Shown here one piece after another: positions 1-64,000 of a stretch of 64,000 bases of DNA. Below the pieces are notes generated by a model. It worked only from the letters and a program-made list of their open reading frames with translations. It had not been told where the DNA came from and did not search any database. The position numbers and the translations under genes are program-made. The stretch is from Planctomycetaceae bacterium (GTDB lineage Bacteria > Planctomycetota > Planctomycetia > Planctomycetales > Planctomycetaceae), in NCBI GenBank assembly GCA_020850695.1, contig JADZEF010000029.1, positions 1-64,000 on the forward strand. Reading direction: 5' to 3'. Positions within the stretch are counted from its first letter, which is position 1; the number at the start of each line of letters is the position of its first letter.

Positions 1-167
1 CGCCATCGCCATCGCTCCGCGTGATGCCACTGTGTTCGGCCACACGGAACTTCTCTATCGCATCAACACCGCTCGCGCAAGCCTTCGCCAACCCCCCTAC
101 TCGACCCAAAGTGCGCGCCAGCCCTGATCGCTCACTCTCATGCCCGGCCATTCAGCCAGTCACTCTG

Positions 168-185
168 AACTAACGGAAGTTAGTT
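168..185. repeat. Short perfect hairpin upstream of the Rep-like gene
   Basis: A 7-bp perfect inverted repeat (AACTAAC, loop GGAA, GTTAGTT) lies 25 bases before the Rep-like start, and GTTAG recurs at 191-195. It could be an operator or part of a replication origin. Bases 1-167 hold no gene that I can support. Confidence 0.45.
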
Positions 186-209
186 AAAAAGTTAGGGAGA
201 ACTGACGCC

Positions 210-779
210 ATGTTTCATCAGACTCGTCCAGCCAGGAATTGCAAGAACGCGTTTCTCACAGCCAGAGCCGCAACTTGCTACGAGCCGCGGTGTTCGCTGA
301 TGTGCCGCTCCAATTGGGCCCGACTTCATTCAACTCGGCTCTTCCATCACCTCCACAAGATTTCCGGCAGCCACCATGTCTACTTTGGGAACGTCCAGAT
401 TCAGGACTTCCTCAGCCTCGAAGATCACCGCGATCTCAGAAAGCGACTTCTCCGGCAACTGCGTGAGTACGAGTCCGTCACAAAGACGGTTGCTCTGATC
501 CGAGGAACGAGCGAGACAGAACCTGACGGTCGGATTCACTATCACTACTGCATGTACGCGACTCAGCCGCTGAGCCATGCGGCCATGAAAGGGTTGTGGA
601 CAGAAGCATGCTATCCCTGCTCGACACGCATCTCCCATCGACCGCCCATCAAGGGATTGATGCCAGCCGCAAAGTACATGTTCAAGGATCTCAGAAACTC
701 CAAACCGGTCCTTTTGTTTGAACGCGCGAAGTTTCAGATCACTTGGGGCAGTCGTCTTTTCTTTCGCAATCCAATTTGA
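210..779 (+). CDS. Possible HUH-type rolling-circle Rep protein (189 aa)
   Basis: The second half contains IHYHYCMY, an H-x-H motif between hydrophobic residues as in HUH endonucleases, and further on AAKYMFKDL, which fits the Y-x-x-K catalytic motif of rolling-circle Rep proteins. Such proteins nick a replication or transfer origin and stay covalently linked through the tyrosine. A purine-rich stretch (GTTAGGGAGA) about 9 bases before the ATG supports the start. The first 45 residues look atypical, rich in Arg and Cys, so the gene may be frameshifted at its 5' end or start later. The polymerase, integrase and helicase remnants downstream fit a small replicating mobile element. The assignment rests on two short motifs. 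Confidence 0.42.
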   Translation: MFHQTRPARNCKNAFLTARAATCYEPRCSLMCRSNWARLHSTRLFHHLHKISGSHHVYFGNVQIQDFLSLEDHRDLRKRLLRQLREYESVTKTVALIRGTSETEPDGRIHYHYCMYATQPLSHAAMKGLWTEACYPCSTRISHRPPIKGLMPAAKYMFKDLRNSKPVLLFERAKFQITWGSRLFFRNPI

Positions 780-801
780 GCCGCCGGTGAACCACATTCA
801 A

Positions 802-840
802 GGATGTTTTTGACGCACCGCAGTTACGTCAAAAACATCC
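802..840. repeat. 14-bp perfect inverted repeat, possible nick-site hairpin
   Basis: Arms 802-815 (GGATGTTTTTGACG) and 827-840 are exact reverse complements around an 11-base loop (CACCGCAGTTA). It begins 22 bases after the Rep-like stop codon and overlaps the start of the polymerase fragment. Stem-loops of this kind serve as nick sites for HUH Rep proteins, but no terminator-like T-run follows, so the function is inferred. Confidence 0.6.
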
Positions 841-1190
841 CCGAAGTGGTCCACCACCGCGGCCAGCCCGACCACCCTCTGTTCGACCCGTTCATGCCAA
901 AGGATGTCATCCCGTGGTGCTTCCATCCCCGTTTGAAACAGGACGGCACCCAAACCGGGCGAATGCCTTCGGTTCAACCGGCCATCCACAACATGCCGCA
1001 GAAGTCCGCCATCAAGCGGATGATGATGAGCCGGTGGCGGCAGTACGGCGGCCTGCATCTTCAACACGACCAGTCGGCCATCGAAGTCCGCATTCTCGCC
1101 TGCCAGGCGATGGCCAATGACCGCATTCTGAAGGAAGCGTTTCAGAAAGGCTTCGACGCCCACAAGTACGTGGCGTCGATCATCGTCTAA
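804..1190 (+). pseudogene. Remnant of a family A DNA polymerase (palm part only)
   Basis: The 128 residues match the start of the polymerase domain of phage or plasmid family A polymerases: TQTGRMPSVQPAIHNMP corresponds to the TGR...NLQNIP motif and HDQSAIEVRILA to motif A (DYSQIELRVLA) with its catalytic Asp. DAHKYVAS then leads towards the O-helix. A TAA stop interrupts at 1188. Reading continues in the same frame after the stop as polymerase-like TKERKSCKKLGF (about 1206-1241), but the expected YG of the O-helix is found in another frame, joined to the next gene. The N-terminal exonuclease part and motif C are absent. I regard it as a broken gene. Confidence 0.7.
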
Positions 1191-1225
1191 GTTCCCAATC
1201 ACAAGACCACGAAGGAGCGAAAGTC

Positions 1226-2338
1226 ATGCAAGAAGCTCGGTTTTACGGAGTGGCGAATGATTCAAAGGCGTTGACTCGTCGCGGGTGGCTTCATGTTTCG
1301 GAAATCAGGTTGGGCGACGAAGTCTTGGGATTCGATTCCGGGGTGCTTCGATGGACACCGGTCAGACTGGTCGGTTGGCACCCTCAACTGCCCCTCGTCC
1401 GGATTCACAATGAAAACTTTTTTGAGGCGCTTTGCACTCCGGGACAGCGGTGGATCGGACATTGCCGACGCGGCGGAACGCGGACCAGGCGCATCGTCCA
1501 GGAAGTCTTCTCGACGCAATCAGTGAAGAAAGAACATTCCATCTACCTCTCTGCGCCGGTCGAGGATGAGCGGATGCTACCGATCACTCCTGCCGAAGCT
1601 GCACTTATCGGCTTCACCTATGGGGATGGATCGATGAATCGGTCGGAGTACACGGGTGCGCCATCCCAAGCCTTTGGCCGAAGGGTCGGATTCCGGGTGC
1701 AGATCTTTCAGAAGAAGCTCTTCGGCGTACGTTTCTTGGAAAGCATGATCAGTCAGTGGGGACGCGACGTCACTCGCTATATCCGTCCGACAGGCATCGA
1801 AGTCTTCTATCTGCAACCAGACGACGCTCGCAGCCTTTGGTACAGGGCGGGCCTCTACTTCGAGGAAGATCTCACGCAATTCGTTTTGAAATTGGGAACG
1901 CGATGCCGCAAGGCTTTCCTGGAAGGTGCATTCGTCGCCGAGGGCAGCTTCGATCGAAGAAAGATTCGTCACTACGCACAGAACCAAGGGGCCTTCGCGG
2001 AGGCGATCCGACTGGCGATCTTCATGGCAGGCAAGTTTCCTTCGCACAGCCTCAAGCACGATGGAGACAAGTCAGAGAAAACTTGCTACGTGCTCCGAGA
2101 AGGGAAGCCGTACGTGACCGGCCAGCGCATGCAATTCTGGCCACAAAAGCAGCTCGGTGCGGTCTGGAATCTGACGAACGACCTCGGAAGCTGGGTCGTC
2201 AAGCAGGGGGACTGCATCTTTCTCACCGGGGATGGATCCGTTCCATTGGGAACAGGATCTGAGACGTCCCTCGGTGCGTACCGAAATGTAAAGGGACATC
2301 AGGTGCATCGACCGACCTACGCCATCACTCAGTTTTAG
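1226..2338 (+). CDS. Intein-like Hint domain with LAGLIDADG homing endonuclease (370 aa)
   Basis: Residues 10-75 resemble intein block A and B: NDSKALTRRGWLHVSEI and LGDEVLG, then FEALCTPGQRWIG where TPxH is expected. Two LAGLIDADG motifs follow, LIGFTYGDGS and FLEGAFVAEGSFDR, the two active-site helices of a homing endonuclease. Near the C-terminus AVWNLTNDLGSWVV and IFLTGD resemble blocks F and G, where the usual ending is TGN or HN. The first residue is not Cys or Ser and the last Asn is replaced by Asp, so protein splicing is unlikely. FYGV directly before the Hint part looks like the O-helix of the upstream polymerase fragment, so this is probably an intein that split its host gene and decayed, or became a free-standing homing gene. 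Confidence 0.72.
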   Translation: MQEARFYGVANDSKALTRRGWLHVSEIRLGDEVLGFDSGVLRWTPVRLVGWHPQLPLVRIHNENFFEALCTPGQRWIGHCRRGGTRTRRIVQEVFSTQSVKKEHSIYLSAPVEDERMLPITPAEAALIGFTYGDGSMNRSEYTGAPSQAFGRRVGFRVQIFQKKLFGVRFLESMISQWGRDVTRYIRPTGIEVFYLQPDDARSLWYRAGLYFEEDLTQFVLKLGTRCRKAFLEGAFVAEGSFDRRKIRHYAQNQGAFAEAIRLAIFMAGKFPSHSLKHDGDKSEKTCYVLREGKPYVTGQRMQFWPQKQLGAVWNLTNDLGSWVVKQGDCIFLTGDGSVPLGTGSETSLGAYRNVKGHQVHRPTYAITQF

Positions 2339-2426
2339 TATCGCTTTTCCTAAGCAGCAGGTTTTCAAGTCATCCGCGAGCGAATCGAATACGTTCCTAA
2401 TATCGCTTAGAGACAAAAGCGATACT
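2337..2426. repeat. 12-bp inverted repeat with an extra half-copy before the integrase
   Basis: AGTATCGCTTTT (2337-2348, overlapping the preceding stop codon) is repeated in perfect inverse as AAAAGCGATACT (2415-2426). A partial direct copy, TATCGCTT, lies between them at 2401-2408. The array ends 22 bases before the recombinase start and could be arm-type or autoregulatory sites for it. Confidence 0.55.
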
Positions 2427-2448
2427 CATTTCCAGCAAGGGGAAGATC

Positions 2449-3075
2449 ATGTCGGGAGAAAGGTATGTTCCGTGGAATCGCGGACGGCGACTGCCGGCGG
2501 AGCCGCTCGTCTTGGATGAGGTCCGGAAGCTGATCGGCTCGGCGTCCGGACGGTCACCGACCGGGATTCGGAACCGGGCGTTGATCGTCGCGCTCTACCG
2601 CGGCGGACTTCGGTGCAGCGAAGCGCTCGATCTCTTTCCGAAGGACTGCAATCTCGGATCCGGAACGATTCGAATCCTCTGCGGTAAAGGCGGCCGATCG
2701 CGGGTCGTCGGGATCGATCCGGAGGCGGCCGGCGTCATCCAGCGCTGGCTGGACCGCCGGGTCGCCCTCGGGCTGACCGGACGGTACCCGGTGTTCTGCA
2801 CGCTCGACGGGAAGCCACTCCAACCCGTTTACGTGCGGAACCTGCTCCGGCGTCTCGGACAGCGGGCGGGGATCGACAAGCGGGTCCACCCGCACGGCCT
2901 CCGCCATACGCACGCGTATGAACTGGCCAATGAGAATTTCCCGCTCCACGTCATCCAACAGCAGCTCGGGCATTCGAGCCTGGCCACGACCGATCGCTAT
3001 ATCCGGCATCTGAGCGCCCCGGAAGTCGTCGAACGGATGAAGTCGCGGAAGTGTCGACTGGAAGCTCCTGAATAG
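2449..3075 (+). CDS. Short tyrosine recombinase / integrase (208 aa)
   Basis: This is a site-specific recombinase of the phage-integrase family, which breaks and rejoins DNA through a tyrosine. The full catalytic set can be read: Arg55 in GGLRCSEAL, a Lys near residue 80 in GKGGRS, His149-x-x-Arg152 in HGLRHTH, His175 in LGHSS and Tyr184 in DRYIRH. It consists almost only of the catalytic domain and lacks the usual N-terminal core-binding domain of about 100 residues, so it is either a minimal recombinase or shortened. GGGGAAG lies at proper spacing before the ATG. It sits next to helicase and Rep-like genes, which suits element maintenance. Confidence 0.88.
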   Translation: MSGERYVPWNRGRRLPAEPLVLDEVRKLIGSASGRSPTGIRNRALIVALYRGGLRCSEALDLFPKDCNLGSGTIRILCGKGGRSRVVGIDPEAAGVIQRWLDRRVALGLTGRYPVFCTLDGKPLQPVYVRNLLRRLGQRAGIDKRVHPHGLRHTHAYELANENFPLHVIQQQLGHSSLATTDRYIRHLSAPEVVERMKSRKCRLEAPE

Positions 3076-3151
3076 CGTCTTCCGTCGCCATCGAAGTTCG
3101 TGTGCGCGGTGTGTCGAGTGTGCTGAGTGTGTCGGGTCGTGGAGGGATTGA

Positions 3152-4741
3152 ATGTTCGACTTCAGTGCGTGGCCAAATGGTGTCTCTCAGCCGCACTCGG
3201 AGACGCCGACAGCCGTGGCGGAGCCAGAACCTTTCATCTGGAACGACGATGCTCCGTCACAGCAGAACTACGACGGTCTCGGTTTTCGGTTGGCCGCGAC
3301 CCGCGCCTTCTTTCGCGGGCCGGAAGGCGGTCTGGTTCAGGTCGCGGCTCCCGGGTCAGATCCACGATACATCCTCTCCGGCAGGGAGTTATGGCCCTTG
3401 CTTGTGGACCTTCTGGGGGCGTGCGTCATGAAACGCGGCGAGCTGACGGGACGCGCCATCTCTCGCGGACATCTTGACGCGCTGCTCCACACAGATACTT
3501 TCCTCCGCCACTTTCATCCGATCACCACCGTGACCGATGTGCCTCGGTATCTCTCGAACTTCGAGATTTCAGAACCGGGTTACAACAAGATCAGTCGACA
3601 TGAGGCGGTGTACTACACGGGGAATACGCCTCAGGTCAGCTATGACTTGTGTGCGATGCCCCGGTTTCTTGATGTGATGGCGTTTGAGACGAATGCGGAC
3701 CGCACGAATGCCGTCGCGGCGGCGCTGACTGTCATGCTCCGCGGACACTGGCCGGGTGGAAAGCCGATCGTGCTGGCGACTGCAACGAAGAGCCACGCCG
3801 GCAAGGACACGATTCTGGATTTTGCGGCCGGCGTCGAACGCAAACAGTCTATCTCTTATCAGGACAAGGACTGGCCGGTCGAACGGTCATTCGTCGCGGC
3901 GGCGAAAGGTCCCCCCTGTCCAGCCCTCATCGTCATAGAGAATGCCCGTCTGGGACGCGGCCATGACAAGATCGCCTCAGCTTACATCGAACGGTTCACC
4001 ACCGATCCGAATCCGATGCTGTTCTCCACGGGAACAGGAGGCCCGGTCCGCGTCAGGAACGATTTCGTTGTCGCGATCTCCACGAATTCCGGCCAGGTCA
4101 GCGAAGACCTTCTGAACCGATGCCTGCCCATCCATCTTGTCCCCCGGGGAGACATTCATCTTCGCGGCTGTCCGATCGGAAATCCTCGGCACACGTACCT
4201 GCCGGAACACAGGGAGCGGATCGCGGCCGAGCTGCGCGGAATGATCGAGCGATGGAAGTGCGCCGGCCGGCCGGCAGCGACGGACGTGGCTCATCCCTTC
4301 TCAGAATGGGCACGAGTCATCGGTGGTATTCTCCGCATCAACGGCTTCGTGGACTTCCTGGCCAACTACGGGAAGCGCAAATCGTGCGACGATCCCGTTC
4401 GCGAAGGGCTGGCCACACTCGGTGCCGCAAGGCCGGATGACTGGTTGCGACCATCTGACTTGGCCGGCATTGTCGAGAATCTCGGACTCGTCGGCCGTCT
4501 GATCTCCGTGTCGGATCGGGAGTGCGGCGCATCACGTGCGCGCGGGTTGGGAGTCCTGCTTTCGAAACATGTCGGAGAGACGGTCATGGTGGAGACAGAG
4601 GATGGCGTGATGTCATTCAAGATCGGAAAAACGCGACAGCGGTTTAGCGGAATTGTCCAGACGCGGTACCGTTTCGCTCGCGCCGGCTTCCTGCCGGCTC
4701 CGACCGATGAGGACCCGCCGGCCGCCGGCTTGGTCGACTGA
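3152..4741 (+). CDS. SF3/AAA+-like replication helicase of a mobile element (529 aa)
   Basis: A probable ATP-driven replication protein. Around residues 207-222, IVLATATKSHAGKDT is a divergent Walker A loop (AGKDT in place of GKT). Around residue 257, PALIVIENAR fits Walker B, and near residue 306, VVAISTNSGQ followed by LLNRCLPIHL fits sensor 1 and an arginine finger, the order seen in the helicase part of phage and plasmid primase-helicases. No primase motifs are visible before it. GGAGGG at good spacing supports the ATG. It follows the recombinase by 76 bases on the same strand. The family is not certain; the ATPase reading is moderately supported. Confidence 0.6.
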   Translation: MFDFSAWPNGVSQPHSETPTAVAEPEPFIWNDDAPSQQNYDGLGFRLAATRAFFRGPEGGLVQVAAPGSDPRYILSGRELWPLLVDLLGACVMKRGELTGRAISRGHLDALLHTDTFLRHFHPITTVTDVPRYLSNFEISEPGYNKISRHEAVYYTGNTPQVSYDLCAMPRFLDVMAFETNADRTNAVAAALTVMLRGHWPGGKPIVLATATKSHAGKDTILDFAAGVERKQSISYQDKDWPVERSFVAAAKGPPCPALIVIENARLGRGHDKIASAYIERFTTDPNPMLFSTGTGGPVRVRNDFVVAISTNSGQVSEDLLNRCLPIHLVPRGDIHLRGCPIGNPRHTYLPEHRERIAAELRGMIERWKCAGRPAATDVAHPFSEWARVIGGILRINGFVDFLANYGKRKSCDDPVREGLATLGAARPDDWLRPSDLAGIVENLGLVGRLISVSDRECGASRARGLGVLLSKHVGETVMVETEDGVMSFKIGKTRQRFSGIVQTRYRFARAGFLPAPTDEDPPAAGLVD

Positions 4742-4823
4742 TTTTGGAGGCGTTTTTTGGATCGCTTGGGTGGAGCCGCGTGGTGCGGCCCCGTTCCGTA
4801 ACTTTCAAATGAAGGATCGACTG

Positions 4824-5681
4824 ATGACGCGCGAACAAGTGGGATCGCTATTCAACGCACTTCAGGCTGCAATGGACCCCGCCCCCGAGAATCTCTGCGC
4901 GGTCTTGCAGAACCTGCCCGCTCACGAGTACTTCCCTCCCCCGTGGACAACGTGGACTCTGTTGTCCTTGTTCGAGTATCGGAAGAAGCAGGACAGAGTG
5001 AGGCTTCAAGCTCAACGGGACATGCCCGACGTGTTTCCCCCGAGCCCGCAACTCGTCGAAATCGAACAGCCGCTTCGAAGGTCCTTCGATGAAAGCTCAC
5101 AATGGGAGTGGTTTCTGGAGTGCGGGGTTGGCTTCGGGTATCTCGTCCACAGCCGAACCCAGGAGTGCGTTACTTTTGGCTTGAAGGAGGACAATGCGGG
5201 GATCTTCTTTGCCGATCTCGCAGGCTTCCAGCCGAACGAGCAGCAAAGGAGCGCCGCTGGAGTCCGTTTCTGCGAGTTGCATCCTTCGCCGGTGACTTGC
5301 TTCCGTGATGTCGGCGAGCTTTATGACTGTGAGTTGCTTCAGGGGCACCATTACATTTCCTCAGACGTCCGGAGAGATGTCGAGCCGGATGGCTACTCTC
5401 TCGCGGACGAACTCCTGCCCTGGTCGAGCGTGGTTTCCGAGTTCGTCCGCCGCTGCGATGACAACACTAACGGAGTCTGGTTGGCCGCACTGATCGGCGA
5501 CTGGATGCTCGCCCATACCATCGCCGCGTTGCTGGGGAGACACGATCTTGCCTCGGCGACCGAGGCTCGGGCGGCTCAGCAGCGGGCCGATCACTCCTTG
5601 CTGATCCGACGAATGCACTCTCGACGGCCAACTCCCGGGATCACGCTGGACAGCGGTGATCGACTTGTCCATTCGGCTTGA
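4824..5681 (+). CDS. Unrecognised soluble protein of the mobile-element region (285 aa)
   Basis: I do not recognise a family. The protein is acidic and rich in aromatic residues, with no membrane segment or signal peptide. The start at 4824 is preferred because GAAGGA stands 7 bases before it; another ATG lies at 4809, and further upstream the frame overlaps the helicase gene. It follows the helicase by 82 bases in the same direction and is the last gene before the structured region at 5957-6110. No cysteine pairs or catalytic signatures stand out. Confidence 0.55.
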   Translation: MTREQVGSLFNALQAAMDPAPENLCAVLQNLPAHEYFPPPWTTWTLLSLFEYRKKQDRVRLQAQRDMPDVFPPSPQLVEIEQPLRRSFDESSQWEWFLECGVGFGYLVHSRTQECVTFGLKEDNAGIFFADLAGFQPNEQQRSAAGVRFCELHPSPVTCFRDVGELYDCELLQGHHYISSDVRRDVEPDGYSLADELLPWSSVVSEFVRRCDDNTNGVWLAALIGDWMLAHTIAALLGRHDLASATEARAAQQRADHSLLIRRMHSRRPTPGITLDSGDRLVHSA

Positions 5682-5956
5682 GGACGCAGAGTTGCGGTGG
5701 CGAGACTCCCGCCGGATTCATGTCGATGCCACGGTTCTGGCCCAATAAATCTTGCCGGACGGCAACCCAGTTCTCGGGCGACGGCTGAGAGATGTCGTCG
5801 AAGAATGTCTCAAGCGAGATCGATTGCCGCCGACACCTGCTGTGTGTACTCTTGCTCCGTCGGTGAGGCTCGCGGAGCCATACCGACGACTCAGCGTTAC
5901 GTTATTGGAGCATTTCCGCATGACCGTGGTCGCGATGCGACCACCGACAACTTGAA

Positions 5957-6110
5957 GGCGCGAAAGCGCCAGGCTGCCCCCGCCTAAACCCGCCAACCTG
6001 AGCGTTCCAACGCTCTTGAAGTTTCACAGAGGCAGAACTGGAGCCGCGCCCCCCGTAAGGGGGGCGTCGGCCGGTTCTGTCTGTGCGCCCCTTGGCGGGG
6101 GTTGGCGGGC
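5957..6110. other. Complex inverted-repeat structure (RNA or DNA), multibranched
   Basis: This gene-free stretch (5682-6258) contains nested pairings. GGCGC-GAAA-GCGCC (5957-5970) is a perfect tetraloop hairpin. CCCGCCAACC (5989-5998) pairs perfectly with 6100-6109. Inside that closing helix are GAGCGTT-CC-AACGCTC (6000-6015), a long hairpin 6025-6085 of about 26 pairs with three small bulges and a GTAA loop (6055-6058), and CGCC-CCTT-GGCG (6086-6097). The result is a closed multi-arm fold. It lies between the mobile-element genes and the sigma factor and could be a structured RNA leader, a cruciform origin or an element end. The rest of 5682-6258 shows nothing else. Confidence 0.6.
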
Positions 6111-6258
6111 ACTCCGGTTCGGCGCTCCCTGTTTTTATGCGCCAAGCCTTTCTCTGCCCGTGCCAGTTTCCCTGCTACCCGATTCAAGAAATCCGAATTT
6201 CCGGTGGAAATCCGGAAAGGTTTTTCCGACGCCAGCGTGCTGCTCTTCAGAGGACGAG

Positions 6259-6858
6259 ATGCCGGACCTTCCCGCAACGCCTCCCAGCCTCATCGTTCGC
6301 ATTCAGAACAGGGAGAAACACGCCGACGCAGCATGGGGTCAGCTTCTCGAAATCTACACGCCGATCGTGGTGCGTTTCGTTCGTTCGCGGGGTCTGCAAG
6401 ATGCCGACGCTTGCGATGTGGCTCAAGAAACATTCCGGACGGTCGCTCACTCGATTGGCGGGTTTGACCCGGTCCCGGAAAAGGGGCGGTTCCGGGACTG
6501 GCTGTTCGTCATTGTCCGCAGCCGGCTGGCCGATCACCGGCGGCGGACGGCGCGGACGCAACAGGGGTCAGGCGATCCGGACATCCACGCAGCACTGGAT
6601 GGGATTGTCCGTGAGGAACCTCATCAGGCACTTTGGGACCAGGAGTACCAGCAGCAGTTGCTGACTTGGACGGCAAAGCACGTTCGCGGCGAGTTCACGG
6701 AATCGACCTGGGCGGCGTTCTGGATGACCGCGGTGGACGGGCATCCCGCCAATGATGTGGCGGGTCGGCTCGGAATGACCGTAAGCAACGTCTACGTCTG
6801 CAAGAGTCGGGTGCTGGCGCGGCTTCGAGACAAGGTCCGAGAGATCGAAGGGGAGTGA
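6259..6858 (+). CDS. ECF-type RNA polymerase sigma factor (199 aa)
   Basis: Directs RNA polymerase to specific promoters. Region 2 is visible in ADACDVAQETF and GRFRDWLFVIVRSRLADHRRR (the DCDVaQE/FRaWL pattern common in planctomycete ECF factors). Region 4 is the helix-turn-helix HPANDVAGRLGMTVSNVYVCKSRVLARLRD. The length is normal for ECF factors. The ATG at 6259 is chosen because homology begins right after it, although the frame is open further upstream. The stop overlaps the GTG of the kinase gene (GTGA), so the two are translationally coupled. In planctomycetes this sigma-kinase pairing is common, and the kinase probably controls the sigma factor or its regulon. Confidence 0.93.
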   Translation: MPDLPATPPSLIVRIQNREKHADAAWGQLLEIYTPIVVRFVRSRGLQDADACDVAQETFRTVAHSIGGFDPVPEKGRFRDWLFVIVRSRLADHRRRTARTQQGSGDPDIHAALDGIVREEPHQALWDQEYQQQLLTWTAKHVRGEFTESTWAAFWMTAVDGHPANDVAGRLGMTVSNVYVCKSRVLARLRDKVREIEGE

Positions 6859-8549
6859 ATCTCCCGGGATGGATCATGGAACCCTCGACAACGAAACCTG
6901 ACGCCGGTGAGTTAAGACGGCTTCTCGCCGGCGGATTGTCGCCGGAAGAGGAGTGTCGGATTCTGGAACTGGTTGAGTCCAATGAAGGGTGTATTCACCT
7001 CCTCGAAGACGCCGCTGCGGATCCGCAATTCCGAGCGGACGTCCGAGAGTTTCTCGGAAGACATGCTCCGCCAGAGCCGGCGGTTGAGAAGATTGTCGCC
7101 CATGTTGCCGGTCTCGCGAGGGAGCCGAACTCGCCATCGCTCGATTTTCTCGACGCGGCCGACACAGACGAATTTCTGGGGAAGTTCGACGGCTACCAAG
7201 TTCTGGCGTGCATAGGCAGCGGCGGCATGGGCGTTGTGTTGAAAGCCGTGGATCCTGCGCTCAATCGAGTTATTGCGTTGAAGGTTCTTTCGCCGCACCT
7301 TGCCACGAGCGCGAATGCCCGAAAGCGGTTCTTGCGGGAAGCCCGCGCCGCGGCGGCCGTGTGTCACGAGAACGTCGTCACAATCCACGCCGTGCGCGAA
7401 GCGGCTCGCCTTCCGTATCTGGTGATGGAATTCATCGGGGGAGTCTCACTTCAGGAGAGAATCAATTCGGAAGGTCCGCTGCCGGTCGTCGAGATTCTTC
7501 GGATCGGGATACAGGTCGCCGGCGGTCTGGCGGCCGCGCACGCTCAGGGACTGGTTCATCGCGACGTGAAGCCGGGAAACATCCTGTTGGAAAACGGCGT
7601 TCAACGCGTGAAGATCACCGACTTTGGTCTGGCTCGGGCCGCGGATGATGGCGGCATCACGCACGACGGGATGATGGTTGGAACTCCCGAGTACATGTCC
7701 CCCGAACAGGCCCGTGGCGAACCGGTGGACCATCGCACGGACCTGTTCAGCCTGGGGAGCGTTCTCCATGCGATGTGTACCGGGAAGTCGCCCTTCCGTG
7801 CAGAGACGACGACGGGAATTGTCCATCGCGTGTGCAACACGGATCCTTGCCCTCTCTTTGAACGAGACGCCGCCATTCCCGGCTGGCTCGCGGCCATTGT
7901 TTCCCGTCTGCATGCCAAGGCGCAGCAGGATCGGATTCAGTCCGCGGTCGAGGTCGTCGAGTTGCTCGGAGGACATCTGGCCGCCCTCCAGAGGGGGGAT
8001 GACCCGGCGCTATTGAATCTTGGAAAGGAGAGCCGGATGGCCGGCCTCTGGCTGCCGTGTACCGGGGTTATCGCACTGCTGGCAGGTGCCGTCGCAGGTA
8101 GCTCGGTCATCTCGCAGGAACCCAAGGCCTCATTGCAAGATTGGCCGGCGAGAGACCCTTTGCCGCTCAAGTCAGACGAAGCGACGCGCCGGATGTCCCC
8201 GCCGGCGATTGCGCCGGATGTGCTGTCCGCGCTGGCGCAGCCCGTCACTCTCAACGTTCCCTACGCACCACCCTACAAGGATGCCCCGACCGACAAATTG
8301 TCGGTTCAGTATGCGGTGAAAGACATCTGCGCCCAAGTCGGGCTCTCCTACCACTGGTCGAAGTCGCAACGAGGGTCGGCTCCGTTCCACAAGCGTTGGG
8401 TCACCCCGCACTTTGTGAACGTCCCCGCGCGCGATGCGCTGGGGGAGTTGCTTCGGCCCTTCCAATTGACTTTCGCTGTCGACGAGTCCGGTGTCTTCCT
8501 GAAACACGTCGATGACGGCGCTAATCCGCGCACCCCTGAAGGGAAATGA
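6855..8549 (+). CDS. Membrane Ser/Thr protein kinase with C-terminal STN-like module (564 aa)
   Basis: Residues from about 119 to 380 form a Hanks-type kinase: glycine loop GSGGMGVV, Lys in ALKVL, HRDVKPGN catalytic loop, DFG, and GTPEYMSPEQ activation segment. A hydrophobic stretch near residues 397-420 is one membrane helix. The part beyond it (about 455-550) ends in RDALGELLRPFQLTFAV, which resembles an STN (secretin/TonB short N-terminal) fold and is shared with the FGE-like protein downstream. The kinase domain should be cytoplasmic and the tail periplasmic. The start may be the coupled GTG at 6855 or ATG at 6876. The N-terminal region before the kinase may contact the coupled sigma factor; that is inference. 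Confidence 0.93.
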   Translation: MNLPGWIMEPSTTKPDAGELRRLLAGGLSPEEECRILELVESNEGCIHLLEDAAADPQFRADVREFLGRHAPPEPAVEKIVAHVAGLAREPNSPSLDFLDAADTDEFLGKFDGYQVLACIGSGGMGVVLKAVDPALNRVIALKVLSPHLATSANARKRFLREARAAAAVCHENVVTIHAVREAARLPYLVMEFIGGVSLQERINSEGPLPVVEILRIGIQVAGGLAAAHAQGLVHRDVKPGNILLENGVQRVKITDFGLARAADDGGITHDGMMVGTPEYMSPEQARGEPVDHRTDLFSLGSVLHAMCTGKSPFRAETTTGIVHRVCNTDPCPLFERDAAIPGWLAAIVSRLHAKAQQDRIQSAVEVVELLGGHLAALQRGDDPALLNLGKESRMAGLWLPCTGVIALLAGAVAGSSVISQEPKASLQDWPARDPLPLKSDEATRRMSPPAIAPDVLSALAQPVTLNVPYAPPYKDAPTDKLSVQYAVKDICAQVGLSYHWSKSQRGSAPFHKRWVTPHFVNVPARDALGELLRPFQLTFAVDESGVFLKHVDDGANPRTPEGK

Positions 8550-8550
8550 A

Positions 8551-8718
8551 ATGGCCACCAAAGTCTTCGAAGCGAAGGTTTACCTGGAAGGCACGAGCGG
8601 ACCGGTCCCGGTCCAGGTGCAAGCTCGGGACATTCCGGACGCCCGCCGAATCATCCAGGCTCAATATGGATCACGTTTCAAGAGGTTCGCCAACGGTCCG
8701 CTCGAAGTGAAGAAGTGA
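8551..8718 (+). CDS. Small conserved-looking protein (55 aa)
   Basis: The ATG directly follows the kinase stop and has GAAGGGAAATG-type purine-rich sequence before it. The product, starting MATKVFEAKVYLEG and ending GPLEVKK, is predicted as a short beta-rich chain, and codon positions look like those of the neighbours. I do not recognise a family. Position between the kinase and the GYF-domain gene suggests membership of the same operon. Confidence 0.6.
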   Translation: MATKVFEAKVYLEGTSGPVPVQVQARDIPDARRIIQAQYGSRFKRFANGPLEVKK

Positions 8719-8815
8719 GGGACCACTCTTGCCTAGCGGTGTCATTGTTGCCCTGCAAATCGGCAAGAAACCCATTGAATTTTTTCATCACGGCTCAACG
8801 AGGACGTTTCACCCA

Positions 8816-9385
8816 ATGGCCACAGACGAATGGCGCTACAGCACTGGCGATGACAATGAGCAAGGCCCAGTTTCCACCGCAGAACTCGGTCGGTTGGCGG
8901 AGACGGGACAACTGAAGCCTGACGACCTCGTCTGGAAGGAAGGCATGGCGAAGTGGGTCCCCGCAAGCCGAGTGAAAGGGCTGAAGTTCGTTGTTGCCGC
9001 ACCGGCAGCCCCACCACCGATGCCATCGGCGACATTCAGCGCCCAGTCGCTCAAGGCAACGCTCCAGGAGGCACAACTGCGAGCCGACGAAGCCGCCGGG
9101 GCGTTATGGTTTCTCGACCTGAAGTTCAACCGTTTCATTTCCGCGACGCTGGTCCGCGGAGTGTGGATGGTCTACCTGTTACTTGTCGCTTTGGGCGTTG
9201 TGCTAGGGACGCTTGGGTCAATTCTCCGGTATCCAATTCATCTCGCCGTGTTAGGGGCCGTCGGATCTCTCCTGCTGGCCGGGCTGACGACGGTCATGTT
9301 TCGAATGCTCCTCGAAGCCTTCATGGTGGTGTTCCGAATCGCCGAGCATTTGCGAGAGATTCGCGACGAGACCGTGTCTCATTGA
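8816..9385 (+). CDS. GYF-domain membrane protein with DUF4282-like C-terminus (189 aa)
   Basis: Residues 5-58 (EWRYSTGDDNEQGPVS, then LKPDDLVWKEGMAKWVPAS) match the GYF_2 domain, a small protein-interaction module (W-Y...GP...L...G). Two hydrophobic stretches near residues 115-137 and 142-162 and the ending RMLLEAFMVVFRIAEHL resemble DUF4282, a two-helix membrane domain. The ATG at 8816 is preferred because the domain begins there; an in-frame TTG at 8729 would add 29 atypical residues. It probably localises a partner at the membrane. It follows the kinase in the same direction. Confidence 0.8.
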   Translation: MATDEWRYSTGDDNEQGPVSTAELGRLAETGQLKPDDLVWKEGMAKWVPASRVKGLKFVVAAPAAPPPMPSATFSAQSLKATLQEAQLRADEAAGALWFLDLKFNRFISATLVRGVWMVYLLLVALGVVLGTLGSILRYPIHLAVLGAVGSLLLAGLTTVMFRMLLEAFMVVFRIAEHLREIRDETVSH

Positions 9386-9459
9386 CGTTCGACAAATCGC
9401 GAATCTCTCAAGTTCAAAGAGCGTGCGCCTCCCGCGGACACCGACCGGAGAAAAATGCC

Positions 9460-11967
9460 GTGAGCGAGCCAGATCCCGCCGACCGGAATGACACCGACAA
9501 ACCGTCCCCGCCGCCTCGTCCGAAACGCGAGGTCGCCGTCACTCCACCCCCGCGACCAAAGCGTTCCGCACCTCCGCCGCGCCCTGTCCGCGAACGGCCC
9601 GTCACGAGCGGAAAGGGTGTCTCGCGAGCGGCTGGGCGGAAAACATGGGGGTTCGTCACGCTTGGACTCCTTGGGGTGGGCATGGTCGCTGCCGGAGCGG
9701 CGTCTCTGACCGGCATTGGGGGACTGTCTTCTCTGGTCGAGTTGGGTGGTCCGTCCAATACGCGGTCCGCCGATTTCACCGGAGCGGAGGTCAAAGCTTT
9801 GATGCTCATGCTGAGGGACGATCCGGACCTGCAGGCGAACTACCTCAACGAGCGCGGTCCAGTGGACGGCGCGTCGCGCTTGATTCCTTTGCGGTTATGG
9901 GAGGCCCTCTTCGGAGAACCCGCATCCACGACGAGAATCGGCGGCGACAGCCACTGGATCTATCTGGCAAGCGACGGACAGGTCGGTATCACTCCCGGCC
10001 CTCGTAACCTGGACGATGACACTCCGGTCCACTGGATCATTCTTTGGACGGTCGACAGCACGGTTTCAGTTTCCGGCACGCCTGTCCGGAAAGACGAACT
10101 GAAAGCGCTGGCGCTGCGAATGAAGAAGCGGGTCGATGGGGAACTGGAATCGTCCGGGCAACTGGCACAACGCGCCGAGTTGAGCCGGAAGTGGGAACAG
10201 GAGGAGGCAGACCGAAAGCGACAGCAGGCCGCCGACGATCAGCGGCGGAACGAGGAGTCGGCCAAGGCCGAGGAACAACGCGGTCGGGAGAGGGACGCGG
10301 TTCATGCCGAGAAGGAATACTGGAAGCTTCGTGAAAGCCTTCCGTTGGGGGGCGAGAGGGACGCCTTCCCTCCCCGCTCACAGGATTGGATCAAGCGGAG
10401 GGCTGCAGTCATTACCGAAGCGAGGTTGAAAGGAGTCATCACTGTCGATCGAAATTTTGGTTTCGAGAAGTACCAAGGGGAGATTCCCTTGCCGCCGATC
10501 GACGCCGTACTTGCTGCTCTCCGCAAAGGGACTTCCATTCCCGTCACGGCTGCCGACGCCGGCTCGAATCAGGAGCCGGAACCGAATTCGCCCCGCGAGG
10601 CGACGAAGGGTTCCAAGAGCAAGCAACCATCAGACGCGAAGAGTGTGCCGGCGCTCGCCGTATCACCGTTCGACGTCGCGCAAGCAAAAGCTCATCAGCA
10701 CGCATGGGCGACGCATCTTGGCGTGACGGTCGAACGCACCAATGCCGTTGGGATGAAGTTCACACTGATCCCGCCGGGTGAGTTCCAGATGGGTAATCCC
10801 GATTCGGTTGACGATGCCACTCCGCCGACCAAACCGCAGCACCGCGTCCGCATCAGTCGGGCCTTTTATTCCGGGATGCACGAGGTCACAATCGCCGCTT
10901 TTCGTCAGTTCATTGATGACGCGAACTACCGGACGGATGCCGAGAAAGAAGGGATTGGCGGAAGCGGATACGATCTGGAAAAGTCGGAGCTTGTGAAGAA
11001 GCCGGAGTACACCTGGAAGGAATATGGAGTTCCGCGGGGCGAAGACCATCCGGTCAACAACGTCAGTTGGAATGACGCGACAGCTTTCTGCGAATGGCTC
11101 ACCTCCAAAACCGGCCAGACTCATCGCCTGTTGACCGAAGCCGAGTGGGAATATGCTTGCCGCGCCGGAACCACGACCCGCTTTTCCAACGGGGACGATC
11201 TGGAGTCGCTCACGCAGGTCGGTAATGTGGCAGACGCGACCGGCAAGGCGAAGTTCCCCGCTTGGACGACGATCGCTGCCGCCGATGGATTCGTCTTCAC
11301 GTCGCCGGTCGGTTCATTCCGGCCGAATGCGTTCGGTCTCTTCGACATGCACGGCAACGTGACGGAGTGGTGCCAGGACTGGCATCACGCCGACGAATAC
11401 GCCGCCCGCGCCACCCGCGCCACCCGCATCGCCATCGATCCCGTACGAACGGACCCTCCCAGCCAACGCGTTTTTCGCGGGGGTGACTTCATTTTTCATC
11501 CGAACGTGTGCGGATCGGCCAGTCGTTCTTATGCTCCGCCGAGTTTTCGGGATTTCCGCACGGGGTTCCGGGTCGCCATCACGTTGCAGCCGCCGGCGGA
11601 AGTCATCAACCCTGCGACGAAGAACGAACCGCAGGATCCCAACGACAACAAGCAGAAAAACGCCCAGCTTGTCGAGGCGGCGCTCGGCAAACGAGTCTCT
11701 CTCAGAGCGCCGTATCCGACCGTGGACAAGTCCGAGAAGGGAGATCGCATCACTGTCCAGTTTGCGGTGAAAGAGATCGGGCGGCAGGCGGGCGTTGGGT
11801 ACGACTTCGAAGCGTCGCTAAAAAACGCAGACCCGGAATGCCGTCGCTGGGTGAAGCCCGTCATTCGCAACATGCCGTGCCGGGACGCACTGGAAGCCAT
11901 CCTGAAACCGGCTGGATTGACGTACCGGCTCGAAGGCAATGCCATTGTGCTGCAACGTCGGAAGTGA
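9460..11967 (+). CDS. Membrane-anchored FGE-sulfatase-fold protein with C-terminal STN-like module (835 aa)
   Basis: The N-terminus is proline-rich, followed by a membrane helix near residues 61-85, an unassigned domain, and a charged coiled coil near 225-285. Residues about 424-710 are the formylglycine-generating-enzyme (SUMF1) fold: VGMKFTLIPPGEFQMG, HPVNNVSWNDATAFCEWL, LLTEAEWEYACRAG, GLFDMHGNVTEW and TGFRVAI. Of the two catalytic cysteines of true FGE, the first is Phe679 and the second Cys684, so sulfatase-activating activity is unlikely and a binding role is more plausible. The last 90 residues repeat the kinase tail module. The GTG start at 9460 is chosen because the proline-rich coding pattern begins there. 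It probably works with the kinase at the cell envelope. Confidence 0.85.
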   Translation: MSEPDPADRNDTDKPSPPPRPKREVAVTPPPRPKRSAPPPRPVRERPVTSGKGVSRAAGRKTWGFVTLGLLGVGMVAAGAASLTGIGGLSSLVELGGPSNTRSADFTGAEVKALMLMLRDDPDLQANYLNERGPVDGASRLIPLRLWEALFGEPASTTRIGGDSHWIYLASDGQVGITPGPRNLDDDTPVHWIILWTVDSTVSVSGTPVRKDELKALALRMKKRVDGELESSGQLAQRAELSRKWEQEEADRKRQQAADDQRRNEESAKAEEQRGRERDAVHAEKEYWKLRESLPLGGERDAFPPRSQDWIKRRAAVITEARLKGVITVDRNFGFEKYQGEIPLPPIDAVLAALRKGTSIPVTAADAGSNQEPEPNSPREATKGSKSKQPSDAKSVPALAVSPFDVAQAKAHQHAWATHLGVTVERTNAVGMKFTLIPPGEFQMGNPDSVDDATPPTKPQHRVRISRAFYSGMHEVTIAAFRQFIDDANYRTDAEKEGIGGSGYDLEKSELVKKPEYTWKEYGVPRGEDHPVNNVSWNDATAFCEWLTSKTGQTHRLLTEAEWEYACRAGTTTRFSNGDDLESLTQVGNVADATGKAKFPAWTTIAAADGFVFTSPVGSFRPNAFGLFDMHGNVTEWCQDWHHADEYAARATRATRIAIDPVRTDPPSQRVFRGGDFIFHPNVCGSASRSYAPPSFRDFRTGFRVAITLQPPAEVINPATKNEPQDPNDNKQKNAQLVEAALGKRVSLRAPYPTVDKSEKGDRITVQFAVKEIGRQAGVGYDFEASLKNADPECRRWVKPVIRNMPCRDALEAILKPAGLTYRLEGNAIVLQRRK

Positions 11968-12000
11968 AGACCGTCCAACGTACGAAAGCATGCCTCTACT

Positions 12001-12252
12001 CTTCATTTCAAGTGCGATGAGGCATTAGCTACCGGACGAGTGGTCAAACGCAGATTGCGAGAAGAGGGCGTGCCGCTCATATTAGCGCCCCACTCGTTCC
12101 GCGCCGGATCCATCACGGGTCTGTTGAATTTAAGTGTCGCACTCGGAGATGTGCTGAATCCTGCGTGCCACGCCGACCCGCCAGCCACTCAGCTGCACGA
12201 CCGTCGAAAGAGACAGGTCACGCGGAACGCCGTCGAGCGAATCGCCACCTGA
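12001..12252 (+). pseudogene. C-terminal remnant of a tyrosine integrase
   Basis: The translation includes LAPHSFRAGSITGLLNL, then CHADPPATQLHDRR and VTRNAVERI. These correspond to the HxFR box, the GHA(D) box and the Y-D-R-R ending of planctomycete-type integrases, but the catalytic Tyr position reads His and the Arg/Lys half of the enzyme is missing. There is no good start. It is the tail of a dead integrase, in line with repeated element insertion here. The surrounding gap 11968-12364 holds no other gene. Confidence 0.72.
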
Positions 12253-12364
12253 CGACGCACGCGGATCATCTCAGCTGGCATTGCGTGACCGGCAGGTATA
12301 CTCGCCACTGCCTGGAATCTCTGGTAAGGTTTGCAGGGGCGGTTGCCTAGCCGGAGAAACTCAA

Positions 12365-12562
12365 ATGCCCAAAGTTCACGACTTTTTGCAGGTCCAAGAA
12401 GTGGCAAAGCTTCTCGGCGTGTCGCCTAACACCGTGCGCAATTGGGGACGCGAGGACAAACTTCCTGAATTTCGCCATCCTGTGAATAACTACCGTCTCT
12501 ATCGCAGGCAGGATGTGGAAAAGATGCTCCACGCACTGCAAATGCCGAAGAGAACGCGGTAA
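12365..12562 (+). CDS. MerR/excisionase-like helix-turn-helix protein (65 aa)
   Basis: A single winged helix-turn-helix DNA-binding domain: FLQVQEVAKLLGVSPNTVRNWGREDKLPEFR, then NYRLYRRQDVEKML. This is the pattern of the HTH_17/MerR small proteins that act as excisionases or local repressors. GGAGAAAC-like purines precede the ATG. It lies just after the integrase remnant and 54 bases before the SIS-HAD gene on the same strand, so it could control excision of a former element or transcription of the operon that follows. Confidence 0.82.
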   Translation: MPKVHDFLQVQEVAKLLGVSPNTVRNWGREDKLPEFRHPVNNYRLYRRQDVEKMLHALQMPKRTR

Positions 12563-12616
12563 TCGGTCAGAAATCCGTGGACGCATTCGCGTTCGCCCAA
12601 AGAATCGGAGTTCACG

Positions 12617-14563
12617 TTGGGTAGGCCATTTGAAGATGAGCTGCAAGCCCTGCCATCAACGTATTCATGGGCGATGGCACAATCCATTGATGAACTGGTC
12701 CGCGCCGTCGAGCGGCTTTTCTCAGTGCCGCTGCTCGCTGTTGGCTCGGGGGGGTCATTCACAGCCTGTCATTTCGCTCGCCACCTTCATGAGTCTTATG
12801 CACAGCAACCGGCAATCTCTCTCACACCTCTTCAAGCGGTTGACCGGCGCACTCCAAGTTCGCGGATGTCGATTCTCGTCCCAACTGCTGGCGGCAACAA
12901 TCCGGATGTCGTCGCTGCGGTGCGGCTCCTAACTGAAAACGAACCTCGCAGTTTGTTAATCGTCTGTGGCGATCCCGAATCGAGGGTGGCGACACTGGCC
13001 AGTCGTTACGAAATGGTCGACTTCGCGCCGTTTCTTCTGCCGTCGGGAAGGGATGGATTTCTGGCGACCAATTCGTTACTGGCTTTTTGTGTTCTACTCA
13101 CCCGTGCCTATGCAAGGGTAGCAGGCCGTCCAGCGCTACTCCCGAAGAGCCTCAAGTCCCTGTTGAGCGAAAGCCGTATTGGAAGAAGAACTACATCCCA
13201 GGAAAAGGAGTTCCAGGCGTTGTTGGAACGGAACACGCTAGTTGTCCTACATGGCCCTTCGACAGCCGCGGCTGTTGTGGACATTGAATCAAAGTTCACT
13301 GAGGCCGCGCTCGGGACGGTGCAGCTTGCGGACTATCGGCAGTTCGCCCATGGTCGTCATCATTGGATCGCCAAGAATCCGACGACGACGGCTGTGCTTT
13401 CGCTGGAGTCGGAAGATGATGGAAACGTCTCCGCTCAGACTTTGTCATTGCTTCCCGAAGAAATTCCGATCAAGCGTGTTTCGATTCCGGGACAAGGACC
13501 AATCGCAGACCTCGCTGGTATCATTGAAGGGTTTTATCTCGCCGCTGCGGCGGGTCACGCTCGCGGCATCGACCCAGGAAGACCGGGCGTTCCGTCGTTT
13601 GGCCGAAAGCTTTATCGCGCAAACGCATTCCGCCGTTCTCGTAAAGAAGATGCAATTCCTCCGTGGAAGGCGCGGCCTATTGAACGCAAAGCTGCCCACC
13701 GCATCGAGAGTCTCGTCGAGGAAGACCGCTTGCCGTTTTGGCTCTCATCTTTCGATGACGTTGTGCAGCAACTCGCTGACGCCCGCTTCCAAGGGATCGT
13801 GGTCGACTACGATGGCACGCTTTGCCACGAGGACCGACGGGCTGATCCATTGCCGCCCGACATCGTCAACGTCCTCACGGATTTGTTGAAGTCGGGACTG
13901 GTCTTGGGGGTAGCGACTGGGCGAGGTAAATCTGTCCGGGAACGACTTCGAGAGGCTCTGCCGAAAAAGTATTGGCCGCAGGTGGTGGTTGGTTACTACA
14001 ACGGCGCGGAACTGTTCGGGCTCAGCGACCCACAGCTTCCTGATGGAACCGAGAGAGTGGGGCCGGAATTGGCAGAGCTTGCTCTGGCTTTCCAGGCGGA
14101 CCGACTGCTGGAGTCAGGGAAGCTCACACTGCGTCGGAAACAAGTCACGCTAAGCCAAATGCGAGGCCTGACACTTCAAGCTCTCTGCGAGCATGCCGAA
14201 GCCATCATCAGCCATGTAACTCCGAACACCGTTCGTGTCATGCGATCCGGACATTCGGTCGACATCGTTCCTCAGTCAGTGACTAAGTTGGCTGTCGTTG
14301 AACGTGTCCAACAAATCGCTGGGCAAGGCACCGACCCGATTCTCCGAATCGGAGATCGGGGATGTTGGCCAGGGAACGATGCACAGTTGTTAGCAAGCCC
14401 TTTTGGCCTCAGCTCGTACGAAGTATCTTCAGATAGTTCTGGTTGCTGGAATCTCGCCCCGGCGGGACATCGTGGTCACCAAGCGACGCTTGGATACTTA
14501 AAGCAGCTATCGATCAACAAAAGAGGAATCCGCTTCTCATGGCGGCCGGGTAGCGGAGGATAA
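12617..14563 (+). CDS. SIS-domain and HAD-phosphatase fusion protein (648 aa)
   Basis: The N-terminal half is a sugar isomerase (SIS) domain: PLLAVGSGGSFTACHFARHL near residues 38-60, typical of phosphosugar binding, with a second SIS-like lobe near 200-320. The C-terminal part is a HAD phosphatase: motif I DYDGT (Asp397, Asp399), motif II in GVATGRGKS, a Lys near VTKLAVV and motif IV GDRGxxxxND (Asp580, Asp588). The cap resembles phosphomannomutase or trehalose phosphatase types. The TTG start has CGGAG 6 bases before it. The fusion suggests sequential handling of one phosphosugar. The stop lies 2 bases before the next ATG, whose Shine-Dalgarno GGAGG is inside this gene, so the operon is coupled. 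Confidence 0.88.
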   Translation: MGRPFEDELQALPSTYSWAMAQSIDELVRAVERLFSVPLLAVGSGGSFTACHFARHLHESYAQQPAISLTPLQAVDRRTPSSRMSILVPTAGGNNPDVVAAVRLLTENEPRSLLIVCGDPESRVATLASRYEMVDFAPFLLPSGRDGFLATNSLLAFCVLLTRAYARVAGRPALLPKSLKSLLSESRIGRRTTSQEKEFQALLERNTLVVLHGPSTAAAVVDIESKFTEAALGTVQLADYRQFAHGRHHWIAKNPTTTAVLSLESEDDGNVSAQTLSLLPEEIPIKRVSIPGQGPIADLAGIIEGFYLAAAAGHARGIDPGRPGVPSFGRKLYRANAFRRSRKEDAIPPWKARPIERKAAHRIESLVEEDRLPFWLSSFDDVVQQLADARFQGIVVDYDGTLCHEDRRADPLPPDIVNVLTDLLKSGLVLGVATGRGKSVRERLREALPKKYWPQVVVGYYNGAELFGLSDPQLPDGTERVGPELAELALAFQADRLLESGKLTLRRKQVTLSQMRGLTLQALCEHAEAIISHVTPNTVRVMRSGHSVDIVPQSVTKLAVVERVQQIAGQGTDPILRIGDRGCWPGNDAQLLASPFGLSSYEVSSDSSGCWNLAPAGHRGHQATLGYLKQLSINKRGIRFSWRPGSGG

Positions 14564-14565
14564 CG

Positions 14566-15669
14566 ATGAAGCAGGACTTCATTCTCGGCAAATTGGCCGA
14601 GATCATGGCGTGGCCCGCAGGCATCGACCGTGAGGAATTCGGATGGCTTCGGCTCATGTCGCGCATGAAGTACGACGGCTACCAAGACTTTCTTGCAGGG
14701 GCGCGATTCGTCGAATCGCTGGCCGACTGGCTCCAACAGTTTGCCCGTGAAGAACGTGCTGTCGCCTATGACTTCGTGCGCGAGTCGTTGGTCTACGTCA
14801 GCGCGGCTGAGATGAATCATCTCGTCGAGTTGTTCTACCCCGAAACCGTCGTATGGCGGCTGCAAGCGGCGGTTGCGACGCTTTGCAGCATCCCGAAATG
14901 GCAAGTCTGGGCGTCGAAAGAGTCTCGAAATCTGTTTGATCGTATTCGACGACAAACCCTTTTTGTTGAACTGAGCGATGGCGCACGCATCGACGTATTC
15001 CGCCGTGCCAATGCCGGACTGATCAGCAACGAGCAGGCTGTCACCTCACCCCGGCTGAATAGGGAAAAATGGGATGACCTCCTGAAGGATCTTCGTAGAG
15101 ACCTCCAAGACCCGGAGGCGAGATTCGCTTTTGTGTTTCTCATGGACGACTTTGTCGGTTCCGGAACAACACTGTTGAGAAAGAAAGGCGATGGAAAGTG
15201 GGGCGGAAAGCTTGTGCGATTTTGGGAAGACGTTGAGGACCATTTGGCCACGCATTTTCAGGCTGACTGGTCGCTGTGCGTCCATCATTACATTGCCACG
15301 GCGCGCGCCGTGCGGGCAATCCAAGAGCGGAACCAAGAGATTCAAACCGAGAGGGGTGCCGGCAAATGGTTTAGCAATGTGCAGTTTTCATTCGGGACAG
15401 TGCTGCCTGGCGACTTACCGCTGACACCTGCCACCGACACCCCATTCATGGAACTCGCCAAGAAGTATTACGACCCTTCGATTGAAACTGAGCACACACG
15501 TGTTGCGGGAACGGGTGCGATGCTGGGCTTCGGCGAATGTGCCCTCCCATTAGTACTGGAGCACAATACTCCGAACAATTCAGTTGCGCTTCTCTGGGCT
15601 GATACTGTCGGAAAGGATGGTCGCCATGCAATGAGGCCGCTATTCCGCCGCCGCCAGCGTCATACGTAA
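14566..15669 (+). CDS. Phosphoribosyltransferase-like protein, PRTase-CE type (367 aa)
   Basis: FVFLMDDFVGSGTTLL (Asp194-Asp195, then GSGTT) is the PRPP-binding loop of type I phosphoribosyltransferases. The C-terminal GECALPLVLEHNTPNN and LLWAD look like the ending of a PRTase subfamily that I recall being named PRTase-CE in comparative studies of bacterial conflict systems; I cannot check that here. The length exceeds metabolic PRTases because of a helical N-terminal part of about 150 residues. The substrate is unknown. It is coupled to the SIS-HAD gene before it and the ATPase gene after it (13 bases). Confidence 0.78.
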   Translation: MKQDFILGKLAEIMAWPAGIDREEFGWLRLMSRMKYDGYQDFLAGARFVESLADWLQQFAREERAVAYDFVRESLVYVSAAEMNHLVELFYPETVVWRLQAAVATLCSIPKWQVWASKESRNLFDRIRRQTLFVELSDGARIDVFRRANAGLISNEQAVTSPRLNREKWDDLLKDLRRDLQDPEARFAFVFLMDDFVGSGTTLLRKKGDGKWGGKLVRFWEDVEDHLATHFQADWSLCVHHYIATARAVRAIQERNQEIQTERGAGKWFSNVQFSFGTVLPGDLPLTPATDTPFMELAKKYYDPSIETEHTRVAGTGAMLGFGECALPLVLEHNTPNNSVALLWADTVGKDGRHAMRPLFRRRQRHT

Positions 15670-15682
15670 GGAAGAGTGAATC

Positions 15683-17602
15683 GTGGAGAACCCATTCCAT
15701 CGCCGAGCGACTGAGCAACTGCGTGACGACGAGGCGTTTTTGTCGATTGTCAGTCCGCAGCCTCTGTCCTATTTCTTGAAACGTCCTGCGGAGAAAGGAA
15801 CGCTCTATGACCGCTTGGTGATGCTGGGTGGAACGCCAGGAAGTGGCAAAACAACGTTGGCGCGACTCTTTGAGTTCTCGGCTCTCAGCGCAGTTTTGCG
15901 GAGCACCGGGTCAACCGACTATGAGTCCGTTGCCGGAGCGTTGGAACAATGTGGAGCGATCAAGGAGGGCGTGCCTGCACTTCTTGGATGTCGTCTGCCG
16001 ATGGAGACCGACTATCGCGAGTTTTGGCAGTTTCCGTATAACGACGCACTCAAATCTGGTCTGCTCTTCACGTTCATCCAGTCCCGAGCGATCTTGTCAT
16101 GGTTCCGCCAGTTGCAAGCTGCAGGCGTCGCACCTTCCGAGGTCACCCTCATCGCCGAGAGAGATTCCGGCTCAGGTCTTGATGCCATCGGAGGCAGCCT
16201 TGGCGAGCAGGTGCTTAGAAAAGCGCGAGATGTTGAGCGTGCTGTCTATGAAATCGTGGGATCTCTGGTCCCGCCGATGGAGACGGAGCTCTCCACCGCA
16301 GTTACCGGAACGTATCGCCCTTTCGACGTGATTTCGAAGATTCAGCTTCAGAGTCCGGCTATAGCCAATGTCAACGCTCTCCAACTCATGCCGTTGGTGA
16401 TTCTGGACGATGCGCATTGGTTGCACCCGGCGCAGTTTGAGTCAGTCAAGCGTTGGCTTGCGCGACGAGAACTGCACATTGCCCGGTGGATTATTTCCAG
16501 GTTCGACATTCTTCAACCAAGCGAAGCGCTTCAGGCGGTGTCGGAAGATCGCTCCGAAAAACCGGCATACCCTGGCCTGTCCGCTGAGCGTGATATCGAA
16601 GTGGTATTGCTTCAGAGTTGGGCGTCAAGGCGCGATCAGCGAAACGCGTTTCGCAAAATGGGCCGTGATATGGCAGAGCGATACTTGCATAAGCATTCTC
16701 TCCTCGGTCAGCGCAGACTTGTGGACATCACCAGCTTTCTAAGCAAGGCACCGCAGTCTCTCTCCACGAGTAAAACCAGCGACCTGTCCAATCAGATTGC
16801 ATCCACGCAGGCAAGACTCAAGATATCCAACTCGCGCCGGAAGTTGCTTGAAGAATCAATCATCAAGTTCCAAGGAAACGATGACTTGGGCGAGGATGTT
16901 CGGCTGGCGATGTTGGGAGTCCTCCTCCATCGCTACTTCAAACGGACCAAAGGACAAGCAAGCCTGTTCGGTGACGATCCGGAACCACCCAAGCCAACGG
17001 TCGCCAACGACGGTGTTTACGAAGCGGCCTTACTCCATCTCATGCACCATTTCGAGCGCCCCTATTTCTTCGGTGCAGATACTCTCTGCGATGCCAGTTC
17101 CGAGAATGCCGAACTGTTCTTACAACTGAGTGCAATTCTGGTTGATACTGTCGCCACGCAGGTCATTCGTTCTCGGCCAGCGCTACTCGACGCTTCGACG
17201 CAGCACCGCCTATTGCGCGAGCGCGCGACGCGAATGATTGATGCTTGGAGTTTTCCATACTTCGAAAGGGTTCGATCACTCGTGCGTCTCATCGCATCGA
17301 AGTGCGTAGAGACCTCGCTTCAGCCCAACGGTTGGCTGACTCCAAATGCTTATGGATTGCTGCAAGCCGAGTTCGATTTCTTAGCGTCATCAAATTCTGA
17401 AGTGGGACGAGTTCTTCAGTTCGCGGTTGCTTACAACGCACTCCTCGTCGTGCCCCGATATGACTGTAAGGGCAAAGAATGGTGCCTGCTTGAACTGGGC
17501 GGGCCTGTTTGCTTGTCGCTGGGGCTGACACTCAAACGCGGTGGGTTTCTGGAAGGCAGCGTCGCTGAACTCGGGACTATGATCGAGGAAACGTTGCAAT
17601 GA
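15683..17602 (+). CDS. ORC/CDC6-like AAA+ ATPase of a conflict-type operon (639 aa)
   Basis: A P-loop ATPase: GGTPGSGKTTLARL near residues 48-62 with Lys56 is Walker A, and PLVILDDAHWL near 237-247 (Asp242, Asp243) is Walker B. The layout, with a large variable C-terminal half and an early Walker A, resembles the ORC/CDC6-like STAND/AAA+ proteins of immune-type operons rather than metabolic ATPases. The GTG start has GGAAGAG before it. Its last bases ATGA are the start of the next gene. It probably acts as sensor or switch for the operon; that role is inferred. Confidence 0.8.
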   Translation: MENPFHRRATEQLRDDEAFLSIVSPQPLSYFLKRPAEKGTLYDRLVMLGGTPGSGKTTLARLFEFSALSAVLRSTGSTDYESVAGALEQCGAIKEGVPALLGCRLPMETDYREFWQFPYNDALKSGLLFTFIQSRAILSWFRQLQAAGVAPSEVTLIAERDSGSGLDAIGGSLGEQVLRKARDVERAVYEIVGSLVPPMETELSTAVTGTYRPFDVISKIQLQSPAIANVNALQLMPLVILDDAHWLHPAQFESVKRWLARRELHIARWIISRFDILQPSEALQAVSEDRSEKPAYPGLSAERDIEVVLLQSWASRRDQRNAFRKMGRDMAERYLHKHSLLGQRRLVDITSFLSKAPQSLSTSKTSDLSNQIASTQARLKISNSRRKLLEESIIKFQGNDDLGEDVRLAMLGVLLHRYFKRTKGQASLFGDDPEPPKPTVANDGVYEAALLHLMHHFERPYFFGADTLCDASSENAELFLQLSAILVDTVATQVIRSRPALLDASTQHRLLRERATRMIDAWSFPYFERVRSLVRLIASKCVETSLQPNGWLTPNAYGLLQAEFDFLASSNSEVGRVLQFAVAYNALLVVPRYDCKGKEWCLLELGGPVCLSLGLTLKRGGFLEGSVAELGTMIEETLQ

Positions 17603-18708
17603 GTGGAGTTAGACGGTGGGAGCCGTGTGTGTACCATCGAGGCGCACACGCTAACGAATTTCTTTGCGAATACTTGGCAAGCAACACTCGTCGAGTGTTG
17701 CTCGTGACTGGGGCCGGTTTCGATCCACGTAGCACCCGGATTGTCGACCTGATACCCCCTCAATGCCGAGCCAACACGCAAGCGATCCTTCTTCGCGAGG
17801 AACGTCCGAATCCGGAGCGGGCACTGCTGGAACTCGCCATTCAGAATCGCGACGCATTGATGACGGCCTTTTCAGGGGCACAAGAACACTTCATCCAGGT
17901 TTTCGCAGAAGATAACGCCGTCATCGGTGGGCGAAGTGCTGCACGGATCATCCGCTCTTTGCCGCTTAAAGGCATCACCGACATTTTTGTGGACATCAGT
18001 GCGCTATCCATAGGAATCGCGTTTCCCATTATCAAACACTTTATGGAAGTGTTGTCCCGCACCCCCGAGTCAGTGACGAATCTCCACGTCCTCTCGTGCG
18101 ACAGTCCTCCAATTGACCGCACGATTCGTTCTCGACCTTCCGATCGGGTTGCCCCAATTCTGGGCTTTCACGGTGAATGGGGGCTCCACACCAAGTCACA
18201 TGCGGCCATCTTGTGGATGCCACAACTCAGCCATGGCAAAGGCGGAGTGCTGAGAAGAATCTTCCAATTTCTGATTAACGATCAGCCCGATACCGTGGTC
18301 TGTCCAATTCTTCCCTTCCCGTCGTCTCGGCCGCGGCTGCCTGACGAACTGCTGGAAGAGTTTGCCGACGAGTTGCAGGCGGAATGGTCCGTTGACGTCC
18401 GGGATCTCGTGTATGCGGACGAGAAAAGCCCCTTGGACCTGTACCGGACGATCCTGCGTATCGACGACGCCAGAAAGCGTGTTTTTGCCAGCGTCGGTGG
18501 GTCACAGATCGTGCTGTCCCCTATTGGGAGCAAAGCTCTCTCTCTCGGCGCTCTGATGGCCGCCCTCGAACGCAACTTTACCATTCTGCATGTTGAGTCG
18601 ATCGGGTACACTGTGGAGGAACAACATGGACCACCACCACCTGGCTCCGAGGAATTGGTCCATATTTGGCTGCACGGAGAGGCGTACGGAATCAAGGGTG
18701 CCGAGTAG
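17599..18708 (+). CDS. Unrecognised operon protein, Rossmann-like start (369 aa)
   Basis: I do not recognise a family. RRVLLVTGAGFDPRS near residue 30 and ITDIFVDISALSIGIAFPIIKHFM near residue 125 alternate hydrophobic strands and helices as in a Rossmann-like fold. VGGSQIVLSPIGSKALSLGALMAALE near residue 300 has a PxGxK element seen in several nucleotide or ligand-sensing proteins. No membrane helix is seen. It overlaps the ATPase stop by 4 bases (ATGA) and is followed after 11 bases by the PfkB gene, so it belongs to the same unit. It may be the effector or ligand sensor. Confidence 0.72.
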   Translation: MSGVRRWEPCVYHRGAHANEFLCEYLASNTRRVLLVTGAGFDPRSTRIVDLIPPQCRANTQAILLREERPNPERALLELAIQNRDALMTAFSGAQEHFIQVFAEDNAVIGGRSAARIIRSLPLKGITDIFVDISALSIGIAFPIIKHFMEVLSRTPESVTNLHVLSCDSPPIDRTIRSRPSDRVAPILGFHGEWGLHTKSHAAILWMPQLSHGKGGVLRRIFQFLINDQPDTVVCPILPFPSSRPRLPDELLEEFADELQAEWSVDVRDLVYADEKSPLDLYRTILRIDDARKRVFASVGGSQIVLSPIGSKALSLGALMAALERNFTILHVESIGYTVEEQHGPPPPGSEELVHIWLHGEAYGIKGAE

Positions 18709-18719
18709 GGCACACGGAA

Positions 18720-19826
18720 ATGAAAACGAACCCGATACGCAAGGCTTCTCACTCGACTCCCACCGCCCTCGGTACCGGATTGCTCGCCCTGGATGAGGTG
18801 ATCGGAGTTGACAAGGGTGCTCCTGTCCGTCACTGGGCTGGAGGAACGTGCGGGAATGTGCTGATTGCTCTCAAGTACCTCGGATGGGCGACAAAACCAG
18901 TCGCTCGGCTGGAACCTGGTGACGCTGCGGATTTGCTGCTTGCGGACCTGCGCCGCTGGGGGGTTTCCAAGGAGTTCATACGCGTTGAGCCGACGGGAAG
19001 CACGCCGATCATTGTTCAGCGTATTACCCGAAGCGCGAACGGCGCTCTCCGCCACTCGTTTTCTTGGCGCTGCCCCGACTGCGGAGCCCCGTTCTCGGGT
19101 TACAAAGCGGAACTGGTCACCGTCGCCGAGAAACTGGCTCCCAAGATGAAGAAGGCACAGTTGTTCTTCTTCGACCGCGTTTCGGCCGGCGCAATTCATC
19201 TCGCTAAGGCTGCATCGGAAGCGGGAGCGCTGGTCGTGTTTGAGCCATGCAGCATCGGGAACCCGATCCTCTTTCGCCAGGCATGGGAACTCTCCCACAT
19301 AGTGAAGTACTCACATGAGCGCCTGAGCGACTTCCCGGAAATGGATGTTGAAAGTCATCCGCGACTCACGATCGAAACTCTAGGTGATGCAGGCCTCAGG
19401 TATCGACGTTGGAGTCCAGAAAAACCTACGGAAGGCTGGATTGAATCCAAGGCGATCGCTGTTGATGGGATCAAGGACACTGCGGGAGCTGGTGACTGGT
19501 GCAGTGCCGGTATCTTATCCAAGGTCGCACGTACCGGACTCTCCGGTTTTTCGCAGTTAACCGACGAGCAACTTTCTTCGGCGGTTCGGTACGGTCAGGC
19601 ATTGGCCTCCTGGTGTTGCCGATTCGAGGGAGCTCGGGGAGGAATGTACGAAGTCACGAAGGCTCAGTTTGCCGAACAGGTGAATGAGATTCTGCAGGGC
19701 GCTCCCGTTCCACTTGCGACCGCGAAGCATAAATCGGCCAATACGACAGGATCTTCTGGTTTCTGCCGCCAATGCGATCAACGCACGAGTGTTTCCGCGA
19801 GGCGGCGAGTGAGAAAGGCTCGCTAG
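18720..19826 (+). CDS. PfkB-family carbohydrate/nucleoside kinase (368 aa)
   Basis: Ribokinase-fold kinase. GGTCGNVLIALKYLGW near residue 45 is the N-terminal PfkB signature and DTAGAGDW (Asp253 to Asp259, Asp259 catalytic) is the C-terminal one. Cys pairs at RCPDCGAPF and FCRQC are unusual for the family and may bind zinc. The last 30 residues are Arg/Lys-rich and may be a late extension. It would phosphorylate a sugar or nucleoside, which fits with the SIS, HAD and PRTase activities of the same operon. The ATG at 18720 comes 11 bases after the preceding gene. Confidence 0.88.
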   Translation: MKTNPIRKASHSTPTALGTGLLALDEVIGVDKGAPVRHWAGGTCGNVLIALKYLGWATKPVARLEPGDAADLLLADLRRWGVSKEFIRVEPTGSTPIIVQRITRSANGALRHSFSWRCPDCGAPFSGYKAELVTVAEKLAPKMKKAQLFFFDRVSAGAIHLAKAASEAGALVVFEPCSIGNPILFRQAWELSHIVKYSHERLSDFPEMDVESHPRLTIETLGDAGLRYRRWSPEKPTEGWIESKAIAVDGIKDTAGAGDWCSAGILSKVARTGLSGFSQLTDEQLSSAVRYGQALASWCCRFEGARGGMYEVTKAQFAEQVNEILQGAPVPLATAKHKSANTTGSSGFCRQCDQRTSVSARRRVRKAR

Positions 19827-20312
19827 GCGGCCCCTCGGTTACGGGTCGCAACCGCGCGCCTGAAGCACAAACTTCTATAGGGAGGAATGCTTCCTATAGA
19901 CCGACGCGAGCGATCCACACCGCGATGCAGCAAAAGCATTCGCCGAACCACCGGTGCGTATTCGCGCGGTTTTAAATGGATTCAACCTAAAGTGCTCAAC
20001 CCGGTCGACTCGTCGAAGGGCTTCCCACGTGCGGGCGACGATCTCACACGAATGATGATTGTCAAGAACTCGCAGTCTTCTCGGATTCTGTCACGACGAT
20101 CGCCATTGTCTCGTCGCGGGATCCACAGTGTTGCGAAGCTTTGATCGTGGATAGCCGATGTGGCTCCGGTCAATGCATCCATCGTTGCGCCGCCCCCAGC
20201 CCTCCTTTCCTGCTGTCGACGAGTGGAGCAGACGATTACACTCGGCAGTTCCTGAACTCATCTCCCACAGACGCTTGCCTCCTGTGCCCGCTGCAGTCGG
20301 AACAAACCGTCG
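19827..20312. other. Gene-free gap with a short imperfect palindrome
   Basis: Between the PfkB gene and hsdM I see no convincing gene. At 19875-19899 the arms CTATAGG and CCTATAG enclose an inner AGGAA-TGC-TTCCT hairpin, which could be an operator or terminator. The remainder is unremarkable and presumably contains the hsdM promoter. Confidence 0.4.
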
Positions 20313-22055
20313 ATGAATCAACAGAATCTCTCGGCCTTCATCTGGTCCGTCGCGGACCTGCTGCGGGGCGACTACAAGCAGTCCGAATACGGCAAGGTCA
20401 TTCTCCCGTTCACCGTGCTGCGGCGACTCGACTGCGTGCTGGAGGAGACAAAGCCGGCCGTCCTCGCGGAACTCGACAAGCGGAAGAAGGCGGGGCTGAA
20501 CCCCGAGCCGTTTCTGCTACGGAAGTCGGGGCAACTGTTCTACAACACGTCCCCGCTCGACATGAAGCGGCTGATGGGGGACCAGGACCACATCCGCGAG
20601 AACCTGTTCGCCTACCTGCAGGGGTTCTCCGCCCCCGTGCGGGACATCTTCGAGCGGTTCGAGTTCCACACTCAGGTCGACCGGCTCGCGAAGGCCGGCC
20701 TGCTCTACCTCGTCGCCGAGAAGTTCGCCAACATCGACCTGCACCCCGAAGCCGTCAGCAACGCCCAGATGGGGACGGTCTTCGAGGAACTGATCCGCAA
20801 GTTCGCCGAACTCTCGAACGAGACCGCGGGAGAGCACTTCACCCCCCGCGAAGTCATCCGTCTGATGGTCAACCTCATCTTCGTCGAGGATGACGACGCG
20901 CTGAGCAAGCCGGGCGTGGTCCGCTCGCTGTACGACCCGACGGCCGGCACCGGGGGCATGCTGTCTGTGGCGGGAGAGCACCTCGCGGAACTCAACCCCG
21001 GCGCGCGGCTGGTGATGTACGGGCAGGAGTTGAACGCCGAGTCCTACGCGATCTGCAAGGCCGACATGCTGATCAAGGGGCAGGACATCGCCAACATCAT
21101 CTTCGGCAACACCCTCTCGAACGACGGCCTGCCGGGGCAGCGGTTCGACTACATGCTCTCCAATCCCCCCTTCGGCGTGGAGTGGAAGAAGATCGAGAAG
21201 GAGATCCGCAAGGAAGCCGAGCAGCAGGGATTCAACGGGCGGTTCGGCCCCGGCCTCCCCCGCGTCAGCGACGGCTCGCTCCTGTTTCTGCTGCACCTCA
21301 TTTCGAAGATGCGGCCGGCGAAGGATGGCGGGAGCCGGTTCGGCATCGTCCTGAACGGGTCGCCGCTGTTCACCGGCGGGGCCGGCTCGGGCGAGAGCGA
21401 GATCCGCCGGTACGTGCTGGAGAACGACCTCCTGGAGGCGATCATCGCGCTCCCGACCGACATGTTCTACAACACCGGCATCAGCACCTACCTCTGGATC
21501 GTCAGCAACCGCAAGCCGGCCCCTCGCAAGGGCAAGGTGCAACTCATCGATGCCAGCAGCTACTGGCAGAAGATGCGGAAGAGCCTCGGGAGCAAACGCA
21601 AGGAACTAAGCGACGGACACATCGACGAGGTCACGAAGCTGTTCGGTTCGGGCCGCAAGGTGACTCGCGACGGCGTGCCGATCAGCCGCGTCTTCAAGAA
21701 CGAGGAATTCGGCTACCGCACGATCACGGTCGAGCGCCCGCTGCGCGACGAGGCCGGCAAGATCGTCAAAGGGACGAAGGGAAAGCTGAAAGGCCTACCG
21801 CAGCCGGACGCCAATCTGCGGGACACCGAGAACGTGCCGCTCAGCGAGGACGTGGAAGCCTACTTCCAGCGGGAAGTGGTACCACACGCCGCGGATGCGT
21901 GGATCGACCACGAGAAGACGAAAGTTGGCTACGAGATCCCGTTCAACCGGCACTTCTACGTCTTCAAGCCTCCGCGCGACCTGGCCGAGATCGACGCCGA
22001 ACTGAAGATCGTCACCGACCGCATCCTGACGATGATCGGGGGGCTGTCGAAGTGA
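20313..22055 (+). CDS. hsdM: Type I restriction-modification DNA methyltransferase, HsdM (580 aa)
   Basis: Methylates adenine in the recognition site of the type I system using S-adenosylmethionine and forms the M2S core with HsdS. The N-terminal helical domain starts [25 protein letters not shown], typical of HsdM_N. Motif I is [11 protein letters not shown] near residue 207 and motif IV is SNPPFG near residue 283, the NPPF signature of N6-adenine methylases. The length is normal. No strong Shine-Dalgarno is seen before the ATG, but homology starts there. It is the first gene of the M-S-R locus. Confidence 0.96.
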
Positions 22056-22090
22056 GACGCGCAGGCCCCTCACCGGCGGGCGAATCCTCT

Positions 22091-22215
22091 GTGAGCGAAA
22101 GGGCGCTAGCCCTCGGTTCCCCCACGCAACCCGGCCGGCAAAACCTCCCAGGCGGCTTGTCCGTGACACCGGGAGACGTCACCGAAGAACCGGCGGCTAG
22201 CGCCGCGCCGCTCAC
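22091..22215. repeat. Pair of opposed REP palindromes between hsdM and hsdS
   Basis: Copy A (22091-22119) begins GTGAGCG and contains GGCGCTAGCC. Copy B (22180-22215) is the inverse, with CCGGCGGCTAGCGCCG and CGCTCAC. Together they form a head-to-head pair of the kind called BIME. The same core recurs around the RAYT gene at 23583-23705 and 24201-24339. Confidence 0.8.
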
Positions 22216-22230
22216 TGGGGAGGCCTGCCC

Positions 22231-23586
22231 ATGAGCTTCCCTCGGTATCCGAAGTACAAGGACAGCGGCGTCGAATGGCTCGGCGAGGTGCCGGAGCATT
22301 GGGACGTGCATCGCTTTAAGCAGTCTGCCGCAAGTTGCCGAAATGGCATTTGGGGTGAAGAACCGCAGATGAACGAGGGGGATATTCCTTGCGTTCGTGT
22401 CGCTGACTTTGATCGCCAGGGGATGCGAGTCCAGCTTGTCGAACCAACGATTCGCAATGTTCCCGAAAAAGACCGCGCTGGGCGACTGCTCAAACGGGGG
22501 GACTTGCTGCTCGAAAAGTCGGGAGGAGGAGAGCTGCAGCCAGTTGGGTTTGTCGTCCTTTACGACGATGACCTACCGGCGGTCTGTTCGAATTTTGTCG
22601 CCCGAGTTGAGATCGCCCGAGGAATGGACCCGTCGTTTTGGCGATACCAGCATGCTGCCGCCTATGCAAATCGAGTGAACACCAAATCGATCAAGCAGAC
22701 TTCGGGCATTCAAAACCTCGACCAACAACAGTACTTCGACGAGCGGGGCGCGTTTCCACCGTTCGACGAACAATCCACGATCGCGAGGTTTCTCAGCCGG
22801 GAGACGGGGAAGATTGATGCGTTGGTGACGGAGCAGCGGCGGTTGATCGAGCTTTTGAAGGAAAAGCGGCAGGCCGTCATTTCCCACGCCGTCACAAAAG
22901 GCCTCAACCCCCGCGCCCCGATGAAACCCAGCGGAATCGAATGGCTTGGCGATGTGCCGCAGCATTGGGGCTTCGGGCCACTCAAACGGTTCTGGGAAGT
23001 GGTCGATTGCAAGCATGTCACCGTTCCATTTTTTGACGACGGTTATCCTGTCGCCAGCGTCATGGAAGTACGAACATTCGATCTGGATTTGTCGCGAGTG
23101 CTCCGGACGAGTGAGGAGTATTTTCAGTTGCTGATCAGCGGTGGCCGACAGCCGAAAGGAGGAGATGTGATCTACTGCCGTAACACGGCCAACACGGGGA
23201 CTTCGGCATACGTTGGAACCGACGAGCCCATCGCGATCGGGCAGGACGTTGTCCTGATCAAGTCCCGCGCACAGAATGGTCGCTATCTCAACTACATACT
23301 GCATGGCGACTCGATGGGTGAGCAACTCGCGACCTACATGGTTGGTTCAACATTCAAGCGAATCAACGTCGCTGATATTCGGGAATTGATCGTCACATGT
23401 CCTCCGAAGGAAGAGCAGGACGAGATCGTCCGCTACATTGAGGCGGAAACAAGCACATTCGACCGCCTGATCGCGGATGCCGACAGAGGAATCGAACTAC
23501 TGCAAGAACGCCGCACCGCCCTGATCTCTGCCGCCGTGACCGGGAAGATCGACGTCCGCGGACTGGCTGAAACACAGTCGCCGTGA
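22231..23586 (+). CDS. hsdS: Type I restriction-modification specificity subunit, HsdS (451 aa)
   Basis: Recognises the split DNA target of the type I enzyme. Two target-recognition domains are seen, each opening with a similar phrase (GVEWLGEVPEHWDVHRF at residue 10 and GIEWLGDVPQHWGFGPL near 234). Each is followed by a conserved helix (FLSRETGKIDALVTEQ near 187 and IEAETSTFDRLIAD near 400). The length is normal. The stop codon TGA lies inside a REP palindrome (GTGAGCGG), so the last residues are set by the repeat. Confidence 0.95.
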   Translation: MSFPRYPKYKDSGVEWLGEVPEHWDVHRFKQSAASCRNGIWGEEPQMNEGDIPCVRVADFDRQGMRVQLVEPTIRNVPEKDRAGRLLKRGDLLLEKSGGGELQPVGFVVLYDDDLPAVCSNFVARVEIARGMDPSFWRYQHAAAYANRVNTKSIKQTSGIQNLDQQQYFDERGAFPPFDEQSTIARFLSRETGKIDALVTEQRRLIELLKEKRQAVISHAVTKGLNPRAPMKPSGIEWLGDVPQHWGFGPLKRFWEVVDCKHVTVPFFDDGYPVASVMEVRTFDLDLSRVLRTSEEYFQLLISGGRQPKGGDVIYCRNTANTGTSAYVGTDEPIAIGQDVVLIKSRAQNGRYLNYILHGDSMGEQLATYMVGSTFKRINVADIRELIVTCPPKEEQDEIVRYIEAETSTFDRLIADADRGIELLQERRTALISAAVTGKIDVRGLAETQSP

Positions 23587-23705
23587 GCGGGACGGCGCTA
23601 GCCGCCGGTGACGACGCTGAATATGGCACGGCTCCCCGTGACCGCTAGCCGCCGGTGCCGCCGCGAGGGATACTCTGCGGGGAGCGGCGGCCAGCGCCGA
23701 CCCGC
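23583..23705. repeat. REP palindromes C, D and E upstream of the RAYT gene
   Basis: Copy C (23583-23612) is nearly canonical (GTGAGCGG, then GGCGCTAGCCGCCGGTG), copy D (23638-23659) keeps CGCTAGCCGCCGGTGCC in the same direction, and copy E (23681-23705) is a degenerate inverted copy. Copy C contains the hsdS stop codon. Confidence 0.8.
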
Positions 23706-23728
23706 CGACTCATGCTGGAGACGCGGTA

Positions 23729-24205
23729 GTGAATGACCCGATCACCTACTTCATCACCTGGACGACCTATGGCTCCTGGTTGCCGGGAGATTCGCGCGGA
23801 GGGCGAAAATCTAGGCAGGGGAATCAACCGCCGCAGCCTTTGCTAGCGGAATGGTGTCGCAAGCGATTGTCCGAGAGTCCTGTCGTGCTGAACAAGGCTC
23901 AGCGTGAAAAGGTGGAAGCCGTCTGTCGCGAACACGCCGCCATTCGAGGCTGGGTGCTGCACGCGGTCAACGCCCGCACAAATCATGTGCATCTCGCCGT
24001 GACGTCCGACAAGGCAGCGGCAGCGGTCAGAGATCAGTTCAAGGCCAACGCGACGCGCGTCCTGCGGCAGGAGCCCGATGCCCTCGTCAATGAAAAGGTC
24101 TGGACGCGCGGCGGCGATTGCGAAATCGTCGACGGCGACGACAATCTGGAACGGGTCGTCGAGTATATCCTGGAGGCCCAGGACCGAATGAACCACGAAG
24201 CCTGA
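23729..24205 (+). CDS. REP-associated tyrosine transposase, RAYT / Y1 (158 aa)
   Basis: Belongs to the IS200/IS605-like Y1 HUH family, single-copy RAYT branch, which acts on REP hairpins. YFITWTTYGSWLPGD at the start, His86-Val-His88 in NHVHLAV (HUH motif) and Tyr146 in VVEYILEAQ (probable catalytic Tyr) are diagnostic. The gene is flanked by at least five REP copies in both directions, and its own stop TGA lies at the edge of a REP. It interrupts the type I locus between hsdS and hsdR without breaking either reading frame. GTG start. Confidence 0.92.
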   Translation: MNDPITYFITWTTYGSWLPGDSRGGRKSRQGNQPPQPLLAEWCRKRLSESPVVLNKAQREKVEAVCREHAAIRGWVLHAVNARTNHVHLAVTSDKAAAAVRDQFKANATRVLRQEPDALVNEKVWTRGGDCEIVDGDDNLERVVEYILEAQDRMNHEA

Positions 24206-24339
24206 ACGGCGCTCGCCGCCGGTGCCGGTGTCTCTCTCGGTATTGGCAGCCTGCTTTGAGGACACGCGCCGGCCTTCGTTGCCACATCAGAGCAGGCAAT
24301 TTACTGGGACTCACCGGCGGCTAGCGCCGTGCCGCTCAC
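24201..24339. repeat. REP palindromes F and G downstream of the RAYT gene
   Basis: Copy F (24201-24226) overlaps the RAYT stop and contains GGCGCTCGCCGCCGGTGCC. Copy G (24311-24339) is the inverse form with CACCGGCGGCTAGCGCCG and CCGCTCAC. With copies C-E they bracket the transposase gene. Confidence 0.8.
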
Positions 24340-24370
24340 GCTGGATGCTATCTAAGTCGCTGGGGGCCGC

Positions 24371-27300
24371 ATGAGCCTGCATAAAGAGGTCAACTTTGAA
24401 TCCGAGATCTGCGGGCATCTCGCTGCTCAAGGCTGGCTGTACGCTGAGAACGACAACGCCCGCTATGACCGGGCTCTGGCGTTGTTCCCCGAGGATGTGC
24501 TGGCCTGGGTGCAGGCGACTCAGCCGAAGGCTTGGGACGCCATCGTCAAGAACCACGGTGCGAACGCCGCTGACACGCTGCTGACGCGACTGCGCGATTC
24601 TCTCGACCAGCGTGGCACGCTCGATGTGCTCCGGCATGGGATCGAGTTGTTGGGCCTACGCGGCAAGCTGCCTCTCGCTCAATTTAAGCCGGCGCTGGCA
24701 CTGAACCCGGAGATTCTGGAGCGGTTCGCCGCCAACCGGCTGCGGGTGGTGCGGCAGGTGCGGTACTCGCTCCACAACGAGAACAACATCGACCTCGTTC
24801 TTGTCCTCAATGGCGTGCCAGTGGCGACGGCCGAGCTGAAGACCGACTTCACGCAATCGATCGGCGACGCGATCGACCAGTACCGCTACGACCGCCTGCC
24901 CAAGGGCAAAGGCCAGGCCCCTGAGCCGTTGCTGTCCTTCCCGCAAGGGGCACTGGTCCACTTCGCCGTCAGTAACCGCGAAGTGAAGATGGCGACGAAG
25001 CTCGACGGCTCCGCCACGCGGTTCCTGCCGTTCAACCAGGGAGACCACGGAGCGGCCGGCAATCCGTTGAACCCGCACGGCGGCCATCGCACCGCCTACC
25101 TGTGGGAGCGGGTGTGGGAACGCGAGAGCTGGCTGGAGATCCTCGGCCGGTATCTGGTCGCCCGGAAGGATGGCAAGAAGCAGCTGACGAGCTACCTCTT
25201 CCCCCGCTATCACCAGCTCGACGCCACCCGCAAGTTGCGGGCGGCGGTGCTGGCGAAGGGACCGGGGGGCAAATACCTGATCCAGCACTCGGCCGGTTCG
25301 GGGAAGACGAACTCGATTGCCTGGTCGGCTCACTTCCTGGCCGATCTCCACGATGCGGAGCACCGCAAGCTGTTCGACTCGGTGCTGGTCGTCTCCGACC
25401 GAAACGTGATCGACTCGCAGTTGCAGGAGGCGATCTTCGATTTCGAGCGGACGACCGGCGTGGTGGCGACGATCAAGGGGGACGGGGGGAGCAAGAGCGG
25501 CGAGCTGGCGTCGGCCCTCTCGGGCGACAAGAAGATCGTGGTCTGCACCATCCAGACCGTCCCGCACGCATTGAAGGCGGTGCGGGAGTTGGCCGCGACG
25601 CAGGGCAAGCGGTTCTGCGTGATCGCCGACGAGGCCCACAGCTCGCAGGCGGGAGAATCGGCGGCGAAGCTCAAGGCGGTGCTGAGCGCCGAAGAGTTGC
25701 AGGAGCTGAGCGACGGGGGCGAGGTCAGCACCGAAGACATCCTGGCCGCACAGATGGCGAACCGGGCGAACGACTCGGCCATCACGTTCGTGGCGTTCAC
25801 CGCGACGCCCAAGACCAAGACGATGGAGCTGTTCGGCACCCGACCCGACCCTTCGCAGCCGGCGAGCAAGGACAACCTGCCCGCCCCGTTCCACGTCTAT
25901 TCGATGCGACAGGCGATCGAGGAAGGGTTCATTCTCGATGTGCTGCGGAACTACATCACCTACAAGCTGGCCTTCAAGCTGGCGAACGACGGCAAGGAGT
26001 GGGACGAGAAGGAGGTCGAACGTAGCGCCGCCATGAAGGGGATCATGGGGTGGGTGCGACTGCATCCGTACAACATCGCCCAGAAAGTGGCGATCGTCGT
26101 CGAACATTACCGGGAGTTCGTGGCTCCGCTTCTGGCCGGCAAAGCCAAGGCGATGGTGGTGGTCGGAAGCCGGCAGGAGGCGGTCCGCTGGCAACTGGCG
26201 ATCAACAAGTACATCACGCAGAAGAACTACGCCGTCCGCACACTGGTCGCGTTTTCGGGCGAATTGAAGGACGCCGAGTCGGGACCGGACCCATTCACCG
26301 AAACCTGCGCGGCGATGAACCCCAACCTCCGGGGCCGCGACATCCGCGAGGCGTTCGACACGAACGAGTATCAGATCCTGCTCGTGGCGAACAAGTTCCA
26401 GACCGGCTTCGACCAGCCATTGTTGTGCGGGATGTACGTCGACAAGCGGCTGGCCGGCATTCAGGCGGTGCAGACGCTTTCCCGTCTGAACCGTGCCTTT
26501 CCGGGCAAGGACACGACCTACGTCGTCGACTTTGTGAATGACACGGAAGAGGTCCTGGCGGCGTTCAAGACGTACCACACGACGGCCGAGCTTTCCGACG
26601 TGACCGACCCGCACCTCGTCTTCAAGCTGAGGGCCAAGCTGGACGCCGCGGGTCACTACGACGAATTCGAGGTGGACCGCGTCGTGTCGGTCGAGATGAA
26701 GCCGAACGCGAAGCAGAGCGAACTGGCGGCCGCGGTCGAGCCCGTCGTCGACCGGTTGCACCGGAAATACAAGGAGGCTCAGGACGCGCTGAAAGTGGCT
26801 CGCGCGAAGAAGGACAAGACTGCCGAGGGGACGGCCCAGGATGCGATCAACGTCCTGCTACTCTTTCAAACCGACATGGGGACGTTTCAGCGGCTCTACA
26901 CCTACCTGTCCCAGATCTTCGATTACGGGAACACCGAGATCGAGAAGCGGTCGATTTTCTTCAAGCAGGTGCTGCGATTGCTGGAGTTCGGCCGCGAGCG
27001 GGAGGGCGTGGATCTCTCGAAGGTGGTGCTGACCCATCACAACCTGAAGAACCAGGGGAAGCGCCCCATGCCGTTGGTCGAGGGGGACAACCCGAAGCTG
27101 GACCCGATCACAGAGGTCGGCGGCGGCAGCGTTCAAGAAAAGGAAAAGGCGCTGCTGCGGGAAATCATCGAGAAGTTGAACGACCTCTTCAAAGGGGATC
27201 TGACGGATGATGACAAGCTGGTCTACGTGAACCACGTCATCATCGGCAAGCTGCTGGAGTCGTCAACGCTGACGCAGCAAGCCGCCAGTAACACGAAGGA

Positions 27301-27496
27301 GCAGTTCGCGTCGTCCCCAGACCTCGATCACGAACTGATGAATGCGATCATCAACGCCTTGGACGCCCATAACACGATGAGCAGCCAGGCATTGGAATCG
27401 CACGAAATCCGCCAGCGTCTGAAGGACATTCTGCTCGGTCCTGCGCGGCTGTATGAGAAACTTCGCGATGCGACGCATCAGGGTGGGAAGGTATGA
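24371..27496 (+). CDS. hsdR: Type I restriction endonuclease motor subunit, HsdR (1041 aa)
   Basis: Translocates and cuts unmethylated DNA as part of the type I complex. The nuclease domain is seen as DLVLVLNGVPVATAELK (residues about 140-160, PD-(D/E)XK). The SF2 helicase follows with QHSAGSGKTNS (Walker A, near 305), IADEAHSS (DEAH, near 418) and FTATP (motif III, near 476). The C-terminus is the helical part that binds the M2S core. Full length for the family, with no frameshift seen, so the system is probably active. Convergent with the nuclease operon, which ends 51 bases away. Confidence 0.96.
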   Translation: MSLHKEVNFESEICGHLAAQGWLYAENDNARYDRALALFPEDVLAWVQATQPKAWDAIVKNHGANAADTLLTRLRDSLDQRGTLDVLRHGIELLGLRGKLPLAQFKPALALNPEILERFAANRLRVVRQVRYSLHNENNIDLVLVLNGVPVATAELKTDFTQSIGDAIDQYRYDRLPKGKGQAPEPLLSFPQGALVHFAVSNREVKMATKLDGSATRFLPFNQGDHGAAGNPLNPHGGHRTAYLWERVWERESWLEILGRYLVARKDGKKQLTSYLFPRYHQLDATRKLRAAVLAKGPGGKYLIQHSAGSGKTNSIAWSAHFLADLHDAEHRKLFDSVLVVSDRNVIDSQLQEAIFDFERTTGVVATIKGDGGSKSGELASALSGDKKIVVCTIQTVPHALKAVRELAATQGKRFCVIADEAHSSQAGESAAKLKAVLSAEELQELSDGGEVSTEDILAAQMANRANDSAITFVAFTATPKTKTMELFGTRPDPSQPASKDNLPAPFHVYSMRQAIEEGFILDVLRNYITYKLAFKLANDGKEWDEKEVERSAAMKGIMGWVRLHPYNIAQKVAIVVEHYREFVAPLLAGKAKAMVVVGSRQEAVRWQLAINKYITQKNYAVRTLVAFSGELKDAESGPDPFTETCAAMNPNLRGRDIREAFDTNEYQILLVANKFQTGFDQPLLCGMYVDKRLAGIQAVQTLSRLNRAFPGKDTTYVVDFVNDTEEVLAAFKTYHTTAELSDVTDPHLVFKLRAKLDAAGHYDEFEVDRVVSVEMKPNAKQSELAAAVEPVVDRLHRKYKEAQDALKVARAKKDKTAEGTAQDAINVLLLFQTDMGTFQRLYTYLSQIFDYGNTEIEKRSIFFKQVLRLLEFGREREGVDLSKVVLTHHNLKNQGKRPMPLVEGDNPKLDPITEVGGGSVQEKEKALLREIIEKLNDLFKGDLTDDDKLVYVNHVIIGKLLESSTLTQQAASNTKEQFASSPDLDHELMNAIINALDAHNTMSSQALESHEIRQRLKDILLGPARLYEKLRDATHQGGKV

Positions 27497-27547
27497 GGGT
27501 ACGCTCACGACCCCCCTCACCGAAAATCGATGGTCTAAGGTGACCCG

Positions 27548-29641
27548 CTACGGCCGCTTCCGTCGCCCCTCGTCAGAACGCTCGGTGAACTGTGGTTCGT
27601 GGGATTGGCTCGGCAGGTGTGCTGGGATCGTCTTAAGCATCTCATCAAACATGGCCTCGCCACGACCAAAGATGATGGTTGCCATCGCCAGATCCGGGGA
27701 TACTGGAAATGGGAAGATGCTCGGCTTGAACTCCGCGGCAGTGAGATAGAACAGCGGATTCTCGTCCAAGAACTTGAGAAAGTCTTCAACATCTGGTTCG
27801 CCTGACCATAGCTCAACGTCGTGACCTGCGGACGGAACATCCGCCAATTGAGTTCGCCCAGGTTGGTGGAGGTAAATTCTTCCGCTGCCGAAGAAACGGC
27901 GGAGCGAGAGACGATCGGAGCAATAGACACCGTCCACTTCTCCTGGAAAGCAAAACGGAAAACCATTGATCACCAGGGGCACGACGCGTTCCCAGGCGAC
28001 AGCGTGCGGAAATGAATCTCGTACGATTTCGGGGTGCGATTCCACTTGGGAGACAATTCGTAATAACTGCGCAGAGGCCTCTCGTTGGTTCCGGAAGAAT
28101 GAGAATTGATTCCGGACCGACTCGCTCGGCAGCGCGTAGTTCTTGCATTCCACCACGAAGAGCACGCCGTCCCACAGCGCTAGGCAATCAATTTCCAAGT
28201 GCTCGCCGTCTACGCGGCGTTTCACGCCGACTGTCGGGATTCCGCTTTGCACAAACAGCCCACGAATCTCGGCTTCAAGCGCAGCACCCTTGGTGGGGAA
28301 ATGATGGCCTCGGCGACCGCACTGAGACAATACGAGTCGCCCGGCGCTTTGAAACATGGCCGCGAACATCATGAGGCAGAGGTGTCCATCGGCCAAGCGG
28401 AGCAGCGGACAATCATGGAGGTCTGCGTTGCCAGTCGGCAGGCAGACTTCTGCGATGAACCGAGTGGCGGCCTTTCGGTCGAGGCCATGAGCTTGCAGAG
28501 CTTCGACGAGCGCGGATTCCGCAAAGATACAAGGTTCATTGGCCTGCGAGGGGTGATGAATGTGTTCGGTCGCGATGGCGCGCAGAACCGTGTAGCCGCG
28601 CAGCCATTCCCACATCTGCAGACCAGCGATCTTTTCTGAGTGCTGCAACACGGGCGTACCGGTCAATTCATGGATAACCACCCAGTCGCGCGCTTCGAGC
28701 GCCGTCAATGGCGTCGCGCCAGGACGATCGGGCTTTTGCATGGCAGGTTCCACCTGCGGCAGCGAAGAAATTTGCCGTCGTAGACGCTCGCCAGCGACGT
28801 GATTGGCCCATTCCCATTCGATAGGAAAATCGAACCTGAAGAACGGGATCGTCTTGGCACCGGTCGGCAACGGCAACGTAATGATCGTTTGCTCGATGTC
28901 TCCGCCGAACAGCCGGCATTTCGACTCGGAGCATTCCACCTGGTGCCAGATGGCAGCGAGCTCTCGCAGTCGGTGCGCGGTGTGTTCGGGTGCAAGCGTA
29001 GATACGGGCTCGGGAATTTCCAGAATGCCGGAGCGAATCCAGCGATTCTGGAATGCGAGCAAGCGCAGCTGATGAGCGAGGATGACATCGACTGCGTAGC
29101 TGACATGATCCGGGGTTCGGTCCGGTAACCCATCGCCCGGATTTACGCGAAACGACAGCGGGTCCAGGTCGTTCGTCGTCGCCAAATACGATCGCGTTGC
29201 GGCGACCCACTTCAGCAGCTCCAGATGCGCCAGTCGAATGCAGGCCCAAGCCACCGCCGCCGGCACTTCGTTCACAATTGTCTCGTCGACCTGGGCCAAG
29301 ACGGTCTCGTAGAGAACTTCGGCCGCATGCGCGTTTCGCATTCCCGTGGTGAGCCGGTCTCGAAGTTCTGCGAATGAAACTTCTTGAACGAATTGATTGA
29401 GAGAGGTGAGAAAGTTGTCGCGAGTTGACTTGAACTGCGGGTCACGATGGCGAACCGCTAGATACCCTTCTCGGAGCAGGGTATCAATTACCGCTGTGAC
29501 TCGCTCACGCGCGTCCTCGCCGGAGAGGTATTGCCTGATTGGAGCCCAAGAAAGTGACTTCAACGAGACAACGATATCCTTGGGCAACTCCACGGAAACT
29601 CGCTCGCGCTTTAGAGGCCAATGAACAATCATGGAACCCAA
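27548..29641 (-). CDS. Large protein with NERD/Mrr-type PD-(D/E)XK nuclease motif (697 aa)
   Basis: The C-terminal part contains EAEIRGLFVQSG, then EIDCLALWDGVLFVVECKNY: Glu457, Asp485 and Glu498-x-Lys500 give the PD-(D/E)XK pattern of restriction-type nucleases (NERD or Mrr like). The first 440 residues, mostly helical, match nothing I know. The start may be TTG at 29641 or ATG at 29632. It is the last gene of a three-gene operon, 17 bases after its neighbour, and converges on hsdR. A DNA-cutting defence effector is the likely role. Confidence 0.78.
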   Translation of the reverse strand: MGSMIVHWPLKRERVSVELPKDIVVSLKSLSWAPIRQYLSGEDARERVTAVIDTLLREGYLAVRHRDPQFKSTRDNFLTSLNQFVQEVSFAELRDRLTTGMRNAHAAEVLYETVLAQVDETIVNEVPAAVAWACIRLAHLELLKWVAATRSYLATTNDLDPLSFRVNPGDGLPDRTPDHVSYAVDVILAHQLRLLAFQNRWIRSGILEIPEPVSTLAPEHTAHRLRELAAIWHQVECSESKCRLFGGDIEQTIITLPLPTGAKTIPFFRFDFPIEWEWANHVAGERLRRQISSLPQVEPAMQKPDRPGATPLTALEARDWVVIHELTGTPVLQHSEKIAGLQMWEWLRGYTVLRAIATEHIHHPSQANEPCIFAESALVEALQAHGLDRKAATRFIAEVCLPTGNADLHDCPLLRLADGHLCLMMFAAMFQSAGRLVLSQCGRRGHHFPTKGAALEAEIRGLFVQSGIPTVGVKRRVDGEHLEIDCLALWDGVLFVVECKNYALPSESVRNQFSFFRNQREASAQLLRIVSQVESHPEIVRDSFPHAVAWERVVPLVINGFPFCFPGEVDGVYCSDRLSLRRFFGSGRIYLHQPGRTQLADVPSAGHDVELWSGEPDVEDFLKFLDENPLFYLTAAEFKPSIFPFPVSPDLAMATIIFGRGEAMFDEMLKTIPAHLPSQSHEPQFTERSDEGRRKRP

Positions 29642-29658
29642 TCGCCGACGCTATCCGA

Positions 29659-31482
29659 CTATGGGCGCGGCAACTTCACCAGTTCGGCGTCATTGACGAT
29701 TTGCTCTTCTGCTTTGTACCAGTCGCGCTGGTCATCCCACAGTGGCCGACCGCGCTGTTCCCAAAGGTGATACGCCCTTTGCTGTGTCAGCGCAAAGAGT
29801 TCGGCGTCGGCAACGTCAATTTCCTCATCGAAGATCCGCCGTTGGCAGAAGGCGGCGAATTCATTCCAGGCCGCTGTGCAAAGCGGATTGGAGATACGTT
29901 GGCTCTGCCCGTACTGTTCCTGCAAGAACTCTTCCAAGTGCCGGGGGAAGACCGGCATGTGGTTTTCGTCCCAGCGATCAATGCGTTTGGCCTTTTCGCG
30001 GTAGGCGGCGTAACGCTGCAGCTGGTCTTCGATCGGCACGCCAACTACAACTTCAGTCGCAACTGCCGTTTCGAGCTCGCGGACTGACATGGGCACAAAG
30101 GCAATTCTCCCACGGATCGCGCTCCAGCCTGGCTCCATGTTCGCTGCCACTTGTTCAATGATCTCGCGGATGTCCTTCACCATGTGAAACGGCAGCGGGG
30201 CCTGTAAGACGACGGCGCAAATGAATTCGGTTTGCCCAAAGTACTGTTCGAGGCCGGGAGCCTTGGCGTCTACGGCCTGGATGAACTTGACGAGCTGCCG
30301 ACAGGCTTTGCCGAGAGCCTTGCCAACCTCAGTTCTCAATTCCTCAAGATCTGCATACCGCTGCACATCAAGGACCGCCTCGCGGGCTTTGCACTCGAAC
30401 AAGACCGGTCGACGGCCGGGGCGACAGAGAATCCAGTCGGTGCTGAGCTTCTGCTCTCTCTTCTTTCCGTAGAGGAACTCGCCACGCAGTTGGTCGTTCG
30501 GCGCGGTCAACAGTTTGAGCTGATGGCCGACGTAGCGTTCGAACAACGTGCCGAGCGTGTTGTTCATCTCGTTGTCGTAGGGATTGTCCTTGGCACCGGA
30601 AGCGCGCTTGCGCCGGGCGAACTCGTCGAGCAAGTCGTAGTAGAAGCCATCAATGGCGCGGGTCAGCGCGAAGATAGGGAACGGTGCGACACAGGTCCCA
30701 TTTTCCAAGTCGACCACGGGAAAGTCCCGCAGAATGTTGAACTCACTGACCCAATGTCCTTCCCGATTGGTCTCGGAACGGTACTTCGAGTTCGTCTCGG
30801 CGTAGCGCGCGCGGAATGCTGCCGGCGTCAGCGCAGTCGTTTGCAGAACTCGTTGGATGAGCTCGTTCAACTCCTGCTGGCGGGGACCTTCTTGGACGAA
30901 ACTGCTGGGTCTTAGAACCCAGGCGCGCCGATCTAAGGCGGTGACACTGATATGCAGCGTCCAGATCATCATGCCGACAACCCAGAGGTCCTCGGCCGAG
31001 ACGCCGAGCAACTTCTCTAGCTCGCCCGAAGGATCGGGAACCGCGAGACCGCCTTCCTTGACAAGGTCGTGAAACATCATCCACACACGCGCGATATGGG
31101 CGTCGGCCGGATCATCGGTGTAGTACCGTTGAAAGCCTTGTCGGATGATCATCCCGAGAACAGTGTCGTCCGTGTCGAACTCTGCCGCCAATCGGGAGTA
31201 CCATGGGAGCGAATTGATCGCTCGCAGCAGAGAATCTCCTTGGTCCTCAGTCACCGCTGCTCCGGTTTCCAGTTGACCCCAAAGTACGAACGCCTTGGCG
31301 AGCAAGGGCAGGTTGAAGGTGTTGGCGAGCGCAAGGGGTTTCAGCGGTTCGTTCCGCAAGACCCGCGCGCTATGGTAAGTCACGAACGCCAAGCCGGCCT
31401 TCATGCTGAACGGAGACACGGCATGACGGAGCTCAGCCACTGACACGGTCCGTCCCCAATCCTGAACCATTACAGAGCCCAT
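29659..31482 (-). CDS. Second large protein with PD-(D/E)XK-like nuclease motif (607 aa)
   Basis: TLGTLFERYVG, then STDWILCRPGRRPVLFECKARE, provide Glu315, Asp349 and Glu363-x-Lys365, the PD-(D/E)XK active-site order. The N-terminal 300 residues are helical and unassigned. The ATG at 31482 is preceded by GAGGAAGG at good spacing; an upstream extension of 20 residues is less likely. It follows the RusA-like gene by 35 bases and precedes the first nuclease-like gene by 17, in one direction. It is not obviously homologous to that neighbour outside the motif. Confidence 0.78.
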   Translation of the reverse strand: MGSVMVQDWGRTVSVAELRHAVSPFSMKAGLAFVTYHSARVLRNEPLKPLALANTFNLPLLAKAFVLWGQLETGAAVTEDQGDSLLRAINSLPWYSRLAAEFDTDDTVLGMIIRQGFQRYYTDDPADAHIARVWMMFHDLVKEGGLAVPDPSGELEKLLGVSAEDLWVVGMMIWTLHISVTALDRRAWVLRPSSFVQEGPRQQELNELIQRVLQTTALTPAAFRARYAETNSKYRSETNREGHWVSEFNILRDFPVVDLENGTCVAPFPIFALTRAIDGFYYDLLDEFARRKRASGAKDNPYDNEMNNTLGTLFERYVGHQLKLLTAPNDQLRGEFLYGKKREQKLSTDWILCRPGRRPVLFECKAREAVLDVQRYADLEELRTEVGKALGKACRQLVKFIQAVDAKAPGLEQYFGQTEFICAVVLQAPLPFHMVKDIREIIEQVAANMEPGWSAIRGRIAFVPMSVRELETAVATEVVVGVPIEDQLQRYAAYREKAKRIDRWDENHMPVFPRHLEEFLQEQYGQSQRISNPLCTAAWNEFAAFCQRRIFDEEIDVADAELFALTQQRAYHLWEQRGRPLWDDQRDWYKAEEQIVNDAELVKLPRP

Positions 31483-31517
31483 GTGCGACCTTCCTCGAAG
31501 TGGTTTGGAATGCCGCT

Positions 31518-32822
31518 CTACCGCGACACCGCCTGACACCATTCCCCCAATGCGCCGTCGATCTCCTCACGGAAGCGAACGGAGCGTTGTCCCTCGCCGA
31601 CCGCCAGCCGCACGAAGCCCTCAGGAGCATCGCCGGGCAATCGCGGCAACTCGAACGCCCGATACTCTGTGATTGAGTGTTTCGGTTCCTTGGGCAGTTC
31701 CTGCTGCATTTTCTCCCAGAAAGAGCGAATGGCTGAGTCCTTGATGTTTTCGATGTTGATCGTGTGGGCCATGTGGCTAGGCGGTGCCCAAATCTCGTGC
31801 AGGGAAGGGAGAACCAATCGCGCGAGGTTGTCGAGGTCCTTGCCCCCGTCCACCGGCGGCACCATCAACAGAGTCACGCACAACTGCGAGGTCAGGGGAA
31901 ATAGATAACGCCGCTTGGCCTTGTACTCGTTGAGTGCCTTTCTCAACGTCACATTAAACTGTTCGCTATCGCCTTTGCGGTGAGGAGAATGGTGGAGGTC
32001 GAGTACGAACGGAGTGCCGAGACTCATGTTGCGAGTCGCCGCCGCCAGCTGCGCCAGAAAAATGTTCTGGACGCCGCCCTTCGTTCGCGGCGTGCCTTGG
32101 AAGGCGCTGAGCACGCCGCTGCAAATGAACCGATCCGTGCGACGCAGCTCATCCTGCTGCATGGTCCGCCGCATCATCTCATGCTGCGCTCCATAGGCAT
32201 CGCTGCCAAAGGCGCGCACGAACGAGGCCTTTTCGCGCTCAAACTCAACCAGTCGCTTTACCCCGTCGCAATCCCCGCGCTCATCTTCAGCAAATGAGGG
32301 AAGAAAGTCATCCGACCTAGCCGCGCCCCAGGTATCGCCGCCGTCTTCAAAGTCGTCGCGGCGGACTCTTCGCAGGAGATCGACATCGGCCAAGAAACTG
32401 CGCCAAGGTTCGGCCTGCACCCAGATGCGGGGCTGTTCATTGATCCCCTCCAGGCGATAACGCACGATCAGGGCCTTGACCTGACGGTCATTCTTGTAGA
32501 GCAGCCGCGAACGGTCGATTCCTGCATCGGCGCGAGGAACTTCCAGCAGATCCAGGTAGTTCTTAGAAAGCTTGTAGATCGCCGGCGGCGTCTTCGAAAC
32601 GGTCGTGAATTCAAATTGCAAGAACACGGGACCGGTGAACGCGGAGGAGCCAGCCTTGTCAAGTTGGGCGGCGACCGCCTGCTGAAACGCCACGGCGTCG
32701 GTAGCACTGATGTTTTTGCTCTGCGGCTGCTGCGCTAGTGCAAGCCTGAAACGGCGCATCCGGCGCTGGCCCAGTGCCGCGGCCTGCCCGCGCCGAGTCT
32801 CAACGTACTTACCGCGTCCCAT
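31518..32822 (-). CDS. Protein with two RusA-like lobes, first gene of nuclease operon (434 aa)
   Basis: RusA resolvases have a conserved D-x-D-N-L-x-K pattern followed by a DD-x-Q-V element. Here residues about 309-345 read VPPVDGGKDLDNLARLVLPSLHE, a good match to the acidic core. Residues about 77-125 read YKLSKNYLDLLEV and LLYKNDRQVKALIVRY, a second, more diverged copy in which the first acidic residue is replaced by Asn. A long charged linker joins them. One polypeptide with two lobes could mimic the RusA dimer. The ATG at 32822 has GAGG 7 bases before it. A role in recognising branched or recombining DNA is inferred. Confidence 0.65.
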   Translation of the reverse strand: MGRGKYVETRRGQAAALGQRRMRRFRLALAQQPQSKNISATDAVAFQQAVAAQLDKAGSSAFTGPVFLQFEFTTVSKTPPAIYKLSKNYLDLLEVPRADAGIDRSRLLYKNDRQVKALIVRYRLEGINEQPRIWVQAEPWRSFLADVDLLRRVRRDDFEDGGDTWGAARSDDFLPSFAEDERGDCDGVKRLVEFEREKASFVRAFGSDAYGAQHEMMRRTMQQDELRRTDRFICSGVLSAFQGTPRTKGGVQNIFLAQLAAATRNMSLGTPFVLDLHHSPHRKGDSEQFNVTLRKALNEYKAKRRYLFPLTSQLCVTLLMVPPVDGGKDLDNLARLVLPSLHEIWAPPSHMAHTINIENIKDSAIRSFWEKMQQELPKEPKHSITEYRAFELPRLPGDAPEGFVRLAVGEGQRSVRFREEIDGALGEWCQAVSR

Positions 32823-33671
32823 TAGTCTACCTCGTCGCCCGCCAGACTTCGTGACTGTCTGACTGCCTGAACTCCCTATTCTACCGGACGGCCAGCCGAC
32901 ATCCGAGGTTCGCTCGTCAGCCATGCCAACTGGTCATGACGAACGACATCGCGCTTCGATCACATCGACGGTGCGCACGCTCAGGATCTCCAGTCTCATC
33001 CTCTGCAAATGCGCGAACGTCGGCTGAGTCGCTCGCCCGCAACACCTCATGATCGTAACAGTATCCGGGACTGTAGTCACTTGTTCATTATTGATGATCA
33101 CGGTGCCTGCCGGAGAGCAGGTCTGCCTGTCAGGGGGGGCGCGGGCGGGGACGCGATTTCAGAAATCATGCGTTTGCCTTAGCGCGCGGCCGAAACGACC
33201 GTTCGCTGGGACGAAGACCGTGCGCTGCCGTCGACCTGTTCTGACCTCTTGATCCCGCGCCGTCGTGTCGGACTTGATCGCGCAGCGGATATCGGCTTGC
33301 CTGCGAGTCACGCCAATCCGGCAGTCGCCGTTCCGCGCATGCGGAAGCTACACCTCGGTGCGGGATCTCCACGCGTTACTGGTCCTCAAGGCCAGCCAGT
33401 CACCAGACGAGGCTTCAATCCAAATCTACCGTCGCCTTCGGTACGATTTCGTTTTCAAGCACTTTTGGGGGCGGAACATACCCGCTTCGGTGTTTCATGT
33501 CGGACGGGGTAGCGAACCTCATGGACAACGTGCGATTTCACCGACGCGAGCAGACGATCCCAAATGTGTGCGTCGAGGTGTCGAACCGAGTGACGTAGCG
33601 GTCGCGGAAAATCTGGCAGCGGCCTGCGAATCTGCTAAAACCATGGAGACATCTGGACACCGGAGTGAAAG
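32823..33671. other. Long gap with no gene that I can support
   Basis: About 850 bases between the divergent nuclease operon and the HNH pair. Short open frames exist in both directions, but none shows a domain or a convincing ribosome binding site. The right end of the minus-strand operon promoter must lie here. Confidence 0.5.
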
Positions 33672-34412
33672 ATGATCCGAGGTGAGAGATACCCCGAAAT
33701 GACAAAGGAATACCTCACGCAGGAGTACGTGGATAAAAGGCGGACATGCGCCGAGATCGCGGCTGACTGGGGGTGCTCTCCGAGCACCGTCGAGCGGAGG
33801 GTCCGCAATTTCGGCATCCAGCGGTCCGGCTACGAGCGGTACGGGGTGCAGAACTTCACGGGATCGATGATCGGTAAGTGGCAGGTTGGAGAGGAGACCC
33901 GAAGGGGAAGCTCGACGGTCCGGTATTACGTGTGCACCTGCTCTTGTCCCCGCAAGACCGTGCAACTTGTAGCCGGGCACCGACTCCGAGGAGACAGTCC
34001 TAATCAGAGCCGCATGTGCAACCAATGCGTGTTTCGGACCATCGGCGCGGCGAAGGATAAGGGCTGCGGCGAGATCCCTGGATACTATTGGCGGAATCTG
34101 TGCGAAGGTGCAAAGAAGAAGGGCTCTGAGATGTTGATCACAGTTGAGTACGCTTGGGAACTGCTGCGGAGTCAGGAGAAACGCTGCGTCCTCACTGGCG
34201 TGCCGATTGGGTTCGGACCCAGCAAGCGGCTAAAGAATCAGACCACCGCCTCCCTCGACCGCATCGACGCCTCCGGCGACTATACCGAGGGAAACGTTCG
34301 TTGGGTCCATAAGGTCGTGAACCGAATGCGGTGGGATTTGCCGGATGACTACTTCGTCGAACTCTGCCGGGCCGTCGTCAGGCATCTGCGCGGTCGGTTT
34401 GGATCGACGTGA
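33672..34412 (+). CDS. HTH-HNH endonuclease, first of two tandem paralogues (246 aa)
   Basis: Residues 20-47 (RTCAEIAADWGCSPSTVERRV) form a homeodomain-like helix-turn-helix. Cysteine pairs (YVCTCSC, CNQC) follow and may bind zinc. The C-terminus, RCVLTGVPIGF, TASLDRIDASGDYTEGNVRWVHKVVNRMR, has the layout of phage and homing HNH nucleases, with Asp-Arg-Ile-Asp and WVHK as likely active-site segments. It probably nicks or cuts specific DNA. A close paralogue starts 40 bases downstream. Neighbouring defence genes and the tRNA scar suggest phage or element origin. Confidence 0.85.
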   Translation: MIRGERYPEMTKEYLTQEYVDKRRTCAEIAADWGCSPSTVERRVRNFGIQRSGYERYGVQNFTGSMIGKWQVGEETRRGSSTVRYYVCTCSCPRKTVQLVAGHRLRGDSPNQSRMCNQCVFRTIGAAKDKGCGEIPGYYWRNLCEGAKKKGSEMLITVEYAWELLRSQEKRCVLTGVPIGFGPSKRLKNQTTASLDRIDASGDYTEGNVRWVHKVVNRMRWDLPDDYFVELCRAVVRHLRGRFGST

Positions 34413-34452
34413 CGGACGGTTCTCGCGGCCATTTGACAGGTGAAGACAGACG

Positions 34453-35175
34453 ATGAAAAGACGAATCCATGTGCTGACCAGAGAGTACCTCAAGCATGAG
34501 TACGTCGAGAAGAAGCGGACTCCTCGCGAGATCGCTACTAAAGTCGGATGTAGCTCACGGACCGTGCGGGACCGGCTCGCTGAGTATCGGATTGAGTTGC
34601 GCGAACACGAACGGCGGCACAACGTAACCGATCTGTCGGGCACGACCGTCGGACACTGGGAAGTTCTGGAGCCGATCACAAAGGATAGGCGCGTCCATTA
34701 CAGGTGCCGCTGCACGTTCGACGGATGTGGCAAAGAGTGCTTGGTACCGGGCAGTCGCCTTCGGCCGGATAGCGTGCGCCGCTGCACTATGTGCGAAGAT
34801 TGCCGGCGAGTTCTCACCGCGCGCGAGCGATACACAGGCCACGAAGAGATCAGCGGCAGATTCTGGTCCGACTCCGAAGAACGGGCCCGCAGGATGAACC
34901 GGCCCTTCACCATCACGATTGAGAGCATGTGGACACTGTTCGAGGAGCAAGGCCGTCGGTGTGCATTGACCGGCTTACCCCTCAGCTTCAAGCCAACCAA
35001 GTCAAGCACCGGAGAACCCACCGCCTCAATCGACCGTGTTGACCCGACTGGGGGATACACCCCGGGGAATGTGCAGTGGGTGCACAAGGACGTCAATCGG
35101 ATGAAGGGTGCCCTGACTGATAAGGAACTCTACGACTGGTGTGGCTTGATCGTCGCGTACCGGGGTTTGAGGTAA
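34453..35175 (+). CDS. HTH-HNH endonuclease, second of two tandem paralogues (240 aa)
   Basis: Same architecture as its neighbour: helix-turn-helix RTPREIATKVGCSSRTVRDRL, cysteine-rich middle (CRCTFDGCGKEC, CTMCEDC) and HNH core RCALTGLPLSF, TASIDRVDPTGGYTPGNVQWVHKDVNRMK. Similarity runs along the whole length but identity is clearly below half by eye, so the duplication is old. The middle cysteine region is longer here. Two different targets for the two copies are possible. Confidence 0.85.
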   Translation: MKRRIHVLTREYLKHEYVEKKRTPREIATKVGCSSRTVRDRLAEYRIELREHERRHNVTDLSGTTVGHWEVLEPITKDRRVHYRCRCTFDGCGKECLVPGSRLRPDSVRRCTMCEDCRRVLTARERYTGHEEISGRFWSDSEERARRMNRPFTITIESMWTLFEEQGRRCALTGLPLSFKPTKSSTGEPTASIDRVDPTGGYTPGNVQWVHKDVNRMKGALTDKELYDWCGLIVAYRGLR

Positions 35176-35549
35176 GTCGTGCGGCACCGTAGGTCGCGAA
35201 CAGCACTGTCCCGGAGTCAGCCAGCCTTCGGCTGCCCAGGATGCCTGCATTACGCGCAATTTTTGTCGGTAACACGGACTGGAGCGATTTCCGTCTAACC
35301 ATGCTGTGATCAAACTTTCTCGGCATTGACGTCGCGACCTGATGATCGCACAGTGCCGGAGACGGTCTTCGCAGCCTTGGGCGGCGACGGCTCGTCGTGG
35401 TACCGCTTACCGACCGGTAGTTGGCTGAAATACCGCGATAACTCGCCATTACTTGCGACGGATCGCAACGACTTGCAAATGCCGGTTTGAGCGGTAAGAT
35501 GAAGAGATGCAAAGTGTTTCTGCTCAATCGTTTGGGTTGAACGGTCCGC

Positions 35550-35591
35550 CTGAAAATCCTGGTGTCGCCGGTTCGATTCCGGCTCTGTCCA
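35550..35591 (+). other. 3' part of a tRNA-Phe gene: scar of tRNA integration (att site)
   Basis: Starting at the anticodon loop (CTGAAAA, Phe GAA anticodon), the sequence follows tRNA-Phe: stem half TCCTG, variable GTGTC, T-stem GCCGG, loop TTCGATT, T-stem CCGGC, acceptor half TCTGTCC and A. The bases before the loop do not form the matching anticodon, D or acceptor halves, so the gene is not complete. A displaced tRNA 3' end is the hallmark of an integrated element. The intact tRNA-Phe should lie left of this window in the same direction. Confidence 0.8.
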
Positions 35592-35749
35592 CTTTTCCAA
35601 AATCTGCCAAGAGCGTTGCTTACGCTCGTGCGTCCGTGCCAGGACGTGGCGGCCCCTGAGACCCGAAAACAGTGGTGTTTACCACTTTTCGGCCCCAGGA
35701 GAGCTGTTCCGTGCCCCACGGTCGCATTTTCGGGACTTGCTCCGAAATA

Positions 35750-35869
35750 CCCCCCTATCTCTGCCCCTCAGGCCAGGCAGTCGTCCGCTTCAACGGGGTT
35801 GATTACTACCTCGGAAAGCATGGGACGTCGGCAGTTCGCGACGAGCACGACCGCCTTGTCGGAAGGCGA
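35750..35869 (+). pseudogene. N-terminal remnant of a planctomycete-type tyrosine integrase
   Basis: The translation CPSGQAVVRFNGVDYYLGKHGT, then RDEHDRLVGRR, resembles the opening of integrases common in planctomycetes (PSGQAVVTLNG-x-DFYLG-x-HG, then EYDRLI-x-x-W). Frame is lost soon after. It lies 160 bases to the right of the tRNA-Phe scar, on the side that should be host DNA, so it may stem from a separate earlier insertion at the same tRNA. Confidence 0.6.
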
Positions 35870-36602
35870 TTGTCAGCAGTCGGCAGATCCGAAAGCAAGA
35901 GTGCAGTTTCCGAGCTTTCCGCCCCGTCGAGGTATTTGACGACTTCGTCATGGTGGTCTTTGTTGCACTGAAATCCGCTGAATGCGGATGATTCGCTCGG
36001 AACATCGGACCAGACGTTGACTCGCCAGTCGTCGTCGCAGTGCTCGGTACACTCAGTCAGCGGTCTCGATCTCTCTTGAGAGATCTCGCTCCCCTTTGTC
36101 AGATTTGCAAAACTTGCAAAAAATTCCAGTGACCGGCGCTTCGCTGATTCAGGGATAGGTGAGCCGATCAGGCCCGCAGGATATTTCCTCGAAAGCTCCA
36201 AGCGGAGACGTTTGAAGCGTTTGCGAGCGACTGAGCCGAATCGAGCAAGCAAGCTTCGTGGTTCAATCCGTCGAGCGCTGACGAGTGGCATGCGACGTGC
36301 AACACTATTCCATCGCTTGGGACACCGGCACTGCCGTGATTGGCCTGGGCGAGAGAGAACATCCCACCGACCCGTTGGAGAGCGGGTCACCCACCCCCCG
36401 GGCGCAATGCCCACATTCCACACGGCCGCCAGGACCGCATTGGTCCCGGCGGCCTTCTTCACTTAATTGCGTGGGGAGTGGCGCCCTCGATTGAGAACGG
36501 TCCGGCATGGTGATGTTCAGGAACCTCAGCGCACGACGGTCGCCCGCCCCGTCGGTATAATCCAGCCTCCAACCCCGAGTCGCTAAAACGGGAACACCGC
36601 CT
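35870..36602. other. Gap at the island-chromosome border, no clear gene
   Basis: About 730 bases without a supported gene. A long minus-strand open frame (35806-36462) has no recognisable motif and unusual composition. The gap 35176-35549 before the tRNA scar is likewise empty. This is likely eroded element DNA followed by the promoter region of the DUF1080 gene. Confidence 0.5.
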
Positions 36603-37268
36603 ATGTCCCGCACTCTGAGTCATCCCGTCGCCGTGGCGCTGGCGATCCTCGGCGCCAGCGCCTTCCTTGTCGGACCAGGCGACGTCGCACGCTCGGAAGA
36701 CAAGAAGGTCGAAGCCGTTTCTCTCTTCAACGGCAAGGACCTCACCGGCTGGGAAGGGGACACGAAGCTGTGGAAGGTCGAAGACGGCATGATCGTCGGC
36801 GACTCTCCCGGAATTAAGCAGAACGAATTCCTGGCGACTCGGAAGACCTACGCCGACTTCGAACTGTCGCTCGAATTCCGGATGCGCGAGGGGCAAGGGA
36901 ACTCGGGCGTCCAGTTCCGGTCGAAGCGCGAAGTGGGGACCTCCGCCGTCATTGGATATCAGGCCGATCTCGGGCAGCAGTATTGGGGCTGCCTCTACGA
37001 CGAGCATCGCCGCAACAAGGTCCTCGTGCAGGCTCCGCCGGCACTCGCCGATGTCCTGAAGAAGGAGGGCTGGAATACTTACATCATTCGCGCGAAGGGG
37101 GATCACATCACCCTCACGCTCAACGGCCTCAAGACGGTCGACTACCGCGAGCCGGACGAAACGATCCCCCGCTCCGGAATCATCGCGCTCCAGATCCACA
37201 GCGGTCCCGCCATGCGAATGGAGTTCCGCAACATCCGCATTCGCGAGCTTTCGTCCAAAGCCGAATGA
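36603..37268 (+). CDS. Secreted DUF1080 (3-keto-disaccharide hydrolase-like) protein (221 aa)
   Basis: The N-terminus is a signal peptide with a hydrophobic core (VAVALAILGASAFLV). The rest is one DUF1080 domain, a concanavalin-like beta sandwich abundant in planctomycetes and linked to glycan hydrolysis: SLFNGKDLTGWEGD, WKVEDGMIVGD, ELSLEFRMREGQGNSGVQFRS and GWNTYIIRAKGDHITLTLNG. Length is typical for a single-domain member. The exact substrate is not known. It is the first clearly chromosomal gene right of the tRNA scar. Confidence 0.93.
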   Translation: MSRTLSHPVAVALAILGASAFLVGPGDVARSEDKKVEAVSLFNGKDLTGWEGDTKLWKVEDGMIVGDSPGIKQNEFLATRKTYADFELSLEFRMREGQGNSGVQFRSKREVGTSAVIGYQADLGQQYWGCLYDEHRRNKVLVQAPPALADVLKKEGWNTYIIRAKGDHITLTLNGLKTVDYREPDETIPRSGIIALQIHSGPAMRMEFRNIRIRELSSKAE

Positions 37269-37373
37269 ACCGAGCCACCCGCGTCCGGTTTCGGTCCGCC
37301 AATTCCCCGGCCGTTGTGGTGCCAGGACGCCACCGCCGCTTCCCGTCCGCCTCTCCACTCCGTCGCTTCGCCC

Positions 37374-38744
37374 GTGACTTCCATCGACACCTACGAGCAG
37401 GCGGAGGCATACCTCTTCGGTCGGATCAACTTCGAGCGGACCACTGCCGGCCAGGGCGACTTCAAGCTCGATCGGATGCGTGAGCTGCTGCGACTCCTGG
37501 GCGATCCCCACGAACGCATCCCGGTCGTCCACGTCGCCGGGACCAAGGGAAAGGGCTCGACGGCCGCGATGACCGCGTCGATCCTGCGGGCGGCCGGTTA
37601 TCGCGTCGGGCTCTACACATCCCCGCACATCGCCCGCTTCGAAGAGCGCATGACGGTGGATGGAGCCCTCCCGACCGCGGCACAAATCGTCGATTTGACC
37701 CGACGCGTCCGGGAAGCGACGCAACGGCTCGATGCCCATCCTGACCTCGGATCGCCGACGTTCTTCGAAGTCGTCACCGCCATGGGCTGGCTTCACTTCG
37801 AGGACCAGCGCTGCGATCTGGTGGTCCTTGAAGTGGGCCTCGGAGGTCGACTCGACTCGACCAATGTCTGCCGCCCCGCCGCCTGTGTCATCACCAGCAT
37901 CAGCCGCGACCACACCGCGCTCCTCGGGACGACGCTCGGATCGATTGCTCGAGAGAAGGCGGGCATCATCAAGCCCGGGGTCCCGGTCGTCTGTGGCGCT
38001 CAGACGGACGAACCCCTGGCCGCCATTCGCGAGACCTGTCGAATCAATGGCGCTTCTCTCTTCCTGCTCGACCAGGATGTCCGCGCCCGCATCGGTGAGT
38101 GGATCATCGCCGACGACGCGACCGCTGCCGCGACTCCGCTGATCCACCGCCGCATCGATGTCGAGACCCCGTGGCGCCGCCATCTCGAACTCCCCGTTGT
38201 CCTGGCCGGCCGGCACCAGGCGCGCAACGCCGCGCTGGCGGTCTCCGTATCCGATGTCCTCAACGCGCACGGGTGGAACGTCCCGGCCGACGCCGTCGCG
38301 GCCGGACTCCTGGAAGTCGACTGGCCCCTGCGGATCGAAGTGGTCTGTCGACAGCCCATCGTCGTGCTCGATGCCGCACACAACTGGGCATCGGCCGGAG
38401 CGTTACTCGCCACGCTCAATGAAGAATTCGCGGGCAAGCCCCGCACACTGATCTTCGCCGCGACGCGCGACAAGGACGTCGTCGGACTGCTGCGTCGGCT
38501 CCTCCCTCGATTCGAGCGAACGATCCTCACCCAATACGTCTCCAATCCGCGCGTCGTCCCCGTCGAACAGCTTCGTGAAGCGGCGCTGACGCTCGGTGTC
38601 CCGCACGTTCTGACGGCCGACTCACCGGCGGCCGCATGGCATCTCGCGCGGACGCTGTGCGGAAAAGATGAACTGATCTGCGGGACCGGTTCTTTCTTTC
38701 TGGCGGCCGAGTTGAGAGGGCTGCTCCGGAGGGGCCAGGCTTGA
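37374..38744 (+). CDS. folC: Folylpolyglutamate / dihydrofolate synthase, FolC (456 aa)
   Basis: Adds glutamate to folates (and in many bacteria also to dihydropteroate). Mur-ligase-like fold: TYEQAEAYLFGRINFER at the start, ATP loop HVAGTKGKGSTAA near residue 56, TSPHI, EVGLGGRLDSTNV, and ISRDHTALLG with IAREKAGIIKPG. The C-terminal domain has LDAAHNWASAGAL. GTG at 37374 is chosen because homology begins there; the frame is open upstream. A QueD/PTPS-like pterin gene lies 1.9 kb downstream. Confidence 0.94.
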   Translation: MTSIDTYEQAEAYLFGRINFERTTAGQGDFKLDRMRELLRLLGDPHERIPVVHVAGTKGKGSTAAMTASILRAAGYRVGLYTSPHIARFEERMTVDGALPTAAQIVDLTRRVREATQRLDAHPDLGSPTFFEVVTAMGWLHFEDQRCDLVVLEVGLGGRLDSTNVCRPAACVITSISRDHTALLGTTLGSIAREKAGIIKPGVPVVCGAQTDEPLAAIRETCRINGASLFLLDQDVRARIGEWIIADDATAAATPLIHRRIDVETPWRRHLELPVVLAGRHQARNAALAVSVSDVLNAHGWNVPADAVAAGLLEVDWPLRIEVVCRQPIVVLDAAHNWASAGALLATLNEEFAGKPRTLIFAATRDKDVVGLLRRLLPRFERTILTQYVSNPRVVPVEQLREAALTLGVPHVLTADSPAAAWHLARTLCGKDELICGTGSFFLAAELRGLLRRGQA

Positions 38745-38819
38745 ACTGTGGGAAGAGGACTGCGAACCTGAACGTGATATCCATGCGACGCCCCTGGCGG
38801 TCGAAGGACGAGGTGTGAC

Positions 38820-39194
38820 TTGAAGGGTCCGGGACTGCGAATCGAGAATGATGTGCGTCGGGTCTGGCGCTGCCCGGCCTGCGGTCGTGAATCGCGGGCG
38901 CAGGGAGACCTCGTCGCACTGCGATGCGGCTGCACTTCCGAAGGGACTTCCATGCGGTTGATGGAAGGCCGCCGCCAGGTGCGGCAGTTCCCGCGTCCCG
39001 CACAGACGCAGGAAGCCGCCGAAGCGATCGCCGGAGAACTCCCTGCCGTTCCCGCCGCTCCCGCGGTCGCTTCTCCGGAATCCGAGACGTTCCCCGAAGA
39101 GTGCGTGGACCGCGGCGCCGTCCCCGAGACATTCGGCGAGGGCATCGCGAATCCCGCCGCCGACGCAGCGGAATCCGCTCCTTCCGGCGAATAA
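38820..39194 (+). CDS. Small zinc-ribbon protein (124 aa)
   Basis: WRCPACGRESRAQGD and LRCGC give four cysteines spaced as in a zinc ribbon at residues 17-40. The remainder is low-complexity, rich in Ala, Pro and Glu. Proteins with this ribbon next to folC occur in planctomycetes as far as I recall, function unknown. TTG start 75 bases after folC; the ribosome binding site is weak. Confidence 0.6.
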   Translation: MKGPGLRIENDVRRVWRCPACGRESRAQGDLVALRCGCTSEGTSMRLMEGRRQVRQFPRPAQTQEAAEAIAGELPAVPAAPAVASPESETFPEECVDRGAVPETFGEGIANPAADAAESAPSGE

Positions 39195-39215
39195 GCTGTC
39201 CGTCCCACTCGACGT

Positions 39216-40346
39216 TCAGTGGGCCTGGCCACCGACGATAATCTGCAAATCCTTGTTGTGCTTTTTCAGGGGACCCACCACGGCGGCGGAACAGCCGGTC
39301 CCTTCAAGGTCGAGGAACACGAGCTCCTTGTGCCGCGTTCCGAACGCCTTCAGAATCGAATTGTTGGTCACCATCGTGTTGTTCCGCAGGCCGACGTGTT
39401 CCAGCTTGGTCAGTCCGCCGAGCAGCAGCGCCCCTTGATCGGTCACCCCATTGTATCCCAGCTCCAGCCACTTCACGCCGCGAAGACTGGTGTTGATGCC
39501 CCGAAGCGAAGCGTCGCTCGTTCCGGATTGCCCCAGGTCCAGTTTCTCGATCTTGTTCATCCCCTTGATGCTCTGAAAACCGTACGCGCCGAATCCCGAA
39601 TGGTGCGCCTCGATCTCCCGCAGGCTCGACGCCGACCCCTGATCGTGAAAGACGTCGAATCCCTTGCCGTTGATGTTCATGGACGAGCATCGCATGATCT
39701 CGAGGTTCGTCAGCTTCTTGAATGCCGGAAAACCGTCGTCGGTGACGGCAGTGCCGCTGATCGAGAGTTCCTTCAGATTCACGAGATTCTTGAGCTCGGC
39801 GACTCCGGCATCCGTGATCCGGGTGCTGTTCAGAATCAATTTTTCGAGCGAAACGGCCTTTCCGATTTCGACTAATCCCGAATCGGTGATGGCGGTGCCG
39901 GCAAGATCCAGCGTTTTCAGGCCCGTGAACCTGGAAATGGGTTGAAGGCCGGCGTCCGTCACCTTGCTGCCTGCCGCCTTGATCTCGTCGAGAAGCTCGA
40001 GCCCGGACTCGAGTTTCGCCAGGTTGTCCAGGTGGCGATCCTCGATCTCATGGGACCGAAGCGACTTGAACTGGGCGACCACAGCGGCCGGATCAACTTT
40101 CTGTGGGGCCGCGGCCGGAGCCGGTTGCTGACCGCCCGGAGGAGGCAGCGGCTCGCTCGTCCGGGCCGCCGCCGCCGGGATGTCTTCCGGCGGCTTGTTG
40201 CCCATCAGCTCCTGGAACGTCGGCGGTTTCCCGCACCCCGGCAATGCAGCCATCGCCAGGACCGCCGCCGCAATCCCGCATCGCGCAAAAGAGGCCAGGC
40301 CCATTCCGCGGACCGTGCGGCATTGAACGTTGTCCGAAGTCATCAT
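39216..40346 (-). CDS. Leucine-rich-repeat lipoprotein (376 aa)
   Basis: The signal sequence ends in a lipobox (AALPGC, Cys about residue 38), so the protein is anchored to a membrane after export. A Pro/Ala linker follows. From residue 120 to 360 there are about nine leucine-rich repeats of the pattern LKxLxLxGTxITDxGLxxL, as in TGLKTLDLAGTAITDSG and VNLKELSISGTAVTDDG. This repeat class (TDxG) is frequent in planctomycetes and probably mediates protein binding. Convergent with the zinc-ribbon gene. Confidence 0.9.
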   Translation of the reverse strand: MMTSDNVQCRTVRGMGLASFARCGIAAAVLAMAALPGCGKPPTFQELMGNKPPEDIPAAAARTSEPLPPPGGQQPAPAAAPQKVDPAAVVAQFKSLRSHEIEDRHLDNLAKLESGLELLDEIKAAGSKVTDAGLQPISRFTGLKTLDLAGTAITDSGLVEIGKAVSLEKLILNSTRITDAGVAELKNLVNLKELSISGTAVTDDGFPAFKKLTNLEIMRCSSMNINGKGFDVFHDQGSASSLREIEAHHSGFGAYGFQSIKGMNKIEKLDLGQSGTSDASLRGINTSLRGVKWLELGYNGVTDQGALLLGGLTKLEHVGLRNNTMVTNNSILKAFGTRHKELVFLDLEGTGCSAAVVGPLKKHNKDLQIIVGGQAH

Positions 40347-40629
40347 GACGTGTCCTTGATAAAGCTCGAACGAAGACGGGTTCCCACCGACGCGCCTGGT
40401 CGATCAGTCGGAACGCATTGCGGCACGAGAAAAGCGTAGTGCCGAGCGGCCCGCTCCGCAGTTCGACTCAGGAATGAATGCGACCACTATAAAGCGGCCG
40501 GAATCGATCCGCAAATTCTTTCAAACCCGTAAGCCGGAAGACACGGCCAGCACGCATTGATTCCCCGGGCGTCGGCGGACAGGATGGACCAGGCAGCCAT
40601 TCCCCGCAACCACGAGTCGAAACCCGCCG

Positions 40630-41130
40630 ATGTCCGATCCGACTTTCCGCGTCCGCGTGACGAAAGACCATCTGGTCTTCAGCGCCGCCCACTTCATCAC
40701 GTTCAACGGCAACGTCTGCGAGCGGCTCCACGGCCACAACTGGAGAACGGCCGTCGAAGTAACCGGACCGCTCGATGAGAATTCCTACGTCTTCGACTTC
40801 ATCGCGCTCCGCGATCGTCTCCAGGAAATCGTCCTGGGACTGGACCACCACGTGCTTCTCCCCGCCCATCATCCGAAGATCCGCGTGACCCAGCGCGAGC
40901 GCGAGGTGGAGGCGACGTTCGAAGAGCGGCGGTGGATCTTCCCGCGCGAGGATTGCGTCATCCTTCCCATCGCGAACACGACGGCCGAACTGATCGCCCG
41001 GTGGATCGGCGAGCGTCTCTGGGACGTCCTCAAGCCGACCGCCGCCGGTCACATCCATGCACTGCAGATCGAAGTCGAGGAGAATTTCGGCCAGTGGGCG
41101 ATCTGCACGCTCGACGTGACGAAGCTTTGA
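40630..41130 (+). CDS. 6-pyruvoyl/6-carboxy-tetrahydropterin synthase family (QueD/PTPS-like, 166 aa)
   Basis: Pterin-forming enzyme family. Zinc ligands His21 (FSAAHF), His34 and His36 and the catalytic Cys30 fit the CxxxHGHN motif (NVCERLHGHNW). The second catalytic segment FDFIALRDRLQEIVLGLDHH and the late INTTAE-like IANTTAELIARWI are in place. An insertion near residues 80-110 makes it longer than typical QueD (120 aa). It may act in queuosine or in another pterin pathway; the folC location hints at folate-type pterins. Confidence 0.88.
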   Translation: MSDPTFRVRVTKDHLVFSAAHFITFNGNVCERLHGHNWRTAVEVTGPLDENSYVFDFIALRDRLQEIVLGLDHHVLLPAHHPKIRVTQREREVEATFEERRWIFPREDCVILPIANTTAELIARWIGERLWDVLKPTAAGHIHALQIEVEENFGQWAICTLDVTKL

Positions 41131-41145
41131 ATTGGACAAGGAGAA

Positions 41146-41176
41146 GGGGAGCGGGAACAACTCGCCCCCGCTCCCC
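41146..41176. terminator. GC-rich hairpin between convergent genes
   Basis: GGGGAGCGGG (41146-41155) pairs perfectly with CCCGCTCCCC (41167-41176). It sits between the ends of the pterin synthase gene and the lipoprotein gene. There is no T-run, so it may stop transcription only weakly or with help. Confidence 0.45.
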
Positions 41177-41242
41177 GCATGATCTCTCGAAGACCACTTC
41201 CGGTCCGCCGCGCGACACCTGGCGACACGGGACTTTGGCCGA

Positions 41243-41929
41243 TCACATCACGTCCGTGATGTCGTGTCCGTTCTCGACCGAGTAGAACAGGCGGCCGATT
41301 TCATCGCTCAGACGGGAGAGGTATTCCCGCTTGAAGGTCTGGTAGTTCGTTTCCGAGGTCGAACGGGGGACGCTGAGGGGATACCGCGAGTTCAGTTCCT
41401 TGCTGTAGATCTTTTCGCCGTGGCCGTCGTCGTCCATCTCGAACACGCTGACCCAGCCCTCGCACCGGCCGCGGTAAAGTTGCGTGCTGTTCTGCTCGTA
41501 CAGGCCGTAATCGTGCATGTCGACATACACGACATATTTGCACTTCATCGCGGCCCCGATTTCCTCCGCCCGGTCCCATTCGGGATTTTTGTCGAGCCAC
41601 ACGCGGACGCGGTCCGGCTGAATCACCTTGATCTTGTTCTGATGCAGCCGGTGGCTCACATAGCGCGCCAGCTCCATGTCGATTTCGTCGAAGTCCCATT
41701 TGACTTCGTTCGGAGCGAAGCAGACGACCGCGACCGTCACGTCCTTGTCGGTGAAGTCCTTCCCCGTCATCGTCACGAAGTCCGGGTCGGACATCGGCGG
41801 GCCGCCGATGAGGTATCCGAGCAGAATGAAGTAGTTGCATCCGGAGTTCGCGAATGCCAGCACGCCTGCCATCGCCACCGTGCAGAGGACGCGGCCAGCG
41901 CGGGGAAAGGATTGGCTGGAAACTCGCAT
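41243..41929 (-). CDS. Exported lipoprotein, first of a pair (228 aa)
   Basis: Signal peptide with lipobox-like FANSGC near residue 30. The mature protein has no domain that I can name; VRVWLDKNPEWDRAEEIGAAMKCKYVVYVDMHDYGL suggests an alpha/beta fold similar to small periplasmic lipoproteins that bind peptidoglycan or partners. The ATG at 41929 (MRVSSQ) fits the signal peptide better than one 20 residues upstream. Shares layout with the following minus-strand gene (see next entry). Confidence 0.85.
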   Translation of the reverse strand: MRVSSQSFPRAGRVLCTVAMAGVLAFANSGCNYFILLGYLIGGPPMSDPDFVTMTGKDFTDKDVTVAVVCFAPNEVKWDFDEIDMELARYVSHRLHQNKIKVIQPDRVRVWLDKNPEWDRAEEIGAAMKCKYVVYVDMHDYGLYEQNSTQLYRGRCEGWVSVFEMDDDGHGEKIYSKELNSRYPLSVPRSTSETNYQTFKREYLSRLSDEIGRLFYSVENGHDITDVM

Positions 41930-42026
41930 GAAAGGGCCCCGAAAAAGGCAATGCGGGAAGCGAATTCTGAGGTGGAGATTGGGCGTCACACGCGGATTGG
42001 ATTGGAAGCGGGCGACGGGGAAGCTG

Positions 42027-42698
42027 TCACTCCACTTCCTCGGTCATCCGGTGATCGAAGAACATCCAGGAGATCTCGGCACACACCCGGTTGATGAATT
42101 TCGTCTCGAACACTTTCGCGGTGATGTTATCCGCCGAAATCGGATAGGTCGGGTGTTCCACGGTGAACCCGCGCTCGAAAACATTTCGCGCGGTCTTCAC
42201 GCCATTCACTTTTTCCACTTTGTAAGCCATCACGCTCCCCGTGGCATGACCATGGTAGAGGTTCGGCGTGTTCTCTTCGGTGAAAGTGCACTTCTCGACG
42301 TTGATGTGGATGATGAAATCGGTGTTGAAGTGCTCGGCCAGCTCGCCCGGGTGATCGAACGTGCCGCCGTTGTCATCGAGCCACTTCGTCACTTTATCCG
42401 GGTTGACCACGCGGACCTGCTGCACTCGAAGCCGTCGCGTCACCCCTTCGATCATCTCCATGTCGAGCGCGGAATGACTCGACTTCAGCAGTTCCGGAGC
42501 CGTCGAGACGATCAGGACCTTGACGGCGTCGCGGGTCAGGTCGACGTTGGTCTGCGCCTTGAAGGCGCACGTGACGACCGGATCGCCAAACAGCATCTTG
42601 CCCGCCATGACGACCAGCGAACAGCCGGTCAACAGGCACGGCGCGACCGCCAGCGCGCACAGCGCCGCCAGCCGCGAATAGCGGTTCGTGGAAGGCAT
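42027..42698 (-). CDS. Exported lipoprotein, paralogue of its neighbour (223 aa)
   Basis: Signal peptide ending LLTGC (lipobox). Shared features with the neighbouring lipoprotein include the order: short hydrophobic segment and GD/GPP, a middle part with a predicted helix ending VxxPDxVxxWLDxN (VNPDKVTKWLDDN here, IQPDRVRVWLDKN there), a D-F/Y-I/V-I-H/D-I/V strand, and a tail ending with ISWMFFDH or IGRLFYSV. They are probably an old duplication. Function unknown. Confidence 0.85.
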   Translation of the reverse strand: MPSTNRYSRLAALCALAVAPCLLTGCSLVVMAGKMLFGDPVVTCAFKAQTNVDLTRDAVKVLIVSTAPELLKSSHSALDMEMIEGVTRRLRVQQVRVVNPDKVTKWLDDNGGTFDHPGELAEHFNTDFIIHINVEKCTFTEENTPNLYHGHATGSVMAYKVEKVNGVKTARNVFERGFTVEHPTYPISADNITAKVFETKFINRVCAEISWMFFDHRMTEEVE

Positions 42699-42962
42699 GG
42701 GAGAAGATTCGGGAAGGGAAACGAGCGGGCGGAAAGGCGAGACCGAGCGGTCTCGGCGAGGCGCGGAAAGAGGATCAGCGCCGAAGGGATGTCGACATGA
42801 CCAGGTCAACAGAGGTGTGATCGGGAATCGCGCCGGGCAGCCTTCAGTCAAACTCCAGCGCGCGAATGAATTTTCTCCTCGGGATCTTGATCGCGGATTC
42901 CGGTTGGAAACCCGGTTGAATGAGTGAAGCGAGCGGTCCTTGGGAAAGTGGCCGTCCTGGCG

Positions 42963-43511
42963 TCATGCGAACAGCTTCGCGACCCACTGCACCATGGCCA
43001 CGGAAAAGATCGAGACCACGATGCCCAGGAGCAACTCGCCGGGACGGCGCCACAGCCACCATCGGCCGAGTGCCGCACTGACCCAGCACCAGGGAATCAA
43101 CAGGACGCAGACGGACGCCATCATCGGCCCGGCCGGGTTGGCCCGCGCCGAGTCGACCCACGCGCCCCGCACAAAATGCGCGAAGCTGGTGGTCATGCCG
43201 CAACTGGGACAGGGAATGCTGAAAAACAGACGGAAGGAGCACGGAGGCAACCCGAACCGCTGATGCGTGCCAAACCCACGCGGGTCGGGCGAGACGAAAG
43301 TCGCCAGTGCGAAACCGGCGGCCAGCAGAACTCCCGCCAGCACGAGCATCCCTCGGGACGATCGCGTCAGCGGAACGACAGCGTGTGGATTGAGTGTGCG
43401 GGGGGAAGACAAAGAGAGGGCCGGTGTGATATCGCGTCTTGGCAAACGACGCAAGGGGGACTTCAAGACGCCGTGGTCGCGACAAGACCGCGCCGCCGAC
43501 AGCTGCATCAT
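42963..43511 (-). CDS. DUF2752 membrane protein (182 aa)
   Basis: Three membrane helices and the DUF2752 signature PCPSCGMTTSF between the first and second helix. The CPxCGxT element suggests a metal or thiol function, not established. The ATG at 43511 has GGAG 6 bases before it; upstream starts in frame exist. Stands alone between divergent units. Confidence 0.85.
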   Translation of the reverse strand: MMQLSAARSCRDHGVLKSPLRRLPRRDITPALSLSSPRTLNPHAVVPLTRSSRGMLVLAGVLLAAGFALATFVSPDPRGFGTHQRFGLPPCSFRLFFSIPCPSCGMTTSFAHFVRGAWVDSARANPAGPMMASVCVLLIPWCWVSAALGRWWLWRRPGELLLGIVVSIFSVAMVQWVAKLFA

Positions 43512-43818
43512 GTTTCTCCGCAACATCATAACGCGTCGCCTCGGCACGCCCTAACCATTCGGCGCCCGGGAGCAAGCGAAACTTGCGCGGCCCTGCTTTG
43601 ACTTGGTTTGCTCACCACAAATAACCGGTCCTATCGCCGGAGGCGCGTGTTGGTCCAGCCTCTCCGAGAACGTCGGCCGGGTCGGCGGTCGACCACCCCC
43701 GACCTCACGGTCCCCCGGGCGCCGACTTTCGACGAGACGATGCGGCGATTAACCTACGTCTTGAATACGCGTTCGGTCGATTCCTGGGCGAGTGGTTCGC
43801 AACCGGTTTGAGGCTTCC
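43512..43818. other. Gap of about 300 bases, no gene seen
   Basis: Between the DUF2752 gene and the SDR gene, both starting outward. It must contain promoters for both, but no clear -35/-10 pair or repeat stands out. Confidence 0.4.
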
Positions 43819-44592
43819 ATGAAGTTGAGCGGCAAGATCGCATTGGTGACAGGGTCGGCCCGCGGCATCGGAAAAGGGTGTGCCCTCGAGCTCGCCCGCG
43901 CAGGGGCGGATGTCGTCATCAATGACCGCGATGCGACGCCCGTCGCCGCCGCCACCGTCGAGGAGATTCGAGGCCTCGGTCGTCGCTGCGAACTCGCCGC
44001 TGGGAATGCCTTCGAGCGGTCGGGATGCGAGTCAATCGTGGCGGCCGCCCTCGGACACTTTGGACGCATCGATATCCTCGTCAGCAATCCCGCGTTCTCC
44101 CGCCGCGGCGGCTTTCTCGAGTACTCGCCCGAGCTGTTCGATCGCACCCTGCAAGGAACGCTGGCCGGGGGCTTTCACATGAGCCAGCTTGTCGCACGCC
44201 ACATGGTCGAGCGCGGCGGCGGCGGAAAGATCGTCTTCATCTCCAGCGTCCATGCCTGCACTCCCTACGTCCGGAGCGTCGCCTACAATGCGGCGAAGGC
44301 GGGACTCAACCACATGGCCCGCACCGCCGCCGCCGAGTTGGTCGGACACAAGATCAACGTCAACGTGATCGAACCGGGATGGATCGACACTCCCGGCGAA
44401 CACGAGACATTCGGTACCTCGGCCATCGCCGAAGCGGCGCCGACGCTCCCCTGGAAGCGACTGGGAACGCCGGAAGACATCGGCAAGGCGGCGGCGTTTT
44501 TGTGTTCCGACGACGCGGACTACATCACGGGAGTCTGCCTGCCCGTCGATGGCGGCTGGCTGCTGCGGGCCGCCGGGGCCGGCACGCCGTGA
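43819..44592 (+). CDS. Short-chain dehydrogenase/reductase (257 aa)
   Basis: NAD(P)-dependent oxidoreductase of the classical SDR family. The cofactor loop TGSARGIG lies near residue 12, the catalytic Ser in FISSVHA, and Tyr and Lys in YNAAKAG. NPAFSRRGG replaces the usual NNAG structural motif. The ending ITGVCLPVDGGW is typical. The ATG at 43819 begins the first strand; an upstream frame would add 9 residues. Substrate unknown. Confidence 0.93.
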   Translation: MKLSGKIALVTGSARGIGKGCALELARAGADVVINDRDATPVAAATVEEIRGLGRRCELAAGNAFERSGCESIVAAALGHFGRIDILVSNPAFSRRGGFLEYSPELFDRTLQGTLAGGFHMSQLVARHMVERGGGGKIVFISSVHACTPYVRSVAYNAAKAGLNHMARTAAAELVGHKINVNVIEPGWIDTPGEHETFGTSAIAEAAPTLPWKRLGTPEDIGKAAAFLCSDDADYITGVCLPVDGGWLLRAAGAGTP

Positions 44593-44639
44593 AGCCGGTC
44601 CGCTGACTCCACAGCCTGGTTTTCTCATCGATTGACTTT

Positions 44640-46058
44640 TTGGATCAGGATCCCGCCATCGCTCCGTTCCCGTCGTCCAATTCGCCACGAGACGTCCAAT
44701 CTCCTCGACCGCAGACCGCACGCGAGGCGGCCTTTCACGCGTTACAGGAATGGTACGATCACGGGGACTTCCTGGCCGCGACCCTCGACCGCATCTTTCG
44801 CGACGCCCCCCCACAGGAACGACGGCTGGCCCGGGAACTCAGTTTCGGCGTGGTGCGCCGGATTGCGACGATCGACGCGATTCTCGCCCCCCACGTTTCG
44901 CGACCTCGCGAAAAAGTGGAAGACGCACTCTGGATGCTTCTGCGGCTGGGGGCCTATCAGATTGTCTTTCTCGACGGCATCCCGAGTCATGCGGCGGTCC
45001 ATGAAACCGTGGAACTCGCCCGCCGCCTGGGCCAGCCGCGCTGGTGCGGATTCGCCAATGCGGTGCTGCGGCGGGTGGTCGACGCGGTCTCCGGAGAACT
45101 TGTTGATTCTCCGGCGAACGATGCAGTCCCGCTCGCCTCGGGACGCTATCGGCGTCTCAGCGTGCCCGTCTTTCCAGATCCGTCCTTCAACCGCGGCGCG
45201 TGGCTGGCCTCGGCCTTCAGTCTCCCGCGGTGGCTTGTCGACCGCTGGTCGTCCCGATTCTCTCCCGACGAACTCGTGAACCTTGGATTCTGGTTCAACG
45301 CCCCGTCGCATGTCTGGCTGCGGACCAACACCCACAAGACAACGCGCGACAGTCTGCTGGCATCGCTGGTGAGCGCCGGAATCGACGCCGCACCGGGTTC
45401 CCGCCCCGAGTCGATCTGCCTCGTCGGAGCCGTCGCTGTCGAGGCCCTCCCCGGCTACGCCGACGGGCTGTTCGTGGTGCAGGACGAATCGGCCATGGCG
45501 GCCGCGCCTCTGCTCGATCCGCAACCCGGCGACACCATCCTCGACCTCTGTGCGGCCCCCGGGGGCAAGACGACTCACCTCGCCGAACGCATGCGGAATC
45601 ACGGCCGCATCGTCGCCGTCGACGTCAGCGCGGAACGCCTGCGGCGCGTCGAAGAGAATGCCGCACGCCTCGGAATCTCCATCGTCGAGACGCGAACGAT
45701 TCACGAAGATGGAAGCGACATCCCGGCCGGTCCGTTCGATGCGGCCCTGCTCGACGTCCCCTGTTCGAACACGGGTGTCCTGGGACGACGGCCCGAGGCG
45801 CGATGGCGACTCGAGCCGAAAGACATCCACGAGCTGTCGGTCATTCAGCGGCGATTGCTGGACGCGGCGCTCCGTCGCGTGAAGCCGGGGGGCCGCGTTG
45901 TCTATTCGACGTGCAGCATCGAAGACGAAGAGAACAGTGTCGTGGTTCGCGAAACGCTTGAGCGTCATCCGGCCTTCAAGGTGGTCAAGGAGATCCGCCA
46001 CTTTCCCGGGCAGCCGGTCGACGGCGGATACCTGGCGCTCGTGCGCCGCTCGTCGTGA
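44640..46058 (+). CDS. rsmB: 16S rRNA cytosine-967 C5-methyltransferase, RsmB-like (472 aa)
   Basis: N-terminal NusB-like RNA-binding part (AREAAFHALQEWYDHGDF to ANAVLRRVVDAV), then a Rossmann methylase: LDLCAAPGGKTTHLAERM (SAM loop), DVPCSNTGVLGRRPE (catalytic Cys of motif IV) and VYSTCSIEDEENS (second Cys, motif VI). This combination is RsmB. The TTG start is accepted for lack of an in-frame ATG before the domain. The last residues and the ending match the family's length. Confidence 0.94.
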   Translation: MDQDPAIAPFPSSNSPRDVQSPRPQTAREAAFHALQEWYDHGDFLAATLDRIFRDAPPQERRLARELSFGVVRRIATIDAILAPHVSRPREKVEDALWMLLRLGAYQIVFLDGIPSHAAVHETVELARRLGQPRWCGFANAVLRRVVDAVSGELVDSPANDAVPLASGRYRRLSVPVFPDPSFNRGAWLASAFSLPRWLVDRWSSRFSPDELVNLGFWFNAPSHVWLRTNTHKTTRDSLLASLVSAGIDAAPGSRPESICLVGAVAVEALPGYADGLFVVQDESAMAAAPLLDPQPGDTILDLCAAPGGKTTHLAERMRNHGRIVAVDVSAERLRRVEENAARLGISIVETRTIHEDGSDIPAGPFDAALLDVPCSNTGVLGRRPEARWRLEPKDIHELSVIQRRLLDAALRRVKPGGRVVYSTCSIEDEENSVVVRETLERHPAFKVVKEIRHFPGQPVDGGYLALVRRSS

Positions 46059-46188
46059 GGCAGCAGGGATTCGACCGGGGAATCTTTGGAGCATCCGGCG
46101 AGCGCATACCCGCAACCGGACCGGTCGGATACGATGGGGGAGTGCTTGAACTTCTCCGACACGATTCTCGACTCGTTCCCATCATTCG

Positions 46189-46629
46189 ATGAACAAGGCC
46201 TTTGTCCGCGAGCCGGACGCCACGAACAGTTACTGCCCGCGGTGCGGGTCGCTGGGGCAGCCGGTCTTGCCCGAGACGTGGCACGCGCTGACCCGGCCGG
46301 AAGTCTGGAGCCAGGTGTCGGAAGCGGCCTCGTTTTGCAGTCACGCCACCTGCGACGTCGCCTACTTCGACGATATGGAGCGATCGATGTCCGTGTCCGA
46401 TCTGATTCGTCCCGTCTACCCGAAGGATCCGGACGCGCCGATCTGCCCGTGCTTCGGCGTGACGTGCGAGGTCCTCGAGGAGGACGCACGGGCTGGCGTC
46501 GTCACTCGCGTTCGCGACCTTGTGGCGCGGGCGAACTCGACCGAAGCCCGGTGTGCGACGATGTCCCCCACCGGCAGGCCGTGCGTGGCCGAAGTCCAGC
46601 GACATTACCTGCGGGCCCGCAACGGATGA
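46189..46629 (+). CDS. CopZ/BFD-like iron-sulfur and zinc protein (146 aa)
   Basis: The N-terminus YCPRCGSLGQPV and FCSHATCDVAYF match the zinc part of the archaeal CopZ N-domain, and ICPCFGVTCEVLEED with RCATMSPTGRPC match a BFD-like [2Fe-2S] site (Cys-x-Cys and Cys-x8-Cys). Such proteins carry copper or electrons. The C-terminal heavy-metal-associated domain of full CopZ is absent, so only the iron-sulfur module is present. It lies between rsmB and the YiiX-like gene on the same strand. Confidence 0.82.
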   Translation: MNKAFVREPDATNSYCPRCGSLGQPVLPETWHALTRPEVWSQVSEAASFCSHATCDVAYFDDMERSMSVSDLIRPVYPKDPDAPICPCFGVTCEVLEEDARAGVVTRVRDLVARANSTEARCATMSPTGRPCVAEVQRHYLRARNG

Positions 46630-46676
46630 GTCGATCACCAGCAAACAGCTCCAGTCGGCACCGCGAGGCGACAAGA

Positions 46677-47393
46677 ATGACAACCACCTCCCCATTCGAA
46701 AACCGGCACACCCCCGAATCCATCAGTGATGGACGCCATCGCAACGCCCGCCGGATGACGTTGTTCATGGGAACGGCGGTCGTCCTGCTGTGGGCCGTCC
46801 CACCGCTTCTTCGGGCGGTCCCTCCCGTCCTGGCATGGCGGCAATATCAGCCGCAGGAAGGGGACATCCTGTTCCAGTCGCTGCCGCGGAATGAGATCGT
46901 CAATGCCATTGAAGGGGCGACGGGGTCTCCCTGGTCGCACTGCGGGCTGGTCGCGAAGGACGACGGTCAATGGGTGGTTTACGAGGCGATCGGCGAGGTC
47001 CGCAAGACGCCGCTGGACGAATTCTACCGCCGCGGCCGCGATTGGCAGTTCGCCGCGTATCGCTTCAAAGCGGACGATGCGGCTCACATCCCGCGAGTCA
47101 TCGAGAGGGCTCGCGGCTATCTGGGACGGCCCTACGACACGCGGTACCGCATGGACGACGAATCGATCTATTGCTCGGAGCTGATCTACAAGGCGTATCG
47201 TGATGCGACACAAGGCTCTCTCGGAAAACTCGTCAGGCTCGGCGATCTCAAATGGCGTCCCTATCGGCAGATCATTGAGCGTCTCGAAGGCGGGCCGGTT
47301 CCCGTCGAACGCGAGATGATCACGCCGCGCGACCTGGCACTGGCCGAACCCCTGACCTTCGTGACGGGCACCGTTCGGCCCGAGAAGCATTGA
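46677..47393 (+). CDS. YiiX/YebB-like permuted NlpC/P60 hydrolase with membrane anchor (238 aa)
   Basis: A hydrophobic segment near residues 30-50 acts as an anchor or signal. The rest is the YiiX-like thiol hydrolase fold: GDILFQ, GSPWSHCGLVAKDDG, VIERARGYLGRPYD and DESIYCSELIYKAYRD, where the Cys in YCSEL is the probable nucleophile and the His in WSHCG its partner. It would cut peptide or lipid-type amide bonds at the cell surface. Next to the ThiF gene. Confidence 0.87.
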   Translation: MTTTSPFENRHTPESISDGRHRNARRMTLFMGTAVVLLWAVPPLLRAVPPVLAWRQYQPQEGDILFQSLPRNEIVNAIEGATGSPWSHCGLVAKDDGQWVVYEAIGEVRKTPLDEFYRRGRDWQFAAYRFKADDAAHIPRVIERARGYLGRPYDTRYRMDDESIYCSELIYKAYRDATQGSLGKLVRLGDLKWRPYRQIIERLEGGPVPVEREMITPRDLALAEPLTFVTGTVRPEKH

Positions 47394-47404
47394 GCGAATC
47401 GACC

Positions 47405-48445
47405 ATGTCTCAACCGCTCGATCGCTATCGGAAGCAGGTGTTGTTTGCGGGGCTGCGCGAAGAAGGCCAGCAGCGGCTGGCGGCCTCGCGGGTGGTCGTG
47501 TGCGGGTGCGGCGCACTGGGAACGGTCGTGGCCGAAGCGCACGTCCGGGCCGGAGTCGGACACGTTCGAATTGTCGATCGAGACTTTGTGGAATTGAGCA
47601 ACCTGCAGCGCCAGGTTCTCTTCGACGAGGACGACGTCCGCGCCCGCACTCCGAAAGCGATGGCCGCCGCGGAGAAGCTGCGGCGGGTCAACAGCGAGAT
47701 TCAAATCGAGCCCGTGGTCGCCGACATCGATGCGGGGAATGTGCGGTCGCTGGTCGAAGGCGCGGACCTGATCCTCGATGGAACGGACAACTTCGAGGTC
47801 CGCTTTCTCCTCAACGATGTCTCGCTCGAAACCGGAATACCCTGGATCTATGCCGGCGTGATCGGCAGTCACGGACAGACGATGCCGGTGTTTCCCGGTC
47901 GCACCGCCTGTCTGCGCTGCCTCATCGAGTCGCCGCCGGAAGCCGGTTCGATGGAGACGTGCGACACGGCGGGCGTGATTGGTCCCGCAGTCAACGTCGT
48001 CGCCAGCCTGGAAGCGGCGATCGCCCTCAAGATCCTGAGCGGTCACGCGGACGAGGTGAGCCCAGAACTGACGATCGTCGATGTCTGGTCGATGTCGTTC
48101 CGCTCGATGAGCGTCCGAGACCTGCGCGCGAAGTCGGCGTGCCCGGCCTGTCATCAGGGCGAACGGACGTGGCTCCGGGGCGAGCGAGGTTCGCAAAGCA
48201 TCGTCCTGTGCGGGCGAAACGCGGTGCAGGTCTCCCCGTCGGAGAAGGGTAAAGTATCGCTCGACGAACTGGCCGATCGCTGGCGGGCGTCGGGCACGGT
48301 TCAGAAGAATGCGTGGCTGGCGCGGCTTTCGCTCCGAGGTCCAGACTTGGAAATCACCGTCTTTCGCGATGGCCGAGCCATCATTCAGGGGACGGAGGAT
48401 CTCGCCATGGCCCGCGGACTCTACGCCCGATATGTCGGAAGTTGA
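47405..48445 (+). CDS. ThiF/MoeB-family adenylyltransferase (346 aa)
   Basis: Activates the C-terminus of a ubiquitin-like sulfur carrier with ATP. VVVCGCGALGTVVAEAHVRAGVG is the nucleotide loop, DRDFVELSNLQRQ the signature after it, LDGTDNFEVRFLLND is conserved. Two Cys pairs (CLRC, CPAC) bind zinc. The C-terminal 90 residues are not rhodanese, which argues against a classic MoeZ. ATG 47405 is chosen over TTG 47390, which overlaps the preceding stop. Confidence 0.92.
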   Translation: MSQPLDRYRKQVLFAGLREEGQQRLAASRVVVCGCGALGTVVAEAHVRAGVGHVRIVDRDFVELSNLQRQVLFDEDDVRARTPKAMAAAEKLRRVNSEIQIEPVVADIDAGNVRSLVEGADLILDGTDNFEVRFLLNDVSLETGIPWIYAGVIGSHGQTMPVFPGRTACLRCLIESPPEAGSMETCDTAGVIGPAVNVVASLEAAIALKILSGHADEVSPELTIVDVWSMSFRSMSVRDLRAKSACPACHQGERTWLRGERGSQSIVLCGRNAVQVSPSEKGKVSLDELADRWRASGTVQKNAWLARLSLRGPDLEITVFRDGRAIIQGTEDLAMARGLYARYVGS

Positions 48446-48560
48446 ATTCGTCCGCATCCGAAGAATGCGCGCGTCACACGCAGAGAATTCTTGACGCCTG
48501 ACATTCCGCAGTACAATACCCCGTGGCGGACCCGTTCAACCTTTGCAGGGGAGCAGCGTC

Positions 48561-49493
48561 ATGCGGTGGGGAGCGATCGCTTCGGCGTGGGTGGCGTGTG
48601 CGGCAGTTGTCGTTGGATTGTCCGGAGAGACGCGGGCGGATGAAACCTCAGAGAAAGACATCGCCAGGGCGCTGGACTCTTACCAGAAGGCCTACAACGA
48701 CCGAAAAGTCGACGATTTGATGGCCTTCTGGGCCAAGGATGCCGACTTCATCGACCATCGGGGGCGAAGCTACAAGGGGCGAGACGCGGTCGCCGATCTG
48801 TTCCGCAAGGCCCTCTCGTCCGACCGCAAGTATCAGATCAAACTGAACGTCACGAGCCGCAAGTTTCTCTCGCCCGACCTGGCGATGGACGACGGAGAGC
48901 TCGAGTTGCTCGAGAGCAACGGCGACGTCGAGCGCGGACGGTACATCACCGTCTGGGGCAAGGTGGATGGCAAATGGCTCATCCGCAGCGTGCGCGACAT
49001 CCCCGTCGAGCCCACCGAGCAGGAAGTCGCGGCCCCGTCGCTGGATGGCCTCGAGTGGCTCGTCGGCGATTGGATGAGCGACTCGAAAGAAGCGCCGGTC
49101 AAGCTGACGACCCGATGGCGGGCCGACAAGAAGTTCCTGATGCAGGAGTACGAAGCGAAGACGGACGACAAGTCTTTCACCGTGACGGTCTTCATCGGAT
49201 GGGACCCGGTCAACCGCCACGTGCGGTCGTGGTTCTTCGATTCGACCGGCGGCTATGGCCAGGGGGCATGGCAGCAGCGCGAGAAGAAATGGGTCGCCAG
49301 CTCCAACGGCGTGCTGCCGGACGGGCGGATCGGTTCGTCGATTTTCTCCTGGACCATGACGGATGAGAACACGCTCGACTGGTCGGCGACCGAGCGCGAG
49401 GTCGACGGACAAGCGATTCCCGACACGGCCGTGAAATTCGTCCGCGTGAAAGCGGCTCCGAAAGGGGATGCCACGAAGCCTGCGGCCAGGTAA
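48561..49493 (+). CDS. Secreted SnoaL/NTF2-like domain protein (310 aa)
   Basis: Signal peptide ending near residue 25, then an NTF2-like domain (LDSYQKAYNDRKVDDLMAFWAKDADFIDHRG, RDAVADLFRKAL). The C-terminal half, LEWLVGDWMSDSK and FTVTVFIGWDPVNRHVRSW, is a beta barrel of the DUF1579 kind. Such small exported proteins are common in planctomycetes, with no known catalytic role. ATG 48561 has GGGGAG before it. Confidence 0.87.
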   Translation: MRWGAIASAWVACAAVVVGLSGETRADETSEKDIARALDSYQKAYNDRKVDDLMAFWAKDADFIDHRGRSYKGRDAVADLFRKALSSDRKYQIKLNVTSRKFLSPDLAMDDGELELLESNGDVERGRYITVWGKVDGKWLIRSVRDIPVEPTEQEVAAPSLDGLEWLVGDWMSDSKEAPVKLTTRWRADKKFLMQEYEAKTDDKSFTVTVFIGWDPVNRHVRSWFFDSTGGYGQGAWQQREKKWVASSNGVLPDGRIGSSIFSWTMTDENTLDWSATEREVDGQAIPDTAVKFVRVKAAPKGDATKPAAR

Positions 49494-49627
49494 TCGACGT
49501 GGCGCCGCCGCATCGACCGCAGCGTCCCTGCCATGCCGACTTCCGGTGACGCGTTGACGCGACTCGGACGGCAACTGCCCGCCGAAGCCGGACGTCCGAC
49601 CGATGGACGACAGAAGGAAACCTCGTC

Positions 49628-51331
49628 ATGACCCCGCGCCGCTCCCTTGACTCTCGATGGATCGTGGGTGCACTCTCGATCGCGATCACAACCTTGGCGC
49701 CCTTGAATGCGCGGGCGGTCGGCCCCAGACAATTCAACGCCCCCGGCGGCAAACCGGGCGCGGCCCGTCCCGGGGGAAATCCCGGTGCCGTGACGGGCAT
49801 TGGAGGGGGACGCGCTCCGCAAGGGATGCCGCAGCGCCCACAACCGCGACCGAAACCAGGTGGCGCAGCGAACGCCGGGTTCGCGGGGGGCGGCGCGGCA
49901 ATCCATCGTCCGAACCCGGGTGCTCAGGGGACTCCGGCGATGGTTCCGCCACAAATGAGCCGCCCCTCCCCCGGCAGCCGTCCCGGATTCGGTCAGCCCG
50001 GCGCGCGACCCCCGGCAACGCCTCAGCCGGGGGCGCTGCCCTCCAACCGTTTCCCACAGTTCGCGAACCGTCCGTCACTCCCGCAGGTGACGCCGCCCGT
50101 CAATTGGGGTGCCAATCGGCCGTCGACGCGCCCCGCACCAGGGGGATCCTTCATTGGCCAGCGACCCGGCCCCGGCAACCTCCCGGGCGCCGGGACTCGC
50201 CCGAACCTGCCGACCCCCAATATTCCATCCATTGCGACTCGACCGGTGACGAGGCCTGGCACACGCCCCGGCTTCGCCGGACAGCTGCCTGGCAATACCT
50301 GGCAGCGTCCTGGCGGGGCCCCCACGCTCCCGGGGGTCGTCTCCGGCACGCGTCCACGACCTGGTGTCAATTCTCCGGGACTCCATTATCCCGGAAGACC
50401 GCCCATTGCCGGGACGCGGCCCGTCCGACCCATCACGCCAACGCTTCCCGTTCCAGGCGCGCGACCGCCGGTTGTCGTCAACCGTCCCAATCTGAACCAG
50501 ATCACGAACAACGTCATCACGAACAACACGATCTTCAATCAGGTCAATAATGTGACCAACGTCAATACGAACATCTACGGCGGCCGCTATCCCTCGACGC
50601 GGCCCTATCGCCCATGGCGCGATCCGTACGACCACGTGCACAACCACTGGCATCACGGGTACTGGGGCTTCCAGACGATCCCGTCCTTCTGGATCTCCAG
50701 CGGCAGCGGATGGTCCAGCCTCGGAAGCGTCGGCTGGTCCTTCCGCAATCCGTATTACGCGGCGCCGCTGAACACGGTTGCGGCGTTCAACTATTCCCGC
50801 CCCATCGTGGCGACGTCGGCGAATCTTGCGCGGCCCGAAGTGACGGAGGCGGCCGCGTACCGGATGTCGGAAGCCCGCGAGGCATTCCGCCTCGGCGAGA
50901 CCGCCATCGCTCTCGACAAGGTCAACCAGGCCATTCAGCTCGTTCCCGACGACAGGACGCTACACGAGTTCCGTGCGCTGTGCTTGTTCGCCCGCGGCGA
51001 CTACGCCGATGCGGCGGGCGTCATCTATTCGGTCCTCGCCAGCGGCCCCGGCTGGGACTGGGACACGCTTGCGGCGCTGTACCCCAACATCGACACCTAT
51101 ACCACGCAGGTGAAGCTTCTGAGCAACTACGTGGCGAACCGCCCCGACCGCGGCGACGCGCGGTTCCTCCTCGCCTACCACTTCCTGACGCTGGGCTACA
51201 GCGATGCCGCCATCGAACAGCTGGAAGCGGTCGTCCGCATTCAGCCCGGCGACCGACTGGCCGCAGAGCTTCTCAATGCGTTGAAGCAGCAGAACGCGGC
51301 CGCGCCCCTGGCGCCTCTGCCGCCTCCGTAA
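49628..51331 (+). CDS. Exported Pro/Gly/Arg-rich protein with C-terminal TPR-like repeats (567 aa)
   Basis: After a signal peptide (about 30 residues), residues 35-300 are low complexity, full of Pro, Gly, Arg and Asn. A segment around 330-360 is rich in His and Trp (DHVHNHWHHGYWG). Residues about 400-560 have two or three TPR-like helical pairs (AREAFRLGETAIALDKVNQAIQLVPDD and DAAIEQLEAVVRIQPGD). It may form a scaffold in the envelope. The gene stands alone and GC is very high in its first part. Confidence 0.85.
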   Translation: MTPRRSLDSRWIVGALSIAITTLAPLNARAVGPRQFNAPGGKPGAARPGGNPGAVTGIGGGRAPQGMPQRPQPRPKPGGAANAGFAGGGAAIHRPNPGAQGTPAMVPPQMSRPSPGSRPGFGQPGARPPATPQPGALPSNRFPQFANRPSLPQVTPPVNWGANRPSTRPAPGGSFIGQRPGPGNLPGAGTRPNLPTPNIPSIATRPVTRPGTRPGFAGQLPGNTWQRPGGAPTLPGVVSGTRPRPGVNSPGLHYPGRPPIAGTRPVRPITPTLPVPGARPPVVVNRPNLNQITNNVITNNTIFNQVNNVTNVNTNIYGGRYPSTRPYRPWRDPYDHVHNHWHHGYWGFQTIPSFWISSGSGWSSLGSVGWSFRNPYYAAPLNTVAAFNYSRPIVATSANLARPEVTEAAAYRMSEAREAFRLGETAIALDKVNQAIQLVPDDRTLHEFRALCLFARGDYADAAGVIYSVLASGPGWDWDTLAALYPNIDTYTTQVKLLSNYVANRPDRGDARFLLAYHFLTLGYSDAAIEQLEAVVRIQPGDRLAAELLNALKQQNAAAPLAPLPPP

Positions 51332-51344
51332 GGGTGCGAATCGT

Positions 51345-51599
51345 TCAACGATCTCGCTTCGCCCGCGTGTGCAATAGGGCGACCAGGCTGACGAGTCCGA
51401 GTGCTGCGGTCAGCAGGGCGAGGATAATTGCGACCTCGATTGCCTCGTTGGCCGACGGCCGCGATTCACCTTGAGACGCTGCAACCAGAATCCATCCAAT
51501 CGCCAGCAGGACCAGGCCCAGCACAAACCCGGTCAATTGTTCGAGCGGGCGGTTCGGGATGTCGGGCCTGCGGTGGTCGCGACGGGATCCGAACATCAT
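51345..51599 (-). CDS. Small two-helix membrane protein (84 aa)
   Basis: Two clear membrane segments (TGFVLGLVLLAIGWILVAA and VAIILALLTAALGLVSLVALL) with a short loop and charged tail. It lies 21 bases after the permease gene on the same strand, so it may be a partner or a separate short gene. Coding potential is suggested by the hydrophobic pattern only. Confidence 0.6.
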   Translation of the reverse strand: MMFGSRRDHRRPDIPNRPLEQLTGFVLGLVLLAIGWILVAASQGESRPSANEAIEVAIILALLTAALGLVSLVALLHTRAKRDR

Positions 51600-51620
51600 T
51601 AATCTCCTGCGGAGTTCTGG

Positions 51621-53099
51621 TCATCGCGAAGGGGCAGGATCGCCGGCGAGGGACGGCTGCGATTCGATGGAACTGCTCTGAACCCGGTGCTGGCCGAAAA
51701 ACCAGAAATAGCTCAACGCGACCGCATACATCACGGCCGTCAGCGGAATGACCTTCACGTTGATGCCGCTGTAGACATAGGCAGCGAACGCCGAGAGAAG
51801 CACCACGGTGATCGGCAGCATGCGGTAGACGGGAGTCCGATAACTGCCAAAGAGCCCGGGCTCCCGGCGTCGCAGCACGAACAGGCAGCCGATGGCCAGG
51901 ATGTACCAGATGAGGGCCGTCAACGTGGAAACCAGCACCGCTCCGTCGTTGATCGCCGCGGGGAACCAGATGTTGGCGACGACGCACCCCGCCGTCACCA
52001 GGCTGCTGACGATGAGCGCGGGGACCGGTGTGCGGCGCTGAGCATGCACGCCGCCGAGCCACTGCGGGATGTATCCCGCACGTCCCAGCGCGAAGAGCTG
52101 GCGGCTCGTGCCGAAGACCATCCCGTGGTAACTGGCGACGAGGCCGAATAACGCGATCAGTCCGAAGCTGTAGACCAGAAGCGTCGAAGCCCCGGCCGGA
52201 ATCGACCGGATTGCCTTGGCCAGCGGATAGAGCACCGGTTCCTCCACCAACTTCCCACTTTCGTCGAGCCGCACGGTCACGGCAAGGTCGTTCGCGTTCA
52301 TCGCCCCGCACGCGAAAAGCCAGGTCAGCACGACCAGCACGATGAGCGTCAGCTGCGCCCAGACCAATCCTCGGGGAATGGTCCGGTGAGGCTCGTGGGA
52401 TTCTTCCGCGGCCAGCGCCACCGTCTCGATGATGACCAGCCACCAGAGGGCATACGGCACGGCGTCGAGCACCGCCTTCCACCCTTTGGCCTTGGGAAGG
52501 AGCGGCGACGTCAGAATGCGTTCCGCCGAGAAACTCGTCGAAGCGGCGATCCAGAAGATGATGAGCCCCAGGATCGCTCCGTAGGTCATGACGACCATCG
52601 CCGTGGACTGCTCTTTGACGCCCCAGACGTGCAGCAGGAAAAAGATCGCGACCGTCGCCAGGGCGGCGCCCGTCGTGACGGCGGGGCTGGGGTTGTCGGG
52701 ATTGACCAGAAAGGCGATGTATCCGCCGGTTGCGATGGCGGTCGCGATCGTGGCGAACTGGCATTCGAGATACATCGACCAGCCCATCACGAAGCCGAGC
52801 GACGGATCGGCGGCGCGGCGGCCGTAATCCAGCGGGCCACCGGCGAACGGCATCGCCACGCTCAGTTCGGACAGAGCCAACACCCAAGTGAGGTAGAGGA
52901 GGCAGACAATCAGCGATGCGATCAGCATCGCGATCGCCCCGTTGTCCTTCAGCCCGAGATTCCAGCCGAAATACTCGCCCGTGATGACGGCGCCCACGCC
53001 CAGCGCCCAGATGTCGAGCGTCCGCAGCGGCTTCTTGAGGGCGGGCTGCGCTGCGGTGGATTCTGCCGGACCCGTAGCATCAGAGGGGGTGGCCGACAT
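51621..53099 (-). CDS. APC-family permease, ethanolamine/amino-acid type (492 aa)
   Basis: About 12 membrane helices of the amino acid-polyamine-organocation family. TLDIWALGVGAVITGEYFGWNLGL and LSELSVAMPFAGGPLDYGRRAADP are typical, resembling ethanolamine permeases more than general amino-acid permeases. No eut enzyme genes are close by. ATG is well placed. The small membrane protein downstream may be co-transcribed. Confidence 0.9.
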   Translation of the reverse strand: MSATPSDATGPAESTAAQPALKKPLRTLDIWALGVGAVITGEYFGWNLGLKDNGAIAMLIASLIVCLLYLTWVLALSELSVAMPFAGGPLDYGRRAADPSLGFVMGWSMYLECQFATIATAIATGGYIAFLVNPDNPSPAVTTGAALATVAIFFLLHVWGVKEQSTAMVVMTYGAILGLIIFWIAASTSFSAERILTSPLLPKAKGWKAVLDAVPYALWWLVIIETVALAAEESHEPHRTIPRGLVWAQLTLIVLVVLTWLFACGAMNANDLAVTVRLDESGKLVEEPVLYPLAKAIRSIPAGASTLLVYSFGLIALFGLVASYHGMVFGTSRQLFALGRAGYIPQWLGGVHAQRRTPVPALIVSSLVTAGCVVANIWFPAAINDGAVLVSTLTALIWYILAIGCLFVLRRREPGLFGSYRTPVYRMLPITVVLLSAFAAYVYSGINVKVIPLTAVMYAVALSYFWFFGQHRVQSSSIESQPSLAGDPAPSR

Positions 53100-53219
53100 G
53101 CGGCATCTCGTCAGTGGCCGTTGGAATCCGCTTCTGGCACGGCGGCGGAACGTGTCGCGGCATCACAGCATGTCTGGCCTCGACAGGCAATCCACCGGTA
53201 ACGAATCTTCGTCCGACCT

Positions 53220-53651
53220 CTATTGGCGATGAATGTTGAACCACTTCCCGCAGTGCGGGCATTTGCAGTCGCCCAGCGGCGAGACGTCCGCTCCGGCGCC
53301 GATGGCCGCCGCACAGTTCGGACATTGATAGTTGACCGATCCTTCGACACGCTCTGCCGGGTCGACGGCATCGGCCGCGCTCTGTCGTTGAGCTTCCTTC
53401 AATCGCTGCATCATCCGAGGCGTCGGCGTCAGCTTCCCAAAGAGTGCCGCGATGCCGAACGCGATGAAGGGAAGCGCGATGAACGACCCGAACACGCGGA
53501 AGAAGAGCGGGGGCGAACCGAACGCGCCGAACGGCGCGCCCCACAGGAAGCAGAGAACAGCGACGCCGATGCCGCCGAAAGCGAAACCGAAAACCCGCAT
53601 GATGAGCAGAGGCGCTGCGGGAAATCCGTCTCGCTCCGGGAAAGTCGACAT
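53220..53651 (-). CDS. Two-helix membrane protein with C-terminal zinc ribbon (143 aa)
   Basis: Helices at about residues 13-35 and 45-65 are followed by a charged linker and a zinc ribbon, YQCPNCAAAIGAG and CKCPHCGKWFNIHR. The ATG at 53651 starts just before the first helix; an in-frame extension of 74 residues upstream lacks coding character. Function unknown. Lies between the permease and NHL-repeat genes, same strand. Confidence 0.82.
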   Translation of the reverse strand: MSTFPERDGFPAAPLLIMRVFGFAFGGIGVAVLCFLWGAPFGAFGSPPLFFRVFGSFIALPFIAFGIAALFGKLTPTPRMMQRLKEAQRQSAADAVDPAERVEGSVNYQCPNCAAAIGAGADVSPLGDCKCPHCGKWFNIHRQ

Positions 53652-53755
53652 CGGCGCATGTCCCTCTCGTAAATCGACGATGGTCGGCGAGCGATTTTCA
53701 CCCCACCATGTCGCGGCCGGGCTGACAATCGAATCGTCATCCAGGGCCGGAAGCG

Positions 53756-54769
53756 TCACTTCACCCGCACCAGCTTCATGATGCGGCCCGAGACGTTCCA
53801 GTCCTGCACGTAGAGATTCCCGTCCTTGTCCCAGTACGACCCGTGGGTGCCGCTGAAGACCCCTTCCTTCCACTTGTCCTGCGGGACATTGAAATTCACG
53901 CGCGTTGTCGGATCGGCGTTGTGCCCCAGAACGGCGATGATCGTGTTGCTCTTGTCGAGAATGACAAGACGGCCGTGGAGGTCGGGAACCGAGACATAGT
54001 CACCCTGGACGGCGGCCGAGGTCGGCATGCCGAGGCCCGTCACCACTTCATCGATGAAGTTGCCGTCGAGATCGTAATGCAGCAGGCGCCCCTTGGGGCC
54101 GTGGTTGCGGTCGCAGATGAGGAGCCGCGGCGGATCGTACCGGGTGTCGAGCACCATCCCATGGGCGGTGTTGAACTCCTTCAGCCCGTTCCCCTTCTTG
54201 CCAAAGTGCGAGAGGTACTTGCCGGTCTTGTCGAACTTGAAGATGTGGTCGCTCGCATAGCCGTCCGACAGGAAGATGTCGCCGTTCGGCGCGATCGTGA
54301 TGGCCGTCGGCGCGAACTTCTTCAGGTCGAGCCCCGATTCCTTGGGGAACGGCAGCTTGAGGACGATGTCCCCCGTCACCGCATGAAACTTGATTCCCTC
54401 GCCGGCGGCGTTGCGGGCCCCGTAGATGAACTCGTCATCCCCTTCCGAGGCGATCTTGAGGTCGTGGATACTCGAGTACTCGGGGCCGACGAACTTCCGC
54501 ACGATCTTCCCTTCGGGCGAGAAGACGAACACGCCGATGTTGGCGCTGGTGTAGATGGACCCGGACTTGTCGATCACCACGCCGCCGTGCGTCGAGCCGA
54601 TCTGCGACTTGCCGTTCTCATCGAGCCCCCACCCGGGGACCGTCTCGAACGTCATGATCCCGCACCCCATGCGGACCGGCTTCGCCGGCTCTCCCGCATG
54701 GGCCGACAACGCCATCCCCAACACCACTCCAAGCATAGAGCAGACGACCGCGAACCGACGCCTCAGCAT
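53756..54769 (-). CDS. Secreted NHL-repeat beta-propeller protein (337 aa)
   Basis: Signal peptide at the start (FAVVCSMLGVVLGMALSAHA). The mature part has repeated strands of NHL type (GGVVIDKSGSIYTSANIGVFVFSPEGKIVRKF, ITIAPNGDIFLSDGYASDHIFKFDKTGKYL, GSYWDKDGNLYVQDW), making a six-bladed propeller. Such proteins in planctomycetes are often tied to sugar or peptidoglycan-like breakdown, but no catalytic motif is seen. ATG 54769 is favoured over longer frames by the signal peptide. Confidence 0.88.
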   Translation of the reverse strand: MLRRRFAVVCSMLGVVLGMALSAHAGEPAKPVRMGCGIMTFETVPGWGLDENGKSQIGSTHGGVVIDKSGSIYTSANIGVFVFSPEGKIVRKFVGPEYSSIHDLKIASEGDDEFIYGARNAAGEGIKFHAVTGDIVLKLPFPKESGLDLKKFAPTAITIAPNGDIFLSDGYASDHIFKFDKTGKYLSHFGKKGNGLKEFNTAHGMVLDTRYDPPRLLICDRNHGPKGRLLHYDLDGNFIDEVVTGLGMPTSAAVQGDYVSVPDLHGRLVILDKSNTIIAVLGHNADPTTRVNFNVPQDKWKEGVFSGTHGSYWDKDGNLYVQDWNVSGRIMKLVRVK

Positions 54770-55045
54770 GGGACAATCCTCGAAGGGGACGAGCACGGAT
54801 TCCGACAAAGATTCACCGCACGGACGTGGATTGGAGTATCCGTCCGAGAGATGCACAATTCAACTCGCCGCACCGGCAGAGACGAATCTCTGCACGCGAT
54901 CTCTTCTTCGGAGACGCGAGTTCGGCTCGTGGAATGGTCCGCGGGCGGTCATCCTTGATTTGCCAGCGGCAGGATTGGACGATCGCGCCGTCCATTCATT
55001 CCCCTCGAATCACCGCGCTGACAATTCTCTTCCGTCCCACGTCGA

Positions 55046-56215
55046 ATGAAGATCACCCGCATCGATTGCCACGTCCTGCTGGTTCCCGACTACGACACAG
55101 CCGCCTGCTCGTCGGCCCAGGATGACCTCGTCGTCGAGATCCATACCGACGAAGGGCTCGTGGGCATCGGCGAGACCGATACCAACCCGTGGGTCGCCCG
55201 AGAATGCATTCGGGCGCGCGGCACCCACTGCATGGGACTGGGCCTCGAAGAGTCCTTGATCGGGGCCGACCCGCTCCAGCCGGAAGCGATCTACGAGCGT
55301 CTCTACTCAGGGTCGAAGATGACAGGACGTCGCGGGGCGGTGATCTGCGCCCTCGGGGCCCTCGACATGGCGCTCTGGGACATTCGCGGCCAGGCGCTCG
55401 GCGTTCCGATTTGGCAATTGCTGGGAGGCGCCGCGCAGCCGCACGTCACACCGTATGCCTCGCTGCTCCCCACAGGCCACACGCGGAAGGAACAGCATGC
55501 CTCGCTGCTCGACAAGGTGCGCCGGGCGCAGCAACTTGGCTATCAAGCGGCGAAGCTGGAAATCTGCTGGAGCGGACCGTACAGCCACGGCGGACTGCAG
55601 GAGCGGGACGACACGATCCTCGAGATGGTGGCCGCGGCCCGCGAGGCGGCCGGCCCGGAGATGACGCTCATGGTCGACGTCGCCTACGCCTGGAGCGATG
55701 CCAAGCGGGCGCTGCGGGTGCTGAAGGCGCTCGAACCCTACGACCTCTTCTTTCTCGAGACACCGATCGACATCGATGATCTGGAAGGCCACGCCTTCCT
55801 GCACGAGCATAGCCCGATTCGCATTGCGGCCGGCGAATGGCAGAACACGCACTTCGAGTTTCTTGACCTCGCCGACCGGGGCAAGCTCGATGTGCTGCAG
55901 CCGGACGTCGGTCGCGTCGGCGGATTCACAGAAGCCCGCAAGGTCTGTCAGATCGCCGCCGATCGCGGCCGGCTCGTTGTCCCCCACTGTTGGAAGAGTG
56001 CGATCGGCATTGCGGCCAGCGTTCACCTAGCTGCCGCGACATCCTGCTGCCCGTTCGTCGAATTCCTTCCGGCGGAACTTTCCGAGTCGGGATTGCGGAC
56101 GACGCTTGTGACGGAAGAGATTCCAGCATTGAATGGCCGGATTGCGCTGCCGACCCGTCCCGGGCTGGGAGTGACCTTGAACCGCGACGCCATTGCCCGA
56201 TTCGCACAACCCTGA
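55046..56215 (+). CDS. Mandelate racemase/muconate-lactonizing-type enolase-superfamily enzyme (389 aa)
   Basis: Abstracts a proton next to a carboxylate using divalent metal. The active-site set is readable: Lys170-x-Glu172 (AAKLEICW), metal ligands Asp211 (MVDVAY), Glu238 (FLETP), Glu264 (AGEWQ), and His314 (VPHCW). Typical N-terminal capping region. The substrate, an acid sugar in most relatives, cannot be told. Divergent from the NHL-repeat gene across a 276-base gap. Confidence 0.93.
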   Translation: MKITRIDCHVLLVPDYDTAACSSAQDDLVVEIHTDEGLVGIGETDTNPWVARECIRARGTHCMGLGLEESLIGADPLQPEAIYERLYSGSKMTGRRGAVICALGALDMALWDIRGQALGVPIWQLLGGAAQPHVTPYASLLPTGHTRKEQHASLLDKVRRAQQLGYQAAKLEICWSGPYSHGGLQERDDTILEMVAAAREAAGPEMTLMVDVAYAWSDAKRALRVLKALEPYDLFFLETPIDIDDLEGHAFLHEHSPIRIAAGEWQNTHFEFLDLADRGKLDVLQPDVGRVGGFTEARKVCQIAADRGRLVVPHCWKSAIGIAASVHLAAATSCCPFVEFLPAELSESGLRTTLVTEEIPALNGRIALPTRPGLGVTLNRDAIARFAQP

Positions 56216-56296
56216 AATGCATGACGGCCGGGTTTTCCTTAGTCCGGCCTTCCAAGGCCGGACGAAATCTGACTCCCAACCCCGCGAGGACTCTCC

Positions 56297-57397
56297 ATGC
56301 GACGACGCACGTTTCTGGCCACGGCACTGGCGGCGACCAGTGCCTCTCGATTGCTGGCCGCCGTCAAAGCGAAGACGTGGGACGGCGCAACCCAGAGTCT
56401 TCAACAGGCCGTCGAGTCCAAGCAGATCCGCGCGGCTGTCCTGCACGTGAAACACCAGGGAGACTCGTTCACGAAGCCGTTCGGCAAAGGGGTCGCCGAC
56501 GACTCGATGTTCCTTCTGGGATCCATCTCCAAGCCGATCAACGTCACGGCCGTCATGGCGGTCTTCGACCAGGGGAAGTTCCAACTCGACGACCCGGTGC
56601 GGAAGTTCCTGCCGGAGTTCACCGGCGAGGGCCGCGACGCCGTCACCATCCGCCATCTGCTGACGCATGTCTCCGGCCTGCCGGACCAAGTCGCCGCGAA
56701 CAACCGCCTTCGGAGCAGCCACGCGCCGTTATTGAAGTTCGCCGAGGAGACGATCAAGACGCCGCTCGAATTCTCACCCGGGTCGAAGTACCAGTATTCG
56801 AGCATGGGCATTCTCCTGGCGACGCGGATCGCGGAGATTCTCAGCGGTCAGGACATTCTCACGCTGGTGGACCGCACCGTGTTCAAGCCGCTGGAGATGA
56901 AACACTCGGCGCAGGGGCTTGGAAAGTTCGCTCAGGACGCGATGATCCCCGTCCAGATGGAAGGAGCGGCTCCCGAATCGGGAGGCGGCGATCCGAACGC
57001 CAAGGACTGGGATTGGAACAGCGCCTATTGGCGGAAACTCGGCGCTCCCTGGGGGGGGACGCATTGCTCTGCGCCTGATATCGGGCGATTTCTCGACGAG
57101 TTTCTGCACGCCCGCGGCAAGGCCCTCCGCCCCGAGACCGCGCGGCTGATGACGCGGAACCACAATCCCGACGGGTTCACGCCGCGAGGACTCGGATTCG
57201 GAGTCGGCAAAGCGTCGGGGAGTTCCGGCTGCTCCGAGCGGACGTTCGGCCACACCGGCTCGACGGGCACGCTGTGCTGGGCCGATCCGGCGAGCGATAC
57301 GATCTGCGTCGTCCTGACATCCCTTCCGCGACGCGGCGCCCAGCGCCATCCGCGCGAACGCGCCGCGGAGCAAGTGGCAGCCGCAGCACAAAGCTGA
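56297..57397 (+). CDS. Secreted beta-lactamase-family serine hydrolase (366 aa)
   Basis: Class C-like serine hydrolase/peptidase fold. A twin-arginine-like signal (MRRRTFLATALAATSASRLLAA) directs export. Ser76-Ile-Ser-Lys79 (GSISKPIN) is the catalytic SxxK and HTGSTG replaces KTG. YSS takes the place of YxN. More likely an esterase or D-aminopeptidase than a beta-lactamase. It starts 81 bases after the enolase-superfamily gene. Confidence 0.92.
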   Translation: MRRRTFLATALAATSASRLLAAVKAKTWDGATQSLQQAVESKQIRAAVLHVKHQGDSFTKPFGKGVADDSMFLLGSISKPINVTAVMAVFDQGKFQLDDPVRKFLPEFTGEGRDAVTIRHLLTHVSGLPDQVAANNRLRSSHAPLLKFAEETIKTPLEFSPGSKYQYSSMGILLATRIAEILSGQDILTLVDRTVFKPLEMKHSAQGLGKFAQDAMIPVQMEGAAPESGGGDPNAKDWDWNSAYWRKLGAPWGGTHCSAPDIGRFLDEFLHARGKALRPETARLMTRNHNPDGFTPRGLGFGVGKASGSSGCSERTFGHTGSTGTLCWADPASDTICVVLTSLPRRGAQRHPRERAAEQVAAAAQS

Positions 57398-57454
57398 AGC
57401 TGCCGAGCCGCAGCCCATTCACGACCATTCACCAGAGAACAACGCAAGTGCGAT

Positions 57455-57877
57455 TTACGATTTCGCGGGCTGCGAAGAATCGGCCTGCGTCGTGGTTCCC
57501 GGCTTCGCGTCAAGCAGGCGTCGCGCAAGCTTCTTCGTAATCCGCAGCAGCGATTCGCGGAAGACATCGACCCCTTCCGGTCCCCCCTGCCGTGGAATGA
57601 GGATGAGGTCCAGACCGCGCGGAAGGTCGTGCTGGGCGAGACGGAACGCTTCGCGCAGAAGTCGCTTGAGCCGCGCCCGCCGCACCGCGTTTCCGTGCTT
57701 TCGTGAGACGCTGAGCCCGAACCGTGTAACGCCCGTCTCGCTCACGGCCGCAAAGATCAGGAGCGCATCGTCTCCCGCCTTCTGCTTGACCTCATAGACC
57801 CGTTCGAATTCCTGCGGAGTGCGGAGCTTCTGCTCCTTCCGCAGAAAAAAGCGAGCTGTCGGGCGGTCTTCCGTCAT
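57455..57877 (-). CDS. rnpA: Ribonuclease P protein component, RnpA (140 aa)
   Basis: Protein subunit of RNase P, which trims the 5' ends of tRNA precursors. The RNR signature is FGLSVSRKHGNAVRRARLKRLLREAFRL, and LRTPQEFERVYEVKQKAGDDALL is the N-terminal part. The usual bacterial neighbour rpmH is not here; instead the gene overlaps the stop of a membrane protein gene by 4 bases (ATGA). A short polar tail is extra. Confidence 0.95.
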   Translation of the reverse strand: MTEDRPTARFFLRKEQKLRTPQEFERVYEVKQKAGDDALLIFAAVSETGVTRFGLSVSRKHGNAVRRARLKRLLREAFRLAQHDLPRGLDLILIPRQGGPEGVDVFRESLLRITKKLARRLLDAKPGTTTQADSSQPAKS

Positions 57878-58332
57878 GGGGCGTCAGCCGGCGCAGGGGG
57901 TGTCGAGTCAGACGCGCCGGCGTCCCCCTCGGTTCGCGGCGTCTTGTCGCGCGGCAGACCCGCCTTCGCGCGAAGGTACCACAACTCGTCGGGCTTCGCG
58001 GTTTTCTGCAGGGGTTCGCGGATCGTTCTTCGGACGCGGAACCCCCAGATCACAATCATTCCGATCGTGGCCACACCGATCGCGGCGATGCCCGCCAAGA
58101 GCAGGACAGCGACGGTGGCCATTCCCTCTTTGCGATAGAGCACGGCCGGATCGCGGGGATCGTCGGCCGGTGCGTCCGTCGCGGCATGGTCGGCGGTCGA
58201 CTCGCTGTTCGACGGAGCAGTCGACTCCCGATCTGACGGGCGTTGCGCCGGATCCGGTGGCTGTGCGGCGATTCCACCCGGCAACGCGACGATAACCGTC
58301 GTCAGCAGCAGTGCGGCGGTCAGGCGCGCCAT
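57874..58332 (-). CDS. Membrane protein coupled to rnpA (152 aa)
   Basis: Signal peptide, an acidic Ser/Asp/Pro-rich stretch, one membrane helix (VAVLLLAGIAAIGVATIGMIVIW) and a polar tail. ATG 58332 precedes the signal peptide; the frame is open 50 residues upstream without coding character. The last bases ATGA overlap the rnpA start. I cannot name it; in other planctomycetes, I recall a similar gene beside rnpA. Confidence 0.7.
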   Translation of the reverse strand: MARLTAALLLTTVIVALPGGIAAQPPDPAQRPSDRESTAPSNSESTADHAATDAPADDPRDPAVLYRKEGMATVAVLLLAGIAAIGVATIGMIVIWGFRVRRTIREPLQKTAKPDELWYLRAKAGLPRDKTPRTEGDAGASDSTPPAPADAP

Positions 58333-58434
58333 CGATCGGGATATGAGGCGAGTCACAGGAGCACGCAGGTCGGACAACGCGGAGCGAAGCGATTCCAGCC
58401 GGAACAGGGCTTCGTTGGAAAACTCGAATAGGAA

Positions 58435-58508
58435 CGTAGCACGGGCACTCATGCCCGTGCGAAAAGCTGAGGCTTCACTCACTCAAGGGCATGAGTGCCC
58501 GTGCTACG
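58435..58508. repeat. 22-bp perfect inverted repeat made of nested palindromes
   Basis: Arm 58435-58456 is the exact reverse complement of 58487-58508. Each arm also contains an inner palindrome (ACGGGC-ACTCAT-GCCCGT at 58441-58458 is the left one). A relative of the inner palindrome occurs after rpsB (61907-61924). This suggests a family of extragenic palindromes. The rest of the gap 58333-58600 shows no gene. Confidence 0.8.
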
Positions 58509-58600
58509 AATGCAGTGTCGCAACGGACCGGGAGTTTTCTGACAAAGCCTAACATGTGGCAACAGCGAATGCATGAGCGTCTCTTGAGTGCCGTTCGATC

Positions 58601-59491
58601 TTAGTGCTCACCCAGTGCGAGTTGATCGGCGCGGAACACCGGGCCTTCCACGCATGTGCGGCGGTAATCCCAGCCGTCCGGAGTCGCGACTTTCGTCACG
58701 CAGCTGAAGCAGGCGCCGAACCCGCACGCCATGGGGGATTCGAGCGAGAGCCAGCAGGCAATGGAGTGAGACGCGCAAAGCCGGGCGGCGGCGTGCATCA
58801 TCGGCTCCGGGCCGCAGCAATAGACCGCGTCTGGCGGCGCGTCCGATTCGATGGCCCCCCGCAAAAGATCGGTGACGAAGCCGCGATGACCGTTCGATCC
58901 GTCATCGGTGGCCAGTTTCAACTCAAGGCCGGGGACGCTGCGGAATTCGTCGACACCCGCCTGATACGCCGACGAGCGGACGCCGTAGCACAAAGAGACC
59001 GATTCGAGGGAGCGCGGGACCGCTCGTTGCGGCGATCCGTAGTGCCGACGCCCCAGGGCTTCGCGAGCGACCGCCAGGAACGGCGTCTGACCGATGCCTC
59101 CGGCAATCAACATCAGTCGCCGGGCCTCGGGAACGGGAAACCCGTTGCCCAACGGCCCCCATAACTCCACTCGGTCACCGACACGTAATTGCGACAGCCG
59201 TGAGGTCATCTTGCCGACAACGAGGTAGCCGAAGTCGATTCCCGCAGGGACGCCATCGCGCTCGTAAATGTCGTAGAGGGCGAACGGCCGGCCGAGGAGC
59301 GGATCCGAAAGTCCCGGGATGCGGACCATGAAGAACTGTCCCGGGACGATCTGCCGAGCCATTTCGGCACATTCGACGCGCATTCGCCACGTGTCGCGCG
59401 CCATCGGCTCGTGCTCGACGATCGGGGCGATATGCTGAATTGCGGTCGGAACGAGGCCAGGAAGTGCCGAGGAATGGCAGGCGTCAACCAT
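58601..59491 (-). CDS. pyrK: Dihydroorotate dehydrogenase electron-transfer subunit, PyrK-like (296 aa)
   Basis: FAD and [2Fe-2S] protein that passes electrons from dihydroorotate dehydrogenase to NAD. RPFALYDI and LMLIAGGIGQTPFLAVA fit the FAD/NAD parts; CGFGACFSCVTKV with RRTCVEGPVF are the cluster cysteines. ATG 59491 gives the right length; the frame runs longer upstream without domain support. pyrD is not adjacent in this window. Confidence 0.92.
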   Translation of the reverse strand: MVDACHSSALPGLVPTAIQHIAPIVEHEPMARDTWRMRVECAEMARQIVPGQFFMVRIPGLSDPLLGRPFALYDIYERDGVPAGIDFGYLVVGKMTSRLSQLRVGDRVELWGPLGNGFPVPEARRLMLIAGGIGQTPFLAVAREALGRRHYGSPQRAVPRSLESVSLCYGVRSSAYQAGVDEFRSVPGLELKLATDDGSNGHRGFVTDLLRGAIESDAPPDAVYCCGPEPMMHAAARLCASHSIACWLSLESPMACGFGACFSCVTKVATPDGWDYRRTCVEGPVFRADQLALGEH

Positions 59492-59731
59492 CGAGAATTG
59501 ACCGCTCCGTCCCCGGCCTCTCGCGACCGGGAAAAAGGATTTGATGCGAAGCTCTGAAAGAGTGGACGGAATCTGAGGATGCTGAGTGCAGAATAAACCC
59601 GGCGGGCGGGCGTCGCCATCGAGCGGTCGTCGACAATGACGCCAGATGGATTTTTCGCGGTGCCGCGGGGGCCTCCCTTCGGTCGACCCCAACCAACCCG
59701 CAGCCTGGATTAGCCGATTGATCTGCTTCAC

Positions 59732-60835
59732 TCAACCGCCGCATGCCATGTCGACGGGGAACGACGTGAGCCGTTCGATCCCCTTCTCGCCGACATGATA
59801 CATCTGCTCGATCCTCAGCCCGGGCTTGAGGTCGGGACCGTAGAGCCCCGGCTCGAACGTGAAGACATCGCCGACCTCGAGCCGGTCATTCGATTCGCCG
59901 TGCAGCCGCGGCGCCTCGTGGCCGTTCATGCCGACACCGTGTCCCAGGTGATGGAAGAACGACCATCCTTCGTAGCCTTCCAGCATGTCGCGGGCCGCGT
60001 CGTAGAGCACCCGGCCGGCCACGCCCGGACGCGCCATCCGCTCGATGACGCTGAAGACTTCGAGGATTCGCGAATGCGCTTTGGCCTGGGCGTCGCTCGG
60101 CGGACCAATCACGAAGCTGCGGCACATGTCGCTGTGATATCCGCGGCAGACGAGACTGAGGTCGAGGATGGCGATTTCGCCTGGTTCGCAGGCCCGGCGG
60201 CGGGGCGGACTTCCGAGAGCGCCGATCTGGAAGTCGTTGCCGAATTCCCCCAGCGTTTCCCCAAACCGTTCGCTGGCCACGCGGAACATCGACGCCCAAA
60301 GCTCCACTTCCGTCAGCCCCGCGCGCAGGTTGGCCTTGGCGTAACCGTAAACTTCCTCCGTCACGCCAATGATCTGCTTGAGGAACGCCAACTCGTCTTC
60401 GTCCTTGCAGCGGCGGATGGCGAACATCGTGGGAAGGAAGTCGATGAGTTTTTCGGCGGGAAAGACCCCCGCACGCAGTCCGCTGTCGCAACCGATCCGA
60501 GAGAATCGATCGAGCCGCTCGCGCAGCGCCGCCAGCGAAGCCCCCGCCTGGTCGTCCACCAGCGTGCAGCAGACCGCGGCCTTCGACACGACGACTTCGT
60601 CCGCCGCGAGTTCTGCGGCCGGCGGGGAGGGAAGGGCCAAAACGGCCGGCCCGTCTCGCTCGATGAGGAGCATCGGCCGGTAAACGGCACGCCCCCAGTA
60701 TCCGCTGAGCGAGTAGATGTGCCGCGGGTCGACCAGAAGGGCCGCATCGAGCTTCAGGGAGCGAAGATATTCGCGCAGAATGTGCTGGCGGTCGCGGCAG
60801 CCGTCGAGCGTGAGCCCGAACGTTTCCAGAGTCAT
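59732..60835 (-). CDS. M24-family Xaa-Pro peptidase (367 aa)
   Basis: Pita-bread metallopeptidase that removes residues before proline. Metal ligands: two Asp in ILDLSLVCRGYHSDMCRSF, His in HHLGHGVGMNGHE, Glu in TFEPGLY and Glu in RIEQMYHV. The N-terminal creatinase-like domain begins LREYLRSLKLDAALLVDPRHIYSLSGY. ATG 60835 is preferred over the 340 extra upstream residues, which overlap rpsB in antisense. Confidence 0.93.
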   Translation of the reverse strand: MTLETFGLTLDGCRDRQHILREYLRSLKLDAALLVDPRHIYSLSGYWGRAVYRPMLLIERDGPAVLALPSPPAAELAADEVVVSKAAVCCTLVDDQAGASLAALRERLDRFSRIGCDSGLRAGVFPAEKLIDFLPTMFAIRRCKDEDELAFLKQIIGVTEEVYGYAKANLRAGLTEVELWASMFRVASERFGETLGEFGNDFQIGALGSPPRRRACEPGEIAILDLSLVCRGYHSDMCRSFVIGPPSDAQAKAHSRILEVFSVIERMARPGVAGRVLYDAARDMLEGYEGWSFFHHLGHGVGMNGHEAPRLHGESNDRLEVGDVFTFEPGLYGPDLKPGLRIEQMYHVGEKGIERLTSFPVDMACGG

Positions 60836-61147
60836 GCAGTCACCGGCGGAATGGTTCATTCGATCGTCGATCGGAATTGGTACCCCGCCCGGCCCGGGTT
60901 GTCCATCGAGAGACTTGAAGGGCTGAAACGGGATGGGTTGAGGTTTGACGCCCTCGCCGAAGTCCGCTAGCATGCGGGGCTTCCCGTTTTTGTCCCCCGT
61001 AACCGGGGGCACTGGCCGGGGAACGCGAACTCGTCGTGCAGCCGGGTTCTTCCGTTCCGAAGTCGGTGTCATCTCCTCATTTTCGCTGCAATCGAAGTCG
61101 CCCCTTTCGGACCGGCTGCCCTGCGTCATCGCTCTGGAGTTTCGCTC
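60836..61147. promoter_or_regulatory. Divergent upstream region of rpsB with a strong hairpin
   Basis: No gene. CCCCCG-TAAC-CGGGGG (60994-61009) is a perfect 6-bp hairpin 139 bases before the rpsB start. In many bacteria the rpsB leader carries structure for autogenous control by S2, so this could be part of that. The -10 element cannot be fixed by eye. Confidence 0.35.
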
Positions 61148-61891
61148 GTGACGGACATCGTCGTTAAGGACATTCTCGAGGCCGGCGTTCATTTCGGTCA
61201 CCGCACCAGCCGCTGGAACCCGAAGATGCGGCCGTATATCTACGGTCGCCGCAACCTCATTCACATCATCGACATCAAGGAAACCGTCCGCGGATTGATG
61301 CGGGCGCAGAAGTACCTCGAGCGCGTCGCCGCCCAGGGAAGCCTGATCCTGTTTGTCGGCACCAAGCGTCAGGCCGCCGAACCCATCGAAGAAGCCGCCG
61401 TCGCCTGCGGGATGCCCTACGTCACCGAGCGCTGGCTGGGCGGCACGCTCACCAATTTCCGCACCGTCCGCGAACGGCTGAAGCGGCTCGAGGAACTGGA
61501 AGGGCTCGACACGACGGGCGCCATCAACACCTACTCGAAGAAGATGCAGTCGACCCTCAGCCGCGAGAAGCGGAAGATCTTCCGCAACCTCAACGGCATC
61601 CGGGCGATGAACCGCACTCCCGAGGCGGTGGTGATCATCGACCCGAAAAAGGAACACAACTGCGTCAAGGAATGCCGGGCGATGGGGACGAAGGTCGTCG
61701 CCCTGATCGACACCGACAGCGATCCCGATACGGTCGACCTGCCGATTCCCGGCAACGACGACAGCATTCGCTCGATCCGTCTGATCTGCCAGTACCTGTC
61801 GGCCGCCGTCATCCGCGGCAAGGGTCAGCTGCCGGAAGATCCGAAGGACAGCCACCGCGACGAGCCCAAGGCCATCCCGTCGGTGGGCTAG
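61148..61891 (+). CDS. rpsB: 30S ribosomal protein S2 (247 aa)
   Basis: [38 protein letters not shown] is the S2 N-terminal signature, and [13 protein letters not shown] and PLIDTDSDP-like [13 protein letters not shown] the others. GTG start, length normal. It assembles the small subunit and recruits S1. tsf follows after 237 bases, the usual arrangement. Confidence 0.98.
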
Positions 61892-61904
61892 TCGTCGCGT
61901 CGCA

Positions 61905-61926
61905 GTACGGGCACTCAGGCCCGTGC
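61905..61926. repeat. Palindrome related to the 58441 repeat, between rpsB and tsf
   Basis: ACGGGC-ACTCAG-GCCCGT (61907-61924) shares the inner core of the arms at 58441-58458. It lies 13 bases after the rpsB stop and could stabilise the message end or dampen reading into tsf. Confidence 0.7.
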
Positions 61927-62128
61927 GTCAGCAAGTCAACCGATCCCGCACGATTCCGTCGCAAGGCGATTCGGATGCGGGATCTTTCTCCATCGCAACC
62001 GTATTCCAGGCGAACCCGTCGGTTGACTGGGTGTGTCATCAGAAGCGATGCTTCCCGCTGACTGCCCGAAAGTCACTGCACGTCCCGGCGGGCTTGCCAC
62101 TCATACAAGTCTCCCAAAGGAGTCGATC

Positions 62129-62965
62129 ATGGCGGAAATCACCGCGGAAGCCGTCCGCAAGCTGCGTGAACGGACCGACCTTCCGATGATGAAGTGCAAG
62201 GAAGCCCTGACGAAGTGCAACGGCGACGAAGAAGCGGCCGTCGCTTACCTCAAGAGCCAAGTGAAGGGTCTTCTCGACAAGAGGGGCGAAAACGCCACGC
62301 TCGAAGGGGCCGTCAAGATCAAGACCAAGGCCGACGGCACCGAAGCCGCCATGGTCGAAGTCCAGTGCGAGTCGGCCCCGGTCGCCGGCAGCCCGGACCT
62401 CCAGAAGTTCGCCGAGCTTCTCGCTCAGCAGCTCCTCGAAGGCCCCGGCGCCGACACGCCCGAAGCCCTCATGTCGCAGAAGGTTCCCGGCGGCACGGGG
62501 ACGTTCACCGAGATGTACGAGGACATGGTCAACCGCATTCGCGAGAAGATCGTCCTCTCGCGGATCGTGAAGGTGAAGGGACCCGTGGCGGGCTACGTCC
62601 ATCACGACGGCAAGACCGGCGTGCTGGTGATCGCCTCGGGGGGCAGCGGCACGGCTCCGGTCCTGCGTGACGTCGCCATGCACGTCGCCGCACTCCGCCC
62701 GTCGGTCGCCAACGTCGAAGACCTCGATCCGGCGATCGTCACGGCGGAGCGGGAGCGTCTCTCGGCCGAAGCCCGCGCGAGCGGCAAGCCCGAGAACATC
62801 ATCGCGAAGATGGTCGAAGGCCGGATGAAGAACTTCTACTCCGAGCAGGGGGTGCTCGTGCTGCAGCCCTTCGCGAAGGACGATACGAAGACCGTCAGCC
62901 AGGCACTGGCCGAAGCGGGTCTCAAGGCCGAGAAGTTCATCCGCTTCACGATCGGCGCGAAGTGA
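62129..62965 (+). CDS. tsf: Translation elongation factor Ts (278 aa)
   Basis: Guanine exchange factor for EF-Tu. EITAEAVRKLRERTDLPMMKCKEALTKCNGDEEAAVAYL is the UBA-like start with the TDLPMM-x-CK core; the rest forms the Ts domain. A perfect Shine-Dalgarno AAAGGAG stands 6 bases before the ATG, so 62129 is the start although the frame is open earlier. Confidence 0.98.
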   Translation: MAEITAEAVRKLRERTDLPMMKCKEALTKCNGDEEAAVAYLKSQVKGLLDKRGENATLEGAVKIKTKADGTEAAMVEVQCESAPVAGSPDLQKFAELLAQQLLEGPGADTPEALMSQKVPGGTGTFTEMYEDMVNRIREKIVLSRIVKVKGPVAGYVHHDGKTGVLVIASGGSGTAPVLRDVAMHVAALRPSVANVEDLDPAIVTAERERLSAEARASGKPENIIAKMVEGRMKNFYSEQGVLVLQPFAKDDTKTVSQALAEAGLKAEKFIRFTIGAK

Positions 62966-63003
62966 TTCGAAAGTCGCTCTGAAATTGATCGCGTTGATTT
63001 TAG

Positions 63004-63038
63004 AGAGAGCGTGACCCGCCGGGCGGATCACGCTCTCT
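63004..63038 (+). terminator. Intrinsic terminator after tsf
   Basis: AGAGAGCGTGA (63004-63014) and its exact complement (63028-63038) form an 11-bp stem with GC-rich loop bases that extend it, followed by TCGTTTTCG. It ends tsf transcription. The right arm includes the stop codon of the convergent gene. Confidence 0.78.
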
Positions 63039-63618
63039 TCGTTTTCGTCCTTGCTTGCGCTGGCATCAGCATACGAACCTGTCGCTGGTAGGCGGAATAC
63101 TCCTCGCCGTGGTACGCCAGGAGATCCCGCTCTTCGAGTTGCAGGGCGACGAGGACGTAGGCTGTTACGACGATTGCGAACAGCAGATGTCCCTGCGACA
63201 TGGTGGGCGTGACCCAGAATGCCATCAGGAATCCGACCATGATCGGATGCCGAACGATCCGGTACAGCCACGGAGTCTGAAAGGGAATCGGCGTGTAGGG
63301 TTGGCCGGCGAGATGGAGATACACCTGCCGCAGGCCGAAGAGATAGAAGTGGTTGATGAGAAACGTCGAGGCCAGCATGATGAGCCACCCCACTCGGAAC
63401 AACGTCCAGAACACGGCGGCTGGCATTGGCTGCGTGACGCTCCAGACTGTGCCCGGCAGCGGCCGCCACTGCCGGAATAGCTGTAGGAGAAGCAGGCCGC
63501 TGGCCAGCACGTAAGTGCTTCGCTCCGCTGCAGGCGGAATGACCCTTGTCCACCAGCGAATGAAAAATTGCTGGGCCATTCTGCTGTGCTGAAGGGCGAA
63601 CAGGCTCAGTTGAATCAC
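63028..63618 (-). CDS. MddA/isoprenylcysteine-methyltransferase-like membrane protein, N-terminally shortened (196 aa)
   Basis: FALQHSRMAQQFFIRWWTRVIPP, ERSTYVLASGLLLLQLF, INHFYLFGLRQVYL, YRIVRHPIMVGFLMAFWVTP and LEERDLLAYHGEEY follow methanethiol S-methyltransferase (MddA), which makes dimethyl sulfide, and the wider ICMT family (RHP...EE). The family usually starts with one more membrane helix and 45-60 residues; here an in-frame stop lies 11 codons before the GTG. So the first helix is missing. Activity is uncertain. Confidence 0.8.
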   Translation of the reverse strand: MIQLSLFALQHSRMAQQFFIRWWTRVIPPAAERSTYVLASGLLLLQLFRQWRPLPGTVWSVTQPMPAAVFWTLFRVGWLIMLASTFLINHFYLFGLRQVYLHLAGQPYTPIPFQTPWLYRIVRHPIMVGFLMAFWVTPTMSQGHLLFAIVVTAYVLVALQLEERDLLAYHGEEYSAYQRQVRMLMPAQARTKTKRA

Positions 63619-63699
63619 GTCGATCAGGAAGGCCGTGACTTCTCCGGTTTAGACCAGAGCGAATTCCCTTCGTCTTTCCGATCCGATGAGGATTAGAAT

Positions 63700-64000
63700 G
63701 ACATGGTGACCATCACAGGTTATGCCCAGGGGCCACGGACACGACGGATGGGACCGATTCCCCAGCGCGGGAGAGCCGGAACCAAAGCAAAGGCATCTGA
63801 CGCAAAGGCGCAAAGACCGCAAAGGAATCCACGCAAAGAAAACGCCAGAGATGAGCGAGTGTCAGCCGCATCTCCATCCCATCCGAAAAGACGAAGCCGC
63901 AAAGGAAACCTTCGCAAGACGCAAAGATTCTGGACGTTCGTGGTACGGTCAACAAAGTCATGTGATCCGTGCCTCTCGGTTCTCTCCGTCGTTTCCGTGG
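63700..64000. repeat. GCAAAG-rich short repeats at the window end
   Basis: The motif (A)CGCAAAG(G/A) recurs about every 10-25 bases between 63784 and 63935 (for example GACGCAAAGGCGCAAAGACC, then CACGCAAAG and GACGCAAAG). No gene is visible from 63619 to the end. This type of repeat is known from many environmental genomes as non-coding filler; function unknown. Confidence 0.55.

Follow-up and report, generated by a model that had tools for sequence, protein, structure and literature searches.

A stretch of about 190 bases upstream of a sigma-factor gene in planctomycete DNA probably encodes a cis-acting RNA leader that would control the next gene by transcription attenuation in the manner of a riboswitch, most likely switching it on or off. 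We favour this reading, which is drawn from sequence comparison and structure modelling, because the element combines mutually exclusive helices that both covary with a U-rich run, a pseudoknot and a co-directional downstream gene. If it is correct, a large and strongly conserved regulatory RNA that is absent from Rfam is present in roughly one in four of the genomes sampled from one class and provides a handle on gene regulation in Planctomycetota.

The copy described here lies in a stretch of 64,000 nucleotides (the window), on a 64,115-base contig of an 8.6 Mb genome (G000) in which a genome-wide search recovered this single copy. The element, its upstream flank and the genes that follow are laid out as follows (window positions):

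5914-5954, forward strand: 5′ flank, with an SD-like TTGGAGC and the imperfect inverted repeat GTGGTCGCGATGCGACCAC, then CGACAACTTGA (TGACAATTTGA in other copies)
5957-5970, forward strand: hairpin P0b, GGCGC-GAAA-GCGCC (99.2% of cells paired in 100 sequences; two-sided changes in 5 of 5 pairs)
5975-5987, forward strand: 5′ strand of helix P1, CUGCUUCCnnCAAA in other copies (two-sided changes in 10 of 11 pairs)
5990-5996 with 6092-6098, forward strand: helix P2, closing the multi-branch core (99.6% of cells paired; two-sided changes in 6 of 7 pairs)
6000-6015, forward strand: hairpin P3 (100% of cells paired; two-sided changes in 4 of 4 pairs)
6025-6085, forward strand: long hairpin P4 with GTAA loop, 5′ strand 6025-6052 and 3′ strand 6061-6085 (from the covariance alignment and the window fold)
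6087-6090 with 6099-6102, forward strand: pseudoknot helix PK, GCCC with GGGT (99.0% of cells paired; two-sided changes in 4 of 4 pairs)
6058-6138, forward strand: hairpin B, the 3′ strand of P4 with the 3′ tail (6061-6074 with 6113-6128), then a U-rich run at 6129-6136 (from covariation and folding)
6259-6858, forward strand: ECF-type sigma factor (Sigma-70 region 2; Pfam PF04542, E 7.9e-10), first downstream gene
6879-8549, forward strand: serine/threonine protein kinase (Pfam PF00069, E 1.6e-45), second downstream gene

The structure in the window is far beyond chance, since positions 5950-6115 of the forward strand fold as RNA at -99.8 kcal/mol, while shuffled sequences average -71.4 kcal/mol (z -6.4; 0 of 200 shuffles fold as well) and the opposite strand folds with z -5.5. 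A preliminary description, made from the letters alone, had judged such nesting unlikely to arise by chance and had proposed folding both strands, and these values bear it out. The tetraloop hairpin that it placed in front of the structure is P0b, and the hairpins that it saw enclosed are present as well, one at 6000-6015 and the long one with the GTAA loop at about 6025-6087. It set the limits at 5957-6110, where there is indeed structure, but the element extends further, from about 5945 to 6136, and includes a tail at 6111-6136. The perfect 10-bp helix that it reported is equally real, CCCGCCAACC (5989-5998) being fully complementary to GGTTGGCGGG (6100-6109), and forms part of the nested-model energy optimum for the window sequence; its role as the closing helix holds in that optimum only, whereas the conserved closing helix is P2. 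This 10-bp register is available because the window carries the motif TTGGCGGG twice, at 6092-6099 and 6102-6109. Since the optimum that includes it lies 18 kcal/mol below the forced conserved core (state A) without its pseudoknot, and a search of the window gave no promoter-like match, the window copy may be atypical or decaying.

Homologues were sought by two routes. A DNA search among 59 relatives gave clear matches in about a dozen genomes, and RNAalifold on 15 aligned homologues (MAFFT) found compensatory changes in 28 of 51 pairs. A covariance model built from these 15 sequences was then applied with a threshold of E ≤ 0.001. It picked up homologues in 16 of 61 genomes at the level of the family, in 90 of 398 for the class and in 30 of 392 for the phylum, and most E-values lay between 1e-16 and 1e-43; the covariance search of planctomycete genomes suggested at the outset has recovered homologues with compensatory changes. 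Genomes with the element are scattered among species and hold one to six copies each. Named records with matches, many of them confirmed by the covariance model, include Planctomycetes bacterium Pan216 and MAGs called Schlesneria, Planctomyces, Gimesia, Pirellula, Rhodopirellula and Phycisphaerae, and there are single matches in MAGs labelled Acidobacteria, Verrucomicrobiales, Alphaproteobacteria, Hydrogenedentes and an archaeon; those outside Planctomycetota may be misbinned contigs. In one genome (G103), two oppositely oriented copies lie 2.3 kb apart (locus L107, 6001-6190 on the reverse and 8450-8648 on the forward strand). Viral spread was considered and set aside: in IMG/VR, a first sequence pattern matched no contig and a second matched one, with a partial copy at the contig edge, and the element was not found in phage or plasmid records. 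Searching the window and 20 homologous loci against Rfam 15 gave no match at the gathering threshold.

Covariation of the core was scored on a 100-sequence alignment (51 base pairs, 5,044 cells, 500 shuffles). There, 96.7% of the cells are paired, 46 of the 51 pairs have changed on both sides, and the score of 0.430 compares with 0.160 in shuffled alignments (reached in 0 of 500) and at most 0.073 in slid controls. This alignment was fitted to the model structure and so favours it, whereas the MAFFT alignment of 15 homologues was not, and compensatory changes already appeared in the latter. The preliminary description had named a lack of compensatory changes and a folding energy no better than that of shuffled sequence as grounds for giving up the structure, and neither is what we see. 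PK covaries as well (0.264 against 0.127 shuffled) and, because it encloses the 3′ strand of P2, forms a pseudoknot with that helix. P1 pairs 5978-5987 with 6102-6109 in the window, reaching up to 5975/6110 with a degenerate outer end. A possible alternative helix, CUGCUUC/GAAGCAG (alignment columns 45-51 with 130-140), gave only a weak signal (0.212 against 0.186 shuffled). The early suggestion of an undescribed structured RNA therefore stands, given the two-sided changes, the missing Rfam match, the single orientation and the U-run at the 3′ end.

The tail adds a second, competing structure. A scan of all column pairs by mutual information, guided by no structure other than that in the alignment, whose model lacks any pairing between tail and P4, recovered the helices of the model and in addition pairs between the tail and the 3′ strand of P4 (columns 189-274, 186-275, 198-263 and 182-280). 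In the 100-sequence alignment, 97.4% of the cells of this tail:P4 helix are paired (99.2% in its ten outer pairs), and its covariation of 0.344 exceeds the 0.245 of shuffled alignments (0 of 500) and the 0.06 to 0.16 of slid controls. P4, presumed to be the antiterminator form, and the tail helix thus both covary, and they overlap at alignment columns 180-201, which makes them mutually exclusive. The tail, with the consensus CUUGGUUCGGCGCUCC, is similar in sequence to the 5′ strand of P4, CUUGGACCGCGCCCCC, and the two therefore compete for the same partner. When the 3′ segment is folded in isolation, 95 of 100 copies adopt hairpin B as their minimum-energy structure (mean z -5.3). A U-run follows the tail directly: of the 9 nt behind it, five or more are U in 97 of 100 copies (mean 6.6 U). 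The corresponding segment of the window, 6058-6138, has a folding energy of -50.3 kcal/mol (z -5.0). By sequence and modelling, hairpin B would be a conserved hairpin of the intrinsic-terminator type.

Several details of this 3′ region qualify the picture. An inner extension of hairpin B to the 3′ strand of P1 (B2) scores above all shuffles (0.252 against 0.203) and is poor in the window itself. The outer stem of hairpin B encloses several dozen nucleotides, which fold too, making it longer than usual intrinsic terminators, a point that counts against an attenuator. A simpler terminator, in which the 3′ strand of P1 pairs with CGCUCC (GGAGCG/CGCUCC; 84% of cells paired), was replaced by the tail:P4 helix because it showed no covariation above shuffles. 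Around the U-run, a subset of copies clearly shows an extra hairpin (GGCGC...GCGCC) that is not general; the attenuator model leaves it unexplained. A second terminator-like inverted repeat, TTTCCGGTGGAAATCCGGAAA, lies at 6192-6218 of the window, between the RNA element and the sigma-factor gene. With the pseudoknot left out of the calculation, forced state A (the core) averages 8.8 kcal/mol below state B (hairpin B), and state B is the lower of the two in 16 of 100 copies; modelled in this way, the energy balance is compatible with a poised switch.

Put together, the leader would first fold, during transcription, into a pseudoknotted multi-branch core (P1-P2-P3-P4 with PK). The emerging tail could then take the place of the 5′ strand of P4 in pairing with the 3′ strand, and the resulting tail:P4 hairpin with its immediate U-run would release RNA polymerase. 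A putative signal that stabilises the core, be it a metabolite, a protein, a ribosome or temperature, would block this displacement and let the polymerase continue, so that the simplest prediction is an ON switch in which stabilisation of the core leads to read-through. Three points are inferred: that hairpin B acts as a terminator, that control runs in the ON direction and that a signal is sensed. More tentatively, the element may represent a new, Planctomycetota-specific class of ligand-sensing riboswitch, large and pseudoknotted, the ligand of which could serve as a signal common to accessory genes in general (those for sigma factors, LuxR-type regulators, GYF_2 and zinc-ribbon membrane proteins, dynamin-like GTPases and restriction-modification). 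Were this so, finding the ligand would reveal a signalling molecule of Planctomycetota.

The choice between the two folds could also be made by translation, either through a ribosome that occupies the SD-like site upstream or through a leader peptide. Of 52 copies, 28 carry a GGAG-type motif in the interval 20-40 nt before the element, an enrichment over the roughly 0-6 of other 20-nt bins, and a short reading frame follows in some copies, including that of the window (ATG ACC GTG ... TGA, 11 codons). Because many copies have this motif, which the attenuator model leaves unexplained and which thus counts against it, we keep the ribosome-coupled version as a candidate. Yet the short upstream frames vary in position, length and sequence and are missing in many copies, unlike in known leader-peptide attenuators, and no conserved leader peptide was found among them, so that we regard translational coupling as rather unlikely. 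In many loci, the SD-like motif and the inverted repeat occur at about -20 to -45 without a conserved reading frame, and the upstream inverted repeat is above shuffles on average.

Less likely still is that the element is the gene of a trans-acting small RNA with a promoter of its own, hairpin B being merely its intrinsic terminator and the neighbouring genes incidental. Such a gene would account for the conserved U-run and terminator-like hairpin, and promoter-like sequence does lie upstream in one genome (G665), where a sigma-70-like promoter (TTGACA, 17 nt, TAGYGT in most) is common to six paralogous copies. It would also suit the finding that most downstream genes are mutually non-homologous. 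What it does not predict is the co-directional dominant downstream ORF in 94 of 98 loci, compared with 55 of 95 for the upstream ORF (Fisher p 7e-11), nor its closeness: the best predicted start lies at a median of 54 nt, often 14-60 nt, past the end of the RNA model. Moreover, the 5′ strand of the terminator doubles as the 3′ strand of a covarying helix, for which a plain terminator has no need.

These observations fit the cis-acting attenuator better, and the ECF sigma factor of the window, which starts 126 nt past the end of the RNA model, is presumed to be its regulated gene. Pfam scans of 91 downstream genes gave 11 GYF_2 proteins, 6 LuxR-type regulators, 4 dynamin-like GTPases and 3 DnaJ proteins, besides sigma factors, kinases, a type III methyltransferase and many genes without a Pfam match. 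This diversity suggests no common signal or pathway, which counts against the attenuator. A defence cassette was also considered and rejected: phage-like and restriction genes lie nearby, but the downstream set as a whole does not consist of defence genes.

The least plausible reading is that the element acts as DNA (a cruciform, an attC-like folded single-strand recombination site or the end of a mobile element), which would match its sporadic presence, its several copies per genome, the phage-like or restriction-type neighbours in several loci (from a reading of the ORFs) and the presence, in two genomes, of RIT-like recombinase trios within P4. Against it, the frequent conserved G-U pairs, a U-run at one end only and the strict orientation to the downstream gene indicate RNA, no element boundary recurs, and the RIT insertions use the element as a target and split it. 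Neither DNA function offered by the preliminary description, cruciform origin or element end, finds support: at almost all loci a co-directional gene follows immediately behind the element, and the copies do not mark a recurrent element boundary. Among the loci compared, no position typical of an integron attC site or mobile-element end emerged, there being no recurrent boundary and unrelated genes behind the copies. In each of two genomes (G376 and G121), the two paralogous copies compared are similar within the element only, up to both of its ends; the two copies of another genome (G001) are 100% identical in the element and 92% identical in their flanks.

The tyrosine recombinase trios just mentioned (about 3.5 kb) interrupt the 3′ strand of P4 at one shared position in the two genomes (L025, about 9954-13470, G030:C43; L028, about 7997-11526, G032:C1). 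G(C/T)CGG stands at both of their ends and tracks the local target variant, and the palindrome at the left end repeats target bases. The window itself has mobile-element-like genes at 210-4741, among them one that weakly matches rolling-circle replication proteins (REP_ORF2-G2P; 210-779), a family-A DNA polymerase fragment (804-1190) followed by a co-directional intein-like ORF without a Pfam match (1226-2338), and a tyrosine integrase (2449-3075). Far away, at 58435-58508, the inverted repeat CGTAGCACGGGCACTCATGCCCGTG, with 25-nt arms that are 96% complementary and 24 nt apart, is possibly another hairpin element.

With regard to known systems, we place the element as a new class within the attenuators or transcription-terminating riboswitches, with the reservation that the motif Rhodopirellula-1, compared by its published description only, might overlap with it. 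That motif is described as a candidate cis-regulatory element of Proteobacteria and Planctomycetes, rated only ambiguous as an RNA and given there without an Rfam accession (Weinberg 2010, PMC2864571). We call the class new because no Rfam family matches it and the texts of two later genome-wide RNA surveys make no mention of planctomycetes (PMC11109978, PMC8632094).

Processive antitermination RNAs (HK022 put, EAR/epsC) are likewise structured leaders that act on transcription in cis, and epsC (RF01735), which is in Rfam, is not matched by the element. These RNAs are not known to have a built-in strand-exchange terminator. T-box leaders, too, are attenuators working by strand exchange, and there is a superficial likeness between the T-box sequence, UGGNACCGCG, and the 5′ strand of P4, CUUGGACCGCG. 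However, an Rfam search of 5600-6400 gave no T-box match (RF00230) even at E up to 10, the element has no recognised specifier stem, and its downstream genes are not amino-acid or tRNA-synthetase genes.

A close parallel is offered by transcription-terminating riboswitches such as c-di-GMP-I. The element differs from them in matching no Rfam family, in that ligand binding is putative and in keeping the 5′ strand of its terminator in the long hairpin P4 rather than in P1. As in those riboswitches, a conserved core in the 5′ leader is coupled to mutually exclusive antiterminator and terminator forms, and several copies per genome precede diverse, non-homologous genes; this placement before unrelated accessory genes suggests a shared signal to look for.
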